In this document: piece by piece, positions 1 through 64,000 of the stretch
Layout: the number at the start of each line of letters is the position of its first letter
Numbering within the stretch: the first letter of the stretch is position 1
From: Rudaea sp. 3F27F6
Lineage (GTDB): Bacteria; Pseudomonadota; Gammaproteobacteria; Xanthomonadales; Rhodanobacteraceae
NCBI RefSeq assembly: GCF_005503555.1
Contig: NZ_SCNG01000001.1
Location: 1,736,001 to 1,800,000, forward strand
DNA length: 64,000 bases
Reading direction: 5' to 3'
Notes under the pieces: model-generated
The model's input: only the letters and a program-made list of their open reading frames with translations
Told to the model about the DNA's origin: nothing
Database searches by the model: none
Position numbers and translations under genes: made by a program

Positions 1-1
1 A

Positions 2-2023
2 CCGCCGCCGTCCGCGGCGCTCAGCCAGGCGCATATGGCGTTCAAGGGCGACGCGATCGTCGTCGCCGGACTCGACGCGAACGGCAAGAACGTCGCCCTG
101 CAGCTCTCGCCGCTCGCGAAAGATCCGCAATGGCAGACCCTGCCCGAACCTCCCGCCGGCAACACGAGTTCGATCGCGCTGCAGACTTCGGCCGTGTTCG
201 TCACCGAGCCCGTGCCGGGCGATGCCAGCGATCGCCTCTGGCGCTGGTCGGCCGACAAAGGCTGGAAGGACGTCTCCGTCGCGCCGGGCAAAATCGTGCC
301 GGGCTCCGCGCGCGCGATCGGCCAGGCGACCGTGCTCTATCTGGTCCGCGACGACACCGCGACGAAGATGGTCAGCTATCACACCATCACCGGCGCCTGG
401 GCCAAGCTCGCCGAAGCCGGCGCGGCCGATGCAAACGGCGCGGCCGCATGGAACAACGGCATGTTCTGGACGCACGCCGATGCGAACGGCGCATTCGCGT
501 TCGGTTACGCCGAAATCGAAGCGGGCAAGGCGCTGCTCAAATGGCTCGACTGGGTCGTCATCGTCGTCTACCTCGCCGGCATGATCGGCATCGGCATGTA
601 CTTCTACCTGCGCGACAAGAACGCCTCGACCTCGGAATTCTTCGTCGGCGGCCGCAGCATCCCATTCTGGGCCGCCGGCGTCAGCCTGTACGCCGCGAAC
701 ACCAGCTCGATCAGCTTCATCGCGATCCCAGCCAAGGCGTTCGAGACGAACTGGACCTACATGGCGAACAACCTCACCGCGGTGATCGGCCTCGTCTTCG
801 TCGCCATCTGGATCGTGCCGCTGCTGCGTCGGCTCGACCTGATGAGCGTGTTCTCCTACCTGGAGACGCGCTTCCACCCGGCCATACGCATGCTCGCCAG
901 CGCGCTGTGCATCGCGATGCAGCTCGGCAGCCGCATGAGCGTGATCCTGTTTCTGCCGGCGCTCGCGATCGCCACGATCACCGGTATCGATGTGACCTGG
1001 AGCATCCTGCTGATGGGCGGCTTCACCATCGTCTACACCGCGCTCGGCGGCATGAAGGCGGTGATCTGGACCGACTTCGTCCAGGTGATCGTGAAGATGG
1101 GCGGCGCGGTCTTCGCGATCCTCTTCATCATCTGGCAGCTCAAGGGCGGCTTCGGCGAGTTCGTCTCGACCGCGCTCGCCGAGGACAAGACCAAACTGTT
1201 CGACTTCAGCTTCGACCTGACCAAGGCGACGGTATGGGGATTTCTGTTCCTCGTGCTGTTCGAGGTCGTGCTGACCTTCCCGAAAGACCAGGTGCTGATG
1301 CAGCGCGTGCTCTCGACCAAGTCGGACAAGGAAGCCGGCCGCTCGATCTGGGCGCTGGCCGTGATCATGATCCCGGGCGGCTTCGTCTTCTACACGATCG
1401 GCACCGCGCTGTTCGTCTACTACAAGACCCACCCGGAGCGCATGAATCCGCTGTTGCCGATCGACGCGACGTTTCCGCTGTTCATCGCCTCGGAACTGCC
1501 GACCGGCGTGACCGGCCTGATCATCGCGGGCATCTTCGCCGCGGCCATGGCGACGCTGTCGGGCATCATGAACTCGGTCGCGACCCTGGCCTCGGTCGAT
1601 TTCTACGAGAAGATCGTCAAACAACCCGATTCGCGCAAGAGCGTGCGCTTCGCCGAGATCATGACCGTGGTCGCCGGCCTCGTCGGCATCGGCATGGCGC
1701 TGCTGCTCTCACGCTACGACATCCATTCGCTGTTCGATGTTTCGATCGAACTCGCCGGCCTGCTCGGCGGCGGCTTCGGCGGCGCCTATACGCTCGGCAT
1801 GTTCACGCGCCGCGCTAATGCGCCCGGCGTCGCGATCGGCATCGCCGCAAGCATGGCGCTGACCCTCGGCGTATGGTCGCTGCACATCGTGCACCCGTAC
1901 TTCTATCTCGCCATCTCGATCCTGCTGTGCATCGTGATCGGCTATCTTGCGAGTCTCTTGTTCCCGCCGCCGACGCGTTCGCTCGACGGCTTGACCATCT
2001 ACACCCGGCCGAAGCGCAGTTGA
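2..2023 (+). CDS. Sodium:solute symporter (SSS family) fused to an N-terminal mutarotase-like beta-propeller; 5' end outside window
   Basis: The frame is open from the first full codon at position 2, so the gene starts upstream of the window. The first ~175 visible residues are beta-rich and resemble blades of a kelch/mutarotase-type propeller (for example LWRWSADKGW). They run directly into about a dozen hydrophobic helices starting at WLDWVVIVVYLAG. The membrane part has SSS-family signatures such as FFVGGRSIPFWAAG and ALGGMKAVIWTDFVQV. In known proteins of this layout a periplasmic sugar mutarotase precedes a Na+-driven importer in the inner membrane. The substrate is not visible. NanM-like propellers act on sialic acid, but the neighbourhood equally suits plant-glycan sugars. 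It ends seven bases from the convergent dioxygenase gene. Symporter assignment is firm, mutarotase part is moderate. Confidence 0.85.
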   Translation, partial: PPPSAALSQAHMAFKGDAIVVAGLDANGKNVALQLSPLAKDPQWQTLPEPPAGNTSSIALQTSAVFVTEPVPGDASDRLWRWSADKGWKDVSVAPGKIVPGSARAIGQATVLYLVRDDTATKMVSYHTITGAWAKLAEAGAADANGAAAWNNGMFWTHADANGAFAFGYAEIEAGKALLKWLDWVVIVVYLAGMIGIGMYFYLRDKNASTSEFFVGGRSIPFWAAGVSLYAANTSSISFIAIPAKAFETNWTYMANNLTAVIGLVFVAIWIVPLLRRLDLMSVFSYLETRFHPAIRMLASALCIAMQLGSRMSVILFLPALAIATITGIDVTWSILLMGGFTIVYTALGGMKAVIWTDFVQVIVKMGGAVFAILFIIWQLKGGFGEFVSTALAEDKTKLFDFSFDLTKATVWGFLFLVLFEVVLTFPKDQVLMQRVLSTKSDKEAGRSIWALAVIMIPGGFVFYTIGTALFVYYKTHPERMNPLLPIDATFPLFIASELPTGVTGLIIAGIFAAAMATLSGIMNSVATLASVDFYEKIVKQPDSRKSVRFAEIMTVVAGLVGIGMALLLSRYDIHSLFDVSIELAGLLGGGFGGAYTLGMFTRRANAPGVAIGIAASMALTLGVWSLHIVHPYFYLAISILLCIVIGYLASLLFPPPTRSLDGLTIYTRPKRS

Positions 2024-2030
2024 GGATCGC

Positions 2031-2792
2031 CTACATGCCGACCGCGGTACGCTCGCCGGTGCGCTGGTTCACTTTGACCCGCCAAGAATAATGATCGCCC
2101 GAGCCGCCCGTGCCGACCGCCTGCAGATGATTGGTCACCGCCTTGCGCCAGGCCGGGCCGTCGTTGGCGCCGCTCATATGCGGCGTCTTCGAGTGATGAA
2201 AGGCCACGTCGCCGCGCGCCATCGGACACGGCACGTCGAAAGTCTCGTCCACCTCGCAGGTCAGCAGGTCGCTTTGCATGCCTTCGACCAAGTGATGCGG
2301 CAGCACGCCGAGCTTGTGTCCGCCGTCGATGAAGTGCATGCAGCCGTTGACGGTATCCACGGCTTGCAGCGGAATCCAGCCGGTGATGCCGCGGTCGGCG
2401 AGATTGCGGCCCCAATAGCCTTCGTCCTGGTGCCAGAAGGTCGGCGCGCTGTTACCGGGCGGCTTGCCGAGAAATTGGTCGTACCAGAACTCCATATCCA
2501 GATCCATCAGGCTGCCGGCGAACACGGCCAGCCATTGCCGGTATCTGGCCGCGGCGATGTCCTTCCATACCAGGGTCGGCGTGGATTGCACGATGCGGAA
2601 CGAGCGATTCTCGCGGCTTTCCTTGGCGTCCCAGGCCCAATCGTTGGCGAGCTCGTGCTTCTGCGCGATAAGCTCGTCGCAGTATTTTTCCAGTTCGTCC
2701 AGATCCGCTTGCGGAATCGCGTTTCTGACGACGAGGTATCCGTGCTCGCGGAAGAACGCGATCTGTTCGGCGTTGGCTTGCGGGTAGCTCAT
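2031..2792 (-). CDS. Phytanoyl-CoA dioxygenase (PhyH) family Fe(II)/2-oxoglutarate oxygenase
   Basis: The protein has 253 residues if it starts at the ATG ending at 2792 (MSYPQANAEQ). An in-frame start 24 codons upstream would add an arginine-rich tail unlike the family. The double-stranded beta-helix iron triad is visible: H121-x-D123 in FWHQDEGY and a distal H205 in SKTPHMSG, followed by an arginine in AWRKAV that would bind 2-oxoglutarate. The N-terminal segment (FFREHGYLVVRNAI) is the classic PhyH opening. Such enzymes hydroxylate small molecules in the cytoplasm, and the substrate here is unknown. The gene is divergent from the LysR regulator at 2943 with 150 bases between them, which suggests that regulator controls it. 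Confidence 0.88.
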   Translation of the reverse strand: MSYPQANAEQIAFFREHGYLVVRNAIPQADLDELEKYCDELIAQKHELANDWAWDAKESRENRSFRIVQSTPTLVWKDIAAARYRQWLAVFAGSLMDLDMEFWYDQFLGKPPGNSAPTFWHQDEGYWGRNLADRGITGWIPLQAVDTVNGCMHFIDGGHKLGVLPHHLVEGMQSDLLTCEVDETFDVPCPMARGDVAFHHSKTPHMSGANDGPAWRKAVTNHLQAVGTGGSGDHYSWRVKVNQRTGERTAVGM

Positions 2793-2942
2793 GATGTTCT
2801 CGGAAGGCGGCGCGCACGACGTGACGCGTGCGCGGATTCTTCGCCTGCGCAGCGCACGCAACAATGCCGCCGCGCTATCTTCAAACGATATTCCCGCTAA
2901 GGTTTACTGCGCAGATGCGCGCTCTTCGTTCAAGGTGAAACC

Positions 2943-3827
2943 GTGGATACTCTGTTTCTCAACACGTTCGTCAGTGTGGTCGAGCGCGGCTCGATGGCCG
3001 CCGCGGCGCGCGTGCTCGACATCACCCCGGCCGCGGTCGCGCAACAGATCCGCACGCTGGAGCGCGAGATCGGCGTACCGCTGATCGCGCGCGTCGGACG
3101 CACGGTCAGCGTGACCGAGGAAGGCGCGCGCATCCTCGACCGCGCACGCGGCCTGCTGCGCGACGTCGCCGACCTGCGCAGCATCGCCAACGACAGCGCG
3201 GTCTCGGGCGAACTGCGCCTCGGCGCGTGCCCGACCGCGCTCGCGGGCATGCTGCCCGATATCCTCGCGCGCATGGTCGCGAAGTTTCCGCAGATCAACG
3301 TGTTCATCCGCCCCGGCTATTCGGCCGAACTCTACCGCGCCGTCGAGAACGGCGATCTCGACGCGGCGCTCGTGCTGCAGGCGCCGTACGCGCTGCCGAA
3401 GACCTGCGACTGGCTGCTGCTGCGCGAAGAGCCGCTCGTCGTCATCGCGCCAAAGAAATTCGCCGGGCGCGATCCGCACGAGCTGCTCGCGCACGAACCG
3501 CTGATCCGCTACGACCGCAACCAGTGGGGCGGCCGCCTCGCCGACACCTACCTGCGCAACAACGGCATCGTGCCGCGCGAGCGCTTCGAGCTGAACGCGC
3601 TCAATGCGATCGCGGTGATGGTCGACCGCGGCCTCGGCGTGTCGATCGTGCCCGACTACGCACAGCCGTGGCCCGAAGGCCTGCAGCTCGTGCGCATGCC
3701 GCTGCCGCAGCCGAGCGAACCGCGCCGCATCGGCACGGTCTGGTCGCGCTCCACCGTGCGCATCCGCCTCGTCACCGTCCTGCTCGCCGAGGCGCGCGCG
3801 GCGATGACAACAAAAAGTAGAGTCTGA
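2943..3827 (+). CDS. LysR-family transcriptional regulator
   Basis: This 294-residue protein has the usual LysR length. Residues ~1-60 form the winged helix-turn-helix (FVSVVERGSMAAAARVLDIT, then AVAQQIRTLEREIG), followed by a periplasmic-binding-protein-like effector domain. I chose the GTG at 2943 because AAGGTG lies just upstream and the product begins MDTLFLNTF, the normal first helix. It is transcribed away from the dioxygenase gene, and LysR proteins commonly control the divergent neighbour, so a role in regulating that oxygenase is inferred. The effector is unknown. Confidence 0.92.
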   Translation: MDTLFLNTFVSVVERGSMAAAARVLDITPAAVAQQIRTLEREIGVPLIARVGRTVSVTEEGARILDRARGLLRDVADLRSIANDSAVSGELRLGACPTALAGMLPDILARMVAKFPQINVFIRPGYSAELYRAVENGDLDAALVLQAPYALPKTCDWLLLREEPLVVIAPKKFAGRDPHELLAHEPLIRYDRNQWGGRLADTYLRNNGIVPRERFELNALNAIAVMVDRGLGVSIVPDYAQPWPEGLQLVRMPLPQPSEPRRIGTVWSRSTVRIRLVTVLLAEARAAMTTKSRV

Positions 3828-4008
3828 ACATAGGCGCGGGCGATTCTTCCGCCTCGGGCGAACGCCTAGGCTCCAAACGTCGAGTGCTGCATCCAAAGCG
3901 TCCATAACGAGACGCGCAGCGCGCCGCTTGCTGGGAAGGCAGGCAGACGACACCACCGGAGCCGTGCCGTGCGGCTCCCCTACCAAGAATTAGACCGGGG
4001 AGAACGAA

Positions 4009-6207
4009 ATGACCAGACCAGTGACTGCCGCGATCGGCTGTATCGTGCTCGCGGCCGCCGCCGGCGCGCGCGCCGAAGAGCCCGCCGCCGCAACCGCTGC
4101 CGCCGTCGCCGCGAGCACACCCGCCGATCCGGCCCAAGCCGGCGGCACCCAGCCGAACGACGCGCCGCGCCAGGAACTCGAAACCGTCACCGTGACCACG
4201 GGTACGCGCAGCGCCAAAGCCGTGGACAAGATTCCGGGCGCGATCACCGTGGTCTCGCGCGCCGAGATCGGCCGCACGCTCGCGCTGACCGACGACGCCA
4301 CCGCCGTGCTCGCGCGCAGCGTGCCGGGCTATGCCGAATCTTCGCAGGCGATGAGCAATACCGGCGAGAACCTGCGCGGACGCATTCCGCTGCGCCTGTT
4401 CGACGGCATCCCGCAGGGCTCGCCGCTGCGCGAAGGCACGCGCAACGGCACCTTCACCGACATGGGCATCGTCGATCGCATCGAAGTGATCAACGGCCCG
4501 TCCGCGGCCGAAGGCATCGGCGCGGCCGGCGGCATCATCAACTACATCTCGAAGACGCCGACCAAGGAAGGCGACGAGTACACGCTCAACCTGCGCACCT
4601 CGAGCCAGTTCAAGAACGATTCGGCCGTGTACAAGGTCGGCGTAAACTGGGCGCACAAGCAGGACAATTTCGATATGTACCTGGCCGGGTCGTACATCGA
4701 CCGCGGCATGACCTGGGACGGCAACGGCCGCCGCGTCGGCATGAACCAGTCGGGTTCGGTCGCCGACTCGACCTCCGACAATCTGTTCGCCAAGTTCGGC
4801 TACAACTTCGGTACCGACAACGCGCAGCGCGTGCAGCTCACCCTGACCAAGTTCAAGATCGAAGGCAAGGACAACTACATCGAGCAGCTCGGCGACCGCA
4901 GCAAGGGCATCACCGACACGTCGGTGCGCGGCCACAACCCGGGCTCGTACACGCCGTTCAACGACTTCTGGCAGGCGCAGATCAAGTATCAGCATGCCGA
5001 CTTCTTCGGCGGCACGCTGACCATGGACGCCTACCGCGCGAGCCAGGCGATGCGCTACCTGCCCGAGAACACGGTCGACAAGCAGGACCCGGACATCGCG
5101 CCGATCAATACCTTGATCGACCAGTCCGAAATCAATTCGCAGAAGAAGGGCTTTCGTACTTCGTGGACACGCCCGGACATCCTCGGCGTTTCCGGACTCG
5201 AACTGCGCACCGGCATCGATCTGGTCGAGGACACCGCGCAGCAGAAGCTCGCGATCACCAACCGCCTCTGGGTGCCGCCGATGGACTACCAGAGCTGGGC
5301 GCCGTACGTGCAGCTGTCGTGGGATCTCGGCCCGGTCACTTTGTCCGGCGGCTTCCGCCAGGAGAACGGCACGCTCGACGTCGACAGCTACCGCACGACC
5401 TGGTACCGCAACAAGGTCTTCGTGCAAGGCGGCTCGATCGACTACAAGGCGAATCTGCCGAACCTCGGCGCGATCTATCGCCTCAGTGACGAGTGGAGCG
5501 TATTCGGTTCCTGGGGCAAGGGCTTCACCCTGCCGAACGCCGGCATCCCGCTGCGCAACATCAGCGTGCCGGGACAGTCGGTCTCGCAGATGAAGGACCT
5601 GCAGGCAATCATCGTCGAGAACAAGGAGATCGGCTTCAATTGGCGCGGTGAACGCGCGGCGTTGTCGGGCTCGGTATACAAATCCTCATCGCAGCTCGGC
5701 GTTTCGCTGACCGTGGACCCGGCGACCAAGGACTACGTGATGAACCGCGCGCCGGTCGACATCAAGGGCGTGGAACTGTCGGGCGAATACAAGTTCAGCG
5801 ACGACTGGAAAGCGAGCATGGTCTACTCGAAGATCATGGGCTACACCACCTTCGTCAAGAACGGCCCGATGGATCGGCACATGGGCGTGTCCGACATCAA
5901 TCCGAACAAGCTCGTCACCTCGCTGACCTGGAACTACTCCGAGCGCGGCGACATGACGCTCGGCCAGACCACCCTGTTCTCGCGCACGATCAATCAGAAC
6001 ACGACGGCGTACGAAAAGACCAAGGGCTACACCCTGTGGGACTTCGAGCTGAACTACGACGCCGGCAAGTTCGGCAAGCTCACCCTCGGCATCGAAAACC
6101 TGACCGACAAGTTCTACATCCTGTCCTACTCGCAGGTGGACGGCTACCAGAACTACTTCGCCGGCCGCGGCCGCGTGGTGTCGATCAGCGACAAGATCAC
6201 GTTCTAA
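4009..6207 (+). CDS. TonB-dependent outer-membrane receptor
   Basis: The product has 732 residues. A signal peptide ends near AGARA-EE, and a ~35-residue Ala/Pro-rich linker leads to the plug domain (LETVTVTTGTRSAKAVDKIP, then IDRIEVINGPSAAEG). A long beta-barrel with alternating aromatic strands follows, ending in a C-terminal phenylalanine as outer-membrane barrels do. A strong ribosome site (GGGGAG) precedes the ATG. The length and the IEVINGP/GGIINYIS plug motifs resemble siderophore or small-ligand receptors more than the long carbohydrate type at 22903. The position next to a ribokinase and glycosidase genes leaves a sugar or chelate ligand open. A clear terminator follows at 6264. Confidence 0.9.
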   Translation: MTRPVTAAIGCIVLAAAAGARAEEPAAATAAAVAASTPADPAQAGGTQPNDAPRQELETVTVTTGTRSAKAVDKIPGAITVVSRAEIGRTLALTDDATAVLARSVPGYAESSQAMSNTGENLRGRIPLRLFDGIPQGSPLREGTRNGTFTDMGIVDRIEVINGPSAAEGIGAAGGIINYISKTPTKEGDEYTLNLRTSSQFKNDSAVYKVGVNWAHKQDNFDMYLAGSYIDRGMTWDGNGRRVGMNQSGSVADSTSDNLFAKFGYNFGTDNAQRVQLTLTKFKIEGKDNYIEQLGDRSKGITDTSVRGHNPGSYTPFNDFWQAQIKYQHADFFGGTLTMDAYRASQAMRYLPENTVDKQDPDIAPINTLIDQSEINSQKKGFRTSWTRPDILGVSGLELRTGIDLVEDTAQQKLAITNRLWVPPMDYQSWAPYVQLSWDLGPVTLSGGFRQENGTLDVDSYRTTWYRNKVFVQGGSIDYKANLPNLGAIYRLSDEWSVFGSWGKGFTLPNAGIPLRNISVPGQSVSQMKDLQAIIVENKEIGFNWRGERAALSGSVYKSSSQLGVSLTVDPATKDYVMNRAPVDIKGVELSGEYKFSDDWKASMVYSKIMGYTTFVKNGPMDRHMGVSDINPNKLVTSLTWNYSERGDMTLGQTTLFSRTINQNTTAYEKTKGYTLWDFELNYDAGKFGKLTLGIENLTDKFYILSYSQVDGYQNYFAGRGRVVSISDKITF

Positions 6208-6263
6208 GCGTTTCGCCCTTACCCCGCCGAAGTAGTCGTTTTGTATACTTTTCGCAGGGTTTT

Positions 6264-6302
6264 GCCGCCGCGGTTTCTCCAACCCGCGGCGGCATCTTCT
6301 TT
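6264..6302 (+). terminator. Rho-independent terminator after the TonB receptor gene
   Basis: A perfect 10-bp stem (GCCGCCGCGG at 6264-6273, CCGCGGCGGC at 6284-6293) with a 10-base loop is followed by the T-rich stretch ATCTTCTTTCC. It sits 57 bases past the receptor stop codon, separating that transcript from the kinase gene. Confidence 0.72.
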
Positions 6303-6375
6303 CCGCCGCGCAACCGGCGCGACCGGCCTACAATCGGCAGACTCCGCTTGAACTCCGTCGCCAGGTGCTGACTTC

Positions 6376-7341
6376 ATGAGCAACGCTGCTTCCGACCGCC
6401 ACATTCTCGTCGCCGGCTCGGCCAATCTCGATTTCGTCGTGCGCGCCGCGCACGTACCCGCGCCGGGTGAAACCGTGCTCGGCCGCGAGTTCGCCACCTT
6501 TCCGGGCGGCAAAGGCGCGAACCAGGCCGCGGCCTGCGCGCGCGCGGGCGCGGCACCGACGCGCATGCTGCTCGCGCTCGGCGACGATCCCTACGCCGCG
6601 CCGCTCGAAGCCTCGCTGCGCGCGGCCGGGGTCGAACTGCACATCGTGCGCACGCGCGACGCAGCGACCGGCACGGCTTTCATCTGTCTCGCCGACGACG
6701 CCGAGAACGCGATCACCGTCGCGCCGGGCGCGAACAATCTCCTGCGCGCGGAACATCTGCCCGAGCTCGCCGGCGCAAGTCATCTGCTGCTGCAGCTCGA
6801 AACACCGATCGACGCGGTCACCGCCTACGCCGTCGCCGCGCGCGCCGCGGGCGTCAAGGTCGTGCTCAACGCCGCGCCCGCGCGTGAGCTGCCGACCGCG
6901 CTGCTCGACGCGCTCGATGTGCTGATCGTCAACGAGGGCGAACTCGCCACGGTCACCGGCGTGCACGGCCATATCGCGGAGGCGCTGACGCATCTTTCCG
7001 TACCGTGCGTGATCGTCACCCTCGGCGCGCGCGGCGCCTGCGCGCGTGTGCAGGACAAATTCCATCTGCAGGCCGCCTACCGCGTCAACGCGATCGACAC
7101 GACCGGCGCCGGCGACACGTTTTGCGGCGCGCTGACCGCCGCGCTCGGCAGCGGCCTCGAACTGCCGCAGGCACTCGCGCGCGCCAGCGCCGCGGGCGCA
7201 CTCGCGACGACGCGGCTCGGCGCGCAGGCAAGCGTACCGGCGCACGACGAGGTCGATCGCTTCGTCGCCGCGCAGGCCGCGACGGTGAACAACCCCGCCG
7301 CGCTGCGCGACCTCGCCGTGTACTGCGGGCTGGAAAACTAA
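6376..7341 (+). CDS. rbsK: PfkB-family carbohydrate kinase, ribokinase type
   Basis: This 321-residue protein carries both PfkB signatures. The first is N-terminal GSANLDFVVRAAHVPAPGET with the glycine pair FPGGKGANQAA. The second is the C-terminal anion hole and catalytic base DTTGAGDTF, where D247 is the base. These motifs and the length fit ribokinase (ATP + D-ribose to ribose 5-phosphate), a cytoplasmic enzyme. PfkB kinases differ in sugar choice, so another pentose or a nucleoside-derived sugar is possible. The gene lies between a TonB receptor and a glycosidase cluster, so it may phosphorylate a sugar released there. A palindromic repeat begins ten bases after its stop. Confidence 0.85.
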   Translation: MSNAASDRHILVAGSANLDFVVRAAHVPAPGETVLGREFATFPGGKGANQAAACARAGAAPTRMLLALGDDPYAAPLEASLRAAGVELHIVRTRDAATGTAFICLADDAENAITVAPGANNLLRAEHLPELAGASHLLLQLETPIDAVTAYAVAARAAGVKVVLNAAPARELPTALLDALDVLIVNEGELATVTGVHGHIAEALTHLSVPCVIVTLGARGACARVQDKFHLQAAYRVNAIDTTGAGDTFCGALTAALGSGLELPQALARASAAGALATTRLGAQASVPAHDEVDRFVAAQAATVNNPAALRDLAVYCGLEN

Positions 7342-7351
7342 AAAGAGCTTC

Positions 7352-7435
7352 TGCCACGGATTGCACGGATCGACGCGGATAGAGCGCAAACATCGATTTC
7401 TGTTTTATCCGTGTCGATCCGTGCAATCCGTGGCA
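7352..7435. repeat. Intergenic palindromic repeat (copy A of the CCACGGATT family)
   Basis: Two 30-nt arms (7352-7381 and 7406-7435) are inverted copies differing at one position, which would form a G-T wobble when paired. A 24-nt loop separates them. Each arm carries the CGGAT module three times. Related copies lie at 60684 and 63500. Confidence 0.85.
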
Positions 7436-7462
7436 AAAAATCTTCTCTTCCGAACACCTCAC

Positions 7463-9607
7463 ATGAGCACCGACGACAAACCGCGCCAGACGCATTACCA
7501 CTTCTCCCACGTCACCACGGGGCGCTACCTGCCCGCGCCCGGTAAGGCGCCGGGCTGGCCGTTTGCCGAGATCGGCCACTGGAAGATCGACGTCAACGTG
7601 AGCAGCGACGACTGGATCGCGAGCCTGCGCGAATGGCGCCGCGAACATCTGACTCGCATCGGCTACGACGATGCGAACTACCGCCGTCCCGAGCTGCAAT
7701 GGGCGCAGCGCAACTTCGTCCACGCGCAGATGATGGTCGAGGACCGCTATTTCTACGATCCGGTCGCGCAGAAGTACACGGTGGACCGCTATCTCGACGA
7801 TCTCGAAGCCCGCTACGGCGGCATCGACAGCGTACTGATCTGGTACGTCTATCCGAACATCGGCGTCGACGACCGCAACCAGTTCGATCTCGCGCGCGAC
7901 CTGCCCGGTGGGCTCGACGGCCTGCGCAGTGCGGTCGACGACTTCCACCGCCGCGGCGTCAAAGTGTTCCTGCCGACCATGCCGTGGGACAACGGCACAC
8001 GCGAGCAGCAAGAGACGGATTGGCTCGCCGTCGCCGAGATCGTCAAAGCAGTCGGCGCCGACGGCCTCAACGGCGACACCTACAACGGCGTGCCGCGCGC
8101 ATTCTTCGACGCCTGCGATGCACTCGGCTGCCCGGTCGTGCTGCAGCCGGAATCGACCATCAGCGCCGAAGAACAACTGATCTGGAACGTGTCGAGCTGG
8201 GGAAAAAAGGCGCCGGCTGACGTGGTGCCGTCGGTGGCCAAGTTCAAATGGCTCGAACCGCGCCACATGATCAACTACGAAAACCGCTGGGGCCGCGAGC
8301 GCACCAACGACCTGCAATACATGTTCTTCAACGGCGTCGGCTACAACGCCTGGGAAAACGTCTGGGGCATCTGGAACCAGTTCACGCCGCGCAACGCCGA
8401 GGCGCTGCGCCGCTGCATCGCGATCGAACGCAAGTTCGCCGCGCAGATGACCGGCGCCGACTGGCGCCCGTACGCGCCGACCCTGCAGGCCGGCGTGTTC
8501 GCGAGCGAATTCCCACACGGCGGCGTGCGCGTATGGAATTTCGTCAACCGCAACGAATACGCGGTCGAAGGCGAACAGATCGCACTCGCGCATCGCGACG
8601 GCGTGCGCTACTTCGATCTCTGGCACGGTGTCGCACTGACGCCGCGCCGCGATGGCGACCGCTGCGTGTTCGAGTTCGCCCTCGAAGGGCACGGCTTCGG
8701 CACGCTGCTCGCGATCGACGCGGACGTACAAGTCGATGGCCTCGACGCCTTCCTCGATGCGATGCGCGAACGCGCGAAGACGCCGCTGCAGTCGCTGTCG
8801 AATACCTGGCACGCAATTCCGCAGCAGCTCGTCGCAATTGCACCGACCGCGGCAGTCGCCACCGCGCCCGCAGGCATGATCGCGATTCCGGGCGGCGATT
8901 TCGATTTCGTCGTGCAGGGCATCGAGATCGAAGGCCAGACCTGGGCCGGCCTCGACGTGCAGTATCCGTGGGAGCCGAACCCGCGGCGCAGCCATCGCCG
9001 GCGCATGCGTATCGCGCCGTTCCACATCGACCGCACGCCGGTGACCAATGCCGAGTTCAAGCGTTTCGTCGACACGGCGAACTACGCTCCGCGCGATGCG
9101 CACAACTTCCTGCGCGACTGGAAGAACGGTGCACCGCAGCCCGGCTGGGAGAACAAGCCGGTCACCTGGGTCTCGCTCGAAGACGCGCGCGCCTATGCGG
9201 CCTGGGCCGGCAAGCGCCTGCCGCACGAGTGGGAATGGCAGTACGCGGCGCAGGGCAATGACGGCCGCGCCTATCCGTGGGGCAATGCCTGGAACGACGA
9301 CGTCGCGCCGAAAACGAATCGCGGACGCCGCGTGCCGGCGCCGGCCGATGTCGATGCGCACCCGCAGGGCGCGAGCCCGTTCGGCGTGCTCGATCTCGTC
9401 GGCAATGTCTGGCAATGGACCGACGAGTACGCCGACGAGCACACGCGCGCCGCGGTGTTGCGCGGCGGCAGTTCGTATCAGCCGCAGACCTCGCATTGGT
9501 ACTTCCCGCAGGCGCACCGGCTCGATCAGCACGGCAAGTATCTGTTGATGGCGCCGAGCAAAGACCGCTCGGGCCTGATCGGCTTCCGCTGCGTGGTCGA
9601 TGCCTGA
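7463..9607 (+). CDS. TIM-barrel glycosidase-like domain fused to a formylglycine-generating-enzyme-fold (SUMF1/EgtB) domain
   Basis: The ATG at 7463 is chosen because the frame upstream is repeat DNA and would need a TTG start. The product has 714 residues. The N-terminal ~450 look like a (beta/alpha)8 hydrolase: VLIWYVYPNIGVDDRN, then KVFLPTMPWDNGTR, GADGLNGDTYNGVP and VLQPESTI. The C-terminal ~250 are an FGE/sulfatase-modifying fold: FHIDRTPVTNAEFKRFVD, PVTWVSLEDARAYAAWAGKR, LPHEWEWQYAAQG, DLVGNVWQWTDEY, LRGGSS and IGFRCV. The cysteine pair used by true FGE for oxidising sulfatases is absent (YQPQTSHWYFPQAHR occurs there), so the domain is probably structural or carbohydrate-binding. No signal peptide is seen. 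The next gene starts 17 bases downstream. Confidence 0.75.
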   Translation: MSTDDKPRQTHYHFSHVTTGRYLPAPGKAPGWPFAEIGHWKIDVNVSSDDWIASLREWRREHLTRIGYDDANYRRPELQWAQRNFVHAQMMVEDRYFYDPVAQKYTVDRYLDDLEARYGGIDSVLIWYVYPNIGVDDRNQFDLARDLPGGLDGLRSAVDDFHRRGVKVFLPTMPWDNGTREQQETDWLAVAEIVKAVGADGLNGDTYNGVPRAFFDACDALGCPVVLQPESTISAEEQLIWNVSSWGKKAPADVVPSVAKFKWLEPRHMINYENRWGRERTNDLQYMFFNGVGYNAWENVWGIWNQFTPRNAEALRRCIAIERKFAAQMTGADWRPYAPTLQAGVFASEFPHGGVRVWNFVNRNEYAVEGEQIALAHRDGVRYFDLWHGVALTPRRDGDRCVFEFALEGHGFGTLLAIDADVQVDGLDAFLDAMRERAKTPLQSLSNTWHAIPQQLVAIAPTAAVATAPAGMIAIPGGDFDFVVQGIEIEGQTWAGLDVQYPWEPNPRRSHRRRMRIAPFHIDRTPVTNAEFKRFVDTANYAPRDAHNFLRDWKNGAPQPGWENKPVTWVSLEDARAYAAWAGKRLPHEWEWQYAAQGNDGRAYPWGNAWNDDVAPKTNRGRRVPAPADVDAHPQGASPFGVLDLVGNVWQWTDEYADEHTRAAVLRGGSSYQPQTSHWYFPQAHRLDQHGKYLLMAPSKDRSGLIGFRCVVDA

Positions 9608-9624
9608 GATTGCCGGTCGCGAGC

Positions 9625-12453
9625 ATGCGCCTGCTTCGGCTCTACGTTGTGTTGATGCTCGCCGCGTGCGCGCAGGTGCACGCCGAAGCGGTGGCAGCAG
9701 GCGATAAGCCGCTGCGCATCGTACTGATCGGCGGCGCGAACAGCGAAGGCCCCGGCCGTCACGAGTACGCGGCCGGCATCCGCTTGCTCGAACGCGCACT
9801 CGCGGCGGCGCCCGATGCACCGCGCCGCCTCGAAGTGAAGAGCTATCCCGACGGCTGGCCGCAGGACGCGCATGCGTTCGATGGCGCGGACACTGTGCTC
9901 TGGTATTTCGACGGCGCGGATAAGCATCCGCTGCTCGACGCACAGCGGCGTAAGCAGTTCGAGCAGGTCATCGCGCGCGGCGTCGGTCTCGTCGCCCTGC
10001 ATCAATCATCCACGCAACTCCAGGACCGCACCGCGCTCGACCTCGCACCGTGGCTCGGCGCCGCACGCAAGGGTTTGTACGACCGCACCACCGAATACGT
10101 CGAGGCGAAAATCGCCGACGCGGCGCATCCGCTGACGAACGGCGTCGGCGCATTCGCCTATCGCGACGAGTTCTATCCGAGCTTTCGCCGATTCGACGGC
10201 GGCAAGCCGATCACGCCGATCGTGCACGCGACCTTGCATGTGCAGTACCGCGCCGGCGCAGCGGTAGTCGAAGACTTGCCCGAAGACACGCCGCTTGCCT
10301 GGAGTTTCGAGCGCGCCGACGGGGGCCGTTCGTTCACCTATACCGGCGCGCACTTTCTTGCCGCGCTCGACCAGGCGCCGCTGCGCACTCTGCTGCTCAA
10401 CGCGATCCTGTGGACCGCGCACGCCGAAGTGCCGGCGAACGGCCTGCGCTCGTCGTTGCCCGCTGAGGCTGCGAACGTGTCGTTGCGACCCAACGCAAAA
10501 GCATCCGCGCACGACGTAACCACCTTCCACCACGACGCGCAGCGCAGCGGCTGGTACGCCCCGGAGACCCTGTTGTCGCCCGCGCGGATCAAGACCGAGA
10601 CGCTTGGGCTGCAATGGGAATCGCCGCCGCTCGACATCGTCGACGGCGCGCCGCCGCGGCTCTACGCCTCGCCCCTGTATCTCGACTCTCTGCGAATCTC
10701 GGGCGGACCGTACAAGACGCAAACGTTCGCCACCGTGATCGCCGCGAGCAGCAACGGCTACGTCTACGCAATCAACGCGGCGAAGAACGGCGACGTCGCG
10801 CCGGGCCGCATTCTCTGGCGCACGCGTCTCGCGCCGCCATGCCGCCTGCAGCCCGCACCGCTCGACGGCGTGCCGACCGGCGTGCTGAGTACGCCGGTCA
10901 TCGACCGCGCGGGTAGCCGTCTCTACGTCACGAGTTGCGATCCGGAGAAACGCTGGCAGGCCTATGCGCTCGATCTCGGCAGCGGCGCGGTGCTGCCCGA
11001 CTGGCCGGTGCAGCTCGACGAGAAAACGCTCAACGCGCTCAATCGCAACGCCGGGCCCACACTCGTGCCGCCGCAGCGGCGCTTCGATTTTCGCGTGCAG
11101 CGCGGCGCGCTCAACCTGAGTCCCGACGGCGGCACACTGTACATCGGCTTCGGCGAAAGCGAAACCGGCTGGCTCGCCGCGGTCGACACGCAGGCGGCGA
11201 AAGTCGCCAGTGCGTTCGCCGTCTCGGCGATGCCGCATCGCGGCAGCGGCGGCATCTGGGGTTCGGCCGGCGCGAGCGTCGATACGGACGGCAGCGTCTT
11301 CGTCGCCACGGGTACCGGCTTCGGCGGCTATGTCGAGCAGGCACATGACTGGACGCAGTCGGTGCTGAAGTTTGCGCACGGCAAGGACGGACTGACCTTG
11401 GTCGGCACCTACACGCCGTTCAATCATTGCGCGACCGCGGCCAATGACGTCGACCTCGGGTCGGGCGGCATCGCTTTGCTGCCGGCGCAGGCAGGTACGC
11501 GTCTGCTCGCAGTCGGCGGCAAACAGGGCAACGTCTATCTGCTCGAACGCACGCATCTGCCCGGACGCCTCGACCGGCGGCCGCCGTGCAGCGACGACGC
11601 GAGCAGCGATCTGTCCTTGCTCGCGCCGCAGGCGCAGCCGCAATTCGGCACACGCGGTCCGCTCAATGTGTTCGGCCCCTACTCGGAGAAAGATGCCGCA
11701 CTCGGCGCTGCACGCTCGCGCAGCGTGCCGGCCGTGTTCCGCGACGAGCGCCGCATGGATCATCTGTTCGTCACCGGCAATACGAAGAAAGCGGCCGGTT
11801 CGTCGGTCAGCGTGCCGCCTTCGCTGGTCCGGCTCGACGTCGTCGCGCAGGCCGGCAAGCCTGCGTATCTCGCCGTCGCGCGCACGCAGGATTCGATCGT
11901 GCTCGAAAATCCCGGCCCGCCCGTCGTCACCAGCAACGCTGCGCGCGACGCGGTCGTCTGGGTACTCGACGAGAACGCGCCGCGCGCCGCCGCGTTGGCC
12001 GGCAACACGACGCCGCAGCCCGTGCTCTACGCATTCGACGCGATGTCGCTCGCGCTGCTCTGGCGCAGCGAAGCCGGTGCGATCTATACGAGCGGCAAGT
12101 ACAACGAACCGGTGTTCGCGCACGGCCAGGTCTTCGTCGGCAGCGACCGCATCCAGGCATTCGGCCCGGGGCCGTCAATCGTGCATCACGCGGCCATCGC
12201 GAACTCTACGCAAGCAGGCGCGGCAAGCACGGAACCCGCCGACGGCAAGACGCTCTACGCGCAACGCTGCGCCGTCTGCCATGAGCACGCGCAGGGCAAT
12301 ATTCCGCCGCGCCGGCAGATCGCCGCGCGCGGCCGCGCCGCCATCGTCGAGGCGCTGAGCGAAGGCACGATGCGCGCGCAGGCTCAAGGCCTCGCGCGCG
12401 AAGAAATCCAGGCCGTCGCCGACTATCTGCAAGGAACCGCCAGCTCACCATGA
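9625..12453 (+). CDS. ThuA domain / PQQ-type beta-propeller / cytochrome c fusion, exported
   Basis: The ATG at 9625 gives 942 residues. The N-terminus (MRLLRLYVVLMLAAC) reads as a lipoprotein or secretory signal with lipobox LAAC at C15. Residues ~30-260 match the ThuA/trehalose-utilisation fold (IVLIGGANSEGPGRHEYAAG, VGLVALHQSS, AWSFERADGGRSFTYTGAHF). Residues ~290-860 are a long propeller like outer-membrane PQQ enzymes (NGYVYAINAAKNGD, LDLGSGGIALLPAQ, GGKQGNVYLLERTHLPGR). The C-terminus is a cytochrome c module with haem motif CAVCH at 882-886 and a possible axial M916. ThuA is linked to keto-sugar metabolism, so a periplasmic sugar-redox role is inferred. The stop codon overlaps the next start (ATGA). 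Confidence 0.78.
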   Translation: MRLLRLYVVLMLAACAQVHAEAVAAGDKPLRIVLIGGANSEGPGRHEYAAGIRLLERALAAAPDAPRRLEVKSYPDGWPQDAHAFDGADTVLWYFDGADKHPLLDAQRRKQFEQVIARGVGLVALHQSSTQLQDRTALDLAPWLGAARKGLYDRTTEYVEAKIADAAHPLTNGVGAFAYRDEFYPSFRRFDGGKPITPIVHATLHVQYRAGAAVVEDLPEDTPLAWSFERADGGRSFTYTGAHFLAALDQAPLRTLLLNAILWTAHAEVPANGLRSSLPAEAANVSLRPNAKASAHDVTTFHHDAQRSGWYAPETLLSPARIKTETLGLQWESPPLDIVDGAPPRLYASPLYLDSLRISGGPYKTQTFATVIAASSNGYVYAINAAKNGDVAPGRILWRTRLAPPCRLQPAPLDGVPTGVLSTPVIDRAGSRLYVTSCDPEKRWQAYALDLGSGAVLPDWPVQLDEKTLNALNRNAGPTLVPPQRRFDFRVQRGALNLSPDGGTLYIGFGESETGWLAAVDTQAAKVASAFAVSAMPHRGSGGIWGSAGASVDTDGSVFVATGTGFGGYVEQAHDWTQSVLKFAHGKDGLTLVGTYTPFNHCATAANDVDLGSGGIALLPAQAGTRLLAVGGKQGNVYLLERTHLPGRLDRRPPCSDDASSDLSLLAPQAQPQFGTRGPLNVFGPYSEKDAALGAARSRSVPAVFRDERRMDHLFVTGNTKKAAGSSVSVPPSLVRLDVVAQAGKPAYLAVARTQDSIVLENPGPPVVTSNAARDAVVWVLDENAPRAAALAGNTTPQPVLYAFDAMSLALLWRSEAGAIYTSGKYNEPVFAHGQVFVGSDRIQAFGPGPSIVHHAAIANSTQAGAASTEPADGKTLYAQRCAVCHEHAQGNIPPRRQIAARGRAAIVEALSEGTMRAQAQGLAREEIQAVADYLQGTASSP

Positions 12454-14288
12454 AACCCTTGTCCATCGAAATCCACGGCCTGCTCGGCGACGCGCTGCGC
12501 GCGAACGCGGCCGGCCGGCTCAGTCACTTCATCGTCGACGAAACGAGTCCGGCGATCGCGATCTTCGCCGCCGAACACACGGCGCAGAACGAGGAAGGCG
12601 ATTGGTACGGCGAGCATGCCGGCAAGTGGTTGTACGCAGCGGCGAAGGCCGCGGCGCGCACGCATGATGCCGACCTGAGTGCCCACGTGCGCCGCGTCGC
12701 CGACTTCCTCGTCTCGCGCCAGGATACGGACGGCTATCTCGGCACTTACGCGCCGGAGCGCCGCTTCACGGTCAAACGTCCGCCGAAGCCGAAGTCGTGG
12801 AACGGCGAACCGGTGCCGCGCACTTGGGACGCGTGGATCCATGCCTATCTGATCCTCGGCCTCGTCGAAGTGCACAAACATTTTGCCGATGCGCGCTATC
12901 TCGACGCGGCGCGCCACATCGGTGATCTGTGCTGGCGCATGCTGAGCGAGGGTGGCATTGACGTCTGCGAACTCGGCAATCATCACGGCATGTCGGCGAC
13001 TGTGCTGCTCGACGCCGCGGTCGAACTGCATTTCGCCACATGCGAGCCGCGCTATCTCGATCTCGCTTTGCTGATCCTGAAGCAGGCCGACGCGAATCCC
13101 GACCTCGCCCTGCTCGCAAAGGCGCTCGCCGGCGCGGACGCGAGCGAGATCGCGACGGGCAAGGCCTATCAGTTGATCTGGAATCTGGTCGGCCTCGCCA
13201 AGCTGCATCGCGCGACCGGCGCGCCCGAGTATCTGCGGGCAGTCGAAAACCTGTGGACGAATATCCGTGACTTGCATCTGAGTCTCGGCGGCGGCCCGTG
13301 GGGCGGCGTCGCGCATCGCTCGCGCGAGGTGTTCAACGCGCCGGGCACGTTCTTTCCGCAAGGCTATGTCGAAACCTGCTCGACCCTGGCTTGGATTCAG
13401 CTCAACCGCGAACTGCTCGCGATCACCGGCGCGGCGAAGTACGCCGAGGAAATCGAGCGCAGCGCCTACAACGACCTGCTCGGCGCGTTCGCGCCGAACG
13501 GCGAAGACTGGTGTTATTACTCCTATGCCAACGGCAAGCGCATACACACGACCTATTGGCGCTGCTGCAAGTCCTCGGGCGCGATGGCGCTCGAAGAATT
13601 GCCGGGCCTGGTCTACTCGGCGACGGACACGGGCATCGACGTGAATCTGTACGCGCCGGCCAAGGCGACGCTCGCGCTCGCGCAGGCCGGCACGGTGACG
13701 ATCGAGCAACGCACGCCTTATCCGTTCGACGGCGCCGTGCAGCTCGATCTGACGCTCGAACGCAGCGCACGCTTGTCCCTGCGCGTGCGCATTCCATCGT
13801 GGGCAAAGCAGGCTTCGATCGTGATCAACGGTGAGCGCACAGGCGTCGAGATCGTGCCGGGCGAATACGCCGCGATCGAGCGCGAGTGGCACAGCGGCGA
13901 CAGCGTCACGCTCGATTTCCCGATGACGCCGCAGATCCACCGCCGCACGCATCGCAACGTGCAGGAATCGCGCGCGCCGGATGGTTCGCCCGTGCGCCAG
14001 GAGGTGCTGCGCCAGGACTACCTCGCACTCACGCGCGGCCCGCTCGTCTACGCGACCGGGCTGATCGACGGCTACAAGACCGAGGAATCGCTGCTGCTGC
14101 CGCCGACGCCGTCCGAACAATGGCTGCACACCGACGCGGCAGCGGACGGCGAACAGGGCGCGACGATTCTGCTCGAGCCCGAGCGCCGCGCGCCGCTCGC
14201 CTTCGTGCCGTACTATCGCGCAAGCGGACGCAGCGACGGCGCCTGGCGGCTGACCTGGATGCCGCTCGCGCCCGATGCGCCGGCGTGA
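12450..14288 (+). CDS. GH127 beta-L-arabinofuranosidase
   Basis: The product is a 612-residue (alpha/alpha)6-barrel glycosidase of the former DUF1680 family. The zinc-thiolate active site is readable: E308 and C310 in VETCSTLAW plus C372 and C373 in WRCCKSSG. These match the spacing of Glu338, Cys340, Cys417 and Cys418 in HypBA1, where Cys417 is the nucleophile. E293 in HRSREVF is a candidate acid/base. Other markers are DGYLGTYAPE, HHGMSATVLLDAA and the beta-sandwich sequence RVRIPSWAKQASIVING. It would release beta-L-arabinofuranose from hydroxyproline-rich or arabinogalactan glycans. No export signal is visible, so it is probably cytoplasmic and acts on imported oligosaccharides. Start and previous stop overlap, indicating translational coupling. 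Confidence 0.88.
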   Translation: MKPLSIEIHGLLGDALRANAAGRLSHFIVDETSPAIAIFAAEHTAQNEEGDWYGEHAGKWLYAAAKAAARTHDADLSAHVRRVADFLVSRQDTDGYLGTYAPERRFTVKRPPKPKSWNGEPVPRTWDAWIHAYLILGLVEVHKHFADARYLDAARHIGDLCWRMLSEGGIDVCELGNHHGMSATVLLDAAVELHFATCEPRYLDLALLILKQADANPDLALLAKALAGADASEIATGKAYQLIWNLVGLAKLHRATGAPEYLRAVENLWTNIRDLHLSLGGGPWGGVAHRSREVFNAPGTFFPQGYVETCSTLAWIQLNRELLAITGAAKYAEEIERSAYNDLLGAFAPNGEDWCYYSYANGKRIHTTYWRCCKSSGAMALEELPGLVYSATDTGIDVNLYAPAKATLALAQAGTVTIEQRTPYPFDGAVQLDLTLERSARLSLRVRIPSWAKQASIVINGERTGVEIVPGEYAAIEREWHSGDSVTLDFPMTPQIHRRTHRNVQESRAPDGSPVRQEVLRQDYLALTRGPLVYATGLIDGYKTEESLLLPPTPSEQWLHTDAAADGEQGATILLEPERRAPLAFVPYYRASGRSDGAWRLTWMPLAPDAPA

Positions 14289-14382
14289 CGCAAGAATTTG
14301 TAGGGCAAGAAACTAGTCGGGCGGCCTGTTTCCGCGCGTGAGCGCCGCGCAGACTTGCCGCTTGGGGAAAGAAGGATTCTTC

Positions 14383-15570
14383 ATGGCAACATCGTCCGCC
14401 TTCAAACTGGTCAAGCGCAGCGGAGCGCAGGGGCCGCTCTCGGGAGTGCGCGTACTCGACCTGTCGAGCTACATCGCCGGTCCTTATGCCTGCACCTTGC
14501 TCGCCGACCAGGGCGCCGAGGTGATCAAGATCGAGCCGCCCGACGGCGACAATCTGCGCAACTATCCTTCGACCCTGACCGCCGAGAGCCGCGCCTTCAT
14601 GGGCGTGAACCGTTCCAAGCTCGGCATCGTGCTCGATTTGAAGTCGCCGGCCGGCCACGCTTCGCTGCTGCGCCTCGTGCGCGAAGCCGACGTGCTCGTG
14701 CACAGCTTCCGGCCGAGTGTGCCGAAGCGCCTCGGCCTCGACCACGAACAACTCAATCTGATCAATCCGCGCCTGATCTATTGCGCCATTTCCGGCTACG
14801 GCGAAAGCGGGCCGATGAAGGACAAGGCCGGCTACGACCAGGTGCTGCAGACCATGACCGGCATGTGCGCGCTGCAGGGCAAGCGCGGCGGGCCGCCCGA
14901 AATCATCTACGGCTCGGTCGTCGATTACTACGCCGCGGCGTTGCTCAGCGCGGGCGTCGCCTCGGCGCTGTACGAGCGCGAGCGCTCGGGCCGCGGCCAG
15001 TTCGTCGGCGTGTCGCTGCTGCGTAGCGCGCTGACCATGCAGTCGGCGCGCATGATCTGGGCCGACGGCGAGTCGCTCGACATCGGCCGCGACATGCGTT
15101 CCGGCGGCGTCACCGGCATCCACCCTACGCGCGAAGGCCATCTGTACATTTCGGCGAACACGCCGCGCTTCTGGAAGGCGCTCTGCGACAAAACCGGCCT
15201 TGGCGAACTCGCCGCCGACGCGCGCTACGACAGCGTGCGCAAGCGCGCCGAGCATGCCGCGGAGATCATTCCAAAATTGCATGCCGCACTCGCCGCGCGC
15301 AGCGCGCTGGAATGGGAAACGCTGTTCGGCGACGAAGTGCCCTGCGCCGCCGCACGCCGCGTCGAAGACATGTTCGAACATCCGCAGGTGCTCGCCGAAA
15401 ACATGATCGCGACGATCGAACATCCGGTCGTCGGCCGCTATCACGGCGTCGCTTATCCGATCAAATTCGGCCGCACGCCGGGGCCGGCGCCGTTCGCTTC
15501 GCCGTGCTTCGACCAGGACTCGCAGGCCGTGCTCGGCGCGATGGCCGGCGCGGACAAGAAAACCGCGTAG
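14383..15570 (+). CDS. Class III CoA-transferase (CaiB/BaiF family)
   Basis: I chose the ATG at 14383, with GAAGGA six bases upstream, giving 395 residues as is usual for the family. Hallmarks are VRVLDLSSYIAGPYACTLLADQGAEVIKIE at the N-terminus (Rossmann part), ISGYGESGP, and the catalytic aspartate D181 in GSVVDYYAAAL, equivalent to the nucleophile of CaiB/FRC. The enzyme moves CoA between carboxylic acids in the cytoplasm. No acyl-CoA ligase, dehydrogenase or lyase partner lies beside it, so the acid cannot be named. It follows GH127 by 94 bases on the same strand and could share its transcript or be separate. Confidence 0.88.
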   Translation: MATSSAFKLVKRSGAQGPLSGVRVLDLSSYIAGPYACTLLADQGAEVIKIEPPDGDNLRNYPSTLTAESRAFMGVNRSKLGIVLDLKSPAGHASLLRLVREADVLVHSFRPSVPKRLGLDHEQLNLINPRLIYCAISGYGESGPMKDKAGYDQVLQTMTGMCALQGKRGGPPEIIYGSVVDYYAAALLSAGVASALYERERSGRGQFVGVSLLRSALTMQSARMIWADGESLDIGRDMRSGGVTGIHPTREGHLYISANTPRFWKALCDKTGLGELAADARYDSVRKRAEHAAEIIPKLHAALAARSALEWETLFGDEVPCAAARRVEDMFEHPQVLAENMIATIEHPVVGRYHGVAYPIKFGRTPGPAPFASPCFDQDSQAVLGAMAGADKKTA

Positions 15571-15571
15571 A

Positions 15572-15601
15572 CGCCGCGCGCGATCTCTGTGTTGCGCGGC
15601 G
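15572..15601. terminator. Possible bidirectional terminator between convergent genes
   Basis: The inverted repeat CGCCGCGC (15572-15579) / GCGCGGCG (15594-15601) fills the gap between the convergent CoA-transferase and acetyltransferase genes. There is no good T-tract, so the call rests on position and stem strength. Confidence 0.4.
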
Positions 15602-16042
15602 CTATGCCGCCGTGTGGCGCAGATGGATCAGCGGATACGGCCGGCCCTGGCCGTCGAGTTCGGAACGCCCGACGCGGCGGAAACCCAAGCGCTCGTAAAA
15701 ACCGACCGCCTGCGCATTCTGTTCGTTGACGTCCGTCGTCATGTTCGGATGAAGACCGAGCGCGTGCGCGACGAGCGCGCGCCCGACGCCACTGCCGCGC
15801 GCGGCGGCGTCGATGAACAAGGCTTCCATATGGCCTTCGCTGAGCACCATAAAGCCCGTGGCGCGGCCCTCGTCGTCGAGCGCGAGCCACATCGGCAGGC
15901 TGGGCAAGAACGTAGTCACTTCGACCTCGATGTCGTGTCGATCCTGCGCGGAAAGAAAGCCGTGGGTCGCATCGACCGCGCTGCGCCAGATTTCCAGGAT
16001 GCGCGGGCCGTCCGCCGGGGTCGAGGTGCGTATGCGGATCAT
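15602..16042 (-). CDS. yjaB: GNAT-family N-acetyltransferase, YjaB type
   Basis: With the ATG ending at 16042 the protein has 146 residues, close to the length of E. coli YjaB. It matches that protein closely as I remember it: SVDATHGFLSAQDR, FLPSLPMWLALDDE, GFMVLSEGHMEALFID, then the acetyl-CoA loop RGSGVGRALVAHAL, TTDVNEQNAQAVGFYERLGF and GRPYPLIHL. A 19-codon upstream extension is possible but adds non-family sequence. YjaB binds acetyl-CoA and its acceptor is poorly defined. It faces the CoA-transferase gene and diverges from the SRPBCC gene. Confidence 0.9.
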   Translation of the reverse strand: MIRIRTSTPADGPRILEIWRSAVDATHGFLSAQDRHDIEVEVTTFLPSLPMWLALDDEGRATGFMVLSEGHMEALFIDAAARGSGVGRALVAHALGLHPNMTTDVNEQNAQAVGFYERLGFRRVGRSELDGQGRPYPLIHLRHTAA

Positions 16043-16373
16043 GATCGTCGATCTCGTCGAGAGGAAAACCGATTGCGGCCGGCACCGAATCGATTGCATT
16101 GCCCGCGTCGCGAACGTGGCAGCGCGGGGCGGCGATCATACGTCCTGCGCACGGGCTTGTCGCGTGCAGGCGATGCGGGCGAATCGCAACCACGCGCGGC
16201 AAACGCCCGTATCGAACATGCGCGCCGACTGCGCGCTGAGCGCCTCGGCAATCGCCGCCGCTCATCGATTTTTCGATAGCCGCTTTAGAGATATCGCCAA
16301 TTGTCGGCGGACCCCGGCGCAGCGAAGATTTCGGCAACGGCATTCGCCGTCCCGAGACCCGAGGATCCACGCA
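16043..16373. other. Divergent intergenic region, no gene seen
   Basis: This 331-base gap separates the divergent acetyltransferase and SRPBCC starts and should hold both promoters. An AT-richer patch near 16262-16300 (ATCGATTTTTCGAT, then ATATCGCCAATTGTC) is the most promoter-like part. I see no convincing -35/-10 pair, operator or RNA gene. Confidence 0.5.
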
Positions 16374-16838
16374 ATGAACAACGCCGACTCGTCCGCCGCC
16401 GCCCGTCTGGCGATCAATCCGAGCGCCGCCACCGTCGCCGTGACCGAGCTTGAAATGTCGGCGCCGGCCAGCGCGGTCTGGGCCGTGCTGACCGATTTCG
16501 CAGGCTGGCCGAGCTGGATGCCCGAGATCTCGTCGGCGCGTCTCGACGGCCCGCTCGCTCCGGGCTCGGTCATCGTGTGGACGCCCTACGAGGCGCACGT
16601 CGAATCGCGCATCGTGCTGCTCGAAAACGAACGCAGGCTGATCTGGAACGGCACTGCCGGCGCGGTGCATATCTGGGAACTGTCGCCGATGGCGAACGGC
16701 ACCCTGTTGCTCAACTCCGAATCGATCGAATCGTGGCAAGCCGTCGACGCCGGCCAGGACAGCAGCGCCGTGCTGACCCAGGCGCTGAATACCTGGAACG
16801 CCAGGCTGGCCGAACAGGCGCTGCGCCGCGGCGCGTAG
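16374..16838 (+). CDS. SRPBCC (START/polyketide cyclase-like) family protein
   Basis: The ATG at 16374 gives 154 residues, the usual size of a single SRPBCC helix-grip domain. The family opening is clear (VTELEMSAPASAVWAVLTDF, then AGWPSWMPEISS), as are the late strands (LSPMANGTLLLNSESIES) and the long C-terminal helix (LTQALNTWNARLAEQAL). Such proteins bind hydrophobic ligands in a deep pocket, and some are cyclases or stress proteins. Nothing here fixes the ligand. It stands upstream of an unrelated SDR gene with 117 bases between them, so an operon is uncertain. Confidence 0.8.
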   Translation: MNNADSSAAARLAINPSAATVAVTELEMSAPASAVWAVLTDFAGWPSWMPEISSARLDGPLAPGSVIVWTPYEAHVESRIVLLENERRLIWNGTAGAVHIWELSPMANGTLLLNSESIESWQAVDAGQDSSAVLTQALNTWNARLAEQALRRGA

Positions 16839-16955
16839 TGCAATGCTTCCTTTCCGTCGCGCAAAGGATGGCGCGATCGGATAGCAGAATGGCATCGCTT
16901 GCCAGTGCGGTCCGCGCCGCCGCTGCTTACGCTGGGTGCCCAACAAGGAGCACCC

Positions 16956-17777
16956 ATGAACAAGACCATTCTGATCACCGGCACGTCGAGCGGCCTCGGC
17001 CGCGCCGCGGCCAAACTCTTCCAGGCAAAAGGCTGGAACGTCATTGCGACGATGCGCGAACCCGACCGCGAGACCGAACTCGCCCGGCTCGATCGCACCC
17101 TGGTCGCGCGCCTCGACGTGCAGGACGTCGACTCCATCCACGCCGCCGTCGATGCCGGGCTGGCGAAGTTCGGGCGCATCGACGCGCTCGTCAACAACGC
17201 CGGCTACGGTTCCTTCGGTCCGCTCGAAGCCGCGCCGCTCGAAAAGATCCGCCGCCAGTTCGATGTGAACGTATTCGGCCTGCTCGCGACCACGAAGGCG
17301 CTGCTGCCGCATTTCCGCGGCCAGCGCAGCGGCGTCATCGTCAATATCTCGTCGATCGGCGGGCGCATGACGTTCCCGCTTGGCTCGCTTTACCACGGCA
17401 CGAAGTTCGCGGTCGAAGGAATATCCGAGTCGCTGCACTACGAGCTCACGCCGCTCGGCATCCGCGTGAAAATCGTCGAGCCGGGCGGCATCCAGACCGA
17501 TTTCGGCGGCCGCTCGCTCGACTTCAGCAATGACCCGGCGCTCGGCGAGTATCAAGCGCTCGTGCAGACCGTGCCCGCGGTGATGGGCCCGATGATGGCG
17601 CAGGGTTCGTCGGCCGAATTGATCGCCGATGTCGTCTACGCGGCGGCGACCGACGACACCGACCGGCTGCGTTACGAAGCCGGTGCCGACGCCGTGCAAC
17701 TGCTCGCAAAGCGCCGCGCCGACGACGACGCGACCTTTTTCGCCGGCATGAAGGCGCAGTTCGGTATCGGCGGCTAG
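16956..17777 (+). CDS. Short-chain dehydrogenase/reductase (classical SDR)
   Basis: AAGGAG five bases before the ATG at 16956 fixes the start, giving 273 residues. The cofactor motif TGTSSGLG, the NNAG motif (LVNNAGYGSFG), the active serine in VNISSIGGRM and the YxxxK pair in LYHGTKFAVEG are all present, followed by PGGIQTDF. This subgroup (long C-terminal tail) oxidises or reduces small carbonyls with NAD(P)H. The substrate is unknown. An AraC regulator starts 60 bases downstream on the same strand and may control it. Confidence 0.9.
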   Translation: MNKTILITGTSSGLGRAAAKLFQAKGWNVIATMREPDRETELARLDRTLVARLDVQDVDSIHAAVDAGLAKFGRIDALVNNAGYGSFGPLEAAPLEKIRRQFDVNVFGLLATTKALLPHFRGQRSGVIVNISSIGGRMTFPLGSLYHGTKFAVEGISESLHYELTPLGIRVKIVEPGGIQTDFGGRSLDFSNDPALGEYQALVQTVPAVMGPMMAQGSSAELIADVVYAAATDDTDRLRYEAGADAVQLLAKRRADDDATFFAGMKAQFGIGG

Positions 17778-17837
17778 AACGCGCGCTGCGTCGCTGCGCA
17801 TTGCGCGACAATGCACGCATGACTCGTTCCGATATCG

Positions 17838-18878
17838 ATGCTGACCGTGCAGACGCCTAGCTACGCTCTCGACACGACCTGGCGCACCCTGCTCAAGGAT
17901 CTCGGCCTGACGCCGGCCAACGTGCTGCGCCGCGCCGGGCTCGCCGACGACCTGCTGCAACAGCCGTCGGCGCGCATCGGCACGATGGAGTACTACCGGC
18001 TCTGGAACGCGGTCGAGGCAGAGACGGCCGATCCGCTGTTTCCGATCCGGCTCTGTGAGGCGGTGCGCAGCGAATCGTTCCTGCCGCCGCTGTTCGCCGC
18101 GCTGTGCAGCCCGAACCTGCTTATGGCCGCACGGCGCATCGCGCGCTACAAGGCGCTTATCGCGCCGATGCGCCTCGACGTCGTCGAATCGGCCGGCAGC
18201 GTCGCAATCGAACTGAGCTGGCTCGATGCGGAGCCGGCGCCACCGCAATCGCTGATCGTCATGGAGCTGCTTTTCTGCGTGACGCTCGCGCGCATGGGTA
18301 CGCGCGAGCGCGTGTGCCCGATCGAGGTCACCACGACGATGCCGCCGTCGCCGCTCGCGCCGTACGAAACCTTCCTCGGCGCGCGCCTGCAGCGCGGCGC
18401 GAAGCACCGCGTCGTATTCGCACGCGAAGACGCGATGCGGCCGTTCCTCACTTCGAACGAATCGATGTGGTCCACGTTCGAGCCCGAGCTGCGCCGGCGC
18501 CTCGCCGATCTCGAAGGGCCGGCGACGACCGCACAGCGCGTGCGCGCGGCCCTGCTCGAAGGGCTGCCGAGCGGCCTCGTCACGATGGAAGCGGTTGCGC
18601 GCAAACTTGTCCTGAGCAAGCGCACCCTGCAGCGGCGCATCGATGCCGAAGGCACGAGTTACCAGGAGATACTCAAGCAAACGCGCGAAGCGCTCGCACG
18701 GCACTATCTCGAAAAGACCGCGCTGCCGGCCGCGGAGATTTCTTTTCTGCTCGGTTTCGACGAACCGAATTCGTTCTACCGCGCTTTCCGCACCTGGACC
18801 GGCACGACGCCCGACAGCGTGCGGCATGGACAAAACGCAGCGCCGACAAACCGGCTCGATGCTCCAGCCGGCGGATAG
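17838..18878 (+). CDS. AraC-family transcriptional regulator with arabinose-binding-like N-terminal domain
   Basis: This 346-residue protein has the OruR/ArgR-like layout. Residues ~20-210 form the AraC ligand-binding domain of the PF12625 type (FPIRLCEAVRSESFLPPLFA, RYKALIAPMRL). Residues ~240-335 hold two helix-turn-helix motifs (MEAVARKLVLSKRTLQRRI, then AEISFLLGFDEPNSFYRAFR). The ATG at 17838 is the only in-frame start that fits, since nearby upstream ATGs are out of frame or stop at once. The effector is unknown. In related genomes such regulators often sit beside the SDR or hydroxylase gene they activate, which fits the upstream SDR. Confidence 0.9.
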   Translation: MLTVQTPSYALDTTWRTLLKDLGLTPANVLRRAGLADDLLQQPSARIGTMEYYRLWNAVEAETADPLFPIRLCEAVRSESFLPPLFAALCSPNLLMAARRIARYKALIAPMRLDVVESAGSVAIELSWLDAEPAPPQSLIVMELLFCVTLARMGTRERVCPIEVTTTMPPSPLAPYETFLGARLQRGAKHRVVFAREDAMRPFLTSNESMWSTFEPELRRRLADLEGPATTAQRVRAALLEGLPSGLVTMEAVARKLVLSKRTLQRRIDAEGTSYQEILKQTREALARHYLEKTALPAAEISFLLGFDEPNSFYRAFRTWTGTTPDSVRHGQNAAPTNRLDAPAGG

Positions 18879-18894
18879 CCGCGAATCGTTGGCG

Positions 18895-19875
18895 TCACTC
18901 CTGCGCACCGGCCTCGCCGAAGACCGGCATTCCGTGTGCGTCCCAGCGGAACCGCTGGATATACGGCGCGCGCTTGGCCGTGCATTTCCAGCCCGGACCG
19001 CCGTTGGCGTGGAAGATGATCCAGTCCTGCTTGCCGTCGAGCGACTTGAAGAAACCGTTGTGCCCAGGCGCGTAGACACTGTGCTTCGCCGAACTCGCAA
19101 GCACGGGCTGCGGCGATTTGCTCCATGCACGCGGATCGGCGAGATCGCTCGCCGCGTCGGCGCTGAGCAAGCCGAGCGCGTAGCCATCCGACCAGCACGC
19201 ACTCGCCGAGTAGGAGAGAAACACCTTGCCGCCCGGGCCGGCAAGAAACTCCGGCGCTTCGAGAATCTTGCGCCCGCCCTGCATCTCCCAGGCATAGGTC
19301 GGCGCGGCGATATCGACTTGGCGATCCGACAGTTGCCACGGGCTCAGCATCGGCGCGATCACCAGATCGCTGTGATCGCCGACGTAGGCCGAGTAGACGA
19401 AATAGCGCTGGCCGCGATGCTCGAACACGGTACCGTCGATGCCGCTCAGTTTGGTATTGAGCCGGCCTCTGTCGATCCACTGGCCGACGGTCGGATCGGG
19501 CGAAGCGTTTTCCAGCACGAATACATAGCGATGCGCGTCGTCGTCGTGCTGTTTGTCCGCGGCGCTGTAGTACAGCCACCATTTGCCGTCGAAGAAATGC
19601 AGCTCGGGCGCCCAGATCGACGTCGAGTTCGCGCCCTGCGCCGGCGGCCGCCAGACCACGACCGGCTGCGCCTTGCCGAGCTCGGCCATGTCGGTCGTCT
19701 TCCACAAGGCGATGCGGTCGCCGAGCGTGTGCATGTAGTAGTAGACGCCGGCGTGGGCGATGACCCACGGATCGGGGCCGGACGGCAGCAGCGGTTTCGG
19801 CTGCGCCGCCGGTGTGGAAGCTGCGCCGCAGAACGCGGCGCAGCCAAGGAGAAGCATGCAGCAGAATCGGAACAT
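18895..19875 (-). CDS. GH43 glycosidase, secreted; resembles exo-alpha-1,5-L-arabinofuranosidases
   Basis: With the ATG ending at 19875 (AAGAAG just upstream) the protein has 326 residues and a signal peptide MFRFCCMLLLGCAAFCGAAS. A start seven codons earlier is possible. The five-bladed-propeller catalytic set is visible: the Asp of SGPDPWVIAH near the N-terminus, the pKa-setting Asp of LSGIDGTVF, and the acid Glu of KILEAPEFL. The blocks WAPELHFFDGKWWLYYSA, VFLSYSASACWSDGYALGLL and APGHNGFFKSLDGKQDWI match the group around Streptomyces Araf43A, which takes arabinose from arabinan ends. That subfamily call is from memory and moderate. It lies 43 bases after the lectin-bearing enzyme, probably co-transcribed. 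Confidence 0.88.
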   Translation of the reverse strand: MFRFCCMLLLGCAAFCGAASTPAAQPKPLLPSGPDPWVIAHAGVYYYMHTLGDRIALWKTTDMAELGKAQPVVVWRPPAQGANSTSIWAPELHFFDGKWWLYYSAADKQHDDDAHRYVFVLENASPDPTVGQWIDRGRLNTKLSGIDGTVFEHRGQRYFVYSAYVGDHSDLVIAPMLSPWQLSDRQVDIAAPTYAWEMQGGRKILEAPEFLAGPGGKVFLSYSASACWSDGYALGLLSADAASDLADPRAWSKSPQPVLASSAKHSVYAPGHNGFFKSLDGKQDWIIFHANGGPGWKCTAKRAPYIQRFRWDAHGMPVFGEAGAQE

Positions 19876-19918
19876 CACAGGATTTCTTCTTTGCATCCGC
19901 TATCGAAACCGATGCCGT

Positions 19919-21922
19919 CTAGTTGCTCGGCACGAAGGTCCATTGCTGTGCCGGCGCGCCGTTGTCGGTCCAGATGCGCAACTGCGTACCGTGCGTGGTC
20001 GAGCCGTTCGGATCGTCGAGGATCAGCGAGCCCGACGCCTGGTTCATCATTTTGAACTTGCCGCCGCCGACCGGCATGATCATCCAGTTCTGGTTGGCGT
20101 TGTTGGCGCAGCCCCACAAAGTGACCAGATTGCCGGCCGTGGTGCTGCCGCCGGTGTTGTCGAGGCAGAGGCCGGAATACTGGTTCTGCAGGCTGTACCA
20201 GCCGCTGCCTTTCGCATGCACGGTCCAGTTCTGCACGGACAGGCCATTGCAGTCCCACAGCTCGGCGCTGGTGTTGTTCGTTGTCGCCCAGCCGGTGTCG
20301 TCGAGGCACAGGTTCGGCGCCTGCACGCTGTGCACGGAATAAGTCGCGCCGTCCGTCAGCAGTTGCTGCAACGTCCACTGCTGCGGCGCGAGGCCGTTGT
20401 CGGTCCAGATCTGCAGCTGAGTCCCGTGCGTGGTCGAGCCGGACGGGTCGTCGAGAATCAGCGAACCCGAAGCCTGATTCTGCAGCTTGAAGCTGCCGTT
20501 GCCGAGGTCCATGAACAACCAGCTCTGGTTGGCGTTGTTCGCACAGCCCCACAAGGTCACCTTGTTGCCCGGCGCGGTGCTGCCGCCGGTGTTGTCGAGG
20601 CACAGGCCCGTAGCCTGGTTCTGCAGCGAGAAATAACCGCCGCCCTGTGAATGCACGGTCCAGTTCTGCACCGGATAGCCCGTGCAGTCCCAGAGATCGG
20701 CGCTGGTGTTGTTCGTCGTCGCCCAACCGGCGTTGTCGAGGCACAGGCTCGATGCCTGCACATTGCGCAGCACGTAGGTGGCGCCGTCGGTGGGCAGGCG
20801 GTTCCACGACTCGGTGGCGAAGTAGGTGTTGCACACACCGTTGTTGTAGTCGGAGGCGAGTTCGAGAATGCTCGATCCGTCCGTCGCCGGCAGCAGGGCC
20901 GACGAATAATTCGGGCAATAGTTGTCGTACGGATTCGGCACATGCACGGGCGCGTTGATCGTGTACCAGTTGCCGGTGCCGTCGACATTGGTGTTGACGA
21001 AGAGCACGTTGCCGTTGGCCGCGGACACCTGGCCGTTGCTGTCGTAGACCATCTGCCCGGTCAGAATGATCGCGCCGTTGCTCGACAGCGGCGACGGCGT
21101 CCACTTGTTCAGCGGCGTGTGTTCGAGATACTGGCCCGACGCGGTCTGTATCCTGGTGCCCATGTCGTTCGGGTTGCCGAAATTCCAGCCGTCGGTCGAG
21201 ACGCGCGAGAACGCCGTGCACGCCGCGGGCCCGCACAGTTCGTTGGTCATGAAGTAGTGCCCGTTCGGCAGCTTGCTGACCGTGATCATGCCGGGCCGGT
21301 CGGCCTGGATGGTGCTGCGTATCGTGTCGGTCTTGTCCTGCCAGCTCGTGCCGTTGTAGCTGCGCATCTGCACGAGCTTCTGGCTGCAGCACGGATCGGT
21401 TTCGTCCGACCAGAACGCGACGAGCGCGCCGTCGCTGGCGATCTCGAATTCCGGTTCCCAGAGGCCGTGCGCATTGTCGCCGCCGACCGCAGGCATGCTG
21501 TGATAGCTCCAGGTAACGCCCTGGTCGGTGCTCGTGTAGACCTCGATCGCCGGCGTGCTGCCGTAGAAATACGAAGCCGACGACAGCAGCGTCCCCGCGG
21601 CGAGCGCACCGACCGCCTGCGGCATCTCGAACAGCGTGGCGCAGCAGCGCTCGGTGCTGCCGGACGCGGTCGGCACGGTGCTGATCTGGCTCCAGCTCGC
21701 GCCGTTGTCGTCGCTGCGGAAGATGACGCCGTTCGTGCTCGCGATGAGCCGTCCGTTCGATGCGGGCGGCCCGTGGGCGAGACGCACGACGCGCGGATAC
21801 AAGGTGCCGCCTTGCAACAATGTTCCGCTCGCCGCATGCGCACACGACGTGCAGAGCGCGATAAGGAACAGGAGAATAACCAAGGCGATCGAGTCTGCTG
21901 AATTGGATTTCAAACCGGTCAT
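19919..21922 (-). CDS. Secreted sialidase-fold glycosidase (GH93-like) with two ricin B-type lectin domains
   Basis: The protein has 667 residues with signal peptide VILLFLIALCTSCAHAA. Residues ~35-380 form a sialidase-type propeller with Asp boxes (FRSDDNGASWSQ, YTSTDQGVTWSYH). Candidate acidic residues include those in LWEPEFEIASDG. Fungal and bacterial GH93 exo-1,5-alpha-L-arabinanases share this fold; a true sialidase is less likely because I do not see a convincing arginine triad. Residues ~383-525 and ~526-667 are two beta-trefoils of about 140 residues with QxW motifs (VQNWTV, NQSWLF, PQQWTL and their second-copy equivalents). Such CBM13 domains bind galactose- or arabinose-type glycans. 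The upstream terminator implies its own promoter. Confidence 0.8.
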   Translation of the reverse strand: MTGLKSNSADSIALVILLFLIALCTSCAHAASGTLLQGGTLYPRVVRLAHGPPASNGRLIASTNGVIFRSDDNGASWSQISTVPTASGSTERCCATLFEMPQAVGALAAGTLLSSASYFYGSTPAIEVYTSTDQGVTWSYHSMPAVGGDNAHGLWEPEFEIASDGALVAFWSDETDPCCSQKLVQMRSYNGTSWQDKTDTIRSTIQADRPGMITVSKLPNGHYFMTNELCGPAACTAFSRVSTDGWNFGNPNDMGTRIQTASGQYLEHTPLNKWTPSPLSSNGAIILTGQMVYDSNGQVSAANGNVLFVNTNVDGTGNWYTINAPVHVPNPYDNYCPNYSSALLPATDGSSILELASDYNNGVCNTYFATESWNRLPTDGATYVLRNVQASSLCLDNAGWATTNNTSADLWDCTGYPVQNWTVHSQGGGYFSLQNQATGLCLDNTGGSTAPGNKVTLWGCANNANQSWLFMDLGNGSFKLQNQASGSLILDDPSGSTTHGTQLQIWTDNGLAPQQWTLQQLLTDGATYSVHSVQAPNLCLDDTGWATTNNTSAELWDCNGLSVQNWTVHAKGSGWYSLQNQYSGLCLDNTGGSTTAGNLVTLWGCANNANQNWMIMPVGGGKFKMMNQASGSLILDDPNGSTTHGTQLRIWTDNGAPAQQWTFVPSN
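19925..20776. repeat. Tandem duplication of the lectin-domain coding unit
   Basis: Two adjacent ~425-bp units (about 20776-20348 and 20347-19925 on the minus strand) encode near-parallel lectin domains. Long stretches are almost identical at DNA level, such as the parts encoding GWATTNNTSA and SLILDDP, which indicates a fairly recent in-frame duplication. Confidence 0.8.
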
Positions 21923-21975
21923 AAGCTGCTCGCTAGGTTGTGAGTCTGAGGGGTGAGCTCGTACCGAGCCGTGCG

Positions 21976-22012
21976 AAAAAAAGAGCCCGCGGTCACTCCT
22001 TCACCGCGGGCT
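21976..22012 (-). terminator. Rho-independent terminator after the cysteine-rich peptide gene
   Basis: Reading the minus strand, AGCCCGCGGT (22012-22003) pairs with ACCGCGGGCT (21993-21984) around a 9-base loop, and a run of seven T follows (21982-21976). It should end the transcript carrying the glutaredoxin and cysteine-rich peptide genes and isolates the lectin-enzyme gene. Confidence 0.85.
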
Positions 22013-22077
22013 GCTCCGGTGGAGATCAAAATTGCAGGCGCGCTCCGGCGCCGGCCGCACAGTCCTGCGGAAACGCG

Positions 22078-22296
22078 TTAGTTGGTGCAGGATCTACTGC
22101 ATGCGCTGAAAGTCGCATCGCACGCAGCGAGGCAGCTCGCACTGCCTCCTGTGTTGTTGCAGCTCGCTTTGCACGAGTACCAATTCACACTGCAGGTGGA
22201 ACAGGAATATTGGGCATGCGCCAACGAAGAAGTCCCCGCGCCCAAGCCCATGGAGAAGCAGATTGCCGCCAACACACTGAGCGAACGAAGTCGCAT
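22078..22296 (-). CDS. Small secreted peptide with eight cysteines, unknown function
   Basis: The ATG ending at 22296 has the ribosome site AAGGAGA and gives 72 residues. Residues 1-28 are a clear signal peptide cut after SSLAHA. The ~44-residue mature part holds eight cysteines spaced C-x2-C-x6-C-x3-C-x8-C-x3-C-x6-C-x3-C, in effect two copies of a Cx(2-3)C-x6-Cx3C unit. Spacings of 7 and 4 put the cysteines on one helix face, so a disulfide-pinned helical hairpin is likely. I recognise no family. The gene lies 99 bases after a membrane-anchored glutaredoxin and before a strong terminator, suggesting that enzyme acts on it. Alternative: a metal-binding peptide or toxin-like bacteriocin. Confidence 0.7.
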   Translation of the reverse strand: MRLRSLSVLAAICFSMGLGAGTSSLAHAQYSCSTCSVNWYSCKASCNNTGGSASCLAACDATFSACSRSCTN

Positions 22297-22340
22297 AAAT
22301 CTCTCCTTATCAAGCCGACGGCTCCGTGTAGGCCACGACC

Positions 22341-22419
22341 CGGATGGACTGGAGCCGACACGTCCATCCGCACCCGAGCAGCGGGCGCGCGCCATTCAGG
22401 GATGGCGCACGCCCGCTGC
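22341..22419 (-). promoter_or_regulatory. Two strong hairpins in the leader of the cysteine-rich peptide gene
   Basis: One hairpin pairs 22402-22419 with 22378-22395 (18 bp, one mismatch, 6-base loop) and straddles the glutaredoxin stop codon. The second pairs CGGATGGA (22341-22348) with TCCATCCG (near 22363-22370). Neither has a T-tract, so they look like mRNA-stabilising or expression-setting structures and not terminators. Confidence 0.6.
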
Positions 22420-22800
22420 GGCTAGAGCCTCGCGAACCGCGGTTTCGCGAAAGCCACGAATTTCCCTATCGCCGATGTAGATGAGCGGCACGGCACCGCC
22501 GCCGCGTGCGGAGAATTTCTCTTCTGCGGCTTTCGACTGATCGACTACATAGTCCGTGTAGGCGATTCCGTGTTCCGCGAAAAACTCGCGAGCTTTGCGG
22601 CAGTACGGACACGTCGAAGTCGAGAACAGAACGACGGATCGATTCGCTTCGGCGTACAAGCCGCTGAAATTGCCGTTCCGATATTCGTCCGCCGGAAACA
22701 CTTGCCGGTACGTCTTCTCCGCAAACGGCGCGCCGTAGAAGCCAACGGCAAATACCGCGGGGATCAATAGTGCCGTTCCGAATCTCTGCAACCACTTCAT
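22396..22800 (-). CDS. Membrane-anchored glutaredoxin (CPYC), probably periplasmic
   Basis: The ATG ending at 22800 is preceded by GAGGAAAG and gives 134 residues. Residues ~7-28 (FGTALLIPAVFAVGFYG) form one hydrophobic helix with K2 and R6 before it, so by the positive-inside rule the rest lies in the periplasm. Residues ~55-134 are a glutaredoxin: VVLFSTSTCPYCRKAREFF with the CPYC active site, the cis-proline loop AVPLIYIGD, and REIRGF. Ordinary glutaredoxins are cytoplasmic and use glutathione, so an exported one is unusual. It follows the TonB receptor by 102 bases and precedes the eight-cysteine peptide, a plausible substrate for disulfide shuffling. Confidence 0.82.
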   Translation of the reverse strand: MKWLQRFGTALLIPAVFAVGFYGAPFAEKTYRQVFPADEYRNGNFSGLYAEANRSVVLFSTSTCPYCRKAREFFAEHGIAYTDYVVDQSKAAEEKFSARGGGAVPLIYIGDREIRGFRETAVREALAAAGVRHP

Positions 22801-22849
22801 TTCGCTTTCCTCACGAAGAAGCCGTATTGCCTGCTGCTTCAACCGCCCG

Positions 22850-22888
22850 GGCGATCGGCGAACAACGCCTCCTGCGCCGCCGATCGCC
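22850..22888 (-). other. Stem-loop between TonB receptor and glutaredoxin genes
   Basis: A perfect 11-bp inverted repeat, GGCGATCGGCG (22850-22860) with CGCCGATCGCC (22878-22888), lies 14 bases past the receptor stop codon. No T-run follows, so it may protect the 3' end of the receptor message or partly separate the two transcripts. Confidence 0.5.
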
Positions 22889-22902
22889 ACGCACGTTTCT
22901 GC

Positions 22903-25728
22903 CTACAGCTTGAAGCGCAGGCCCAGCGCGACCGTGCGATCCTGATAGCGGATGTCGCGCGGACGCGTGTCGCCGTCGCCCCAGTACTGGTGCAGGTTCG
23001 CGCCGAACAAATTGGTCGCGGTCAGAACGATCGTGCTGTACTGGTTGATGTTGTAGGCAATCGACAGATCGACCTGATTGGCCGGCTTGACCTCGTCGTT
23101 GATGCCGGCGACGGTCGGCTGGGTGAAGAAGTCGATGTAGCGGCTGCGGTAGTTGTAGGCCAGGCGCGCGGAGATGTCGTACTTCTCGTAGAACAGGACG
23201 ACGTTGTAGTTGTTCTTCGACACGTTCTGCAGCGGCGCGATCACCGACGGGCCGCCGATGTACTGCGGCGTGACCGTCGAGCCGTCGATGTAGGTGTAGT
23301 TGATCTGCGCGCCGAGTCCGCTCCAGATGCCGGGCAGGAAATCGAAGGTCTGCTGATAGGCCAGCTCCGCGCCGGCGAGATGGCCACGGCCCGCGCTCTG
23401 CGGCGAGGACAGCTGATACTTCTCGCCGCCGATGACCACATCGGTCACGTAGTTCTGGATGTAGCCGTCGATCTCGCGATAGAACACGCCGCCGCTGAGC
23501 GAGCCGACCGGCGAGAAATACCATTCGAGCGTCGCATCGTAGTTGTTCGACTTGGTCGGCTTGAGATTCGGATTGCCGCTGCCGCCGTAGCCGAGACGAT
23601 TGACCGTGCCCGGAGTCAGCGACATCGACGGGTTGAGCTGGCCGAAGTCGGGATAGGTCAGCGTCTTCGCCGCGACCACGCGCGCCTGCAACTCGTCGGA
23701 CAGGTGCACGATCAAGCTCGCGTTCGGCAGCGTCGTCGGCTTGCTCGTCTTCACGTTGAGCGGCGTGTAGGTCACCGTATCCGTATTGAACGCGAACGCG
23801 TCGAGATTGCGCTTGACGTTTTCCAGACGTGCGCCGACGACGCCCTCGATCTGCTTGCCGAACAATTCCGTGTCGTAGGCCGCCTGCAGGTAGCCCGCGT
23901 ACTTCTTCTCGTCGATCTCGAAGAAACGTCCCGGATTGAGCGGCGCCAGTCCGGGCGCCAGGCCGTACATCCGGCGCAGCGCGTCCTGGTTGCCGATCAA
24001 ATAGTCGTAACAGCCGGTAAGAAAACCGTCGGGCAGCGCCGGGTTTTTCGGCATCGAGCAGAAATAGTTGCCCGGAAGACGCTTGACGACCTGGTTGTCC
24101 GGATTCGGCGCGAGCTGAGGGTTGTTCGCCGGCGTGCCCGGGCCGCCCGGCGGCGGCGTCGAAATCTCGACGCTGCCGACATAGTTGGCCTTGTGGTCGG
24201 AAAGGCGTACGCCGAATTGCAGATTGTGCAGCGGGCCTGCGTCGAGATCCCAAACGCCGTCGAGGCGCAGCGCGTTTTCCTTGCCGCGTTCGGTATGCCA
24301 GGTCTGAAACAGACCGTTGAGGTAGTAGTTGTTCGGATCGTTCTGCGGATTGCCGGCAAGGCCCCAGTTGGTGTGGCCGTTGGCGTACCAGTTCGTCGTG
24401 AGCGGCCCCTTGAGAAATTGGTCGATGATGAAGTTTTCTTCGTGGTACGACGACAAGGTCTGCGACAGGTCGCCGGTCAGATGCAGACGGCCGTGGTTCC
24501 ACTTGAAGCCGACAGAGTTCTGGATGTCGTGGCCCCACGCCTGTTTTGCCTGCGTGCTGGTCAACGCGTAGTTGCTCGCGGTCCAACTGCCGCTCGACGC
24601 GTCGCATATCGTCTGGCCGTAGTACGGGCTGCCGCCGAGCTGGTTCTTGTAGCAGTTGTCGGTCACCTTCAGATTGGTCGGCGCGACCCAGCCGACCGGA
24701 AAACTCGCATAGAACGTGTTGTTGTTGCGATCGCTGAGCCAGTCGTACAGGCCGCGCGCGTACAGCTCCAACTCGTCGGAGATTTTCCACTGCAGGCCGT
24801 AGTTCACCTCGGGGCGCTTGCGGTAGCCCATGTTGTAGGTGGCGCCGAATGCGTTCGGCACGGAAATGAGATTGCCCGAACTCGTGCGAATCGGGCTGTC
24901 GATCGTGCCGCCCGGATTGTTCGGATCGGGCAGCGGCTGTGTCAGCACGCGCGGGTTGTCGCCCCAGACCGCGTTGTACGCGTAGTGCTCGGTGATCGTG
25001 CTGAAATTGATCAGCGCGCCGAATTCGCCCGCGCCGGTCTCCCAGCGATCACTGAGCAGCAGACTCGCGGTCGGATCGGTGCGCGCCGAGTACTTGCCGT
25101 TGGTCTCGGTCAGCGTGCCGGCGATCTTGCGTCCCTCGAAGTCGAACGGCTGGAACAGTTCCATGTCGACGAGGCCGGCGATGCCGCCATCGGGCAGGCT
25201 CGCATCGCTGGTTTTGTATACTTTTATCGCCTTGACCGCGGTGGCCGGCAGATTCTGGAACGCATAGCCGCGGCCGGCGCCGCTGGTGATTTCGTTGCCG
25301 TTGAGCGTGGTCACCACATTCGGCAGACCGCGCACGACGACCGTGGTCGTTTCGCCCTTGCCGTCTTTCGCGACCTGTACGCCGGTGATGCGCTGGATCG
25401 CCTCAGCGACGCTGTTGTCGGGCAGCTTGCCGATGTCTTCGGCGATGATCGAATCGACGATCATGCGGTCATACTGCTTGATCGACTGCGCCGAGCTCAG
25501 GCTCGAACGCAGCGAGCCAGTCACGGTGACGGTTTCCAGTTCGGCGGCAGGCTTGGCCTTGCCGTCGGGGCCGTCCGCCGCGGTGGCGCCCGGTGGCGCG
25601 GCCGTCGCGGCCGTGACCGCCGCGGCGTCGGGCGTGGTCGTTTGCGCCGCGGCACCTGTGGCGAGCGACGCCATGATCGCGCCCGCCAACAGGGAAACGG
25701 CGAATCTCTGTTCGGTTCTATTCTTCAC
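22903..25728 (-). CDS. TonB-dependent receptor, Xanthomonas/Caulobacter carbohydrate type
   Basis: I place the start at the GTG ending at 25728 because AGGAGG precedes it and the product then opens with a signal peptide (LLAGAIMASLATGAAAQ). The 941-residue length is typical of the TonB_Xanth_Caul subfamily. The plug carries its motifs: IVDSIIAEDIGKLPDNSVAE, AIQRITGVQV, VVVRGLPNVVTTLNG and VYKTSDASLPDGGIAG. The barrel ends LGLRFKL. Receptors of this group usually import plant oligosaccharides through the outer membrane. It sits downstream of galM and a GH5-like glycosidase on the same strand (71 bases from the latter), so galactose-containing oligosaccharides are the likely ligand. Confidence 0.92.
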   Translation of the reverse strand: MKNRTEQRFAVSLLAGAIMASLATGAAAQTTTPDAAAVTAATAAPPGATAADGPDGKAKPAAELETVTVTGSLRSSLSSAQSIKQYDRMIVDSIIAEDIGKLPDNSVAEAIQRITGVQVAKDGKGETTTVVVRGLPNVVTTLNGNEITSGAGRGYAFQNLPATAVKAIKVYKTSDASLPDGGIAGLVDMELFQPFDFEGRKIAGTLTETNGKYSARTDPTASLLLSDRWETGAGEFGALINFSTITEHYAYNAVWGDNPRVLTQPLPDPNNPGGTIDSPIRTSSGNLISVPNAFGATYNMGYRKRPEVNYGLQWKISDELELYARGLYDWLSDRNNNTFYASFPVGWVAPTNLKVTDNCYKNQLGGSPYYGQTICDASSGSWTASNYALTSTQAKQAWGHDIQNSVGFKWNHGRLHLTGDLSQTLSSYHEENFIIDQFLKGPLTTNWYANGHTNWGLAGNPQNDPNNYYLNGLFQTWHTERGKENALRLDGVWDLDAGPLHNLQFGVRLSDHKANYVGSVEISTPPPGGPGTPANNPQLAPNPDNQVVKRLPGNYFCSMPKNPALPDGFLTGCYDYLIGNQDALRRMYGLAPGLAPLNPGRFFEIDEKKYAGYLQAAYDTELFGKQIEGVVGARLENVKRNLDAFAFNTDTVTYTPLNVKTSKPTTLPNASLIVHLSDELQARVVAAKTLTYPDFGQLNPSMSLTPGTVNRLGYGGSGNPNLKPTKSNNYDATLEWYFSPVGSLSGGVFYREIDGYIQNYVTDVVIGGEKYQLSSPQSAGRGHLAGAELAYQQTFDFLPGIWSGLGAQINYTYIDGSTVTPQYIGGPSVIAPLQNVSKNNYNVVLFYEKYDISARLAYNYRSRYIDFFTQPTVAGINDEVKPANQVDLSIAYNINQYSTIVLTATNLFGANLHQYWGDGDTRPRDIRYQDRTVALGLRFKL

Positions 25729-25799
25729 TTGCGCCCTCCTCTCAATGAAGTACGGCGAGCCGGATGCGACTCGCATCGTTTTTTTGTTTTTGTGTACGG

Positions 25800-26972
25800 T
25801 TATTTCGCTGGCTTGGGTGCCAGGGGACTCAACGCGGTCTCGGGTACCGCGCCGCGCGGCGCCTTGCTCAGCGCGCGCAGGATGTCGGCTTCGCGCTGGC
25901 GGTAAGGCGAACCGTCGGCGCGCAGCAGATCGTGGAACCACAGCGTCGGCGGACGCAGCGTGTACGGCCGCTCCCACGAATCCCACGGCATGATCGTCTG
26001 CGTCTTGCCGTCGACGAAGCCCCAGTTGACCATGCCGACGTCGAGCTTCTTCGCCAGCGGCAGCACACCGTCGATCGTCGAGCCGTTGCCGCGCGCCATG
26101 TACTCGGTGCAGAGCAGCGGACGCCCGTATTTTTCGAGCTGGCGCACGCGCACCAAGAACTGCTCGGGCCAGTCGTAGCTATGGAAACTGATGACGTCCG
26201 ACTGCTCGATCTGCGTGCGCTCGACCGGATTGAGCTTGGCCGGATCGGACCAGTCGTCGTTGTGCCAGACCCCGCTGGTCAACGGCTGGGTCGGCGCCGC
26301 GCTGCGCGCCCAGGCGAAGACCTGCGGCAGCAACTTCGCGACGAGTTCGTCCTTGCCCTTCGGCTCGCGCGCCTGATAGTGGCCGCCGCCCTCGTTGTCG
26401 GGCTCGTTCCACACGTCCCAGGCGAGCACGCGCTCGTCTTTGGCGAAACTGCCGATGATGTCCTTCACATAACGTTCCAGGCGCGGGTACTGCGCCGGAT
26501 CGGCGAGCGCGACGCCAGGGCTCTGCACCCAGCCCGAGTTGTGCACGCCCGGAATCGGCGGATGCTGCGCGCCGAGCTTCGGCTCGGGGTCCCAGCACGA
26601 ATCGAACAGGACGAAGATCGGCTTGATGCCGTGCTTGGCCGCGATCGCGAGAAAGCGGTCGATGCGCTGCTTGAAGCCGGCCGCGTCCTGCTGCCAGAGC
26701 AGATCGTGTAGGAACACGCGCATCGTGTTCATGCCGAGTCCCTGCGCCCAGCCGAGTTCGCGATCGATGCGCTCGGCGTCGAAGGTGTCGGCCTGCCACA
26801 TTTCGAGTTCGTTGATCGCGTTGGCCGGCACGTAGTTGCTGCCGAGTACCCAGCGCTGCTGCGCGTACCAGGTTTTCGCTTTTGCCTCAGACCAGCGCGC
26901 GGCGCCGTCGGCGGCATGCAGCGGCGCCACCGCCAGAATCGACAGCGCCAAGACCAATAAGATGCGTTTCAT
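25800..26972 (-). CDS. Secreted GH5-like (clan GH-A) glycoside hydrolase
   Basis: The product has 390 residues with signal peptide MKRILLVLALSILAVAPLHA and a GGGGAG ribosome site. It is a (beta/alpha)8 enzyme. The clan GH-A acid/base is the Glu of AWDVWNEPDN, and the nucleophile is the Glu of LLCTEYMARG. Other barrel strands are MNTMRVFLHDLLW, IKPIFVLFDSCWDP and SDVISFHSYDWPEQ. Members are often annotated as cellulase, xylanase or mannanase, and substrate cannot be read from sequence. The link to galM, a TonB receptor and galactonate genes favours a galactan or galactoside. Twenty-one bases separate it from galM, so they are co-transcribed. Confidence 0.87.
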   Translation of the reverse strand: MKRILLVLALSILAVAPLHAADGAARWSEAKAKTWYAQQRWVLGSNYVPANAINELEMWQADTFDAERIDRELGWAQGLGMNTMRVFLHDLLWQQDAAGFKQRIDRFLAIAAKHGIKPIFVLFDSCWDPEPKLGAQHPPIPGVHNSGWVQSPGVALADPAQYPRLERYVKDIIGSFAKDERVLAWDVWNEPDNEGGGHYQAREPKGKDELVAKLLPQVFAWARSAAPTQPLTSGVWHNDDWSDPAKLNPVERTQIEQSDVISFHSYDWPEQFLVRVRQLEKYGRPLLCTEYMARGNGSTIDGVLPLAKKLDVGMVNWGFVDGKTQTIMPWDSWERPYTLRPPTLWFHDLLRADGSPYRQREADILRALSKAPRGAVPETALSPLAPKPAK

Positions 26973-26993
26973 GTATCTCCCCAGATCGGTGTT

Positions 26994-28142
26994 TCAGTGC
27001 GACGGCGGCGCGGCCGCGGTCGAGAATTCGTAGACGATCAGATTGCGGTATTCCTTGCCCGGGTCGAGCCGCGCCGAGCCAAACGCGGGCTGGTTCGGCG
27101 TGTCCGGAAACAACTGCGGTTCGAGTGCGAAGGCGTCGCCCTGGCGATAGACGCGGCCGCCCGTGCCGACCGTGCTGCCGTCGAGGAAATTGCCAGAATA
27201 GAACTGCAGGCCCGGTTGTGCCGAGAGGAGTTTCAGCACGCGGCCGGAAGCCGGGTCTTCGACCTGCGCGACCAAACGCGGCGCGCTCGCCATGCTGCGT
27301 GCGACGACGAAGTTGTGGTCGTAGCCGTGGCCGACCAGCAATTGCGCGTCGTCGCCGCGGCGGATGTCGCGGCCGATCGGCTTGGTCTCGCGGAAATCGA
27401 ACACGCTGCCGGCGACGCTGCGCACTTCGCCGGTCGGGATCAGCTTTTCATCGACCGGCAGATAGGCATCGGCCACGATGCGCAGGCGCTGGTCCATCAC
27501 CGAGCCCGAGCCTTCGCCCGACAGATTCCAGTAGGCGTGGTTGCTCAGGTTGACGATGGTCGGCTTGTCGGTGGTCGCGCGGTATTCGATCGACAGGCGG
27601 TTGTGCGTGTCGAGCGTATAGGTCGCGGTGATCGAGAGCTTGCCCGGATAACCCATCTCGCCGTCGGCGCTCACATAGCTCAGGCTGACGCTCGCCGCGT
27701 CGACGCCGTGCTTGAGTTCGCCGATCTGCCACAGCACCTTGTCGAGACCGCGCTCGCCACCATGCAGCGACGTGGTCTTTTCATTCGTCGACAGTTGATA
27801 CGTATGCCCGTCGAGGTCGAAGCGGCCGTTGGCGATGCGGTTGGCATAGCGCCCCACCGTGGCGCCGAAGTACTGCGGCTTCTTCAGATAATCGTCGAGA
27901 GCGGCATAGCCGAGCGTGATGTTCGCGCTCTTGCCGGCGCGGTCCGGCACCGACAGCGTGTGCAGGCTCGCGCCGAGCGTGATGATCTGCGCGATCGCGC
28001 CGCGGCCGTTGTCGAGCGTCACCGTTTCGACCGCACGGCCGTCGGCAAGCGTGCCGAACGATTCGCGCTTCGTTTCCGCCGCCTGCGCGGCGCCGCTCAG
28101 CGCGCACAGACCGAGCGCCAAAGTTGCCAGTTGCTCTCGCAT
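26994..28142 (-). CDS. galM: Aldose 1-epimerase (mutarotase), exported form
   Basis: The product has 382 residues, longer than cytoplasmic GalM because of a signal peptide (LATLALGLCALSGAAQA). Family blocks are GATVGRYANRIANGRF with the substrate-contacting arginine, TSLHGGERGLDK with the catalytic His, VNLSNHAYWNLSG with the second His, YDHNFVV, and PGLQFYSGNFLDG followed by FALEPQLFPDTPN with the catalytic Glu. It interconverts alpha and beta anomers of galactose or similar aldoses, here in the periplasm. It is the first gene of the leftward arm and diverges from the GntR regulator that heads the galactonate genes, fitting supply of one anomer to the symporter or dehydrogenase. Confidence 0.93.
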   Translation of the reverse strand: MREQLATLALGLCALSGAAQAAETKRESFGTLADGRAVETVTLDNGRGAIAQIITLGASLHTLSVPDRAGKSANITLGYAALDDYLKKPQYFGATVGRYANRIANGRFDLDGHTYQLSTNEKTTSLHGGERGLDKVLWQIGELKHGVDAASVSLSYVSADGEMGYPGKLSITATYTLDTHNRLSIEYRATTDKPTIVNLSNHAYWNLSGEGSGSVMDQRLRIVADAYLPVDEKLIPTGEVRSVAGSVFDFRETKPIGRDIRRGDDAQLLVGHGYDHNFVVARSMASAPRLVAQVEDPASGRVLKLLSAQPGLQFYSGNFLDGSTVGTGGRVYRQGDAFALEPQLFPDTPNQPAFGSARLDPGKEYRNLIVYEFSTAAAPPSH

Positions 28143-28194
28143 TTGTAGCCTCCCGAATTCGTTCTTGTGTCTTGCTATTGATCATCTAAGCATA

Positions 28195-28205
28195 TTGTAT
28201 GATGA
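28195..28205. promoter_or_regulatory. Candidate GntR/FadR-type operator, galM side
   Basis: TTGTATGATGA fits the FadR-subfamily consensus TNGTNNNACNA at all but one fixed position and shares TnGTATGA with the site at 28448. It lies 53 bases from the galM start, where a promoter for the leftward operon is expected. Confidence 0.45.
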
Positions 28206-28421
28206 TCTTGCAAGCATACATGTTCGAAAGACACAACGATGATGCATCGCGCCACGAAACAAGAACTGCGCAACGCACTCGAGAACGAGCGCCACCTCTT
28301 GGTTTTTCGTGCCGCAGCCGCGTATACACGGCGAAAAGAAGCGGTTCCGCATGCTGCGGCACGGCATTTCGCGGCGCGGAACGAACGCCGCGGCCGATGC
28401 GCAGCGAGACGGAAATTCGCT

Positions 28422-28458
28422 TTGGAAAACCTTTGCTGAAATTATTATAGTATGACAA
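28422..28458 (+). promoter_or_regulatory. Candidate promoter and GntR/FadR-type operator of the regulator gene
   Basis: TTGGAA (28422-28427) and TATAGT (28446-28451) are 18 bases apart. TAGTATGACAA (28448-28458) matches the FadR-subfamily consensus TNGTNNNACNA at every fixed position and overlaps the -10, as expected for self-repression. Confidence 0.5.
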
Positions 28459-28504
28459 AGTAGAGCATGACCGGTAAGCGGAACGATGGACTGAGGAGGA
28501 TTCG

Positions 28505-29230
28505 ATGAGAAAGCAGAGCGCGGTGCGCAATCTTTATGGACATGTGATGCACGAGCTGGGACAACGCATCGTCAGCGGCCAGGTGCAGCCGGGCGAAGTG
28601 CTGCCGCGCGAAGAGACGCTCGCCGAGAGCCTCAGCGTCAGCCGCACCGCATTGCGCGAGGCGATGAAGGTGCTTTCGGCCAAGGGCCTGATCGAGTCCC
28701 GCGCCGGCGTCGGCGCGCGCGTGCTCGAAGAGCGCTTCTGGAACCAGCTCGACGCCGACGTGCTGACCTGGCGCTGCGCATCGATGCCGGCCGACGACTT
28801 CGTCGACAAACTCGTCGAGATGCGCGAAATCATCGAACCCGCGGCCGCCGCCTCGGCCGCGCGCAAGCGCACGCCGGCGCAGCTCGCCGAGATCGAACAG
28901 GCCTACGCGGCGATGGAAGCCGCGAACTCGCTCGACGAATGGGCCGAAGCGGACCTGCAGTTCCACGACGCCGTGCTGCGCGCCACCGGCAACGAGCTGC
29001 TGCAGTCCTTGTTCTCGGTGGTCGAAACGGCGCTCGGCACCTATCTCGTCCTATCGGCGCGCACGGCGAACAACTTCAAGTATTCGCTGCCGCAACACAA
29101 GAAAGTGCTCGACGCGATCAAGCGCCAGCAGCCCGACGTCGCACGCAAGGTCATGCACGGCGTGATTGCGGACTCGCAGGCGAACCTGCAGCGCAGCCGC
29201 GCCAAGCCGGCGAAGAAAACCTCGGCCTGA
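28505..29230 (+). CDS. GntR-family regulator, FadR subfamily (FCD domain)
   Basis: GAGGAGGA precedes the ATG and the product has 241 residues. Residues ~10-75 are the winged helix (GQRIVSGQVQPGEVLPREET, LAESLSVSRTALREAMKVL). Residues ~95-225 are the all-helical FCD effector domain with likely metal ligands in DLQFHDAVLRATGN and the later LPQHKKVLDAI and MHGVI. Relatives such as DgoR and UxuR repress sugar-acid genes and are released by the sugar acid. It heads the galactonate operon 52 bases upstream of the dehydrogenase, so D-galactonate or a keto-deoxy derivative is the inferred inducer. Confidence 0.92.
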   Translation: MRKQSAVRNLYGHVMHELGQRIVSGQVQPGEVLPREETLAESLSVSRTALREAMKVLSAKGLIESRAGVGARVLEERFWNQLDADVLTWRCASMPADDFVDKLVEMREIIEPAAAASAARKRTPAQLAEIEQAYAAMEAANSLDEWAEADLQFHDAVLRATGNELLQSLFSVVETALGTYLVLSARTANNFKYSLPQHKKVLDAIKRQQPDVARKVMHGVIADSQANLQRSRAKPAKKTSA

Positions 29231-29282
29231 CGCCGCGGCGCCGGCGGTCGAGCATTCGAAACGAAGGGGATAGGGAGCAAGC

Positions 29283-30041
29283 GTGGGCGAAATGCAAGGC
29301 AAAAGGCTTGCGGGCAAAGCGGCGATCGTCACGGGTGCCGCAAGCGGCATCGGCGCCGCGATCGCCAAATTGTTCGCCGCGCACGGCGCCCGCGTCGCCG
29401 GCTTCGACCGCAGTGCACCGTCGGCCGACGTGGCCGCGGTGTGCGAACACTTCGCCGCGGGCGACGTCGCCGACGAAGCCGCGGTCAATGCATTCGTCGG
29501 CGAGGTCGGCCAACGCTTCGGCGCCGTCGACGTACTCGTCAACAATGCCGGTGCCGACGTGTTCGGCGAACCGCTGACCCTGACCACCGCCGAATGGCAG
29601 CGCAATCTCGCCACCAATCTCGGCGGCGCGTGGAACTTCAGCCGCGCGGCATTGCCGTTCATGCTCGAACGCAACGCCGGCTCGATCGTCAACATCGCCT
29701 CGGTGCACGGGCACAAGATCATCCCGGGTGCGTTCCCGTATCCGGTCGCCAAACACGGCCTGATCGGCATGACCAAGGCGCTCGGCATCCAGTACGCCGC
29801 GCGCGGCGTGCGCTGCAATTCGATCTCGCCGGGCCTGATCCTGGTCGAGCGCATCGAGCGCTGGTTCGAGCGCGAACCCGATGCGCGCGCGCGCCAGACC
29901 GAACTGCTGCCGTGCAAGCGCATCGGCACGCCCGAGGAAGTCGCCTACACCGCGCTGTTCCTCGCCAGCGACGAAGCGCGCTTTATCAACGCCGCCGACA
30001 TTCTGATCGACGGCGGCCGCTCGCAGCTTTATCACGAGTGA
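29283..30041 (+). CDS. SDR-family sugar dehydrogenase, probable D-galactose 1-dehydrogenase
   Basis: The GTG at 29283 preceded by GGGAG is the best start and gives 252 residues. Classical SDR motifs are [33 protein letters not shown] and the YxxxK pair in FPYPVAKHGLIG, with the C-terminal DGGRSQLYHE. The family includes several NAD(P)-dependent aldose 1-dehydrogenases. The galactose assignment is inferred from context: the next genes supply lactonase, galactonate dehydratase, kinase and aldolase, so this is the one missing oxidation step. Other sugars such as L-arabinose or fucose cannot be excluded. dgoA starts 10 bases later. Confidence 0.85.
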   Translation: MGEMQGKRLAGKAAIVTGAASGIGAAIAKLFAAHGARVAGFDRSAPSADVAAVCEHFAAGDVADEAAVNAFVGEVGQRFGAVDVLVNNAGADVFGEPLTLTTAEWQRNLATNLGGAWNFSRAALPFMLERNAGSIVNIASVHGHKIIPGAFPYPVAKHGLIGMTKALGIQYAARGVRCNSISPGLILVERIERWFEREPDARARQTELLPCKRIGTPEEVAYTALFLASDEARFINAADILIDGGRSQLYHE

Positions 30042-30051
30042 GTACGCGGAC

Positions 30052-30669
30052 ATGGACTGGACTTCGCATCTTCCCCTGATCGCCATCCTGCGCGGAATCA
30101 AGCCTGACGAAGTCGCCGCACACGTGCACGAGCTGATCGCCTCGGGCATCGGCCTGATCGAGATTCCGTGCAATTCGCCGAACTGGCGGCATAGCGTGGA
30201 GATCGCCTTGCATACCGCTGCCGATCGCGCGGTCATCGGCGCGGGCACCGTGCTCAACAGTGCCGATGCCGACGCGCTCGCCGCGACCGGCGCGAAACTC
30301 ATGGTGACGCCGAATACCGAACCGGCCCTGATCCGCCACGCCGTCGCCGCGGGACTGACCGTCGCGGCCGGCTTTCTGACGCCGAGCGAAGCCTTCGCCG
30401 CGCTCGGCGCAGGCGCGCAGATTCTCAAGCTGTTTCCGGCGTCGAACCTCGGCCCCGGTTACGTACGCGCGCTCAAGGCCGTGCTGCCGGCGAGCACGCC
30501 GCTGTTCGCGGTCGGCGGAGTCAATCCGCTCAACCTGCCCGACTTCCTCGCCGCGGGCTGCGCGGGCGCGGGACTCGGCAGTGATCTGTATGCACCGGGC
30601 CAGGCCCCCGCCGCGACGCGCGCGCGCGCCGAGGCGTTCGTTCAGTCCTTCAGGAAGAAGTCGCAGTGA
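30052..30669 (+). CDS. dgoA: 2-dehydro-3-deoxy-6-phosphogalactonate aldolase
   Basis: The product has 205 residues, the length of E. coli DgoA. It follows that protein closely: [66 protein letters not shown], the Schiff-base lysine in [14 protein letters not shown], and [11 protein letters not shown] with [12 protein letters not shown]. It cleaves KDPGal to pyruvate and D-glyceraldehyde 3-phosphate in the cytoplasm, the last step of the De Ley-Doudoroff route. Its stop overlaps the dgoD start by four bases (GTGA), indicating coupled translation. Confidence 0.95.
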
Positions 30670-31814
30670 AAATCACCCAACTCACCACCTATCGCGTCGC
30701 CCCGCGCTGGATGTTCCTCAAGATCGAGACGGACGAAGGCCTCGTCGGCTGGGGCGAGCCCGTGGTCGAAGGCCGCGCGCGCAGCGTCGAGGCCGCGGTC
30801 GCCGAGATCGGCGAGCAACTGATCGGCAAAGATCCCGCGCGCATCAACGATCACTGGCAGACCATGTACCGCGGCGCGTTCTACCGCGGCGGCGCGGTAT
30901 TTATGAGTGCGATCGCCGGCATCGACCAGGCGCTCTGGGATATCAAGGGCAAGGCGCTCGGCGTGCCGGTGTATCAATTGCTCGGCGGTCTCGTGCGCGA
31001 GCGCATGAAGACGTATTGCTGGGTCGGCGGCGATCGCCCGGCCGACATCATCGCGCAGATCCGCAGCCGTCTCGAACACGGTTTCGACACGTTCAAGCTC
31101 AACGCCTGCGAAGAACTCGGCCTGCTCGACACGAGCCGCGCGATCGACGCGGCCGTCGCCAAGGTCGCCGAAATCCGCGCTGCGTTCGGCACCACGATCG
31201 AGTTCGGCCTCGACTTTCACGGTCGCGTCGGTGCGCCGATGGCGAAGACGCTGATCCGCGAGCTGGAACCGTATCGCCCGCTGTTTATCGAAGAGCCCGT
31301 GCTCGCCGAGCAGGCCGAGCACTATCCGCGCCTCGCCGCGCAGACGGCGATTCCGCTCGCCGCGGGCGAGCGCATGTATTCGCGCTTCGAGTTCAAGCAC
31401 GTCTTCGAGCGCGGCGGCATCGCGATTCTGCAGCCCGACGTGTCGCACGCCGGCGGCATCACCGAATGTATGAAGATCGCGGCGATGGCCGAAACCTACG
31501 ACGTTGCACTTGCGCCGCACTGCCCGCTCGGCCCGATCGCGCTCGCTTCGTGCCTGCACGTCGATTTCGCCAGCTGGAACGCGGTGCTGCAGGAGCAGAG
31601 CATCGGCATCCACTACAACGCCGACGGCGAAGTGCTCGACTATGTGGTCAACAAGGACGCGTTCGCGATGGAGCAGGGCTCGGTCAAACCGTTCACGCGG
31701 CCCGGCCTTGGCGTCGAGATCGACGAAGCCGTCGTGAGCGAGCGCAGCCGCCATGCGCCGGACTGGCACAACCCGGTCTGGCGCCATGCCGACGGCAGCG
31801 TGGCCGAGTGGTGA
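30666..31814 (+). CDS. dgoD: D-galactonate dehydratase
   Basis: This 382-residue enolase-superfamily protein is nearly collinear with E. coli DgoD (start [15 protein letters not shown], end [11 protein letters not shown]). Metal and acid/base residues are readable: the DFHG aspartate and histidine in [12 protein letters not shown], Glu in [12 protein letters not shown], Glu in [12 protein letters not shown], and the His of [10 protein letters not shown]. It removes water from D-galactonate to give 2-keto-3-deoxygalactonate. The start is GTG within the dgoA stop, and the lactonase gene begins one base after its stop. Confidence 0.97.
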
Positions 31815-31815
31815 G

Positions 31816-32781
31816 ATGAGCACGCCGCACGCCGCACCGGCGACCGCTTCGACAACGGCGCCGCTTCCGTTTTCTGCATCGACACCGCAGGCGCAGCTTG
31901 TCGTCGACAGCCGCTGCACTCTCGGCGAAGGTGTGCTCTGGTGCGAGCGCGAACGCGCGGTGCTCTGGACCGACATTCACGCCGCGCGCCTGTGGCGCTA
32001 TCGGCCGCATAACGGCGAAGTGCGCTCCTGGCGCCTGCCCGACCGGCTCGGATCGTTCGCCCTCTGCGAATCAGGCCGGCTGCTGCTCGCGCTCGCGAAG
32101 GAAATCCATGTCGCCGACTTGAATGCCGACGAATCGGGCGACGCGCTGCACACGCAGGCACTCACCGCGGTCGAACCGGGCCAAGCGCATCTGCGCAGCA
32201 ACGACGGCCGCGCCGACCGCGCCGGCAATTTCGTTTTCGGCACGCTCAACGAAGACGCCGCGCGCGCGCCGCTCGGCCGCTTCTATCAGTACTCGGCAAA
32301 ACACGGCCTGCGCGAACTCGACCTCGGCGGCGTGGCGATTCCGAACAGCCTCTGCTTCGGCCTCGACGGGCGCAGCCTGTATTTCTGCGATACGCGGCAG
32401 GGCCGCATCATGCGCTGCGACTACGACGCGGACGCGGCCGGCGTCGGCCGGCCGGAAGTGTTCGCCGAAGTCGAATTGCCTGCGACGCCCGACGGTGCGG
32501 CGATCGACCGGCACGGCCGTTTGTGGAGCGCGCAGTGGGGTGCCGCGCGCGTGGTCTGCTACGACCGCGACGGCCCCATCGCCCGACACGTCGACGTGCC
32601 GACGCGCCAGCCGAGCTGCGTCGCGTTCGGCGGCACCGATTTCGACACGCTCTACATCACGACCGCGCGTGAAGATCTCGACGCCGACGCGCTCGTATGC
32701 GAGCCGCACGCCGGCGGCTTGTTTGCCGTGCGCCTCGATGCACCCACGGGTTTGCCCGAATCGCGGTTCGACGACCGATGA
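31816..32781 (+). CDS. SMP-30/gluconolactonase-family sugar lactonase
   Basis: The ATG at 31816 gives 321 residues. After a ~30-residue low-complexity Ala/Thr/Pro head comes the six-bladed propeller of the SMP-30 family: CTLGEGVLWCERERAVLWTD with the metal-binding Glu, RSNDGRADRAGNFVFGT with the Asn and Asp ligands, IPNSLCFGLDGRSLYFCD, and TPDGAAIDRHGRLWSAQW with the catalytic Asp. It would hydrolyse galactono-lactone to galactonate, linking the dehydrogenase to DgoD. The specific substrate is inferred from the operon. The stop overlaps the dgoK start (ATGA). Confidence 0.9.
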   Translation: MSTPHAAPATASTTAPLPFSASTPQAQLVVDSRCTLGEGVLWCERERAVLWTDIHAARLWRYRPHNGEVRSWRLPDRLGSFALCESGRLLLALAKEIHVADLNADESGDALHTQALTAVEPGQAHLRSNDGRADRAGNFVFGTLNEDAARAPLGRFYQYSAKHGLRELDLGGVAIPNSLCFGLDGRSLYFCDTRQGRIMRCDYDADAAGVGRPEVFAEVELPATPDGAAIDRHGRLWSAQWGAARVVCYDRDGPIARHVDVPTRQPSCVAFGGTDFDTLYITTAREDLDADALVCEPHAGGLFAVRLDAPTGLPESRFDDR

Positions 32782-33665
32782 TCGCGATCGACTGGGGCAC
32801 GACGAGCCTGCGCGCTTTCCGTCTCGACGCGGACGGCGCCGTCACCGACACGCGCCGCTCGGCACAGGGCGTGCTCGCCGCGGCCGGCCGATTCGACGCC
32901 GTGCTGCACGATGTCATCGACGGCTGGAACGACGGTTTGATCGTCATGAGCGGCATGATCGGCAGCCGCCAGGGCTGGCGCGAAGTGGCCTACGTCGAAT
33001 GTCCTGCCGGGCTCGACGACATCGCCGCAGCGATGGTGCCGCTCGACGCTGCGGCATTCGCCGATCGCCGCATCTGGCTCGTGCCGGGACTGACCGTGCG
33101 CGATGCCGACGGCATGCGCGACGTGATGCGCGGCGAAGAGACGCAAGTCTGCGGCCTGCTCGATCAACTCGGCAGCGGACGCCATCTGGTCTGCCTGCCG
33201 GGCACGCACAGCAAGCATGCCGAAATCCGCGACGGCCGCATCGCGGCTTTCCACACGGCAATGACCGGCGAGCTGTTCGACCTGCTGTGCAAACACAGCA
33301 TCCTCGGCCGCCTGATGGAATCCGGCGCGCCGCATCAGCCTGCCGCGTTCGCCCAGGGCGTCGACGACGCGCGCAAGCCGCGCGACCTGCTCAACCAGTT
33401 GTTCGCCGTGCGCACCCAGGGTTTGTTCGGCACGCTGCGCGAGAACGAGCTGGCGTCCTATTTGTCGGGCCTGCTGATCGGGCACGAACTGAACGATCTG
33501 CCGGTCGCCGTCGATTCCCTGCATCTGGTCGCGGCCGACCGGCTGCTCGAACTGTACAGTGAAGCACTGCTCCGGCGCGGACTGCATGCGCGCAATCACG
33601 CCGATCATGCGGCGGCGCGCGGGCTGCATGCGTTGGCCGCGCGGCGTGGATTGCTCACGGTCTAG
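32778..33665 (+). CDS. dgoK: 2-dehydro-3-deoxygalactonokinase
   Basis: The product has 295 residues. It opens IAIDWGTTSLRAF, the phosphate-binding loop of the DgoK family. LIVMSGMIGSRQGW, IWLVPGLTV, VMRGEETQVCG, CLPGTHSKHAEI, TAMTGELFDLLCKHSILG and YLSGLLIGHEL all match the E. coli enzyme in order. It phosphorylates 2-keto-3-deoxygalactonate at O6 with ATP before DgoA cleavage. Its start lies in the lactonase stop codon. The transporter gene follows after 89 bases. Confidence 0.95.
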   Translation: MIAIDWGTTSLRAFRLDADGAVTDTRRSAQGVLAAAGRFDAVLHDVIDGWNDGLIVMSGMIGSRQGWREVAYVECPAGLDDIAAAMVPLDAAAFADRRIWLVPGLTVRDADGMRDVMRGEETQVCGLLDQLGSGRHLVCLPGTHSKHAEIRDGRIAAFHTAMTGELFDLLCKHSILGRLMESGAPHQPAAFAQGVDDARKPRDLLNQLFAVRTQGLFGTLRENELASYLSGLLIGHELNDLPVAVDSLHLVAADRLLELYSEALLRRGLHARNHADHAAARGLHALAARRGLLTV

Positions 33666-33754
33666 CAACGTCATATCCAGATTGAGCGGCACAGAAAAAT
33701 AAAACATCCGCTGCGGCAACGCGGCGGGACCAGAAAAACAAAGCGGGAGGTCAA

Positions 33755-35317
33755 ATGAAGTTGTCGGCGTCGGATATCGTCATCGTCCTGGTCTATCTCG
33801 TGGGCATCTTCGCCCTCGCCCAGTGGGTGTCGCGCGAGAAGCGCGGCCACGAGAAGGACAGCAAGGACTACTTCCTCGCCAGCAAGGCGCTGCCGTGGTG
33901 GGCCATCGGCACGTCGCTGATCGCCGCGAACATCTCGGCCGAGCAGATCATCGGCATGTCGGGGTCGGGCTATGCGCTCGGCCTCGCGATCGCGTCGTAC
34001 GAATGGATGGCGGCGCTGACCCTGCTGATCGTCGGCAAATTCTTCCTGCCGGTGTTCCTGCGCAACGGCATCGACACCATGCCGCAGTTCCTCGAGAACC
34101 GCTACGGCAAGCGCATCCGCACGGTGATGGCGGTGTTCTGGCTGATTCTCTACGTGTTCGTCAACCTGACTTCGATCCTCTGGCTCGGCTCGATTGCGGT
34201 CAGCCAGGTCACCGGCATGGACCAGTTCACCGCGCTCGTCCTGCTCGGCGCGTTCTCGCTGGCCTACCAGCTCTACGGCGGACTCAAGGCGGTGGCGCTG
34301 ACCGATTTCGTCCAGGTCGGCCTGCTCGTCGTCGGCGGTCTCGCAATCACCGCGCTGACCTTGTCGCGCCTCGGCGGCGACGGCGGCCTCTTCGCCGGGT
34401 TCGCCCAGTTGCGCGCGGCGCATCCGGAACACTTCCACATGATCCTCAAGCCGGACAATCCGTTCTACAAAGACCTGCCGGGCCTCAGCGTTCTGCTCGG
34501 CGGCATGTGGGTGATGAACCTGAGCTACTGGGGATTCAACCAGTACATCATCCAGCGCGGACTCGCGGCGAAGAGCGTGGAAGAGGCGCAGCGCGGCGTG
34601 TTGCTCGCCGCCTTCCTCAAACTGCTGGTGCCGCTGATCGTGGTCGTGCCCGGCATCGCCGCGGTGATGATCGCACCGGGCCTGGCCAAGCCGGACCAGG
34701 CTTATCCGACGATGATGGCGCTGCTGCCGGCCGGCGCGCTCGGCCTCGTGTTCGCCGCGCTGATCGCGGCGATCATGGCTTCGCTCGCCTCGAAGATCAA
34801 TTCGATCGCGACGATCTTCACTCTCGACTTCTACACCAAGATCGCGCCGCAGACAGGCGAAGCGAAAACCGTCGCGGTCGGCCGCCTCGCCGCGGTCGGC
34901 GCGGTCGTCATCGGCGTGCTCAGCGCGAAGCCGCTGCTCGGCAGCTTCGATCAGGCGTTCCAGTACATCCAGGATTTCACCGGCTACTTCACCCCAGGCG
35001 TCACCGTGATCTTCCTGCTCGGCCTGTTCTGGAAGCGCGCGAACGAAAACGGCGCGCTCGCCGCGGCGATCGGCTCGGTCGCGCTGTCGATCGCGATCAA
35101 GCTGCTGTTGCCGGCGATGCCGTTCATGAACCGCGTCGGCTGGGTGTTCGTGTTGTCGACCGTGCTCGCGGTGCTCGTCTCGCTGATGACCGCGGCGAAC
35201 GCGACCAAGGACACGATCCGCACCGACGACATCAGTTTCCGCACCTCGACGACGTTCAATGTCGGCGCGGCGATCGTGGTGCTGATCCTGATCGTGCTCT
35301 ATTCGGTTTTCTGGTGA
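33755..35317 (+). CDS. SGLT-type sodium/sugar symporter (SSS family)
   Basis: GGGAGG precedes the ATG. The 520-residue inner-membrane protein has about 14 helices and resembles Vibrio vSGLT. Motifs include DYFLASKALPWWAIGTSLIA, AANISAEQIIGMSGSGY, ALTDFVQVGLL, WVMNLSYWGFNQYIIQR (the galactose-gate region of SGLTs) and FAALIAAIMASLASKINS. It would bring galactose or glucose in with Na+. Its place at the end of the galactonate operon supports galactose. It is unrelated in detail to the SSS protein at the window start, which carries a propeller. Confidence 0.93.
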   Translation: MKLSASDIVIVLVYLVGIFALAQWVSREKRGHEKDSKDYFLASKALPWWAIGTSLIAANISAEQIIGMSGSGYALGLAIASYEWMAALTLLIVGKFFLPVFLRNGIDTMPQFLENRYGKRIRTVMAVFWLILYVFVNLTSILWLGSIAVSQVTGMDQFTALVLLGAFSLAYQLYGGLKAVALTDFVQVGLLVVGGLAITALTLSRLGGDGGLFAGFAQLRAAHPEHFHMILKPDNPFYKDLPGLSVLLGGMWVMNLSYWGFNQYIIQRGLAAKSVEEAQRGVLLAAFLKLLVPLIVVVPGIAAVMIAPGLAKPDQAYPTMMALLPAGALGLVFAALIAAIMASLASKINSIATIFTLDFYTKIAPQTGEAKTVAVGRLAAVGAVVIGVLSAKPLLGSFDQAFQYIQDFTGYFTPGVTVIFLLGLFWKRANENGALAAAIGSVALSIAIKLLLPAMPFMNRVGWVFVLSTVLAVLVSLMTAANATKDTIRTDDISFRTSTTFNVGAAIVVLILIVLYSVFW

Positions 35318-35379
35318 GCGCGGGAATGGCCGATTCGTTTCGATGCGCTGCGCGTCCGACTGCTCGACGAGATAGATCC

Positions 35380-36144
35380 ATGAAAAAAGCGATGCTGTTT
35401 TCCGCACTGGCGTTGGCGCCATCGGCGTTCGTGTTTGCCCAGAACGCCGACACGAGCCCGACGCTCGCGATCCTCGCCGCGCGCCTCAACGACGACGAGA
35501 GTCGTCTCGCCGACTGGCCGCTGTTCTCGCGCTACCGCGAAGAGAACGGGCGCCTCGCGGCACCGAAGCCGGGCGAAACACGCGTGGTTTTCATGGGCGA
35601 TTCGATCACCGACTTCTGGGGGCTCGGCGACGATCACGGCACCTTCTTTCCGGGCAAGGCCTACGTCAATCGCGGCATCCGCGGTCAGACCACGGCGCAG
35701 ATGCTGGTGCGCTTCCGCGCCGACGTGATCGCGCTCAAGCCCAAGGTCGTCGTCATCCATGCCGGCACGAACGACATCGCCGGCAATACCGGCCCGGCAA
35801 CGCAGGGCATGATCGAAGACAATCTGGCTTCGATGAGCGAACTGGCCGAGGCCAACGGCATCAAGGTCGTCATCGCCTCCGTGCTGCCGATCAATACGCT
35901 GATCGACGAGCACGCCGCCGACGCGCGCCCGCCGCAGCGCATCCGCGATCTCAACGCCTGGCTGCGCGCCTACGCGCAGCGCAAAGGCTACGTCTATCTC
36001 GATTACTACGCGGCGATGGTCGACGACAAAGGCGCGCTCAAGGAAAAACTGACCTACGACGGCCTGCATCCCAACACCTCGGGTTACGACATCATGTCGC
36101 CGCTCGCGCAGCGGGCGATCGAGCAGGCGCTCGCGCAGAAATAG
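35380..36144 (+). CDS. Secreted SGNH/GDSL-family esterase
   Basis: The ATG at 35380 gives 254 residues with a signal peptide (MLFSALALAPSAFVFAQ). SGNH blocks are in order: block I VVFMGDSITDFWG (nucleophile Ser), block II Gly in VNRGIRGQTT, block III HAGTNDIAGNTG (Asn), and block V DGLHPNTSGY with the catalytic Asp and His. Such enzymes remove acetyl or other acyl groups. The location after a sugar operon suggests deacetylation of glycan fragments in the periplasm, which is inference. A probable terminator follows. Confidence 0.9.
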   Translation: MKKAMLFSALALAPSAFVFAQNADTSPTLAILAARLNDDESRLADWPLFSRYREENGRLAAPKPGETRVVFMGDSITDFWGLGDDHGTFFPGKAYVNRGIRGQTTAQMLVRFRADVIALKPKVVVIHAGTNDIAGNTGPATQGMIEDNLASMSELAEANGIKVVIASVLPINTLIDEHAADARPPQRIRDLNAWLRAYAQRKGYVYLDYYAAMVDDKGALKEKLTYDGLHPNTSGYDIMSPLAQRAIEQALAQK

Positions 36145-36207
36145 CCTTTTATCGCGCGCAGGCACCGGCCCGAAATCCCGCGGTCGGGGCCAGGGCAAGC
36201 CCGGGCT

Positions 36208-36231
36208 ACCGGCAAATTGCCGGTTTTCATT
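36208..36231 (+). terminator. Probable terminator after the GDSL esterase gene
   Basis: ACCGGCAA (36208-36215) and TTGCCGGT (36217-36224) form a palindrome followed by TTTCATTT. Only one base separates the perfect arms, so the true loop must open part of the stem. It marks the end of the sugar locus before dusA, and TAAAAT (36232-36237) just after may be the dusA -10. Confidence 0.5.
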
Positions 36232-36280
36232 TAAAATTGTCTGATTCGCGGCCCTGCCAGGCGCCGCAAACAGGCAAAAA

Positions 36281-37297
36281 ATGGATCAATCCGGTCAAAA
36301 AACGCTCGAAACGACGCGGCCCTATGGGCCGTGGGCGCTCTGCGTCGCGCCGATGATGGACTGGACCGACCGCCATTGCCGGTATTTCCATCGCCTGCTT
36401 GCGCCGCATGCGCGCCTATATACCGAAATGGTTACAACGGGCGCGATCATCCACGGCGACCGCGCACGCCACCTCGATTTCGACGCGGCCGAGCATCCGC
36501 TCGCGCTGCAGCTCGGCGGGCACGAGCCGGCGGAACTCGCGCAGTGCGCGCGCATCGGCGCGGACTGGGGTTACGACGAGATCAATCTCAATGTCGGCTG
36601 TCCGTCCGATCGCGTGCAATCGGGCCGCTTCGGCGCGTGCCTGATGCGCGAACCGGCGCTAGTCGCCGACTGCGTCGCGGCGATGCGCGCAGCGGTGTCC
36701 GTGCCGGTGACGGTGAAGTGCCGCATCGGCGTCGACGAGCAGGACGACTACGAAGACCTGCACCGCTTCGTCGAAACCCTGGTCGGCGCCGGCCTGGAAA
36801 CGCTGATCGTGCACGCGCGCAAAGCCTGGCTGCACGGCCTGTCGCCGAAGGAGAACCGCGAGATTCCGCCGCTCAACTACGAGCGCGTGTATCGACTGCG
36901 CCAGGAATTCCCGCAGCTCACGCTGGCGATCAACGGTGGCATCGTCGATGTGGTCGCAACCAAGTCGCATTGCGCGATCGTCGACGGTGTGATGCTCGGC
37001 CGCGCGGCCTATCACGATCCTTACGTTCTCGCGCAGTGCGAACACGCGCTGTTCGGCACGCCGCTGCCCGATCGCGACGAGGTGCTCTATCGCATGCAGC
37101 CGTACATCGAAGCCAAGCTCGCACGCGGCGGCGCACTCAACCATGTGACCCGGCACATCCTCGGCCTCTATCACGGCCTGCCCGGTGCGCGTGCGTTCCG
37201 CCGCACGCTGAGCGAGCGCATGCACCGCAGCGGCGCCGACTTCCGCGTCGTCGAGCAGGCGATGGCGGGCCTGCGCGAACACGCGCAGGCGGCATGA
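36281..37297 (+). CDS. dusA: tRNA-dihydrouridine synthase A
   Basis: The product has 338 residues. DusA marks are VAPMMDWTDRHCRYF at the FMN site, YTEMVTTGAIIHGD, LQLGGHEPAELA, the active-site cysteine in INLNVGCPSDRVQSGRFGACLM, VTVKCRIGVDEQD, TLIVHARKAWLHGLSPKENR and INGGIVD. The WLHGLSPKENR block is specific to DusA among Dus proteins. It reduces U20/U20a in tRNA D-loops using FMN and NADPH. It stands alone, between the sugar locus and the PepSY gene. Confidence 0.96.
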   Translation: MDQSGQKTLETTRPYGPWALCVAPMMDWTDRHCRYFHRLLAPHARLYTEMVTTGAIIHGDRARHLDFDAAEHPLALQLGGHEPAELAQCARIGADWGYDEINLNVGCPSDRVQSGRFGACLMREPALVADCVAAMRAAVSVPVTVKCRIGVDEQDDYEDLHRFVETLVGAGLETLIVHARKAWLHGLSPKENREIPPLNYERVYRLRQEFPQLTLAINGGIVDVVATKSHCAIVDGVMLGRAAYHDPYVLAQCEHALFGTPLPDRDEVLYRMQPYIEAKLARGGALNHVTRHILGLYHGLPGARAFRRTLSERMHRSGADFRVVEQAMAGLREHAQAA

Positions 37298-37436
37298 TCC
37301 GCGCACGAGTTATCGTCGGAATCGCGGCAGTTCCGCGACCGATGCCGGCCAGTTCAGGCCCAATTCAATCGAGTTTCCCATAGTGGCCTTCCCGGATTGC
37401 AAATTCTCTTCCGCCGCCTGCCAAATCACGCCCGCA

Positions 37437-37670
37437 ATGAAATTCCGCTTCGCCACGATCCTCCTGCTTGCCGCGTTTGCGTTGTCGTCGCATGATGCCG
37501 ATGCGGCCACGCTGACGATGAAGGATGCGATCGCCAAGGTGCAGCGCGAGACGGGCGGCAAGGTGTTGTCGGCGGAGTCGAAGACGCAGGGCAAGAAGAC
37601 GATCTACCGGATCAAGGTGCTGACCCGCGACGGTCAGGTGAAGATCGTCGAAGTGCCCGCCGAGGATTAG
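37437..37670 (+). CDS. Small periplasmic PepSY-domain protein
   Basis: The ATG at 37437 gives 77 residues: a signal peptide (FRFATILLLAAFALSSHDADA) and a single PepSY unit (MKDAIAKVQRETGGKVLSAE, then TIYRIKVLTRDGQVKIVEV). PepSY domains bind peptides or inhibit proteases. One next to a PhoP/PhoQ-like pair is a recurring arrangement in Xanthomonadales, where it probably modulates envelope sensing. The response-regulator gene begins 151 bases downstream on the same strand. Confidence 0.85.
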   Translation: MKFRFATILLLAAFALSSHDADAATLTMKDAIAKVQRETGGKVLSAESKTQGKKTIYRIKVLTRDGQVKIVEVPAED

Positions 37671-37821
37671 CGGAACCGATGAGCGGCGCAGCCATGGACG
37701 GTTGCCGGCAAGCCTTGCAGTCACGGACGACGATGCCACCGAAAAGCGCGGGCAGGATGCCCGCTTTGCGTTGTTCGCGGTCCCGGACGATCGCACAGAA
37801 ACAGATTACCTGGAGCATCCC

Positions 37822-38538
37822 ATGCGCGTACTACTGGTCGAAGACGAAGCCCCGCTGCGCGAAACCCTGGCTGCGCGCCTGAAGCGCGACGGCTTCGCTG
37901 TGGACACCGCCGCCGACGGCGAGGAAGGTCTCTTCCTCGGCCGCGAAGTGCCGTTCGACGTCGCCATCGTCGACCTGGGCCTGCCGAAGAAGTCGGGCAT
38001 GGACCTGGTCAAGGATCTGCGCGACGCCGGTCAGAAATATCCGATCCTGATCCTGACCGCGCGTTCGAGCTGGCAAGACAAGGTGCAGGGCCTCAAGCAC
38101 GGCGCCGATGATTATCTGGTCAAACCCTTCCACGTCGAAGAGCTGCTCGCGCGCATCAACGCGCTCGTGCGCCGCGCGAGCGGCTGGACCAAGCCGACTC
38201 TCGAATGCGGCCCGATCGTGCTCGACACGACCGCGCAGACCGTGCACGTCGCCGGCGCGGCCGCCGACCTGACCAGCTACGAGTACAAGGTGCTCGAATA
38301 CCTGATGCTCCACGCCGGCGAACTCGTGTCGAAGGCCGACCTGACCGAGCACATCTACCAGCAGGATTTCGACCGCGATTCCAACGTGCTCGAAGTCTTC
38401 ATCGGCCGCCTGCGCCGCAAGCTCGACGCGGACAACAGCCTCAAGCCGATCGAGACCGTGCGCGGCCGTGGCTACCGCTTCGCGATTCCGCGCAGCGAAG
38501 GCCAGCACGAAGCCGCGGGCGAAGCTGCGGCAAAGTAA
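37822..38538 (+). CDS. phoP: OmpR/PhoP-family response regulator
   Basis: The ATG at 37822 (TGGAG upstream) gives 238 residues. The receiver domain has MRVLLVEDEAPLRETL, phospho-acceptor D51 in AIVDLGLPKKSGMD, the Thr of LILTARSSW and the Lys of YLVKPFHVEELL. The C-terminal winged helix ends EVFIGRLRRKLDADN and VRGRGYRFAIP. Sequence and operon (PepSY, this gene, kinase 18 bases downstream) fit a PhoP that responds to divalent cations or antimicrobial peptides. The symbol is by family and context, not proven orthology. Confidence 0.88.
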   Translation: MRVLLVEDEAPLRETLAARLKRDGFAVDTAADGEEGLFLGREVPFDVAIVDLGLPKKSGMDLVKDLRDAGQKYPILILTARSSWQDKVQGLKHGADDYLVKPFHVEELLARINALVRRASGWTKPTLECGPIVLDTTAQTVHVAGAAADLTSYEYKVLEYLMLHAGELVSKADLTEHIYQQDFDRDSNVLEVFIGRLRRKLDADNSLKPIETVRGRGYRFAIPRSEGQHEAAGEAAAK

Positions 38539-38556
38539 AAAAATATAAAATACCGC

Positions 38557-39948
38557 ATGGCGCGCCGACCGCTCTCGCTGCAAGCGCGCTCACTGCTCGC
38601 CGCTGGCGTGATCCTTACCGCGTTCCTCGGCCTTGCCGGGGTCGCGCTCGATCGCGCGATCAACGAAACCCTGCTGAGCAACCTGCACGACCGCCTGCAG
38701 AGCTACGCTGAAGCGTATATCGCCAAGTCCGACGTCAGCCGTGCGCGGCGCTGGATTCCGCCCGAAGTCGATCCCGAACCGTTCATCAGCCCCGACAGCG
38801 GCTTCTACGCCGGCATGGTCGGTCCGGTCGAGGTCGACGGCGCGCGCTTCGACAGTTGGCGCAGTCCGTCCGCACTGCTCGGCGCATGGCCGTTCGACGG
38901 CGTGCTCAAACCCGGCGCGCGCCAGTTCGACTCGGTCGACGGCCCCGACGGCAGCAGGGTGTACATGTACAGCATGGGCCTGTCCTGGCCCGTCGCCGGC
39001 AGGGAACCCGTGCTGACGACGATCCACGTCGCCGAGGACGCCCGGCACCTCGAAGGACAGCGCAGCGTATTCCGGCGCAGCCTCGTCTTCACCTTCGGCG
39101 GCCTCGTCGTCGGCCTGCTCCTGCTGCTGCTCGGCCTCGTGCGCTGGATCCTGCAGCCGACGCGGCGCATCGCCACCGAACTCGGCCGCGTCGAGCGCGG
39201 CGAGCAGGAACTGCTGTCGACCGACTACCCGCTCGAACTCAAGCGGCTTTCGCGCAGCATCAACGACTTCATCGAGAGCGAGCGCAACAGCCTCAAGCGC
39301 TACCGCAATACCTTGTCCGATCTCGCCCACAGCCTGAAGACACCGCTCGCGGTCGTGCGCAGCCAGCTCGAATCGGGCGCGGACGGCAAAGAATTCCGCT
39401 GGACCGTGCTCGAACAAGTCGGACGCATGGATTCGATCGTCGCCTACCAGCTCTCGCGCGCGGCGACGAGCGGCCATTCGACCTTCGCCGCGCCGATCCT
39501 GATCGAACCACACGCCGAGGAAATCGTCAGCGGCCTGGAAAAAGTCTATTCGGCGAAAAACGTACTCTGCGAATTCGATGTCGATCCACGCGCGCAGTTT
39601 TACGGCGAAGTCGGCGATCTGCTCGAACTGCTCGGCAACTTGCTAGAAAACGCGTTCAAGTGGGCCGGGCATCGCGTGCTGCTGACCGCACGCGTGATTC
39701 CTGGCGCTCAGGGCGCGCGCCGCAATGGCTTGATCTTCATGGTCGAGGACGACGGCCCGGGCATTCCCGAGGACAAGGTCGAGCACCTGCTCCAGCGCGG
39801 CGTGCGCGGCGACGAGCGTGTGCAGGGCCACGGCATCGGCCTTGCGATCGTCCAGGATCTGCTCAAGGCCTATCGCGGCAACCTGACCGTGTCGCGTTCG
39901 GAGAATCTCGGCGGCGCCGCATTTACCGTGCGCTTCGCCGCAGGCTGA
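38557..39948 (+). CDS. phoQ: Sensor histidine kinase, PhoQ-like
   Basis: The product has 463 residues. One transmembrane helix near 12-32 and another near 170-193 (LVFTFGGLVVGLLLLLLGLV) bracket a ~135-residue periplasmic sensor domain. A HAMP-like linker and the H-box follow (LSDLAHSLKTPLAVV, H258), then the N-box NLLENAFKWAG, the G1 box VEDDGPGIPEDK and the G2 box GHGIGLAIVQDLL. It should phosphorylate the regulator encoded immediately upstream. The acidic periplasmic stretch (PPEVDPEPFISPD) could bind cations, as in PhoQ. The PhoQ name is by analogy. Confidence 0.88.
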   Translation: MARRPLSLQARSLLAAGVILTAFLGLAGVALDRAINETLLSNLHDRLQSYAEAYIAKSDVSRARRWIPPEVDPEPFISPDSGFYAGMVGPVEVDGARFDSWRSPSALLGAWPFDGVLKPGARQFDSVDGPDGSRVYMYSMGLSWPVAGREPVLTTIHVAEDARHLEGQRSVFRRSLVFTFGGLVVGLLLLLLGLVRWILQPTRRIATELGRVERGEQELLSTDYPLELKRLSRSINDFIESERNSLKRYRNTLSDLAHSLKTPLAVVRSQLESGADGKEFRWTVLEQVGRMDSIVAYQLSRAATSGHSTFAAPILIEPHAEEIVSGLEKVYSAKNVLCEFDVDPRAQFYGEVGDLLELLGNLLENAFKWAGHRVLLTARVIPGAQGARRNGLIFMVEDDGPGIPEDKVEHLLQRGVRGDERVQGHGIGLAIVQDLLKAYRGNLTVSRSENLGGAAFTVRFAAG

Positions 39949-40131
39949 GTTCGCCTTACTTTCCGCATCGGCTCCGTCGGCTTGATCGCCGGCGCGAAAA
40001 CGGCGAGAGTCCCGCGCGACGTCAATACGGCTTCGCAGGCGGTGCAGTTCATGCCGCGAAAATATCTGCGCGCTTGCGCCGCCGTTGCGTGATTGTGTTT
40101 TCAATCGACCCGGCTATCTGGAATCTCGCCC

Positions 40132-41706
40132 ATGGAGCAAGCCTCGCCCCCCGCCGTGGGCACGCCCAAACTCTCGTTCTTCTATCGGCTCCGGATCGCG
40201 CTGTTCCTGCTGTTCGGCGCGTTCGCGATGATCGTCGTCCTGTTCGCTGCAATCGTCGTACTGGTGCTCGTCGCTGCGCTCGCGCTGACCGGCAAGGGCC
40301 TGATCGTGCTCGCCAAACTGGCCAAAGTCATCTGGATCGCGCTGCTGCCGGCGTGGGCGGTGATCAAGATGGGCTGGCGCACGCTGAGCTTCCGCGAGCC
40401 GCCCGTGCAAGGCCGGCGCCTGAAGCGCGAAGACGCGCCGATGCTGTTCACCGCGCTCGACGATATGCGTCGTACGCTGCGCGGGCCGAAGGTCGCAGAA
40501 GTCGTGCTGAGCAATGAACTCAACGCCTACGCGATCACGCGCCCGCTCGGCGGCTATTGGTTCATTCCGCTGCGCCGGCGCATCATCAGCCTCGGCGTGC
40601 CACTGCTGCAGACGCTGTCGGCCGACGAGATGCTCGCCGTGGTCGCGCACGAGTACGGCCATCTGTCCGGACATCCTTCGCGCTTCGACGCGTTCGTCTA
40701 CCGTTGCCGCTGGCATTTCCTGCAAATGCTCCAGCAGACCGCGAGCTGGCAGGACTGGGCCTCACGCAAATTCGCCGGATTCCTCAACTGGTATATCCGC
40801 AAGTTCGACCGGCTCAGCTTCGCCCTCTGCCGCGATTCGGAATACGCCGCCGACGCGATCTCCGCGCACTACGCCGGCAAAGACATCGCCGCCGCTGCGC
40901 TCGCGCGTGTCAACGTCGCCAGCGGCTACATCAACGGCCACGGTTTCTGGGCGCCGATCTACGCGCGCACCGAAACCGAGGCCGAGCCGACCGTCCGGCC
41001 GTGGTCGCAACTGCCCGCGCTCGTGCGTCCGCGCCACGACCAGAACGTTTCCGCGGACCTGCTGCGCAACGCGCTCGACACCGAGACCGGCACGCACGAC
41101 ACGCACCCGGCCCTCGCCGACCGTCTCGCCGCACTCGGCGTCGATGCCGAAGCGTTCCGCGACCATCGCATCGAAATCCGCCCGGTCGCCGAAAGCAGTG
41201 CGGCGGAAGCCTGGTTCGGCACGAACCTGGCGCGCCTGCTCGAACCGTTCGATCGCGAATGGCAGGACCGCGTGCGCGATGACTGGCGCCGCCGCCACGA
41301 AGAACAGCGCGCGCAACAGGAACGGAAGTCTGCACTCGCCGCCGCACGCGACGAGGCCCTGCAGAATGCGCGCGCACTCGATGCGGACACCGCCTGGGGT
41401 CTGCTCGAAATGCGCCTCGACGCGAACGAATGCGAAGATCCCGATCGCGAGCTGCTCGACTTTATCGCCGCCTATCCCGATCACGCGCAGAGCCGTCTGG
41501 TCTGGGGCCGCGCGAATCTCGATCAGGACGAAGCGCGCGCCGCCGCTGCGCTGCGCGAAGCGGTGCTGCTCGATCCGGCCTGTGCCGGCGACGCCGCACT
41601 CGCGCTCGCACGCCACTACAGCAGTAAAGAGGATGGCGACGAACGCGCCAAGAGTGCGCGCTATGCGCTGATGTGGCGCCACTATGCGCAGGGAGGAACG
41701 GCATGA
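40132..41706 (+). CDS. M48-family membrane metallopeptidase
   Basis: The ATG at 40132 gives 524 residues. Two or three hydrophobic helices fill residues ~25-80 (IALFLLFGAFAMIVVLFAAI and following). The zinc site is VVAHEYGHLSGH (H173, E174, H177) with the third ligand E237 in CRDSEYAADAISAHYAG, the M48 signature. A long C-terminal part (~330-524) is helical, rich in Arg/Glu/Ala, with TPR-like repeats near the end. M48 proteases such as HtpX and BepA watch over envelope proteins. The stop overlaps the start of the next gene (ATGA), so the two proteins probably act together. Confidence 0.88.
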   Translation: MEQASPPAVGTPKLSFFYRLRIALFLLFGAFAMIVVLFAAIVVLVLVAALALTGKGLIVLAKLAKVIWIALLPAWAVIKMGWRTLSFREPPVQGRRLKREDAPMLFTALDDMRRTLRGPKVAEVVLSNELNAYAITRPLGGYWFIPLRRRIISLGVPLLQTLSADEMLAVVAHEYGHLSGHPSRFDAFVYRCRWHFLQMLQQTASWQDWASRKFAGFLNWYIRKFDRLSFALCRDSEYAADAISAHYAGKDIAAAALARVNVASGYINGHGFWAPIYARTETEAEPTVRPWSQLPALVRPRHDQNVSADLLRNALDTETGTHDTHPALADRLAALGVDAEAFRDHRIEIRPVAESSAAEAWFGTNLARLLEPFDREWQDRVRDDWRRRHEEQRAQQERKSALAAARDEALQNARALDADTAWGLLEMRLDANECEDPDRELLDFIAAYPDHAQSRLVWGRANLDQDEARAAAALREAVLLDPACAGDAALALARHYSSKEDGDERAKSARYALMWRHYAQGGTA

Positions 41707-43628
41707 ACGCGATCCTCGACCATCACGCCGCCGGCGCCGACAGTGCACTCGCCGGTCTGGAAAAACTCTGGGCGGACTATCTCGCCGACGAGAACGACGC
41801 GACACGCAAGGCCTTCGTCGACGCCGCCGACGCACTCGCCCTCGCGCCGTACGACGCGCTCGCCGCCGCGGCGGCGCAGACCGAGCGCAGCGCCGCGCAA
41901 CTGGCGCTCGCGTTGCATCACTGCGCGAAGGCAAATGCGCACCGCGGCACGACGACGGTCGATCGGGTCAGCCGCAAGGATTGGCAGGCGATCGAATTCC
42001 ATCAGCAGGCCGCCGAGCCGCTGCTGCGCCGCGCGATCGAGCTGCGTTTCGCGCCCGGCATGGCGCTCGCCGCGCTGATGCGACGCGAACAGATCAACGG
42101 CAGCCGCAGCGCCGCCGAGCGCCTGTTCGACGAAGTGCTCGAGATCGCGCCGCGCTGGCTGCCCGCATGGCGCAGCATCCAGGGCGTGCGCGAGCCGCGC
42201 TGGGGCGGCACGGTGAAGGACATGAATGCGCTGCTCGACATCGCGCCGAAGCATCTCGCCGCCGCCGATGTCGCGATCCTGACCGCCAACCACTGGTGGT
42301 GGCGCGCGAACTACACCTCGACCTGGGACGACGACGCCAAGGCCGCGCTGCCGATGATCGAACGCGGCCTCGCGCTCGACGTGCCGCCGCGCATCCGCGC
42401 CTGGCTGCTCGACGAGAAAGGCGCGATCCTTTCGCGCATGGACCGCGACGCCGAAGCAGCGCAGGTCACGCGCGAAGCGGTCGCGCTCGAACCCGCCGAC
42501 GCCGAGTACCACCACCATCTTGCCCAGCGCCTGCGCTGGTCCGGCAATCTCGATGCCGCTGCCGTCGCCTACACCGACGGCGCTGCGCTCGGCGGCGAAC
42601 ATGCCTACGAGTGCGCGCGTGCACTCGGCGATCTCTACGCCTACGACTCGAAGACCGAAGGCGTGCCGCGCGACCGCACGCGCGCCGTCGTCGGCTACGA
42701 ACGCGCACGCGAACTCGCGGCCGACGACGCCACGCGCGCGCGCTGCCTGAACTGGATCGGCCTCGAATGGAGCGAGGTCGAGCCGCACGACTATGCCCGT
42801 GCCGACGCCGCGTTCGCCGAGGCCGCCGCGCTCGGCGACCGCTACGCCGCGCGCAACCTTGCCCTGATGCTGAAGAAGACGCACGCCGACGCCGCCGATG
42901 CGCAGCGCCGCGTCACCGAGCTGCTCACGATCGCGGCCCGCGGCGGCAGCGTCGCATCGATGCGCGACCTCGCCGAGCGCCACGAGTCGGGCGTCGGCTG
43001 TAATGCCGATGCGCAGGCATCGGCCGCGTGGCGGCGCAAGGCGGCCGTGCACGGCGACGTCACTTCGCTCGGCGCGCAGGCCGACGCGCATGCCGCCGAG
43101 CGCGACACGGCCCGCGCCGAAGCGACGGGCTGGCTCGCAATGGCCGAGTCGGGTTCCGACACGGTGCCGGTGCGCACTCTCGTCAACGCCTTGCTCGAAG
43201 GGCGCTACGGCAACGCCGACCATGTCGCCGCGCTCGGTATCGTCCAGCAGGTGCTCGGCAATGAGGAGCGTGCCGACGCCGATCTCGCGATCAGCAAGAC
43301 CGTGCTCGACTACAACGCGCTCGCGCCGAAGCAGCGCGATCCGAAGAGCACGCTCGCGGCGCTCAAGAGCATCCGCAAGACCGTCGACGGCTACATCAAG
43401 TCCGCGCAGACCGGCAAGGGCGAAGACCACGTCGTCGCCTACGCGAAACTGCATGAGGCGCGCTTCCGCGCACTGTCCGCCGAACTCGCCGAACTGATCC
43501 GCACCATGCCCGGCAACACCTGGGGCGCGTTCTTCTGGAATTGGTTCGGCGGTCCGCTCAAATGGAGCGTCAATCTGTTCCGCGGCGCCAGGGCATGGCC
43601 CGCGATCCGGCGCCCGAACTGGCAATGA
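41703..43628 (+). CDS. Large TPR/Sel1-like repeat protein, partner of the M48 protease
   Basis: With the coupled ATG at 41703 the product has 641 residues and no signal peptide. It is almost wholly helical, with TPR-type repeats in the first half (EAVALEPADAEYHHHLAQRL) and Sel1-like units in the second (YAVG-type turns such as ALGDRYAARNLALMLKK and AERHESGVGCNADAQ). A conserved-looking WWWRANYTSTWDDDAKAAL block resembles DUF4034-type proteins. The tail (TWGAFFWNWFGGPLKW) is aromatic and could touch membrane. Function unknown; translational coupling suggests a scaffold or substrate adaptor for the protease. Confidence 0.75.
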   Translation: MNAILDHHAAGADSALAGLEKLWADYLADENDATRKAFVDAADALALAPYDALAAAAAQTERSAAQLALALHHCAKANAHRGTTTVDRVSRKDWQAIEFHQQAAEPLLRRAIELRFAPGMALAALMRREQINGSRSAAERLFDEVLEIAPRWLPAWRSIQGVREPRWGGTVKDMNALLDIAPKHLAAADVAILTANHWWWRANYTSTWDDDAKAALPMIERGLALDVPPRIRAWLLDEKGAILSRMDRDAEAAQVTREAVALEPADAEYHHHLAQRLRWSGNLDAAAVAYTDGAALGGEHAYECARALGDLYAYDSKTEGVPRDRTRAVVGYERARELAADDATRARCLNWIGLEWSEVEPHDYARADAAFAEAAALGDRYAARNLALMLKKTHADAADAQRRVTELLTIAARGGSVASMRDLAERHESGVGCNADAQASAAWRRKAAVHGDVTSLGAQADAHAAERDTARAEATGWLAMAESGSDTVPVRTLVNALLEGRYGNADHVAALGIVQQVLGNEERADADLAISKTVLDYNALAPKQRDPKSTLAALKSIRKTVDGYIKSAQTGKGEDHVVAYAKLHEARFRALSAELAELIRTMPGNTWGAFFWNWFGGPLKWSVNLFRGARAWPAIRRPNWQ

Positions 43629-43728
43629 CGCCTCGGCGGCCGTGGTTCTCACGGCCGTCTGCGGATTGGTCCTGATCAAGCACCGCTGCCGCGCGCATAC
43701 TCGCTCCAACGACCGACGGAGATTCGCC

Positions 43729-44496
43729 ATGCCCATTGCGCTCGCCGAAAAACGCGCCGCGTTCCGCGCCCTGCACGCCGACGGCTGCTTCGTCCTGCCG
43801 AACCCGTGGGACATCGGCGGCGCGCGCCGGCTCGAAAAACTCGGCTTCAAGGCGCTCGCCTCGACCAGCGCCGGCATCGCCTGGTCGCTCGGCCGCGCCG
43901 ACAACGAATTGTCGCGCGACACCGTGCTCGACCATCTGCGCACGCTCTGCGCTGCGACCGACCTGCCGGTCAACGCCGATTTCGAAGACGGCTTCGCCAC
44001 GGCGCCGGAAGGCGTCGCGGCGAACGTGAAACTCGCCGTCGCCACCGGTGTCGCCGGCCTGTCGATCGAGGACCGTGCCGAACACGATCTGCATTCGCTG
44101 TCGCTCGCGGTCGAACGCATCCGCGCCGCGCGTGCGGCGATCGATGCGAGCGGCGAAGACGTTATGCTCGTCGCGCGCTCGGAAGGTTTCCTGCTCGGCC
44201 GGCCCGATCTCGACTCGACGATCGCGCGGCTCGTCGCCTACGCCGAGGCCGGCGCGGACGTTCTGTATGCGCCGGGCATTGTCGACCTCGACGCGCTCGC
44301 CCAGGTCGTCCGCGCCGTCGCGCCGAAACCACTCAACGTCTTGCTGTTTTCGCCGCAGATGCGCGTCGCCGATCTTGCGGCGATCGGCGTGCGTCGTGTC
44401 AGTACGGGCGGTGCGCTTGCTGCGGCCGCTTGGCGCGGGTTTGATCTGGCGGCGAGGCAGCTACTTGAGTTGGGGACATTGCCGCCGCGCGGTTGA
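43729..44496 (+). CDS. Isocitrate lyase/PEP mutase superfamily protein
   Basis: The ATG at 43729 (CGGAG upstream) gives 255 residues, the size of the small methylisocitrate-lyase/PEP-mutase group. Barrel motifs are VLPNPWDIGGARRLEKLGF, LASTSAGIAWSLGR, LPVNADFEDGFA with metal-binding Asp residues, GLSIEDR, LVARSEGFLLGRPDL and GADVLYAPGI. The KKCGH loop of true isocitrate and methylisocitrate lyases is not evident, so carbon-carbon lyase or phosphonate chemistry on another oxo-acid is possible. Substrate unknown. The gene stands alone before the large inverted element. Confidence 0.87.
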   Translation: MPIALAEKRAAFRALHADGCFVLPNPWDIGGARRLEKLGFKALASTSAGIAWSLGRADNELSRDTVLDHLRTLCAATDLPVNADFEDGFATAPEGVAANVKLAVATGVAGLSIEDRAEHDLHSLSLAVERIRAARAAIDASGEDVMLVARSEGFLLGRPDLDSTIARLVAYAEAGADVLYAPGIVDLDALAQVVRAVAPKPLNVLLFSPQMRVADLAAIGVRRVSTGGALAAAAWRGFDLAARQLLELGTLPPRG

Positions 44497-44545
44497 TGGC
44501 GTTGTTTGTTGTTTTCACTGGGGCGGTAGTTCCGCACCCGCTTTT

Positions 44546-45237
44546 GCTCGTCATCCCCGCGCGCTCTTAGCGGGGATCCAGTGACTTTGCTTTTTGTTTT
44601 GGTTTCGAAGCCAGAGCTTCCACTCGTCCTGCGGACGAGCGGGTCACTTTCTTGTCTCCAGCGACAAGAAAGTAACCAAAGAAACGCCGCCCCGGGAGCC
44701 GCGCCCTTCGCGCTGCGCGCTCCGGGTACGCGAGGCCATGCCGGGGTTCGCTCGATGGACATCCGTGTCCATTCGCGAACTCGCGCGCATCCTGCGCGCG
44801 ACCCTACGGGCGATTCCGTCATGCCCTCGCCGCGGCTGACGGGGACCCGAGATCAAAAGACGGATCAAGAGCCTTCCACGAAGGGAGCTGTTGCTTAGGC
44901 GCGCAGGAAGCGCGCTGCTCCGGCTTTTCCGGGTCCCCATTACATTGCGGCGGCAGCGGACGATAAGGCCCGCTAGGGTCGGCGCGATGGATCGCGCCGA
45001 TTCCGCTATTGCACACGGAGGTGCAATTAGCGGAACCCGGCCGATGACGCGGACCCTTCGGGCAGGATGCCCGAAGGGCGCAATGTTCTGGGGCGGCGTC
45101 TTTTGGTTACTTTTCTTCGCTGTTGAAGAAAAGTGACCCGCTCGTCCGCAGGACGAGTGGAAGCTCTGCTCTTAAAACACAAAAGAACCAAAGAAAAGTC
45201 GCTGGATTCCCGCCAAGAGCACGCGGGAATGACGAGC
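44546..45237. repeat. 692-bp non-coding element with two 148-nt inverted arms
   Basis: Positions 44546-44693 and 45090-45237 are inverted copies of equal length, matching over most bases (outer ends GCTCGTCAT / ATGACGAGC, inner ends CGCCGCCCC / GGGGCGGCG). The 396-base centre has its own hairpins: ATGGACATCCGTGTCCAT at 44755-44772, GGCGCGATGGATCGCGCC at 44981-44998, one at 45001-45035 and one at 45054-45078. Short frames inside lack ribosome sites and family features. No transposase is present. From memory, similar sequence recurs in Xanthomonadaceae genomes. It fills most of the gap 44497-45311; the flanks (44497-44545, 45238-45311) hold nothing else recognisable. Confidence 0.85.
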
Positions 45238-45311
45238 GGAGAAGAGCTGGATGCCTGCTTTTACGGTAGTAACGAGCGAAGAAAGCAAAGCCCGGCGCGA
45301 CAAGTCGCGCC

Positions 45312-46613
45312 TTACTTACCCCCCGAGAGAAAATCGAGACTCGCCTGCAACATCGCCGTCATGCCGACCGCGAGTGCCCCCTCGTCGAGAAAGAACTTCG
45401 GCGAGTGGTTGGTCGGCGCGGTCGCGGCGTCCTGTCCGGCCGGCGTCGCGCCGACAAAGAAGTAGACCGACGGTGCCTTCGCTCCGATCGCGAGGTGCGG
45501 GAAGTCTTCCGAAGCGGTCCAGCGTTCAGCGTCGATGACGTGTTCGTTGCCGAGTGCCTTCTCCAGACTCACGCGCACGCGTGCGGTCAGCGCGGGATCG
45601 TTGTAGTTGACCGGATTGCGGTCCTCGTCCGATTTCGGCATTTGCACTTCGACTGTCGCGCCGTTCGCCGCGGCGACGTGCTCGGCGATGCCGGTCAGGC
45701 TGGTGATGATCTGCTTGCGCATGCCTTCGTCGAAGGTGCGGATCGTGCCGGACAGGTCGGCCGCGTCGGGCACGATGTTGAAGCGCGAACCGCCGTTGAA
45801 GGTACCGAAGGTGACGACGGCCGGCTCCTTGTTGAGGTTGAGCTGTCGGCTGACGATGGTCTGCGCCATCGTGACGATTTCCGCGGCGGTGACGATCGGG
45901 TCGATGCCCATCCACGGCGTCGCTCCGTGCGCCTGTTTGCCGTGCACGGTCATGCGGAAGGTGTCCGAGCTCGCCATCGCACCGCCCGCGCGCACGCCGA
46001 CCTTGCCGACGTTGTACGCGGCGACGACGTGCATGCCGAAGACTGCATCGGGCTTGAAGTCCTTGAAAATACCGTCGCGCACCATGCCAGGGGCGCCGCC
46101 GGTTTCGCCGGGCGGCACGCCTTCTTCGGCGGGCTGGAAGACGAGCATGATTTCGCCGGGCAGATCGTTCTTCATCTTGGCGAACGTCTCGGCGAGGCCG
46201 AGCAACATCGCGGTGTGCGCGTCATGGCCGCAGGCGTGCATGACGCCGACGGTCTTGCCGAGGTATTCGCTCTTCACCTTCGAGGCGAACGGCACATCGA
46301 CCTGCTCGGTCACCGGCAGCGCGTCCATGTCGGCACGGATCGCCAGCTTCGGCCCCGGCTTGCCGCCCTTGAGCACGCCGGTGACGCCGGTGTGCGCGAC
46401 GCCGGTGCGCACGGTATAGCCGAGCTTCTTCAACTCGTCGGCGACGATTTTCGAGGTGCGCACCTCGCGATTGGACAGTTCCGGATGCTGGTGCAAGTCG
46501 CGGCGCCACGCGGTGACGTCGGACAACACGCTTGGCGAGATCTGGGCGGAAGGTTCTGCGGCGGAAATCGTTCCGCTCATCGCCAACAACGCTGCCATTA
46601 CACGTACTTGCAT
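45312..46613 (-). CDS. M20-family metallo-amidohydrolase (hippurate hydrolase/IAA-amino acid hydrolase type), exported
   Basis: GGAGA eight bases upstream fixes the ATG ending at 46613, giving 433 residues with a signal peptide (VMAALLAMSGTISAAEP). M20D motifs are RRDLHQHPELSNRE, LAIRADMDALPVTEQ with the first metal Asp, GVMHACGHDAHTAMLLG with cysteine and histidine metal ligands, FQPAEEGVPPGETGG with the catalytic Glu, and WTASEDFPHLA. It cleaves N-acyl or N-aminoacyl amides in the periplasm. The natural substrate is unknown. No operon partner is evident, the next gene upstream being 227 bases away. Confidence 0.92.
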   Translation of the reverse strand: MQVRVMAALLAMSGTISAAEPSAQISPSVLSDVTAWRRDLHQHPELSNREVRTSKIVADELKKLGYTVRTGVAHTGVTGVLKGGKPGPKLAIRADMDALPVTEQVDVPFASKVKSEYLGKTVGVMHACGHDAHTAMLLGLAETFAKMKNDLPGEIMLVFQPAEEGVPPGETGGAPGMVRDGIFKDFKPDAVFGMHVVAAYNVGKVGVRAGGAMASSDTFRMTVHGKQAHGATPWMGIDPIVTAAEIVTMAQTIVSRQLNLNKEPAVVTFGTFNGGSRFNIVPDAADLSGTIRTFDEGMRKQIITSLTGIAEHVAAANGATVEVQMPKSDEDRNPVNYNDPALTARVRVSLEKALGNEHVIDAERWTASEDFPHLAIGAKAPSVYFFVGATPAGQDAATAPTNHSPKFFLDEGALAVGMTAMLQASLDFLSGGK

Positions 46614-46840
46614 AAGATTTTCTCCGATCAAAGATTCAACCATTTTCATGCAGATTCACTGCCCGCGCTTATTCGGACACCACCTGAAGCCGAGAGCACA
46701 AGACGTCACCACGCAGAAGAGCGGAACACGCCGAACAAAACGGAAAATTCCTTCGGTACGCTTTGCGGTTCCTGCTCGTGACGTTCGTGATGCAGGCTAT
46801 TGCTCTTCGATCGTCAGGCGATCGCACGAACACGCCAGCA

Positions 46841-48103
46841 TCACACCCCCAACACCAGATCTTCCGCCTCGACGCGGTCGAGACGAATGCGATTGGCGAA
46901 CAGCGAGAACGCGAGCGTGCCGGCAAGCCCGTGCGCGTTCTGCACCCACGGCGGAATATACACGGGCGCGGCGATGTAGCCCGAATCGAAAAACGGTTCG
47001 AGCGCGAGCACGTCATGCAGGGTCATCTTGCCGGCGAACAGGCTGCGGCAGAGTTTGAGTTTCTGATTCTTCAGCGCCCAGCGGAAGAACGTGTGCACGG
47101 AGAGCAGCCCATGCAGATAGACCGCGTCCTTGGTGAACGCGGCGCCTCCCGTGGTCGGCGCGCCGCGGAAAACGCGCATCGCCGAAGTGAAGCTATCGGC
47201 TTCGTTCTGGCCGGCGTCGAGAAAGAACTTGAACACTTCGATGAAGTCGGCGCCGCTCAACGCCCGATCGATCGCGACGATGCGCAGGCTGATGCGCTTC
47301 ATGCGGCCGATGTCGATCGCGCCGGACATCAGCTCGGCGAAGGTCGCGAGCCCTTCCTGCGTCGCGGTGATGCGCGGCGAGTTGAGCGCGAGCGATTTCA
47401 AATGCGGCTGTTCGCGCCCGTTGAGCGCGGTCAGCGAATGCACGAAGGCTTCGTGTTCGAGCAGCTGGTGCCGGTCGTACTGGGAAAAGTTGGCGCCCGC
47501 GCGCACGCGGATGCGCGTCGGGCCTGCGGCGGCCTTGGCGATCAGGTCGGGATCGAGCTCGACCGTCACCTTGCTGTGGGTAAAGAACGCGCTGATCTGC
47601 TGCTGCAGATCGCCGCACAATTGTTCGGCCGGAATGCGTGGTGCGTCGTCGCTGTCGTCGAGTTCGCGGCCGAGTTCGTCGGCCAGCTCGATGAAATGCC
47701 GCGCGGCATCGAGATTGCTGACCGCGCCGCCCGGCAGGCGGTCGCCCGGGCGACCGAACAGGCGCGCCGAGTGTTCGGTGATCGCCATCGTGCCGGCCGC
47801 GTCGAGCAGTTCGGTCGCGTAGACCCACGACTGCGCCGCGCGGCGCAGATAGTCGCCGATTGGATGCTGCGCGTCGGCGGCGAGGAAGATGTTCTGCAAC
47901 TCCTCGCGCACGGCCGAGTAGTCGTGCTTGGCGTAAGCGACGGTCGGCAGTGACGGAGCCTTGCGCCGCCAGCCGTCGAGGAACTGCGCCTGCACCGACG
48001 CCGGCCAGCTCACCGCGCCGAGCAGCTTGATGCCTTTCACCGCCGCGACGAGGCGGCGGTCCAGTTCGGCGAACGCGTTCAACGCAGCGGTGTCGTCGCC
48101 CAT
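46841..48103 (-). CDS. QEGLA-motif (DUF1704/MATCAP-type) putative metallopeptidase
   Basis: The product has 420 residues. The defining block TATQEGLATFAELMSG gives the family its old name, flavohaemoglobin expression-modulating QEGLA motif protein. Upstream is LLEHEAFVHSLTALNG, an HExxxH zinc motif, and the Glu of QEGLA could serve as the third ligand. In eukaryotes this family includes the tubulin carboxypeptidases MATCAP/TMCP, so a peptidase activity is plausible. Bacterial substrates are unknown. It has no signal peptide and stands alone on the minus strand. Confidence 0.85.
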   Translation of the reverse strand: MGDDTAALNAFAELDRRLVAAVKGIKLLGAVSWPASVQAQFLDGWRRKAPSLPTVAYAKHDYSAVREELQNIFLAADAQHPIGDYLRRAAQSWVYATELLDAAGTMAITEHSARLFGRPGDRLPGGAVSNLDAARHFIELADELGRELDDSDDAPRIPAEQLCGDLQQQISAFFTHSKVTVELDPDLIAKAAAGPTRIRVRAGANFSQYDRHQLLEHEAFVHSLTALNGREQPHLKSLALNSPRITATQEGLATFAELMSGAIDIGRMKRISLRIVAIDRALSGADFIEVFKFFLDAGQNEADSFTSAMRVFRGAPTTGGAAFTKDAVYLHGLLSVHTFFRWALKNQKLKLCRSLFAGKMTLHDVLALEPFFDSGYIAAPVYIPPWVQNAHGLAGTLAFSLFANRIRLDRVEAEDLVLGV

Positions 48104-48198
48104 GCCTCCCTCGCGGTTAGAGAGGCAACACTACCTCATCGACACGGATTTTCAAGCCGATCCGATCCGGCGCTCGCCGCGCCGCCGCGCGAACGAGA

Positions 48199-49233
48199 TC
48201 AAGTCACCGGAGGATTGAGCCGGGCAAAGCCGGCCTGGCGGCGATACGGGAAATACGGATAGGGTGCTTCGACGGCGCTCGCCGCGTCGAGGCGCGACAT
48301 CTGCCCGTCGCTCAGCGTCCAGCCGATCGCGCCGAGGTTGTCGCGCAATTGCTCCTCATTGCGCGCTCCGAGAATCACGCTCGATACCGTCGGCCGGCGC
48401 AGCAGCCAGTGGATCGCCACCTGGGCGATCGACTTGCCGGTCTCCTGCGCCACTTCGTCGAGCACGTCGACTACGCGGTACAAACGTTCGTCGTCCACTG
48501 GCGGACCGAAGTCCGCCGTCGCATGCAGCCGGCTCGTCGCCGGCAACGGCCGGCCGCGGCGGATCTTGCCGGTCAAGCGCCCCCAGCCGAGCGGGCTCCA
48601 CACCAGGGCCCCGACGTTCTGCTGCTTGGCCAGCGGCATCAGTTCCCATTCGTAGTCGCGGCCGATTAACGAGTAGTACACCTGATGAGCGACATAGCGC
48701 GGATAACCGTACTTCTCCGCCACGCCGAGCGAGCGCATCAATTCCCAGCCGGCGAAATTGGAAGCGCCGACGTAGCGCAGCTTGCCCGCACGCACGAGAT
48801 CGTCGAGCGCCGACAAGGTTTCCTCGAGCGGGGTGCCGGCGTCGAACGCGTGCAACTGGAGCAGATCGATGTAGTCGGTCTTCAGCCGGCGCAGCGCCGC
48901 GTCCACCGCGCGGATCAGCCGCTCGCGCGAGGCACCCGCATCATTCGGTCCGTCGCCTGTCGGCAGCGCGGTCTTGGTCGAGATCAGCGCCTTGTCGCGG
49001 CGTCCGCGCAGGGCTTCGCCGAGCACTTCTTCCGACGCCCCGTTGGAATACACATCGGCGGTGTCGAACAGATTGACGCCGGCATCGAGGCACAGATCGA
49101 TCAGGCGCCGTGCCTCGGCCACGTCGGTGTTGCCCCAGGCGCCGAACAGCGGGCCCGTCCCGCCGAAGGTGCCGGTACCGAAACTCAGCGCCGGCACCTT
49201 GAGGCCCGACGCACCCAGACTGCGATATTCCAT
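48199..49233 (-). CDS. Aldo/keto reductase
   Basis: The product has 344 residues, with AGGAGA before the ATG. The AKR tetrad is visible: Asp and Tyr in VNLFDTADVYSNGAS, Lys in ALISTKTALP and His in DLLQLHAFDAG. The NADPH pocket motifs VGASNFAGWEL, LVWSPLGWGRLTGK and SSVILGARNEEQLRDNL are present. It reduces aldehydes or ketones in the cytoplasm, with no specific substrate visible. It lies 21 bases downstream of the MFS gene on the same strand, so the two form an operon under the divergent LysR regulator. Confidence 0.93.
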   Translation of the reverse strand: MEYRSLGASGLKVPALSFGTGTFGGTGPLFGAWGNTDVAEARRLIDLCLDAGVNLFDTADVYSNGASEEVLGEALRGRRDKALISTKTALPTGDGPNDAGASRERLIRAVDAALRRLKTDYIDLLQLHAFDAGTPLEETLSALDDLVRAGKLRYVGASNFAGWELMRSLGVAEKYGYPRYVAHQVYYSLIGRDYEWELMPLAKQQNVGALVWSPLGWGRLTGKIRRGRPLPATSRLHATADFGPPVDDERLYRVVDVLDEVAQETGKSIAQVAIHWLLRRPTVSSVILGARNEEQLRDNLGAIGWTLSDGQMSRLDAASAVEAPYPYFPYRRQAGFARLNPPVT

Positions 49234-49254
49234 TTCGTTCTCCTCAGGACAGGT

Positions 49255-50445
49255 TCAACGGCAGGCCGCAGCGGCGACGACGGCGGGCGACGACACGGCG
49301 CGTGCATCGAGACGCAACGCGACGAGTGCGACACCGAGACCGGACAGTGTGACAACCGCGGCGATCCACGGCAGCGCCGCCAATCCCGGGCCGTGATCGA
49401 TCGTCATACCGCCGAGCCACGCGCCAAACGCGTTGCCGAGATTGAAAAAGGCGATGTTGAAGCTCGACGCAAGGTTCTGTCCCGCGCCTTCGGCCTTGCG
49501 CAGCACGCGCAGTTGTAGCGGCGAGACGGTGGCGAACGCGGCAATGCCGAGCAGGCCGACGAACACCGGCATCGCGACCGGGCTATGCAGGACGAAGCTC
49601 ATCGCGCCGAGCACGGCGGCGAGCGCAAGCAGGGTGCCGACCAGGGCCGGCGTCGGCCAGCGGTCGGCGAGTTTTCCGCCGACGAGATTGCCGACGATCA
49701 TGCCGCCGCCGAACAGCAGCAGGACCGGCGACACCGCTGCCTCGGAAAAGCCGCCGATCTGCACCAGCAGCGGCTGCACGTACGCGACCACGACGAACAC
49801 GCCGGCGAAGCCGAGCATGGTCATGACGAGTCCGAGCGCGACCTGCGGACGCGCGATGCCGCGCAGTTCCTCGGCAAGCGGCGCCGGCACGTGCGCTTCG
49901 CGGCTGCGCGGCACGAGCGCGGCGATCACCGCCATCGAGACGAGGCCAATCGCGGCCATCGCCCAGAAGGTCGCGCGCCAACCGAAATGCAGGCCGAGCC
50001 AGGCGCCGGCCGGCATGCCTAGCAGGGTGGCGAGGGTAAGCCCGGCGAACATCACCGAGATCGCCGATGCCTTGCGGTCCTCGGCGACGAGGCCGGTCGC
50101 GACGACGGCGCCGACACCGAAGAAGGTGCCGTGGGTCAGCGAAGTGATCACGCGTGCGACCATGAGGATTTCGTAGTTCGGCGCGAGCGCGCAGAGCAGG
50201 TTGCCGACCGTATAGATGACCATCAGGGCGATCAGCACTGCCTTGCGCGGCATGTACCGGGTCGCGACCGTGAGCACCGGCGCGCCGAGAAACACGCCGA
50301 ACGCGTAGACCGAGATGAGCATGCCGGCCGCGGCGATCGATACATGCAGGTCGGAGGCGACCTGCAGAAGCAGGCCCATGATGACGAACTCGGCACAGCC
50401 GATGCCGAACGAGCCGGCCGTCAGGGCGTACAAGGCGAGAGGCAT
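49255..50445 (-). CDS. MFS transporter, AraJ/YdhP type drug or sugar efflux
   Basis: I chose the ATG ending at 50445 because GGAGA precedes it and the protein then starts LALYALTAGSFGIGCAEF, the family opening. Longer upstream frames run antisense through the LysR gene. The product has 396 residues and 12 membrane helices. Conserved blocks are AAGMLISVYAFGVFLGAPVL, ALMVIYTVGNLLCALAPNY and RVITSLTHGTFFGVGAVVA, typical of the YdhP/AraJ branch. These export small organic compounds by proton antiport. Paired with an aldo/keto reductase and a divergent LysR regulator, it looks like a carbonyl-stress or drug-response unit. Confidence 0.93.
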   Translation of the reverse strand: MPLALYALTAGSFGIGCAEFVIMGLLLQVASDLHVSIAAAGMLISVYAFGVFLGAPVLTVATRYMPRKAVLIALMVIYTVGNLLCALAPNYEILMVARVITSLTHGTFFGVGAVVATGLVAEDRKASAISVMFAGLTLATLLGMPAGAWLGLHFGWRATFWAMAAIGLVSMAVIAALVPRSREAHVPAPLAEELRGIARPQVALGLVMTMLGFAGVFVVVAYVQPLLVQIGGFSEAAVSPVLLLFGGGMIVGNLVGGKLADRWPTPALVGTLLALAAVLGAMSFVLHSPVAMPVFVGLLGIAAFATVSPLQLRVLRKAEGAGQNLASSFNIAFFNLGNAFGAWLGGMTIDHGPGLAALPWIAAVVTLSGLGVALVALRLDARAVSSPAVVAAAACR

Positions 50446-50487
50446 GGAAATCTCCGGGAAGGAATGGACGCGAAATGCGTCGATGCC

Positions 50488-50554
50488 GGCATTCTGGTGG
50501 CGCATTCCATCTGTGACTAGAATGCCGCTGGGAAAACCATTTGTGATTTGAATT
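50488..50554. promoter_or_regulatory. Candidate LysR operators between the MFS and LysR genes
   Basis: Two direct repeats of CCAT(C/T)TGTGA(C/T)T(A/T)GAAT start at 50507 and 50537, exactly 30 bases apart, about three helical turns. An inverted pair GGCATTCT (50488-50495) / AGAATGCC (50519-50526) overlaps the first. The placement in a 112-base divergent gap suits LysR binding and bending. Confidence 0.55.
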
Positions 50555-50557
50555 CTC

Positions 50558-51466
50558 ATGCCGAGACTCGAAGTCAACCGCGCGGGCGAGATGGAGGCGT
50601 TCGTGCGCGCCGTGTCGCGGCGCAACTTCTCCGCGGCCGCGCGCGAGCTGCGCATGACGCCGTCGGCGATCTCCAAACTCGTCGCGCGGCTCGAAGCGCG
50701 GCTCGGCGTGCGCCTGCTGCAGCGTTCGACGCGCAAGCTCGAGCTGACCGCCGAAGGCGCAGCGTTCTTCGAGCGCAGCCAGCGCGCGCTCGCCGAACTC
50801 GACGAAGCCGAGCGTTCCGTCGCCGCAGGCGCCGCGCCACGGGGCCGGGTGCGGGTCAACTGCAGCGTGGTGTTCGGCCAGTGCCTGTTGATGCCGGCCC
50901 TACCGAAATTTCTTGCGCGTTATCCGGAAGTGACGCTCGACGTCGACCTGACCGACCGCGTCGTCGATCTCGTCGACGAGCGCGCCGACGTGGCGATGCG
51001 TCATGGGCGCCTGCCTTCGTCGCGCCTCGTCGCGCGCCATCTCGGCGACAGCCGCAAGGCCATCGTCGCGGCGCCCGCCTATCTACGCCGGCACGGCACG
51101 CCGACGATCGTAAAGGAACTCGAAAAGCACGTGCGGCTCGGCTTCAACTACGCGCACAGCACCGAGACCTGGCCGCTGCGCGAACGCCGCGGCGGCACGG
51201 CAAGCCTGCCGATCAACGGTCCCGCGCGCGTCAGCAACGGCGAGGCGCTGCGCGCGCTCGTGCTGGCCGGCCTCGGCCTCGCGCGCTTGTCGACGTTCCA
51301 CGTCCAGCGCGATCTCGACGCGGGCCGCCTCGTCGCCGTGATGGAGGCGTTCAATCCGGGCGACATCGAGCCGTTGAACGCGGTCTATCTCGGCCGCGGC
51401 GGCCATCTTCCGGCGCGCGTGCGCGTGTTCCTCGACTGGCTTGCCGAGGAGTTCAAGATCAGTTGA
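50558..51466 (+). CDS. LysR-family transcriptional regulator
   Basis: The product has 302 residues. The N-terminal winged helix is MEAFVRAVSRRNFSAAAREL followed by PSAISKLVARLEARLGVRL and LQRSTRKLELTAEGAAFFE, the CrgA/PecT-like branch. The effector domain follows with VRVNCSVVFGQCLLMPALP and VVDLVDERADVAMRHGRLP. Members of this branch usually control a divergent reductase or efflux operon, which fits the MFS and aldo/keto reductase genes read in the other direction. It converges with the sulfotransferase gene nine bases away. Confidence 0.93.
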   Translation: MPRLEVNRAGEMEAFVRAVSRRNFSAAARELRMTPSAISKLVARLEARLGVRLLQRSTRKLELTAEGAAFFERSQRALAELDEAERSVAAGAAPRGRVRVNCSVVFGQCLLMPALPKFLARYPEVTLDVDLTDRVVDLVDERADVAMRHGRLPSSRLVARHLGDSRKAIVAAPAYLRRHGTPTIVKELEKHVRLGFNYAHSTETWPLRERRGGTASLPINGPARVSNGEALRALVLAGLGLARLSTFHVQRDLDAGRLVAVMEAFNPGDIEPLNAVYLGRGGHLPARVRVFLDWLAEEFKIS

Positions 51467-51475
51467 ACCCCGCGC

Positions 51476-53041
51476 TCAGGCGCCGGCTTCGTAAGGCGGC
51501 AGGCCCAACGCGGTGCGCAGCGGATCGAGCAGGCTGCCGTATTTCGCCGCCTGCGCCGTATCGCCGCGCAGCGGCTCGCGCACCTGCGCGGCACTGATCG
51601 TCGAGACCTTGCGTTCGGTCTCGAAAAAACGCAGACAGGCCGGATCGAAATCGAGGCCGCAGAACCCGAGCAGCGCGCGCGTCTGCGCTTCCTGATCGCG
51701 GACGAGATCTTCGTAGACGAGTTCGTACACGTGATCGGGATGCTGCGCCTGCCATTGCGCGCAGGCGCGATCGAAGTCGCGCCAAAAAGCGGACAGCTCG
51801 CCGATGTCGTAGCTGTAGGGATGGCCGCCGGCACTGAACAATTGGCGATAACACGAGAAGCAGGTTTCGACCGGGTCGCGCCGGCAGACGACAATCTTCG
51901 CCGCCGGCAGCATCGCGCGGATCGCACCGACATAGCGCCAGTTCGACAAGGCTTTGTCGGTAAATTTCGGCCGCTGTCCATGCAAGCCTGCGGTGAGTTC
52001 AAGATAACGCTTGCCGAGCCGCGACCAATCGTCTGCACCGGCCTGCGCCGTCCACTCGATCAGCGGGACGCCGCATCGGCGCGTTTCCTCGTCGAGCACG
52101 GCCTGCAGATCGTAACGCTCGCCGGCGCCTTCGACCTGCGGGTGCGAGGCGAGAATTTGCTCGATCAGGGTCGAACCGGAACGTGGCAGGCTGACGAGAA
52201 AAATAACCTCGCCGCCCTGACGGTCCGGCGCAGAAACGGAGAGCGATGCAAAAGCGCGCAGCAAATCATCGACCTCCGCGCTCGACTCCTCGGCGTTCCA
52301 TTGCACCCGTCGCCGCTCGTCACGATTGCCTTCGGTCAGCGCGGCAAAGGCCTGCGCATACAGCTTATTGTCATCGCAGGCCTTGGCCAGGGCGAACAAC
52401 AGCGCGGTGCGTTCGACGTCGGCCTCGGAATGTACGGCCAGGGCACGCCGGATGCCGGCAAGTTCGGCCTCGCTCATCGGCACGTTTTTCAGATTGGACA
52501 GAGCGAACCAGGCCCACGGCGAATCGGGTTGACGCGCGAGCACGGCACGGTACTCCGCGGTGACCTGGGCGATGCGCCCCTGTTCGCGCAGCATGTGGCT
52601 GCGCACGATGTGCGCCTGCTCGTTGCCTGGCGCGAGCGCGAGCATGCGGTCCATCGCGGCGAGGCCTTCTTCGCCACGATCGAGCATGAACAGGACGATC
52701 GAATAGTTGTACCAGAACGGCGGCACGTCGGGAGCGAGGTCGCAGGCCCGTCGCAGAGCGGCGGCAGCGCCTTCTAGATCGCCGAGCGAGCGCAGCACGG
52801 CGCCAAGGCTGTTCTGCGCGAGCGGATTGTCGGGCCGGCGAGCGGCGAGCGCGGCGAGAACCCTTCTCGCCTCAGGCAATTGGCCGCGACCGCGCAAGGC
52901 GGCGCCGAGCAGGCGCATCGTTTCCTCGTGCTCCGGAAAGGCATCGAGCAACCTGCGCGCTTCCGTCTCGGCGCGCTCGAAGTCCCCTTGCTTGAGAGCC
53001 TGCTCGAGGCCGGACAGATCAGGTCTCGAACTATTCATCAC
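51476..53041 (-). CDS. TPR-repeat sulfotransferase
   Basis: The product has 521 residues. Residues ~8-260 hold six or so TPR units (AETEARRLLDAFPEHEETMR, LAALAARRPDNPLAQNSLGA and following). Residues ~275-515 are a PAPS-dependent sulfotransferase: the 5'-phosphosulfate loop FLVSLPRSGSTLIEQIL and the 3'-phosphate-binding part around AKIVVCRRDPVETCFSCYR, then YEDLVRDQEAQTRALLGFCG. Such fusions are common in Xanthomonadales and Alphaproteobacteria. The acceptor, protein tyrosine, glycan or small molecule, is unknown. It is 23 bases downstream of rsgA on the same strand and probably shares its transcript. Confidence 0.9.
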   Translation of the reverse strand: MMNSSRPDLSGLEQALKQGDFERAETEARRLLDAFPEHEETMRLLGAALRGRGQLPEARRVLAALAARRPDNPLAQNSLGAVLRSLGDLEGAAAALRRACDLAPDVPPFWYNYSIVLFMLDRGEEGLAAMDRMLALAPGNEQAHIVRSHMLREQGRIAQVTAEYRAVLARQPDSPWAWFALSNLKNVPMSEAELAGIRRALAVHSEADVERTALLFALAKACDDNKLYAQAFAALTEGNRDERRRVQWNAEESSAEVDDLLRAFASLSVSAPDRQGGEVIFLVSLPRSGSTLIEQILASHPQVEGAGERYDLQAVLDEETRRCGVPLIEWTAQAGADDWSRLGKRYLELTAGLHGQRPKFTDKALSNWRYVGAIRAMLPAAKIVVCRRDPVETCFSCYRQLFSAGGHPYSYDIGELSAFWRDFDRACAQWQAQHPDHVYELVYEDLVRDQEAQTRALLGFCGLDFDPACLRFFETERKVSTISAAQVREPLRGDTAQAAKYGSLLDPLRTALGLPPYEAGA

Positions 53042-53064
53042 GTCCTTGCCGTGTGGTCAAACAC

Positions 53065-54153
53065 TCAGCGCCTCCCATATTTGTCCACCAGGCGTTTGCT
53101 CAGCGCGCGCGTCAGCACTTTCGCACCGGCCTTGCGTTCGAGCTGCGCCTGCAGCGACTCGTTTGCCGCATTGAGTTCATCGCGCAGCTTTCTGAAATTT
53201 TCCCAGCGCGCCGGATCGAGTGCACCGGACTCGAGCGCCGCGCGCACCGCGCAGCCCGGCTCGTTGCCGTGTGCGCAGTCGCCGAAGCGGCATTCAAGGG
53301 CGAGCGCTTCGATGTCGTCGAAGCTCGACGCGGTGAGATCTTCCTCGCCGGTGAGCTTGAGCTCGCGCATGCCCGGCGTGTCGATCAGACAGCCGCCGCT
53401 CGGCAGCGGAATCAGCGCACGGTGCGTGGTCGTGTGGCGGCCGCGGCTGTCGTGATCGCGCACGCTGCCGGTGGCCTGGCGCTCGTGGCCGAGCAGAGTG
53501 TTGGTCAAGGTCGACTTGCCGGCGCCGCTCGATCCAAGCAGCACCGCGGTGTCGCCGCGTTGCAGATGGTGCAGCAGCGGCGCGACCGCGGCCGCATCCT
53601 TGGCGTTGACCGCATGCAGTTCGACGCCCAGCGGAATCTGCGCGCGCAAGGCTTCGATCTCGGTGTGCATCGCCTCGTTCTCGAGCCTGTCCGCCTTGGT
53701 CAGCACGATCACGGGGGCGACCCCGCTGCCGGCGATCAGGAGCAGGTAGCGCTCGATGCGGCGCGGATTGAAATCGCCGTCGAGGCCCATGAGCACGAAG
53801 GCCGTATCGATATTCGCCGCGATGATCTGGCGCGCATAGCGCTCGCCGGCCGCGGCGCGCGCCAAGGTCGTGCGCCGCGGCAGCACGGCGTGGATGACCG
53901 CCGGCGTCGCCGCGTCGACCACGACGAAATCGCCGACCGCGGGGCGCAGGGCCGGATCGGCGCTGCGGCGCAGGAAGCGTGGTGCGGGTTGGGCGGCGAA
54001 TTCGGCCTCGCCGTCGCTCGCCACGTAGCCGTTGCGGTGCTGCGCGATTACACGCGCGATGCGCGAGTCGGCCGCGGCATCGTCGGGCGTCGCTGTGTCT
54101 TCACGCCAGCCGATCGCGCCGAGTCGAAGCTGGGTTGCATCATCGATCTGCAT
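53065..54153 (-). CDS. rsgA: Ribosome small-subunit-dependent GTPase A
   Basis: The ATG ending at 54153 gives 362 residues. A longer frame reads back across the divergent gene and is rejected. The circularly permuted GTPase order is visible: OB-fold (AVGDFVVVDAATP), then G4 (IVLTKADR), then G1 (LLGSSGAGKSTLTNTLLG), then G3 (CLIDTPGMREL). The C-terminal zinc site is in LECRFGDCAHGNEPGCAV. RsgA checks late 30S maturation and is released from the ribosome on GTP hydrolysis. The gene is divergent from the aminotransferase with 115 bases between. Confidence 0.95.
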   Translation of the reverse strand: MQIDDATQLRLGAIGWREDTATPDDAAADSRIARVIAQHRNGYVASDGEAEFAAQPAPRFLRRSADPALRPAVGDFVVVDAATPAVIHAVLPRRTTLARAAAGERYARQIIAANIDTAFVLMGLDGDFNPRRIERYLLLIAGSGVAPVIVLTKADRLENEAMHTEIEALRAQIPLGVELHAVNAKDAAAVAPLLHHLQRGDTAVLLGSSGAGKSTLTNTLLGHERQATGSVRDHDSRGRHTTTHRALIPLPSGGCLIDTPGMRELKLTGEEDLTASSFDDIEALALECRFGDCAHGNEPGCAVRAALESGALDPARWENFRKLRDELNAANESLQAQLERKAGAKVLTRALSKRLVDKYGRR

Positions 54154-54196
54154 TGGCGCAATTCTACCTGCCCTACCCGTTAAGCCCGCAAAATGC

Positions 54197-54224
54197 TTGA
54201 AATTGGACCTTGTTTCGCTAGCAT
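54197..54224 (+). promoter_or_regulatory. Possible promoter of the AlaA-like gene
   Basis: TTGAAA (54197-54202) and TAGCAT (54219-54224) are separated by 16 bases in the 115-base divergent gap, 45 bases before the aminotransferase start. The -35 is good and the -10 weak. Confidence 0.4.
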
Positions 54225-54268
54225 GACCGATTCCACTATTTGCCTCCCCCAACAAGGCTGCGGTTCCC

Positions 54269-55537
54269 ATGTCGATGCAAGGCCAGTCCACCCGAGTCCC
54301 GAGTCCCGTGCGCACCGGCGCGCGGCTGGAAAACGTGCGCTATGAAATCCGCGGCGCCCTCGCCCGCCGCGCGCTCGAACTCGAGGCCGCCGGACGCAAG
54401 ATCGCCAAGCTCAACATCGGCAACCCCTCGGTATTCGGCTTCACCGTGCCCGACCACGTGCGCCAGGCGATCGAGCGCAATCTCGTGTCGAGCGAGGCCT
54501 ACTGTCACCAGAAAGGCCTGGTCGAAGCGCGCGAGGCGATCGTCGCCCAGCAGCACAAGCACGGCATCGCCCAGGCGCACGTCGACCGCATCTTTATCGG
54601 CAACGGCGTCAGCGAACTGATCGACCTCGCGCTGCGTTCGCTGCTCAGCGACGGCGACGAAGTGCTGCTGCCGAGCCCGGACTATCCCTTGTGGAGCGCC
54701 GCGGTCACCCTCAACGGCGGCCGCCCGGTCTACTACACCTGCCCGGCCGAGCGCGAGCACACGCCCGACGCGGCCGAGATCGAGGCACTGATCACGAACA
54801 AGACACGCGCAGTCGTGCTGGTCAACCCGAACAACCCGACCGGTGCGATCTATCCGCGCAGCCTGCTCGAAACGATCGTCGGCATCGCCGAGCGGCACGG
54901 CCTCGTCCTGCTCTCGGACGAGATCTATGACGAGATCGTCTACGACAACGCCGAATTCACGCCGCTTGCGAAGATCGCCGGCGAGGTGCCATGCCTGACC
55001 TTCGACGGCTTATCGAAGGTGCAGCGCGCCTGCGGCTACCGCGTCGGCTGGCTGTCGATGACCGGCGCCAAGGCGGCGATCGAACCGCTCGAAGCCGCGC
55101 TCGACCTGCTCGCCTCGCTGCGCCTCTGCGCGAACGTCGCCGGCCAGTACGCGATCGCGCCGTCGCTCGAAGGACCCGAGACGATCGCCCAGCTCGTCGC
55201 CAAGGGTGGCCGCCTGTACGAAACCCGCGCGGCCGTGATCGAATCGTGCGCGACGAGCCGCTTCCTCGATCTGGTCGCACCGAAGGGCGCGATGTATGCC
55301 TTTCCGAGTGTGCGCGCCGATCTTCTGCCTGGTTTCGACGATGAGACCTTCGCCCTTGATCTGCTTGAGAACGAAAGCGTGCTGATCGTGCCGGGCCGCG
55401 GCTTCAATTGCGTGCCGCGCAATCACTTCCGCATCACCTTGCTGCCGCTCGCGCCGCAGATGCGCGAAGTGTTCGCGCGCATCGAACGCGTACTGGAGCG
55501 CATGGCCGCGGCGCAGCCGCAGCGGCAGGTGGCCTGA
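54269..55537 (+). CDS. alaA: PLP-dependent aminotransferase, AlaA-like (glutamate-pyruvate)
   Basis: The product has 422 residues. Fold-type I class I/II motifs are IAKLNIGNPSVFGFTVPDHV, FIGNGVSELIDLALRSLL, LLPSPDYPLWSAAV, VVLVNPNNPTGAIYP, LLSDEIYDEIVYD with the PLP Asp, and the Schiff-base lysine K250 in FDGLSKVQRACGYRVGW. GNPSVFGF, HQKGLVEAREAI and SDEIYDEIVYDN resemble E. coli AlaA (YfbQ). The symbol is by resemblance. It makes alanine from pyruvate with glutamate as donor. The GDSL gene starts four bases after its stop. Confidence 0.87.
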   Translation: MSMQGQSTRVPSPVRTGARLENVRYEIRGALARRALELEAAGRKIAKLNIGNPSVFGFTVPDHVRQAIERNLVSSEAYCHQKGLVEAREAIVAQQHKHGIAQAHVDRIFIGNGVSELIDLALRSLLSDGDEVLLPSPDYPLWSAAVTLNGGRPVYYTCPAEREHTPDAAEIEALITNKTRAVVLVNPNNPTGAIYPRSLLETIVGIAERHGLVLLSDEIYDEIVYDNAEFTPLAKIAGEVPCLTFDGLSKVQRACGYRVGWLSMTGAKAAIEPLEAALDLLASLRLCANVAGQYAIAPSLEGPETIAQLVAKGGRLYETRAAVIESCATSRFLDLVAPKGAMYAFPSVRADLLPGFDDETFALDLLENESVLIVPGRGFNCVPRNHFRITLLPLAPQMREVFARIERVLERMAAAQPQRQVA

Positions 55538-55540
55538 GCG

Positions 55541-56185
55541 ATGTCGGCGGTTGTTGCCGGTGCCGCCGCAGCGGGAATCAAGAACAGCACTCGCTTCCTC
55601 GCTCTCGGCGACTCGTACACGATCGGCGAAGGCGTCGCCGAGCACGAGCGTTGGCCGGTGCAGCTCGCGCACGCGCTGCGATACCGGCACACGATCGACG
55701 CACCCGAGATCGTCGCGCGCACCGGTTGGACGACCGACGAACTCGCCGATGCGATGTCGCACCACGTCTTCCATCCGCCGTACGCGCTGGTCACCCTGCT
55801 CATCGGTGTCAACAATCAATACCGCGGCCGCGACCTGCAGAACTACCGCGACCAGTTCCGCGCTCTGCTCCACCGCGCGATCGAGTTCTCGGACGGGAAA
55901 CGGCAGCGCGTGATCGTCGTCTCGATTCCCGACTGGGGCGTCACCCGTTTCGGCCGCGACAGCGACCGCGATCCCGCCCAGACCGCCCGCGAAATCGATC
56001 TCTACAATGCGGCCAATGCGGAAATCGCCCGTGCCGAACGCGTGCATTACGTCGATGTGACGGCGTTTTCGCGCGAAGATCCCGAGTTGGTTGTCGACGA
56101 CGGCCTGCATCCGAACGGCGCGGCCTACCGGCGCTGGAGCGAGGCGATTCTGCCGGTCTCGGAACGAGCTTTGGCCGCACCCTGA
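55541..56185 (+). CDS. SGNH/GDSL-family hydrolase
   Basis: The product has 214 residues. Block I is FLALGDSYTIGEGV with the nucleophile Ser, block II is the Gly of VARTGWTTDEL, block III is LLIGVNNQYRG with Asn, and block V is VDDGLHPNGAAYRRW with the catalytic Asp and His. No clear signal peptide is present (N-terminus MSAVVAGAAAAGIKNS is only mildly hydrophobic), so the enzyme is probably cytoplasmic. Esterase or thioesterase activity is expected. It is in an operon with the aminotransferase. Confidence 0.88.
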   Translation: MSAVVAGAAAAGIKNSTRFLALGDSYTIGEGVAEHERWPVQLAHALRYRHTIDAPEIVARTGWTTDELADAMSHHVFHPPYALVTLLIGVNNQYRGRDLQNYRDQFRALLHRAIEFSDGKRQRVIVVSIPDWGVTRFGRDSDRDPAQTAREIDLYNAANAEIARAERVHYVDVTAFSREDPELVVDDGLHPNGAAYRRWSEAILPVSERALAAP

Positions 56186-56290
56186 TCCGGCCCGGCCCCG
56201 CGTCGGTGTCATCGCACTGACTTTCGCAAGAAACAAACTTTTTATACTTTTTGCTTATGCTGCATTCCCGGGTCGAACCGGGATACAGCC

Positions 56291-57106
56291 ATGCAAACGC
56301 GCCGCTACCGCAGCATTTTCATCTCCGATGTGCATCTGGGCCTGCGCGACTGTCAGGCCGACTATCTGCTCGATTTCCTGCGCGCGACGACGAGCGAGAA
56401 GCTCTATCTCGTCGGCGACATCATCGATCTTGAGAACATGCTGCTCAAGCCGTACTGGCATGCGAGCCACACAGCCGTACTGACCGAGCTGTTCGCGATC
56501 GCCGCACGCGGCACGCGCGTGATCTTCATCCCGGGCAACCACGACGCGCCGCTGCGCCGCTTCGTCGGCCAGCGCTTCGGCGGCATCGACATCGCGCTCG
56601 ACGCGGTCCATGTCGGTGCCGACGGCCGTCGCTACAAGGTCAGCCACGGCGACGAGTTCGACGGCGAACACACCGCACCGGCGTGGCTCGTGCGCGTCGG
56701 CGATGCGCTGCAGCGCTTCGTCGGCGGCCTCAACCGCCTCGGCAACGGCCTGCGCCGACGCCTCGGCCTCGAATACCGCACGATCTCGCTCGGCATCAAA
56801 CTGCGCATCGGCACGGCACGGCGTTTCATCGAGGATTTCGAGGCCCGCGTCGCCGAACGCGCCCGCGCACACGGCTACGACGGCCATATCTGCGGCCACA
56901 TCCACCGCGGCCGCATCCGCGACGAAGCGGGCGTCCTCTATCTCAACGATGGCGACTGGGTCGAGCACTGCACGGCGCTCGTCGAGCATCACGACGGCGC
57001 GATGGAAGTGCTGCACTGGACCGAGCGCGAACTGTCCGTGGCCAATTCGCCGGCTGTCCAAGCAGCAGGCGTTGAGCTGCCCGATCCGCTGCCGGCCGCG
57101 GCCTGA
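56291..57106 (+). CDS. LpxH-like metallophosphoesterase (UDP-2,3-diacylglucosamine diphosphatase family)
   Basis: The product has 271 residues. The two-metal phosphoesterase motifs are in order: SIFISDVHLGLRDCQAD, LVGDIIDLENMLL, IPGNHDAPLRRF, YKVSHGDEFDGE and DGHICGHIHRGRIRD. This is the LpxH arrangement, although classic LpxH is about 240 residues and this protein has an extra C-terminal tail. The role would be cleavage of UDP-2,3-diacylglucosamine in lipid A synthesis, or a paralogous diphosphatase. The preceding gap contains TATACT at 56243-56248, a possible -10. Confidence 0.82.
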   Translation: MQTRRYRSIFISDVHLGLRDCQADYLLDFLRATTSEKLYLVGDIIDLENMLLKPYWHASHTAVLTELFAIAARGTRVIFIPGNHDAPLRRFVGQRFGGIDIALDAVHVGADGRRYKVSHGDEFDGEHTAPAWLVRVGDALQRFVGGLNRLGNGLRRRLGLEYRTISLGIKLRIGTARRFIEDFEARVAERARAHGYDGHICGHIHRGRIRDEAGVLYLNDGDWVEHCTALVEHHDGAMEVLHWTERELSVANSPAVQAAGVELPDPLPAAA

Positions 57107-57149
57107 CGCCTGACCGGCACCGCGGTTGAGAATCGCGGCGGGCGGCCCA

Positions 57150-57178
57150 AGATCGGGGATAATCTCCTGCCCCGATCT
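57150..57178. promoter_or_regulatory. Palindrome upstream of the glutaredoxin-rhodanese gene
   Basis: AGATCGGGG (57150-57158) and CCCCGATCT (57170-57178) are perfect inverted copies around 11 bases, ending 15 bases before the start codon. It could be an operator or a 5' stem-loop; GATAAT lies at its edge. Confidence 0.4.
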
Positions 57179-57193
57179 CAAGTGGAACCTGCC

Positions 57194-58123
57194 ATGTCGC
57201 TCGCCCCTGCCACTCGTACCCGCATCGAAACCCTGCTGCGCGACAACCCCGTCGTGCTATTCATGAAGGGCTCGCCGCAGGCGCCTCAGTGCGGCTTCTC
57301 CGCGGCCACGTCGGGCGTGCTCAACGAGCTGCTGCCGGAGTACGCGAGCGTGAACGTGCTCGAAGACGCGGAGATGCGCGAAGGCATCAAGGAATACGGC
57401 AACTGGCCGACGATTCCGCAGCTCTACGTGAAGGGCGAACTCGTCGGCGGCGCCGATATCGTCCAGGCGATGTACAACGCGGGCGAACTGCAGGCGCTGT
57501 TCGGTCTGCCGCAGCCGGACCGCACGCCGCCGTCGATCACGATCACCGACCAGGCCGCGCAGGCGATCCGCAGTGCGCTCGCCGATGCCGAGCCCGGGCT
57601 TGCCCTGCATCTCACGATCGATGCGCGCTTCCAGCCGCAGTTTCATCTCGCCGAACCGGGCGACGATGCGATCCGTTCCGAATCGAACGGCATCGACGTG
57701 CTGTTCGACTTGGGGAGTGCTCAACGTGCGCGCGGCATCCGTATCGACTGGGTCGAGACAATGCAGGGCGCGGGGCTGTCGATCGACAATCCGAATGCAC
57801 CGTCGACGGTCAAGCAGCTTTCCGTCGCCGAGCTCGCCCAGCGTCTCGCGGCGAACGAAGCGATCACCATCGTCGACGTGCGCCCGCCCGAGGAACGCGC
57901 GCAGGCCGCGCTGAAGCATGCGTTCCGCACCCTCGACGACGGCATCGGCGCGCTCGCCGACCTGCCGAAGGACGCGCCGATCGCCTTCCTCTGCCGCAGC
58001 GGCGGCCGCAGCCAGCGCGCGGCCGAGCAGTTCCACGCGCACGGTTACACCAAGGTCTACAACATCGCCGGCGGCATCAACGCCTGGGCGCGAGAGATCG
58101 ATCCGACGATTTCCCAGTACTGA
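57194..58123 (+). CDS. Grx4-type monothiol glutaredoxin fused to a HesB-like segment and a rhodanese domain
   Basis: The ATG at 57194 gives 309 residues. Residues ~5-105 are a monothiol glutaredoxin with VVLFMKGSPQAPQCGFSAAT (C33 of CGFS) and NWPTIPQLYVKGELVGGADI. Residues ~112-195 resemble a degenerate HesB/IscA domain (ITITDQAAQAIRSALAD, then GIRIDWVETMQGAGLSIDNP) without the iron-binding cysteines. Residues ~205-305 are a rhodanese with active C267 in AFLCRSGGRSQRAAEQF and YNIAGGINAWARE. It probably carries or delivers Fe-S clusters and sulfane sulfur. This long form is known in Xanthomonadales. Confidence 0.9.
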   Translation: MSLAPATRTRIETLLRDNPVVLFMKGSPQAPQCGFSAATSGVLNELLPEYASVNVLEDAEMREGIKEYGNWPTIPQLYVKGELVGGADIVQAMYNAGELQALFGLPQPDRTPPSITITDQAAQAIRSALADAEPGLALHLTIDARFQPQFHLAEPGDDAIRSESNGIDVLFDLGSAQRARGIRIDWVETMQGAGLSIDNPNAPSTVKQLSVAELAQRLAANEAITIVDVRPPEERAQAALKHAFRTLDDGIGALADLPKDAPIAFLCRSGGRSQRAAEQFHAHGYTKVYNIAGGINAWAREIDPTISQY

Positions 58124-58138
58124 TCGCGGATCGCGCGC

Positions 58139-58456
58139 TCACTTTTCCAGCCGGCGCAGAAACACCGCCATCTCTTTTTCCGCTTGCTTGTCGCCGCGCT
58201 TGAGCGCGGCGGCGATGCCGTGGCGATAAGCGTCGATCGCGGCCGGCGCATCGCCGGTGCCGGTCAATGCTTTGCCGAGCAGTTTCCACGCCACCGAATA
58301 ATCGGGATCGAAGTGCAGTGCTGCGCGCAGTTCGCCGATCGCGGCCGCTGCGTCGTCCTGCGCGAGCAGGGCCGTCGCAATCGATACGCGCAGCAGGGCG
58401 CCGTCGCGCGGGCCTCCGCACATCGCACGCAGGCGGTCGATCGCGGAACCTTGCAT
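58139..58456 (-). CDS. Small TPR-repeat protein
   Basis: The product has 105 residues and about two and a half TPR units (ATALLAQDDAAAAIGELRAA, LHFDPDYSVAWKLLGKALTG, DAPAAIDAYRHGIAAALKRG). No signal peptide or membrane segment is seen. TPRs mediate protein contact, and no enzymatic role is visible. It lies eight bases downstream of the patatin gene on the same strand, suggesting co-expression. It converges with the glutaredoxin-rhodanese gene. Confidence 0.85.
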   Translation of the reverse strand: MQGSAIDRLRAMCGGPRDGALLRVSIATALLAQDDAAAAIGELRAALHFDPDYSVAWKLLGKALTGTGDAPAAIDAYRHGIAAALKRGDKQAEKEMAVFLRRLEK

Positions 58457-58464
58457 GCCGAGCC

Positions 58465-59715
58465 CTACTTCGCCGAGGCCGGACCGCGCCCGTGCCGATG
58501 CACGTCGTGGGTGACGACGCCAACGCGTCGTGAAGGCGGCACAAAGAACTCGGGATGCGACAGCGTGTTACGCATGTCGGCGAGGCCGGCGCGCCAATGC
58601 TCGGTCATCGTGCTCGGCGCGAACGCGTAGTCTTTGTACTGCTCCTCGAACGGCTTGGTCTTGTAGATCAAGTGGACGATGTTGTACACGCGGTCGGACA
58701 GCCACGGCTCCAGCTCGGCGCGCATCTGCGCGGTGAGATGACCGGGCGGAATCTCCTTGAGCAAGGCGGTGAGCGTGGTGCGCAGATCCTGGAAACGCTG
58801 CACGATCTTGGTGCCGTAGCGCGTGCGGCTCGAATACTGGATGTCTTTCTGCCGCTCGAGCACTTCCATGACATTGCGCGGCAACACGCCCTGCGCACGC
58901 CACAGGTCGACCTGGAAGACCAGGCTGTCGCGGCGCGGCGTATGACTCAGCACGTGGTCGAGCGGCGTGTTGCTGACCAGGCCGCCGTCCCAGTAGTGCT
59001 CGCCGTCGATCTCGATCGGTGCGAACGCGGGCGGCAGCGCGCCGGACGCCATTACATGCTCGGCACGGATGCTGCGCTTGTCCGCGCCGAAGTTGTCGAA
59101 GTAGACGAAGTTGCCGCTGCGCACATTGACCGCGCCGACCGAAAAGCGCACGTCGCCCGCGTTGATGCGGTCGAAGTCGACGAATTCTTCGAGCGTCGAT
59201 TTCAGCGGCGCGGTGTCGTAGAAACTCGTCGCCGACTGCACATGGCCGACGCCGACATAGGGCGGCGGAAAGCGCGGCACGAAGAATCCCGACTGGCCGA
59301 ACAGCAGCGCCGCGAGTGCACCCTGTACATTGGCGAGCGCGAGCGTGGAGTTCTCCAGCGGCAATTTCTGACGCAAGGCCTCCTGCCACTCGAACATCTG
59401 ATGGCCGAACGGGATCGCGGGAATCGAAATGCGCTCCCAGAATGCACGCAGGCGGTCGAGGCGCTGCTCGGGCGCGTTGCCGGCGAGGATCGCCGCGTTG
59501 ATCGCGCCGATCGAAATACCCGCGAACCAGTTCGGCAGGATGCCGGCCTTGTGCAGGCCTTCGTAAACGCCGCATTGATACGAGCCGAGCGCACCGCCGC
59601 CCTGCAGCATCAGCGCGATCGCGTCGTACTTGCGTGCGGATTCCGCCGGCGTCGGCGCCTTCGCGCGCGGCCGCGGCGCGACGAGTTTTGCCGCCTTCTT
59701 TTTCACGGTTGCCAT
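58465..59715 (-). CDS. Patatin-like phospholipase (DUF3734-containing)
   Basis: The product has 416 residues, with a Lys/Ala/Pro-rich N-terminal tail of ~28. The patatin core has the oxyanion loop LMLQGGGALGSYQCGVYEGL, the nucleophile elbow FAGISIGAINAAI (GxSxG) and the catalytic Asp in YWDGGLVSNTPLDHVL. The C-terminal ~130 residues (VDLWRAQGVLPRNVMEVL, SRTRYGTKIVQRF) match the extra domain of this subgroup. It hydrolyses acyl esters. In several Proteobacteria such genes neighbour 3-hydroxybutyrate dehydrogenase, as here (bdhA upstream, same strand), hinting at polyhydroxybutyrate or lipid turnover. Confidence 0.92.
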   Translation of the reverse strand: MATVKKKAAKLVAPRPRAKAPTPAESARKYDAIALMLQGGGALGSYQCGVYEGLHKAGILPNWFAGISIGAINAAILAGNAPEQRLDRLRAFWERISIPAIPFGHQMFEWQEALRQKLPLENSTLALANVQGALAALLFGQSGFFVPRFPPPYVGVGHVQSATSFYDTAPLKSTLEEFVDFDRINAGDVRFSVGAVNVRSGNFVYFDNFGADKRSIRAEHVMASGALPPAFAPIEIDGEHYWDGGLVSNTPLDHVLSHTPRRDSLVFQVDLWRAQGVLPRNVMEVLERQKDIQYSSRTRYGTKIVQRFQDLRTTLTALLKEIPPGHLTAQMRAELEPWLSDRVYNIVHLIYKTKPFEEQYKDYAFAPSTMTEHWRAGLADMRNTLSHPEFFVPPSRRVGVVTHDVHRHGRGPASAK

Positions 59716-59767
59716 ACGCGACCTTTGTGACGAAGGAAAAGATTCAACGGAGAGGAAGATTCAATCG

Positions 59768-59850
59768 CCAAGAATGCGCAGAACACGGAGAAAGCACGGT
59801 CAACGACCTTGCGGTGTCTGTCTCTGTGTTCTGCGTGGTCCAGATTCTTG
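59768..59850. repeat. Intergenic imperfect palindrome (AAGAAT/CAGAACAC type)
   Basis: CCAAGAATGCGCAGAACACGG (starting 59768) and the later CTCTGTGTTCTGCG...CAGATTCTTG (59822-59850) are imperfect inverted copies, with a few extra bases in the right arm. It lies between bdhA and the patatin gene and differs in sequence from the CCACGGATT family. Confidence 0.6.
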
Positions 59851-59873
59851 CTCCCACTCTAACCGCAAATGCG

Positions 59874-60653
59874 TTACTGCATGAACCAGCCGTGGCTGAC
59901 GACGAGCGACTGGCCGGTCAGCGCGTTGGTCTCGAAGCCGCCGAGGAACAGCGCGCAGTTGGCAACGTCGTCGACCGTGGTGAACTCGCCGTCGACGGTG
60001 TCTTTGAGCATCACGTTCTTGATCACGTCGGCCTCGGAAATACCGAGTTCTTTCGCCTGCTCGGGAATCTGCTTGTCGACCAGCGGCGTGCGCACGAAAC
60101 CGGGACAGATGACGTTGGCGCGCACGTTGTGCGCCGCGCCTTCTTTCGCCACGACCTTGGCCAGGCCGATCAGGCCGTGCTTGGCGGTGACGTACGGCGC
60201 CTTGAGCTTGGACGCTTCCTTCGAGTGCACCGAGCCCATGTAGATGATCGCGCCGCCCTTGCCGGCGTACATGTGCTTGAGCGCCGCGCGCGTGGTCAGA
60301 AACGCGCCGTCGACGTGGATCGCCATGAGCTTCTTCCAGTCGGCGTAGCTGAAATTCTCGATCGGATTGACGATCTGGATGCCGGCGTTGGAGACGAGGA
60401 TATCGATGCTGCCGAGATCCTTCACGCACTTGTCGATGCCGGCGTCGACCGCCGCTTCGTCTGTGACGTCCATGATCACGGTCGTCGCCTTCACGCCGCG
60501 CGCGCGGATTTCCTCAGCGGCGGCGTCCGCCGCGGCCTGGTTGATGTCGGCGATCGCGATATGCGCGCCGTTGTCGGCGTAGACCTCGGCGATACGTTTG
60601 CCGATGCCGCTCGCGGCGCCCGTGATCAGGGCGACTTTGCCTTTTACGCTCAT
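59874..60653 (-). CDS. bdhA: 3-hydroxybutyrate dehydrogenase
   Basis: The product has 259 residues. SDR motifs are [50 protein letters not shown] and the YxxxK pair in [14 protein letters not shown]. The blocks [20 protein letters not shown] and [16 protein letters not shown] are characteristic of BdhA. It interconverts (R)-3-hydroxybutyrate and acetoacetate with NAD(H), usually in polyhydroxybutyrate breakdown. It is flanked on both sides by palindromic repeats. Confidence 0.94.
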
Positions 60654-60683
60654 GAAATTGTCCTTATGGAGAAGAAAGCGTTT

Positions 60684-60828
60684 GACACGGATTTACACCG
60701 ATCAACACGGATAAAAGCCTGCCAGTCACGAGATAGGGTAAGAGCAAAGGGATTGCAATTGTCTTAAACCCGATCTGCGATTTCGCTTTTATCTGCTCTA
60801 TCCGTGTTCATCCGCGCAAATCCGTGTC
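60684..60828. repeat. Intergenic palindromic repeat (copy B of the CCACGGATT family)
   Basis: Arms 60684-60713 and 60799-60828 (30 nt each) are inverted copies with four differences, starting GACACGGATTT and ending CACGGATA. The central part is longer (85 nt) than in copies at 7352 and 63500. It lies between the regulator stop and the bdhA start. Confidence 0.8.
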
Positions 60829-60843
60829 CGATAGCTTTTTAAG

Positions 60844-62238
<1,395 letters not shown>

Positions 62239-62364
62239 GCGGAATGCCTGTTGCGAAAATGCGACGGCTAGGATAGCGCAATCGCCTTGCAGACATGCGC
62301 ATGGCAAGAAGCGTTTGCGCCGCCTTCCCGCGCGGCCTTCAAGCATTGCTTAACCGCTGCTGCC

Positions 62365-62370
62365 TATAAT
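62365..62370 (+). promoter_or_regulatory. Possible -10 element for the GT9 gene
   Basis: A perfect TATAAT lies 48 bases before the GT9 start in the divergent gap. No matching -35 at 16-18 bases upstream is clear. Confidence 0.35.
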
Positions 62371-62417
62371 CGCGCCGCAAGTCGGCCGCCTTGAGCCGAT
62401 CTCGGGCCATCCTCCAC

Positions 62418-63482
62418 ATGCCATCGCAAAACGGGCCGGCGCGCCCCCTGGTTCCGCTGGTCATCCGTTTCGGCCGTCTCGGCGACATGGTTCTGCAGGA
62501 ACCGATGCTGCATTTGCTGCACCGGCGCTACGGGCTTCCTTGCCGCGTGCTGAGCCGCGGCACCTGGTCAGGCCAGTTGTACCGCGACCATCCCGACGTC
62601 GGCGAAGTCTGGCAGTTGATGAAGCGCAACCGTCGGCTGGTTTTCAGCCCGGAACGCTGGCGCATGATCGCGAAGATCCGCGCCCACGACGGCCCGATCT
62701 ATATCAGCGAAGACACACGCGGCTCGCTCAAGCGCATCCGCTGGATGTTGCGTTTCGCCGGGGTTCCGCGCGAACGCTGCGTGTTCATCCGTGACATGGA
62801 CCTGCGCGGCGACGAGCACTGGGTCGACCAGGCGCTCGCGTTCGGCTGCGTGACTCCGCCCGCGTACCGCGAGGCCGACTATCCGTGGCAGGACGCCGAC
62901 CTGCGCACCGCGCCGCGCCTTTACCTGGGCGCCGACGATCGCGCCGACGCCGATGCGTGGCTGCGCCAGCGCGGCCTCGCCGACGCACCTCTCGTCTTGC
63001 TGCAGCCCGGCAACTGGCACGTGCACCGCTGGTGGGAGCGGCGCGGCAGGGATCCGAAATTCTGGCCGGTGGAAAACTGGGCGACATTGCTGCGTGCGAT
63101 GCACGAAACGCTGCCGACGGCGAACCTGCTGCTCTGCGGCGCGCCGGTCGAGACGGCCGTATGCACGGCGATCGCGCGCGCGGCAAATCTCGAACAAGTA
63201 CAGACGGCGACGACCGATCTGCCCGTGCGGCGTCTGCTCGCCGTGCTCGAACGCGCACACAGCATGGTCTCGGTCGATACCGGCCCGGCGCATCTCGCCG
63301 CGGCGATGGGCTGCCCGCTCGTCGTGCTCTACGGCGGCAAGTACGGCCCCGACAAGTGGGACCGGCGCAGCGCAGTCGGCAAACCGGTAATCAACGTCGG
63401 CGTCGCACCGCAGGTGCCGTCGGTTTCTGAAATCGCGCCTGAGCAGGTGTTTGCGGCGTGGCAGCCGCTCGCGCGCGGTTGA
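62418..63482 (+). CDS. GT9 glycosyltransferase, heptosyltransferase-like
   Basis: The ATG at 62418 is preferred to the TTG at 62391 and gives 354 residues. GT9 signatures are LVIRFGRLGDMVLQEPMLHL at the N-terminus, VLLQPGNWHVHRWW, WATLLRAMHETLPTANLLLC, and the nucleotide-sugar site VSVDTGPAHLAAAMGCPLVV with LYGGKYGPDKW. Family members add heptose or related sugars to the lipopolysaccharide inner core, using ADP-heptose on the cytoplasmic face. The facing gene also encodes a glycosyltransferase, so this may be the edge of a surface-polysaccharide locus continuing beyond the window. Confidence 0.88.
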   Translation: MPSQNGPARPLVPLVIRFGRLGDMVLQEPMLHLLHRRYGLPCRVLSRGTWSGQLYRDHPDVGEVWQLMKRNRRLVFSPERWRMIAKIRAHDGPIYISEDTRGSLKRIRWMLRFAGVPRERCVFIRDMDLRGDEHWVDQALAFGCVTPPAYREADYPWQDADLRTAPRLYLGADDRADADAWLRQRGLADAPLVLLQPGNWHVHRWWERRGRDPKFWPVENWATLLRAMHETLPTANLLLCGAPVETAVCTAIARAANLEQVQTATTDLPVRRLLAVLERAHSMVSVDTGPAHLAAAMGCPLVVLYGGKYGPDKWDRRSAVGKPVINVGVAPQVPSVSEIAPEQVFAAWQPLARG

Positions 63483-63499
63483 GGGGCAAGAGCTTTTTT

Positions 63500-63585
63500 G
63501 CCACGGATTACGCGGATAACACGGATAGAGCAAAACGAAAATTTATTGGCTCTGCTTTATCCGTGTTATCCGCGTAATCCGTGGC
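63500..63585. repeat. Intergenic palindromic repeat (copy C of the CCACGGATT family)
   Basis: Arms 63500-63527 and 63558-63585 are perfect 28-nt inverted copies; an extra AGAGC/GGCTCT pair lies inside. It sits between two convergent glycosyltransferase genes. Confidence 0.88.
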
Positions 63586-63626
63586 CAAATCTCTTTGGCT
63601 TTTGCAACAGCACCAGTCCCAGCGTC

Positions 63627-64000
63627 CTAGGCCGTCATCGCCGCAGCGAGACCCGCGCGCAAGCGCTCGCCGAAGCCGCGGTCGTTGTCTTCGTACCACG
63701 TGCGTGCGGCGGCGCCGAGACGGTCCAGTTCGGCTTCGTCGGCGGCGATCAGACCCTCGACGGCGGCAGTCATCGCCGCTTCGTCGAATTCGTAGATCGT
63801 GGCGAGATTCTTTTTCCCCGCGACGCGGCAGGCGACGAGCACGCCGCGCTCGCGCGTGACGAGTTCGTTCATCGGCTCGGCATCGTTGCTGACGACGATC
63901 GCGCCGACGCTGAGCGCCTCGACAAGATAGTGGCCGTAGCCCTCGGTTTCCGACGGGCACAGATGAAAGCGCAGTTCGTTCTGCAGGCGCTTGAGTTCGG
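63627..64000 (-). CDS. GT4-family (group 1) glycosyltransferase, C-terminal fragment; rest beyond window
   Basis: The frame is open to the right edge, giving about 123 C-terminal residues. They contain the GT4 donor-site segment: FHLCPSETEGYGHYLVEAL with the EX7E-type glutamates, SVGAIVVSNDAEPMNELV, then ARTWYEDNDRGFGERLR. An internal methionine at 63872 could be mistaken for a start, but the conserved block lies upstream of it. The enzyme transfers a sugar from a nucleotide donor, and its acceptor is unknown. It converges with the GT9 gene. Confidence 0.8.
   Translation of the reverse strand, partial: ELKRLQNELRFHLCPSETEGYGHYLVEALSVGAIVVSNDAEPMNELVTRERGVLVACRVAGKKNLATIYEFDEAAMTAAVEGLIAADEAELDRLGAAARTWYEDNDRGFGERLRAGLAAAMTA

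What the first reader, a model, noticed from the sequence alone, without database searches (positions are those of the whole stretch)
22078..22800. Membrane-anchored periplasmic glutaredoxin beside an eight-cysteine secreted peptide
Seen: a 134-residue protein with one N-terminal hydrophobic helix, positive charges before it, and a CPYC glutaredoxin domain. 99 bases downstream is a 72-residue pre-peptide whose ~44-residue mature part has cysteines spaced C-x2-C-x6-C-x3-C-x8-C-x3-C-x6-C-x3-C. The pattern is an internal duplication that places cysteines on one helix face. Established: glutaredoxins normally work in the reducing cytoplasm with glutathione. Inference: the enzyme forms or rearranges the disulfides of the peptide, making a small dedicated maturation system attached to a glycan-uptake locus. 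I recognise no family for the peptide.
Basis: partly seen in the sequence, partly recalled or inferred. Interest (0 to 1): 0.72.

Follow-up and report, generated by a model that had tools for sequence, protein, structure and literature searches.

The report
Exported cysteine-laced peptides with own glutaredoxin
A bacterium and a range of its relatives carry a membrane-anchored glutaredoxin gene right beside genes for tiny exported peptides, mostly with six or eight cysteines and probably folded as two stapled helices, so the enzyme probably helps build their disulfide bonds.

Summary
In detail: a 134-residue N-terminally anchored CPYC glutaredoxin and, 99 bases downstream, a 72-residue Sec-type pre-peptide with the stated eight cysteines. 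The pairing is not local chance. In Lysobacterales, 34 of 38 distinct anchored glutaredoxins have a same-strand, secreted-looking Cys-rich small ORF within 1 kb, against 35 of 1596 control windows; among more divergent anchored homologues, 6 of 11. Gene order flips between groups. Of 65 peptide sequences, 58 share a Gly-rich signal motif, while the mature parts show 34 spacing patterns, all with 6 or 8 cysteines by the rule used and often mirror-symmetric. Two frameworks are predicted as two helices joined by a short turn. I read it as a module: exported, probably disulfide-laced helical-hairpin peptides plus a periplasm-facing glutaredoxin-fold enzyme that forms or edits their disulfides. The glycan-uptake link is not supported: five relatives have the TonB receptor without the pair in the flanks held. 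Disulfides, enzyme action and peptide target are untested, and some such peptides occur without the enzyme. Closest parallels: plant alpha-hairpinins (shape), sublancin/BdbB (gene logic).

The parts
22396..22800 (-). membrane-anchored glutaredoxin-fold protein, 134 aa
   Evidence: (PF00462 E 2.8e-14)
22720..22776 (-). most hydrophobic 19 residues (9-27), the presumed membrane helix of the glutaredoxin, with VGFYG
22600..22611 (-). CPYC active-site motif (residues 64-67)
   Evidence: C64, P65, C67 invariant in the 14 aligned sequences
22297..22395 (-). 99-base gap between the two genes; the pattern scan lists no intrinsic terminator on this strand here
22078..22296 (-). Cys-rich pre-peptide gene, 72 aa
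22213..22296 (-). Sec-type signal sequence with MGLGAG motif, cleavage expected after AHA
   Evidence: cleavage site by inspection, no signal predictor was run
22081..22212 (-). mature peptide, 44 aa, 8 Cys, predicted helices at residues 2-20 and 25-42
   Evidence: AlphaFold2 mean pLDDT 83.1, pTM 0.56, 7 sequences
21976..22012 (-). terminator-like G+C-rich stem followed by seven T, just after the peptide gene
   Evidence: fold; z -1.64 for the 81-base stretch; not listed by the scan, whose loop limit is 8

Best explanation
This is a two-part module found in Lysobacterales. Small peptides are exported by Sec; their mature parts, roughly 22-60 residues, mostly carry six or eight cysteines that staple two antiparallel helices into a hairpin. 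Beside them sits a membrane-anchored, periplasm-facing, glutaredoxin-fold thiol-disulfide enzyme that helps form, edit or de-glutathionylate those disulfides. Shown here: conserved linkage, Cys patterns, the shared signal motif, and predicted two-helix secondary structure for two frameworks. Inferred: periplasmic location, the hairpin packing, disulfide pairing (C1-C8, C2-C7, C3-C6, C4-C5 in the window peptide), and the enzyme acting on the peptide. For the peptides' job I commit, at about 0.35, to a released, stable bioactive peptide aimed at competitors: varied mature parts, a shared signal and several copies in Lysobacter suggest this; no target or immunity gene was identified.
For: Adjacency: 34 of 38 distinct anchored glutaredoxins (33 of 37 without the window's own) have a same-strand secreted-looking ORF with at least 4 Cys within 1 kb. 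Controls: opposite strand 3 of 38, random windows 35 of 1596, order-level glutaredoxins whose match covers only the enzyme domain 0 of 5 (all), glutaredoxin ORFs outside the order 2 of 61 and 0 of 27. Divergent anchored homologues: 6 of 11. Order flips while linkage stays. Reverse test: 13 of 16 genomes with a peptide-profile match also have an anchored glutaredoxin, against 30 of 397 overall by my count. All 65 peptides have 6 or 8 Cys; 21 are fully mirror-symmetric against a shuffle mean of 1.5, max 6. Cys lie on one helix face: mean R 0.79 against null 0.51, max 0.56. Two-helix predictions. The genome has DsbB. Passages of PMC12453122 mention periplasmic GrxC recycled by glutathione disulfide during DsbB-independent disulfide formation; a passage of PMC10344953 postulates a periplasmic glutaredoxin-like enzyme in E. 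coli.
Against: No chemistry is shown. Three genomes (G243, G300, G319, one genus label) have hairpin-type peptides but only domain-only glutaredoxin matches, and genomes of label g85 (Lysobacter-type) have peptides far from the enzyme, so the enzyme is not always beside, or perhaps needed for, such peptides. Four of 38 and 5 of 11 anchored enzymes have no detected peptide. Where 2klx and 4mja read GGCDD, this family reads RGF-x-E or similar, so glutathione use is uncertain. The DsbA/DsbB route could oxidise the peptides unaided. Models gave secondary structure only; packing and S-S distances were not seen.
Confidence: 0.66

Rival explanations
1. The peptide is a periplasmic metal-binding (Cu(I)- or vanabin-like) helical hairpin, and the anchored glutaredoxin keeps its cysteines reduced.
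For: Cys gather on one helix face. The top fold match of the window model is vanabin2 (E 5.9, not significant).
Against: Mature parts hold an even number of Cys in 65 of 65. Entry is Sec-type into an envelope whose genome has DsbB. Spacing varies more than one metal site should allow. Neighbours in other loci were compared by BLAST only, not annotated, so a metal-handling neighbour is not excluded.
Confidence: 0.12
2. The peptide is not a client but a redox partner or thiol carrier of the glutaredoxin in an envelope redox relay.
For: Close linkage, usually one peptide per enzyme.
Against: Frameworks change between genera (34 spacing patterns) and up to four different peptides sit within 1.5 kb of one enzyme (L088), unlike a fixed redox partner.
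Confidence: 0.08
3. Both genes serve one envelope process (for example stress or secretion) but the enzyme acts on other proteins; the peptide is folded by the general Dsb system.
For: Hairpin-type peptides exist in genomes without the anchored enzyme (genus label g19) and away from it in label g85; DsbB is present.
Against: Linkage survives changes of gene order and of peptide type; no other gene family of 110 aa or more occurs in over 6 of 27 long loci.
Confidence: 0.12
4. Part of the glycan-uptake operon.
For: Same strand and close to the TonB receptor in the window.
Against: Six window neighbours have no relative in the 27 other long loci; 5 of 5 other genomes with this receptor lack the pair in the flanks held.
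Confidence: 0.04

Closest known systems
Sublancin sunA with bdbB (Bacillus), and enterocin F4-9 with its thiol-disulfide oxidoreductase
   Same: A secreted disulfide peptide with a thiol-disulfide oxidoreductase gene beside it (passages read in PMC6391423, and PMC6606811).
   Different: Here the enzyme has a glutaredoxin domain on a membrane anchor in a Gram-negative order, export looks Sec-type, no exporter-sized gene is constant in the loci compared (ORFs under 110 aa, hence small immunity genes, were not compared), and the peptides show many Cys frameworks.
Plant alpha-hairpinins
   Same: Helix-loop-helix stapled by disulfides; 4C motif CX3CX4-20CX3C, 6C motif CX3CX3CX4-20CX3CX3C (passages of PMC11591084). 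The window peptide contains the 4C core; the Dyella silvatica peptide (L072, spacing 3-3-12-3-3) fits the 6C motif.
   Different: Bacterial, extra Cys pairs further out in the window type, no sequence-family match found, no activity known.
Twin CX3C / CHCH proteins of mitochondria with Mia40
   Same: Small helical hairpins with twin Cys motifs oxidised by a dedicated enzyme (search listing only: PMC3759932, PMC12114033; details recalled).
   Different: Different enzyme fold and compartment; Coa6 is only a chance-level fold match (E 10).
E. coli glutaredoxin 3 exported to the periplasm (Eser et al. 2009; paper not held; known from citing passages)
   Same: A glutaredoxin on the periplasmic side linked to disulfide formation with glutathione.
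   Different: Here it is natural, anchored and linked to a putative client; the GGCDD motif is replaced.

Membership tests
Glutaredoxin domain family (Pfam PF00462) | Profile match above the curated cut-off | tested here: met
   53.5 bits against 22.9, residues 56-113
Glutaredoxin domain family (Pfam PF00462) | CxxC motif and conserved Pro (cis-Pro in the fold, recalled) | tested here: met
   C64, C67 and P105 invariant in the 14 aligned sequences; cis geometry not tested. More divergent homologues keep two Cys with other inner residues
Classical glutathione-dependent glutaredoxin | GG-C/S-DD glutathione-binding motif (role recalled, not from a call) | tested here: not met
   Aligned position reads RGF-x-E or similar; 2klx and 4mja read GGCDD there, while the best PDB match 7c10 reads GFDRD
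Classical glutathione-dependent glutaredoxin | Activity with glutathione | not testable with these tools
   needs protein
NCBIfam glutaredoxin subfamilies (YruB, GRX_bact, NrdH) | Score above subfamily cut-off | tested here: not met
   YruB 53 bits against 88.55; GRX_bact 51.2 against 90; NrdH 32.1 against 85.75
Plant alpha-hairpinins | 4C or 6C motif CX3C(X3C)X4-20CX3C(X3C) | tested here: met
   Core CX3C-X8-CX3C in the window peptide, but with four further Cys outside the core; motif from passages of PMC11591084
Plant alpha-hairpinins | Helix-loop-helix fold | tested here: inconclusive
   Two helices joined by a short turn are predicted; their packing was not seen
Plant alpha-hairpinins | Common descent / sequence family match | tested here: not met
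   No Pfam or NCBIfam family above cut-off for 11 peptides; no significant match in PDB sequences
Disulfide bacteriocin with dedicated oxidoreductase (sublancin type) | Oxidoreductase gene beside peptide gene | tested here: met
Disulfide bacteriocin with dedicated oxidoreductase (sublancin type) | Dedicated exporter and immunity gene | tested here: inconclusive
   No other family of 110 aa or more in over 6 of 27 long loci, which speaks against a constant exporter; small immunity genes would be missed
Disulfide bacteriocin with dedicated oxidoreductase (sublancin type) | Antimicrobial activity | not testable with these tools
   needs peptide

The most novel reading that the evidence does not exclude
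A signal-guided maturation system: the glutaredoxin's Gly-containing membrane helix packs against the Gly-rich signal helix of the peptide precursors, so that one enzyme can fold many unrelated Cys frameworks. That would give bacteria a diversifying library of stapled-hairpin peptides, like venom or plant defence peptides, aimed at other organisms. For: the signal motif in 58 of 65 peptides and a spaced Gly motif in 33 of 37 enzyme helices, shuffle mean 16.9, max 25.
Probability: 0.15. Interest if true: 0.88.

Novelty: new variant of a known kind. Interest (0 to 1): 0.7.

Why it matters
A naturally membrane-anchored, probably periplasmic glutaredoxin with a likely client is not something my searches turned up: 'periplasmic glutaredoxin' is in 2 papers of the library (one read in passages, the other seen in the listing) and 'membrane-anchored glutaredoxin' in none; other wordings were not exhausted and most subscription papers are not held. 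A passage of PMC10344953 postulates a glutaredoxin-like enzyme of this kind for the E. coli periplasm. The peptides look like an unnamed, very varied family with a shared signal motif, so they are a ready set for testing how one enzyme may fold many Cys frameworks, and a possible source of stable peptide scaffolds.

Tried and rejected
Glycan-operon link: rejected. Third partner gene: among ORFs of 110 aa or more the largest other clusters cover 6 of 27 long loci, several clusters are the four Lysobacter loci only, and some are shadow ORFs (30 largest clusters shown). Single-sequence peptide search: of its 44 listed matches only those in G028 and G058, besides the window's own, fitted the eight-Cys pattern in the fetched loci; matches without a locus were not examined. 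TIGR04117 (radical SAM target) matches one relative at 16.3 bits against a cut-off of 50 and DUF6520 another at 17.8 against 25.4: rejected. Fold searches gave nothing significant. Promoter scan uninformative. Papers: no title or abstract start listed in searches describes this pair. A matching motif in enzyme helix and signal: not borne out.

Parity: a first, cruder cut of the mature part (51 ORFs) gave 6 Cys in 22, 8 in 20, and 2, 4, 4, 4, 5, 7, 7, 9 or 10 in the other 9; five of those nine are the ORFs dropped as noise and the four with 7, 9 or 10 had the cut inside or beyond the signal. The detector's own rule gives even numbers for all 65. Leftover detector ORFs are 26 even and 7 odd, but the 4-Cys threshold biases that. 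The 6 later peptides hold 8, 8, 4, 6, 8 and 6 Cys by my count.

Rows dropped: five of the 51 ORFs, and one opposite-strand ORF of the later set, were removed by a hand-made prefix list before the count of 65. The 65 are distinct sequences, some close relatives of each other. In '19 away' means found by the peptide search; three of them (L237) do lie beside an enzyme. L170 was kept as anchored by hand although its CxxC did not fit my pattern. Of 15 stretches fetched, L265 gave no glutaredoxin ORF, L262 repeats L097, and L268 and L269 match only in the enzyme domain; 11 were counted, among them L270 whose match starts at model position 17, and two near-identical pairs (L256/L257 with peptides, L266/L267 without).

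Full report
What is there. On the minus strand, a 134-residue protein (22800..22396) has a short basic start, one hydrophobic stretch, and a glutaredoxin domain with CPYC. Ninety-nine bases on, a 72-residue pre-peptide (22296..22078) has AHA|QYSC; its 44-residue mature part has eight cysteines in the stated spacing. A terminator-like stem with seven T follows the peptide gene.

Is the pairing real? Searching 99 relatives with each protein, the two hits met in G028 and G058, which bear two other genus labels. I then built a profile from 14 anchored glutaredoxins (A1) and searched named genome contigs (80 of 100 matches kept) and 397 order genomes (loci for the 30 best). Among 38 distinct anchored enzymes examined, window included, 34 have a same-strand ORF with a signal-like start and at least 4 mature Cys within 1 kb. 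Opposite strand gave 3 of 38, random windows of the same long loci 35 of 1596, and order-level glutaredoxins matched only in the enzyme domain 0 of 5, one of which (L047) also has a hydrophobic start. The four misses are L097, L174, L177 and L185. Glutaredoxin ORFs outside the order gave 2 of 61 and 0 of 27; several of these also have a hydrophobic N-terminus but do not match the anchor part of the profile. A later set of weaker matches covering the anchor, not used for the profile, gave 6 of 11; seven of these have an altered motif (CGGC twice, CPVC twice, CPAC, CDAC, CRVC), of which five have a peptide. Labelled genomes with the pair fall into 16 genus labels and 4 family labels (my count). 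The peptide lies downstream in Rudaea, Dokdonella fugitiva and several loci of family label f2, but upstream in Dyella, Oleiagrimonas and Lysobacter, so linkage survives rearrangement.

The reverse test. A profile of eight 8-Cys peptides (A2) finds 26 places in 16 of 397 genomes. Thirteen of the 16 have an anchored glutaredoxin, meaning a match that starts at or before model position 16, as 30 of its 397 genomes have by my count. Without the four genomes that I could identify as sources of A2 rows it is 9 of 12. The three without (G243, G300, G319) share one genus label and have longer hairpin-like peptides. In genomes G298 and G316 (label g85, Lysobacter-type), further peptides, some in tandem, lie tens to hundreds of kilobases from the enzyme. 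The enzyme is therefore closely linked but not strictly tied to such peptides.

The peptides. Among 65 distinct sequences (46 near an enzyme in the first set, 19 from the peptide search) there are 34 spacing patterns, and every mature part has 6 (38) or 8 (27) cysteines by the rule used; one peptide of the later set has 4. Twenty-one are fully mirror-symmetric, against a shuffle mean of 1.5 and maximum of 6. Cysteines in each half lie on one helix face: mean R 0.79, null 0.51, maximum 0.56; window halves 0.87 and 0.93. The signal carries [FLAMVIT]G[LMVIAF][GA] in 58 of 65, against a shuffled mean of 17.6 and maximum of 27. These shuffles ignore relatedness, so they show pattern, not exact odds. 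AlphaFold2 predicts two helices with a short turn for the window peptide (7 sequences, mean pLDDT 83.1, pTM 0.56) and for a Lysobacter peptide of another framework (8 sequences, 91.7, pTM 0.64). Packing and side-chain pairing could not be measured because no coordinates were available. Fold and sequence searches of the PDB found nothing significant; the chance-level rows include, among unrelated ones, vanabin2, Coa6, viscotoxin A3 and neurotoxin B-IV, which I recall as small disulfide-rich helical proteins.

The enzyme. C64, P65, C67 and P105 are invariant in the 14 aligned sequences. Where 2klx and 4mja read GGCDD, this family reads RGF-x-E or similar; the best PDB match, 7c10, also lacks GGCDD. 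By recall, GF-type sequences also occur in NrdH-type redoxins, so glutathione may not be its partner. Its membrane helix has a spaced Gly motif in 33 of 37 (shuffle mean 16.9, max 25), but the peptides' own motif only in 14 of 37, which is not more than shuffles give (mean 10.7, max 19). Flanking charges favour the domain outside the cytoplasm: 26 of 36 positive, 10 zero, counting the N-terminus. Whether the anchor is cleaved is unknown.

The surroundings. The neighbours include a TonB-dependent receptor, a GH43 protein, a BNR-like protein with ricin-type lectin domains (BNR below its cut-off) and an aldose epimerase. None of six neighbours has a relative in the 27 long loci, while the glutaredoxin query hits all 27. 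Five of 59 other relatives have the receptor, with the 390-residue neighbour beside it, and none has the pair in the flanks held. The pair looks like a small cassette placed in this locus.

How it most likely works. Precursors leave by Sec and the signal is cut. The cysteines meet an oxidising periplasm (DsbB is present), and the anchored enzyme at the membrane forms or reshuffles the ladder of disulfides. A passage of PMC12453122 mentions periplasmic GrxC making disulfides without DsbB and recycled by glutathione disulfide; a passage of PMC10344953 postulates a periplasmic glutaredoxin-like enzyme. Sublancin with BdbB is a known parallel for a peptide with its own oxidoreductase (passages of PMC6391423). 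None of this is shown for the present pair.

Novelty. The logic (peptide plus its own thiol-disulfide enzyme) is known. This enzyme class on an anchor, and this varied peptide family with a shared signal motif, I did not find in Pfam or NCBIfam (11 peptides and the enzyme scanned) or in the listings of searches. Hence 'new variant of a known kind', with a bolder reading given separately.

Noticed in passing
L063:8313-9007 (G000:C9, same genome as the window): A second anchored glutaredoxin (57% identical) with its own peptide of a different framework, 3-6-9-6-3-3-4.
   Followed up: yes
L235, L236, L238 (genomes G316, G298): Tandem 52-residue peptides ending in a short RPCC/IPCC 6-Cys core, with no anchored glutaredoxin in the 3 kb held; the same core sits beside the enzyme in L160, L165 and L172.
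   Followed up: partly
L224, L226, L229, L232 (genus label g19): Roughly 100-residue secreted-looking proteins with a 2-6-n-6-3/4 Cys core and a C-terminal tail, in genomes with only domain-only glutaredoxin matches.
   Followed up: partly
L256, L257, L260, L261, L263, L264, L270: Divergent anchored glutaredoxins with CGGC, CPAC, CPVC, CDAC or CRVC instead of CPYC; five of these seven have a Cys-rich peptide beside them.
   Followed up: partly
signal sequences of many peptides, e.g. L063, L064, L075, L089: A Cys often sits inside the hydrophobic part of the signal (CAFxFG, AFCFG), in some as LLAGC; most do not look like a lipobox, but it recurs. Not counted.
   Followed up: no
window 19919-21922 (-): A 667-residue secreted-looking protein with a BNR-like (sialidase-type) region below the Pfam cut-off and two ricin-type lectin stretches, next to a GH43 gene.
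   Followed up: no
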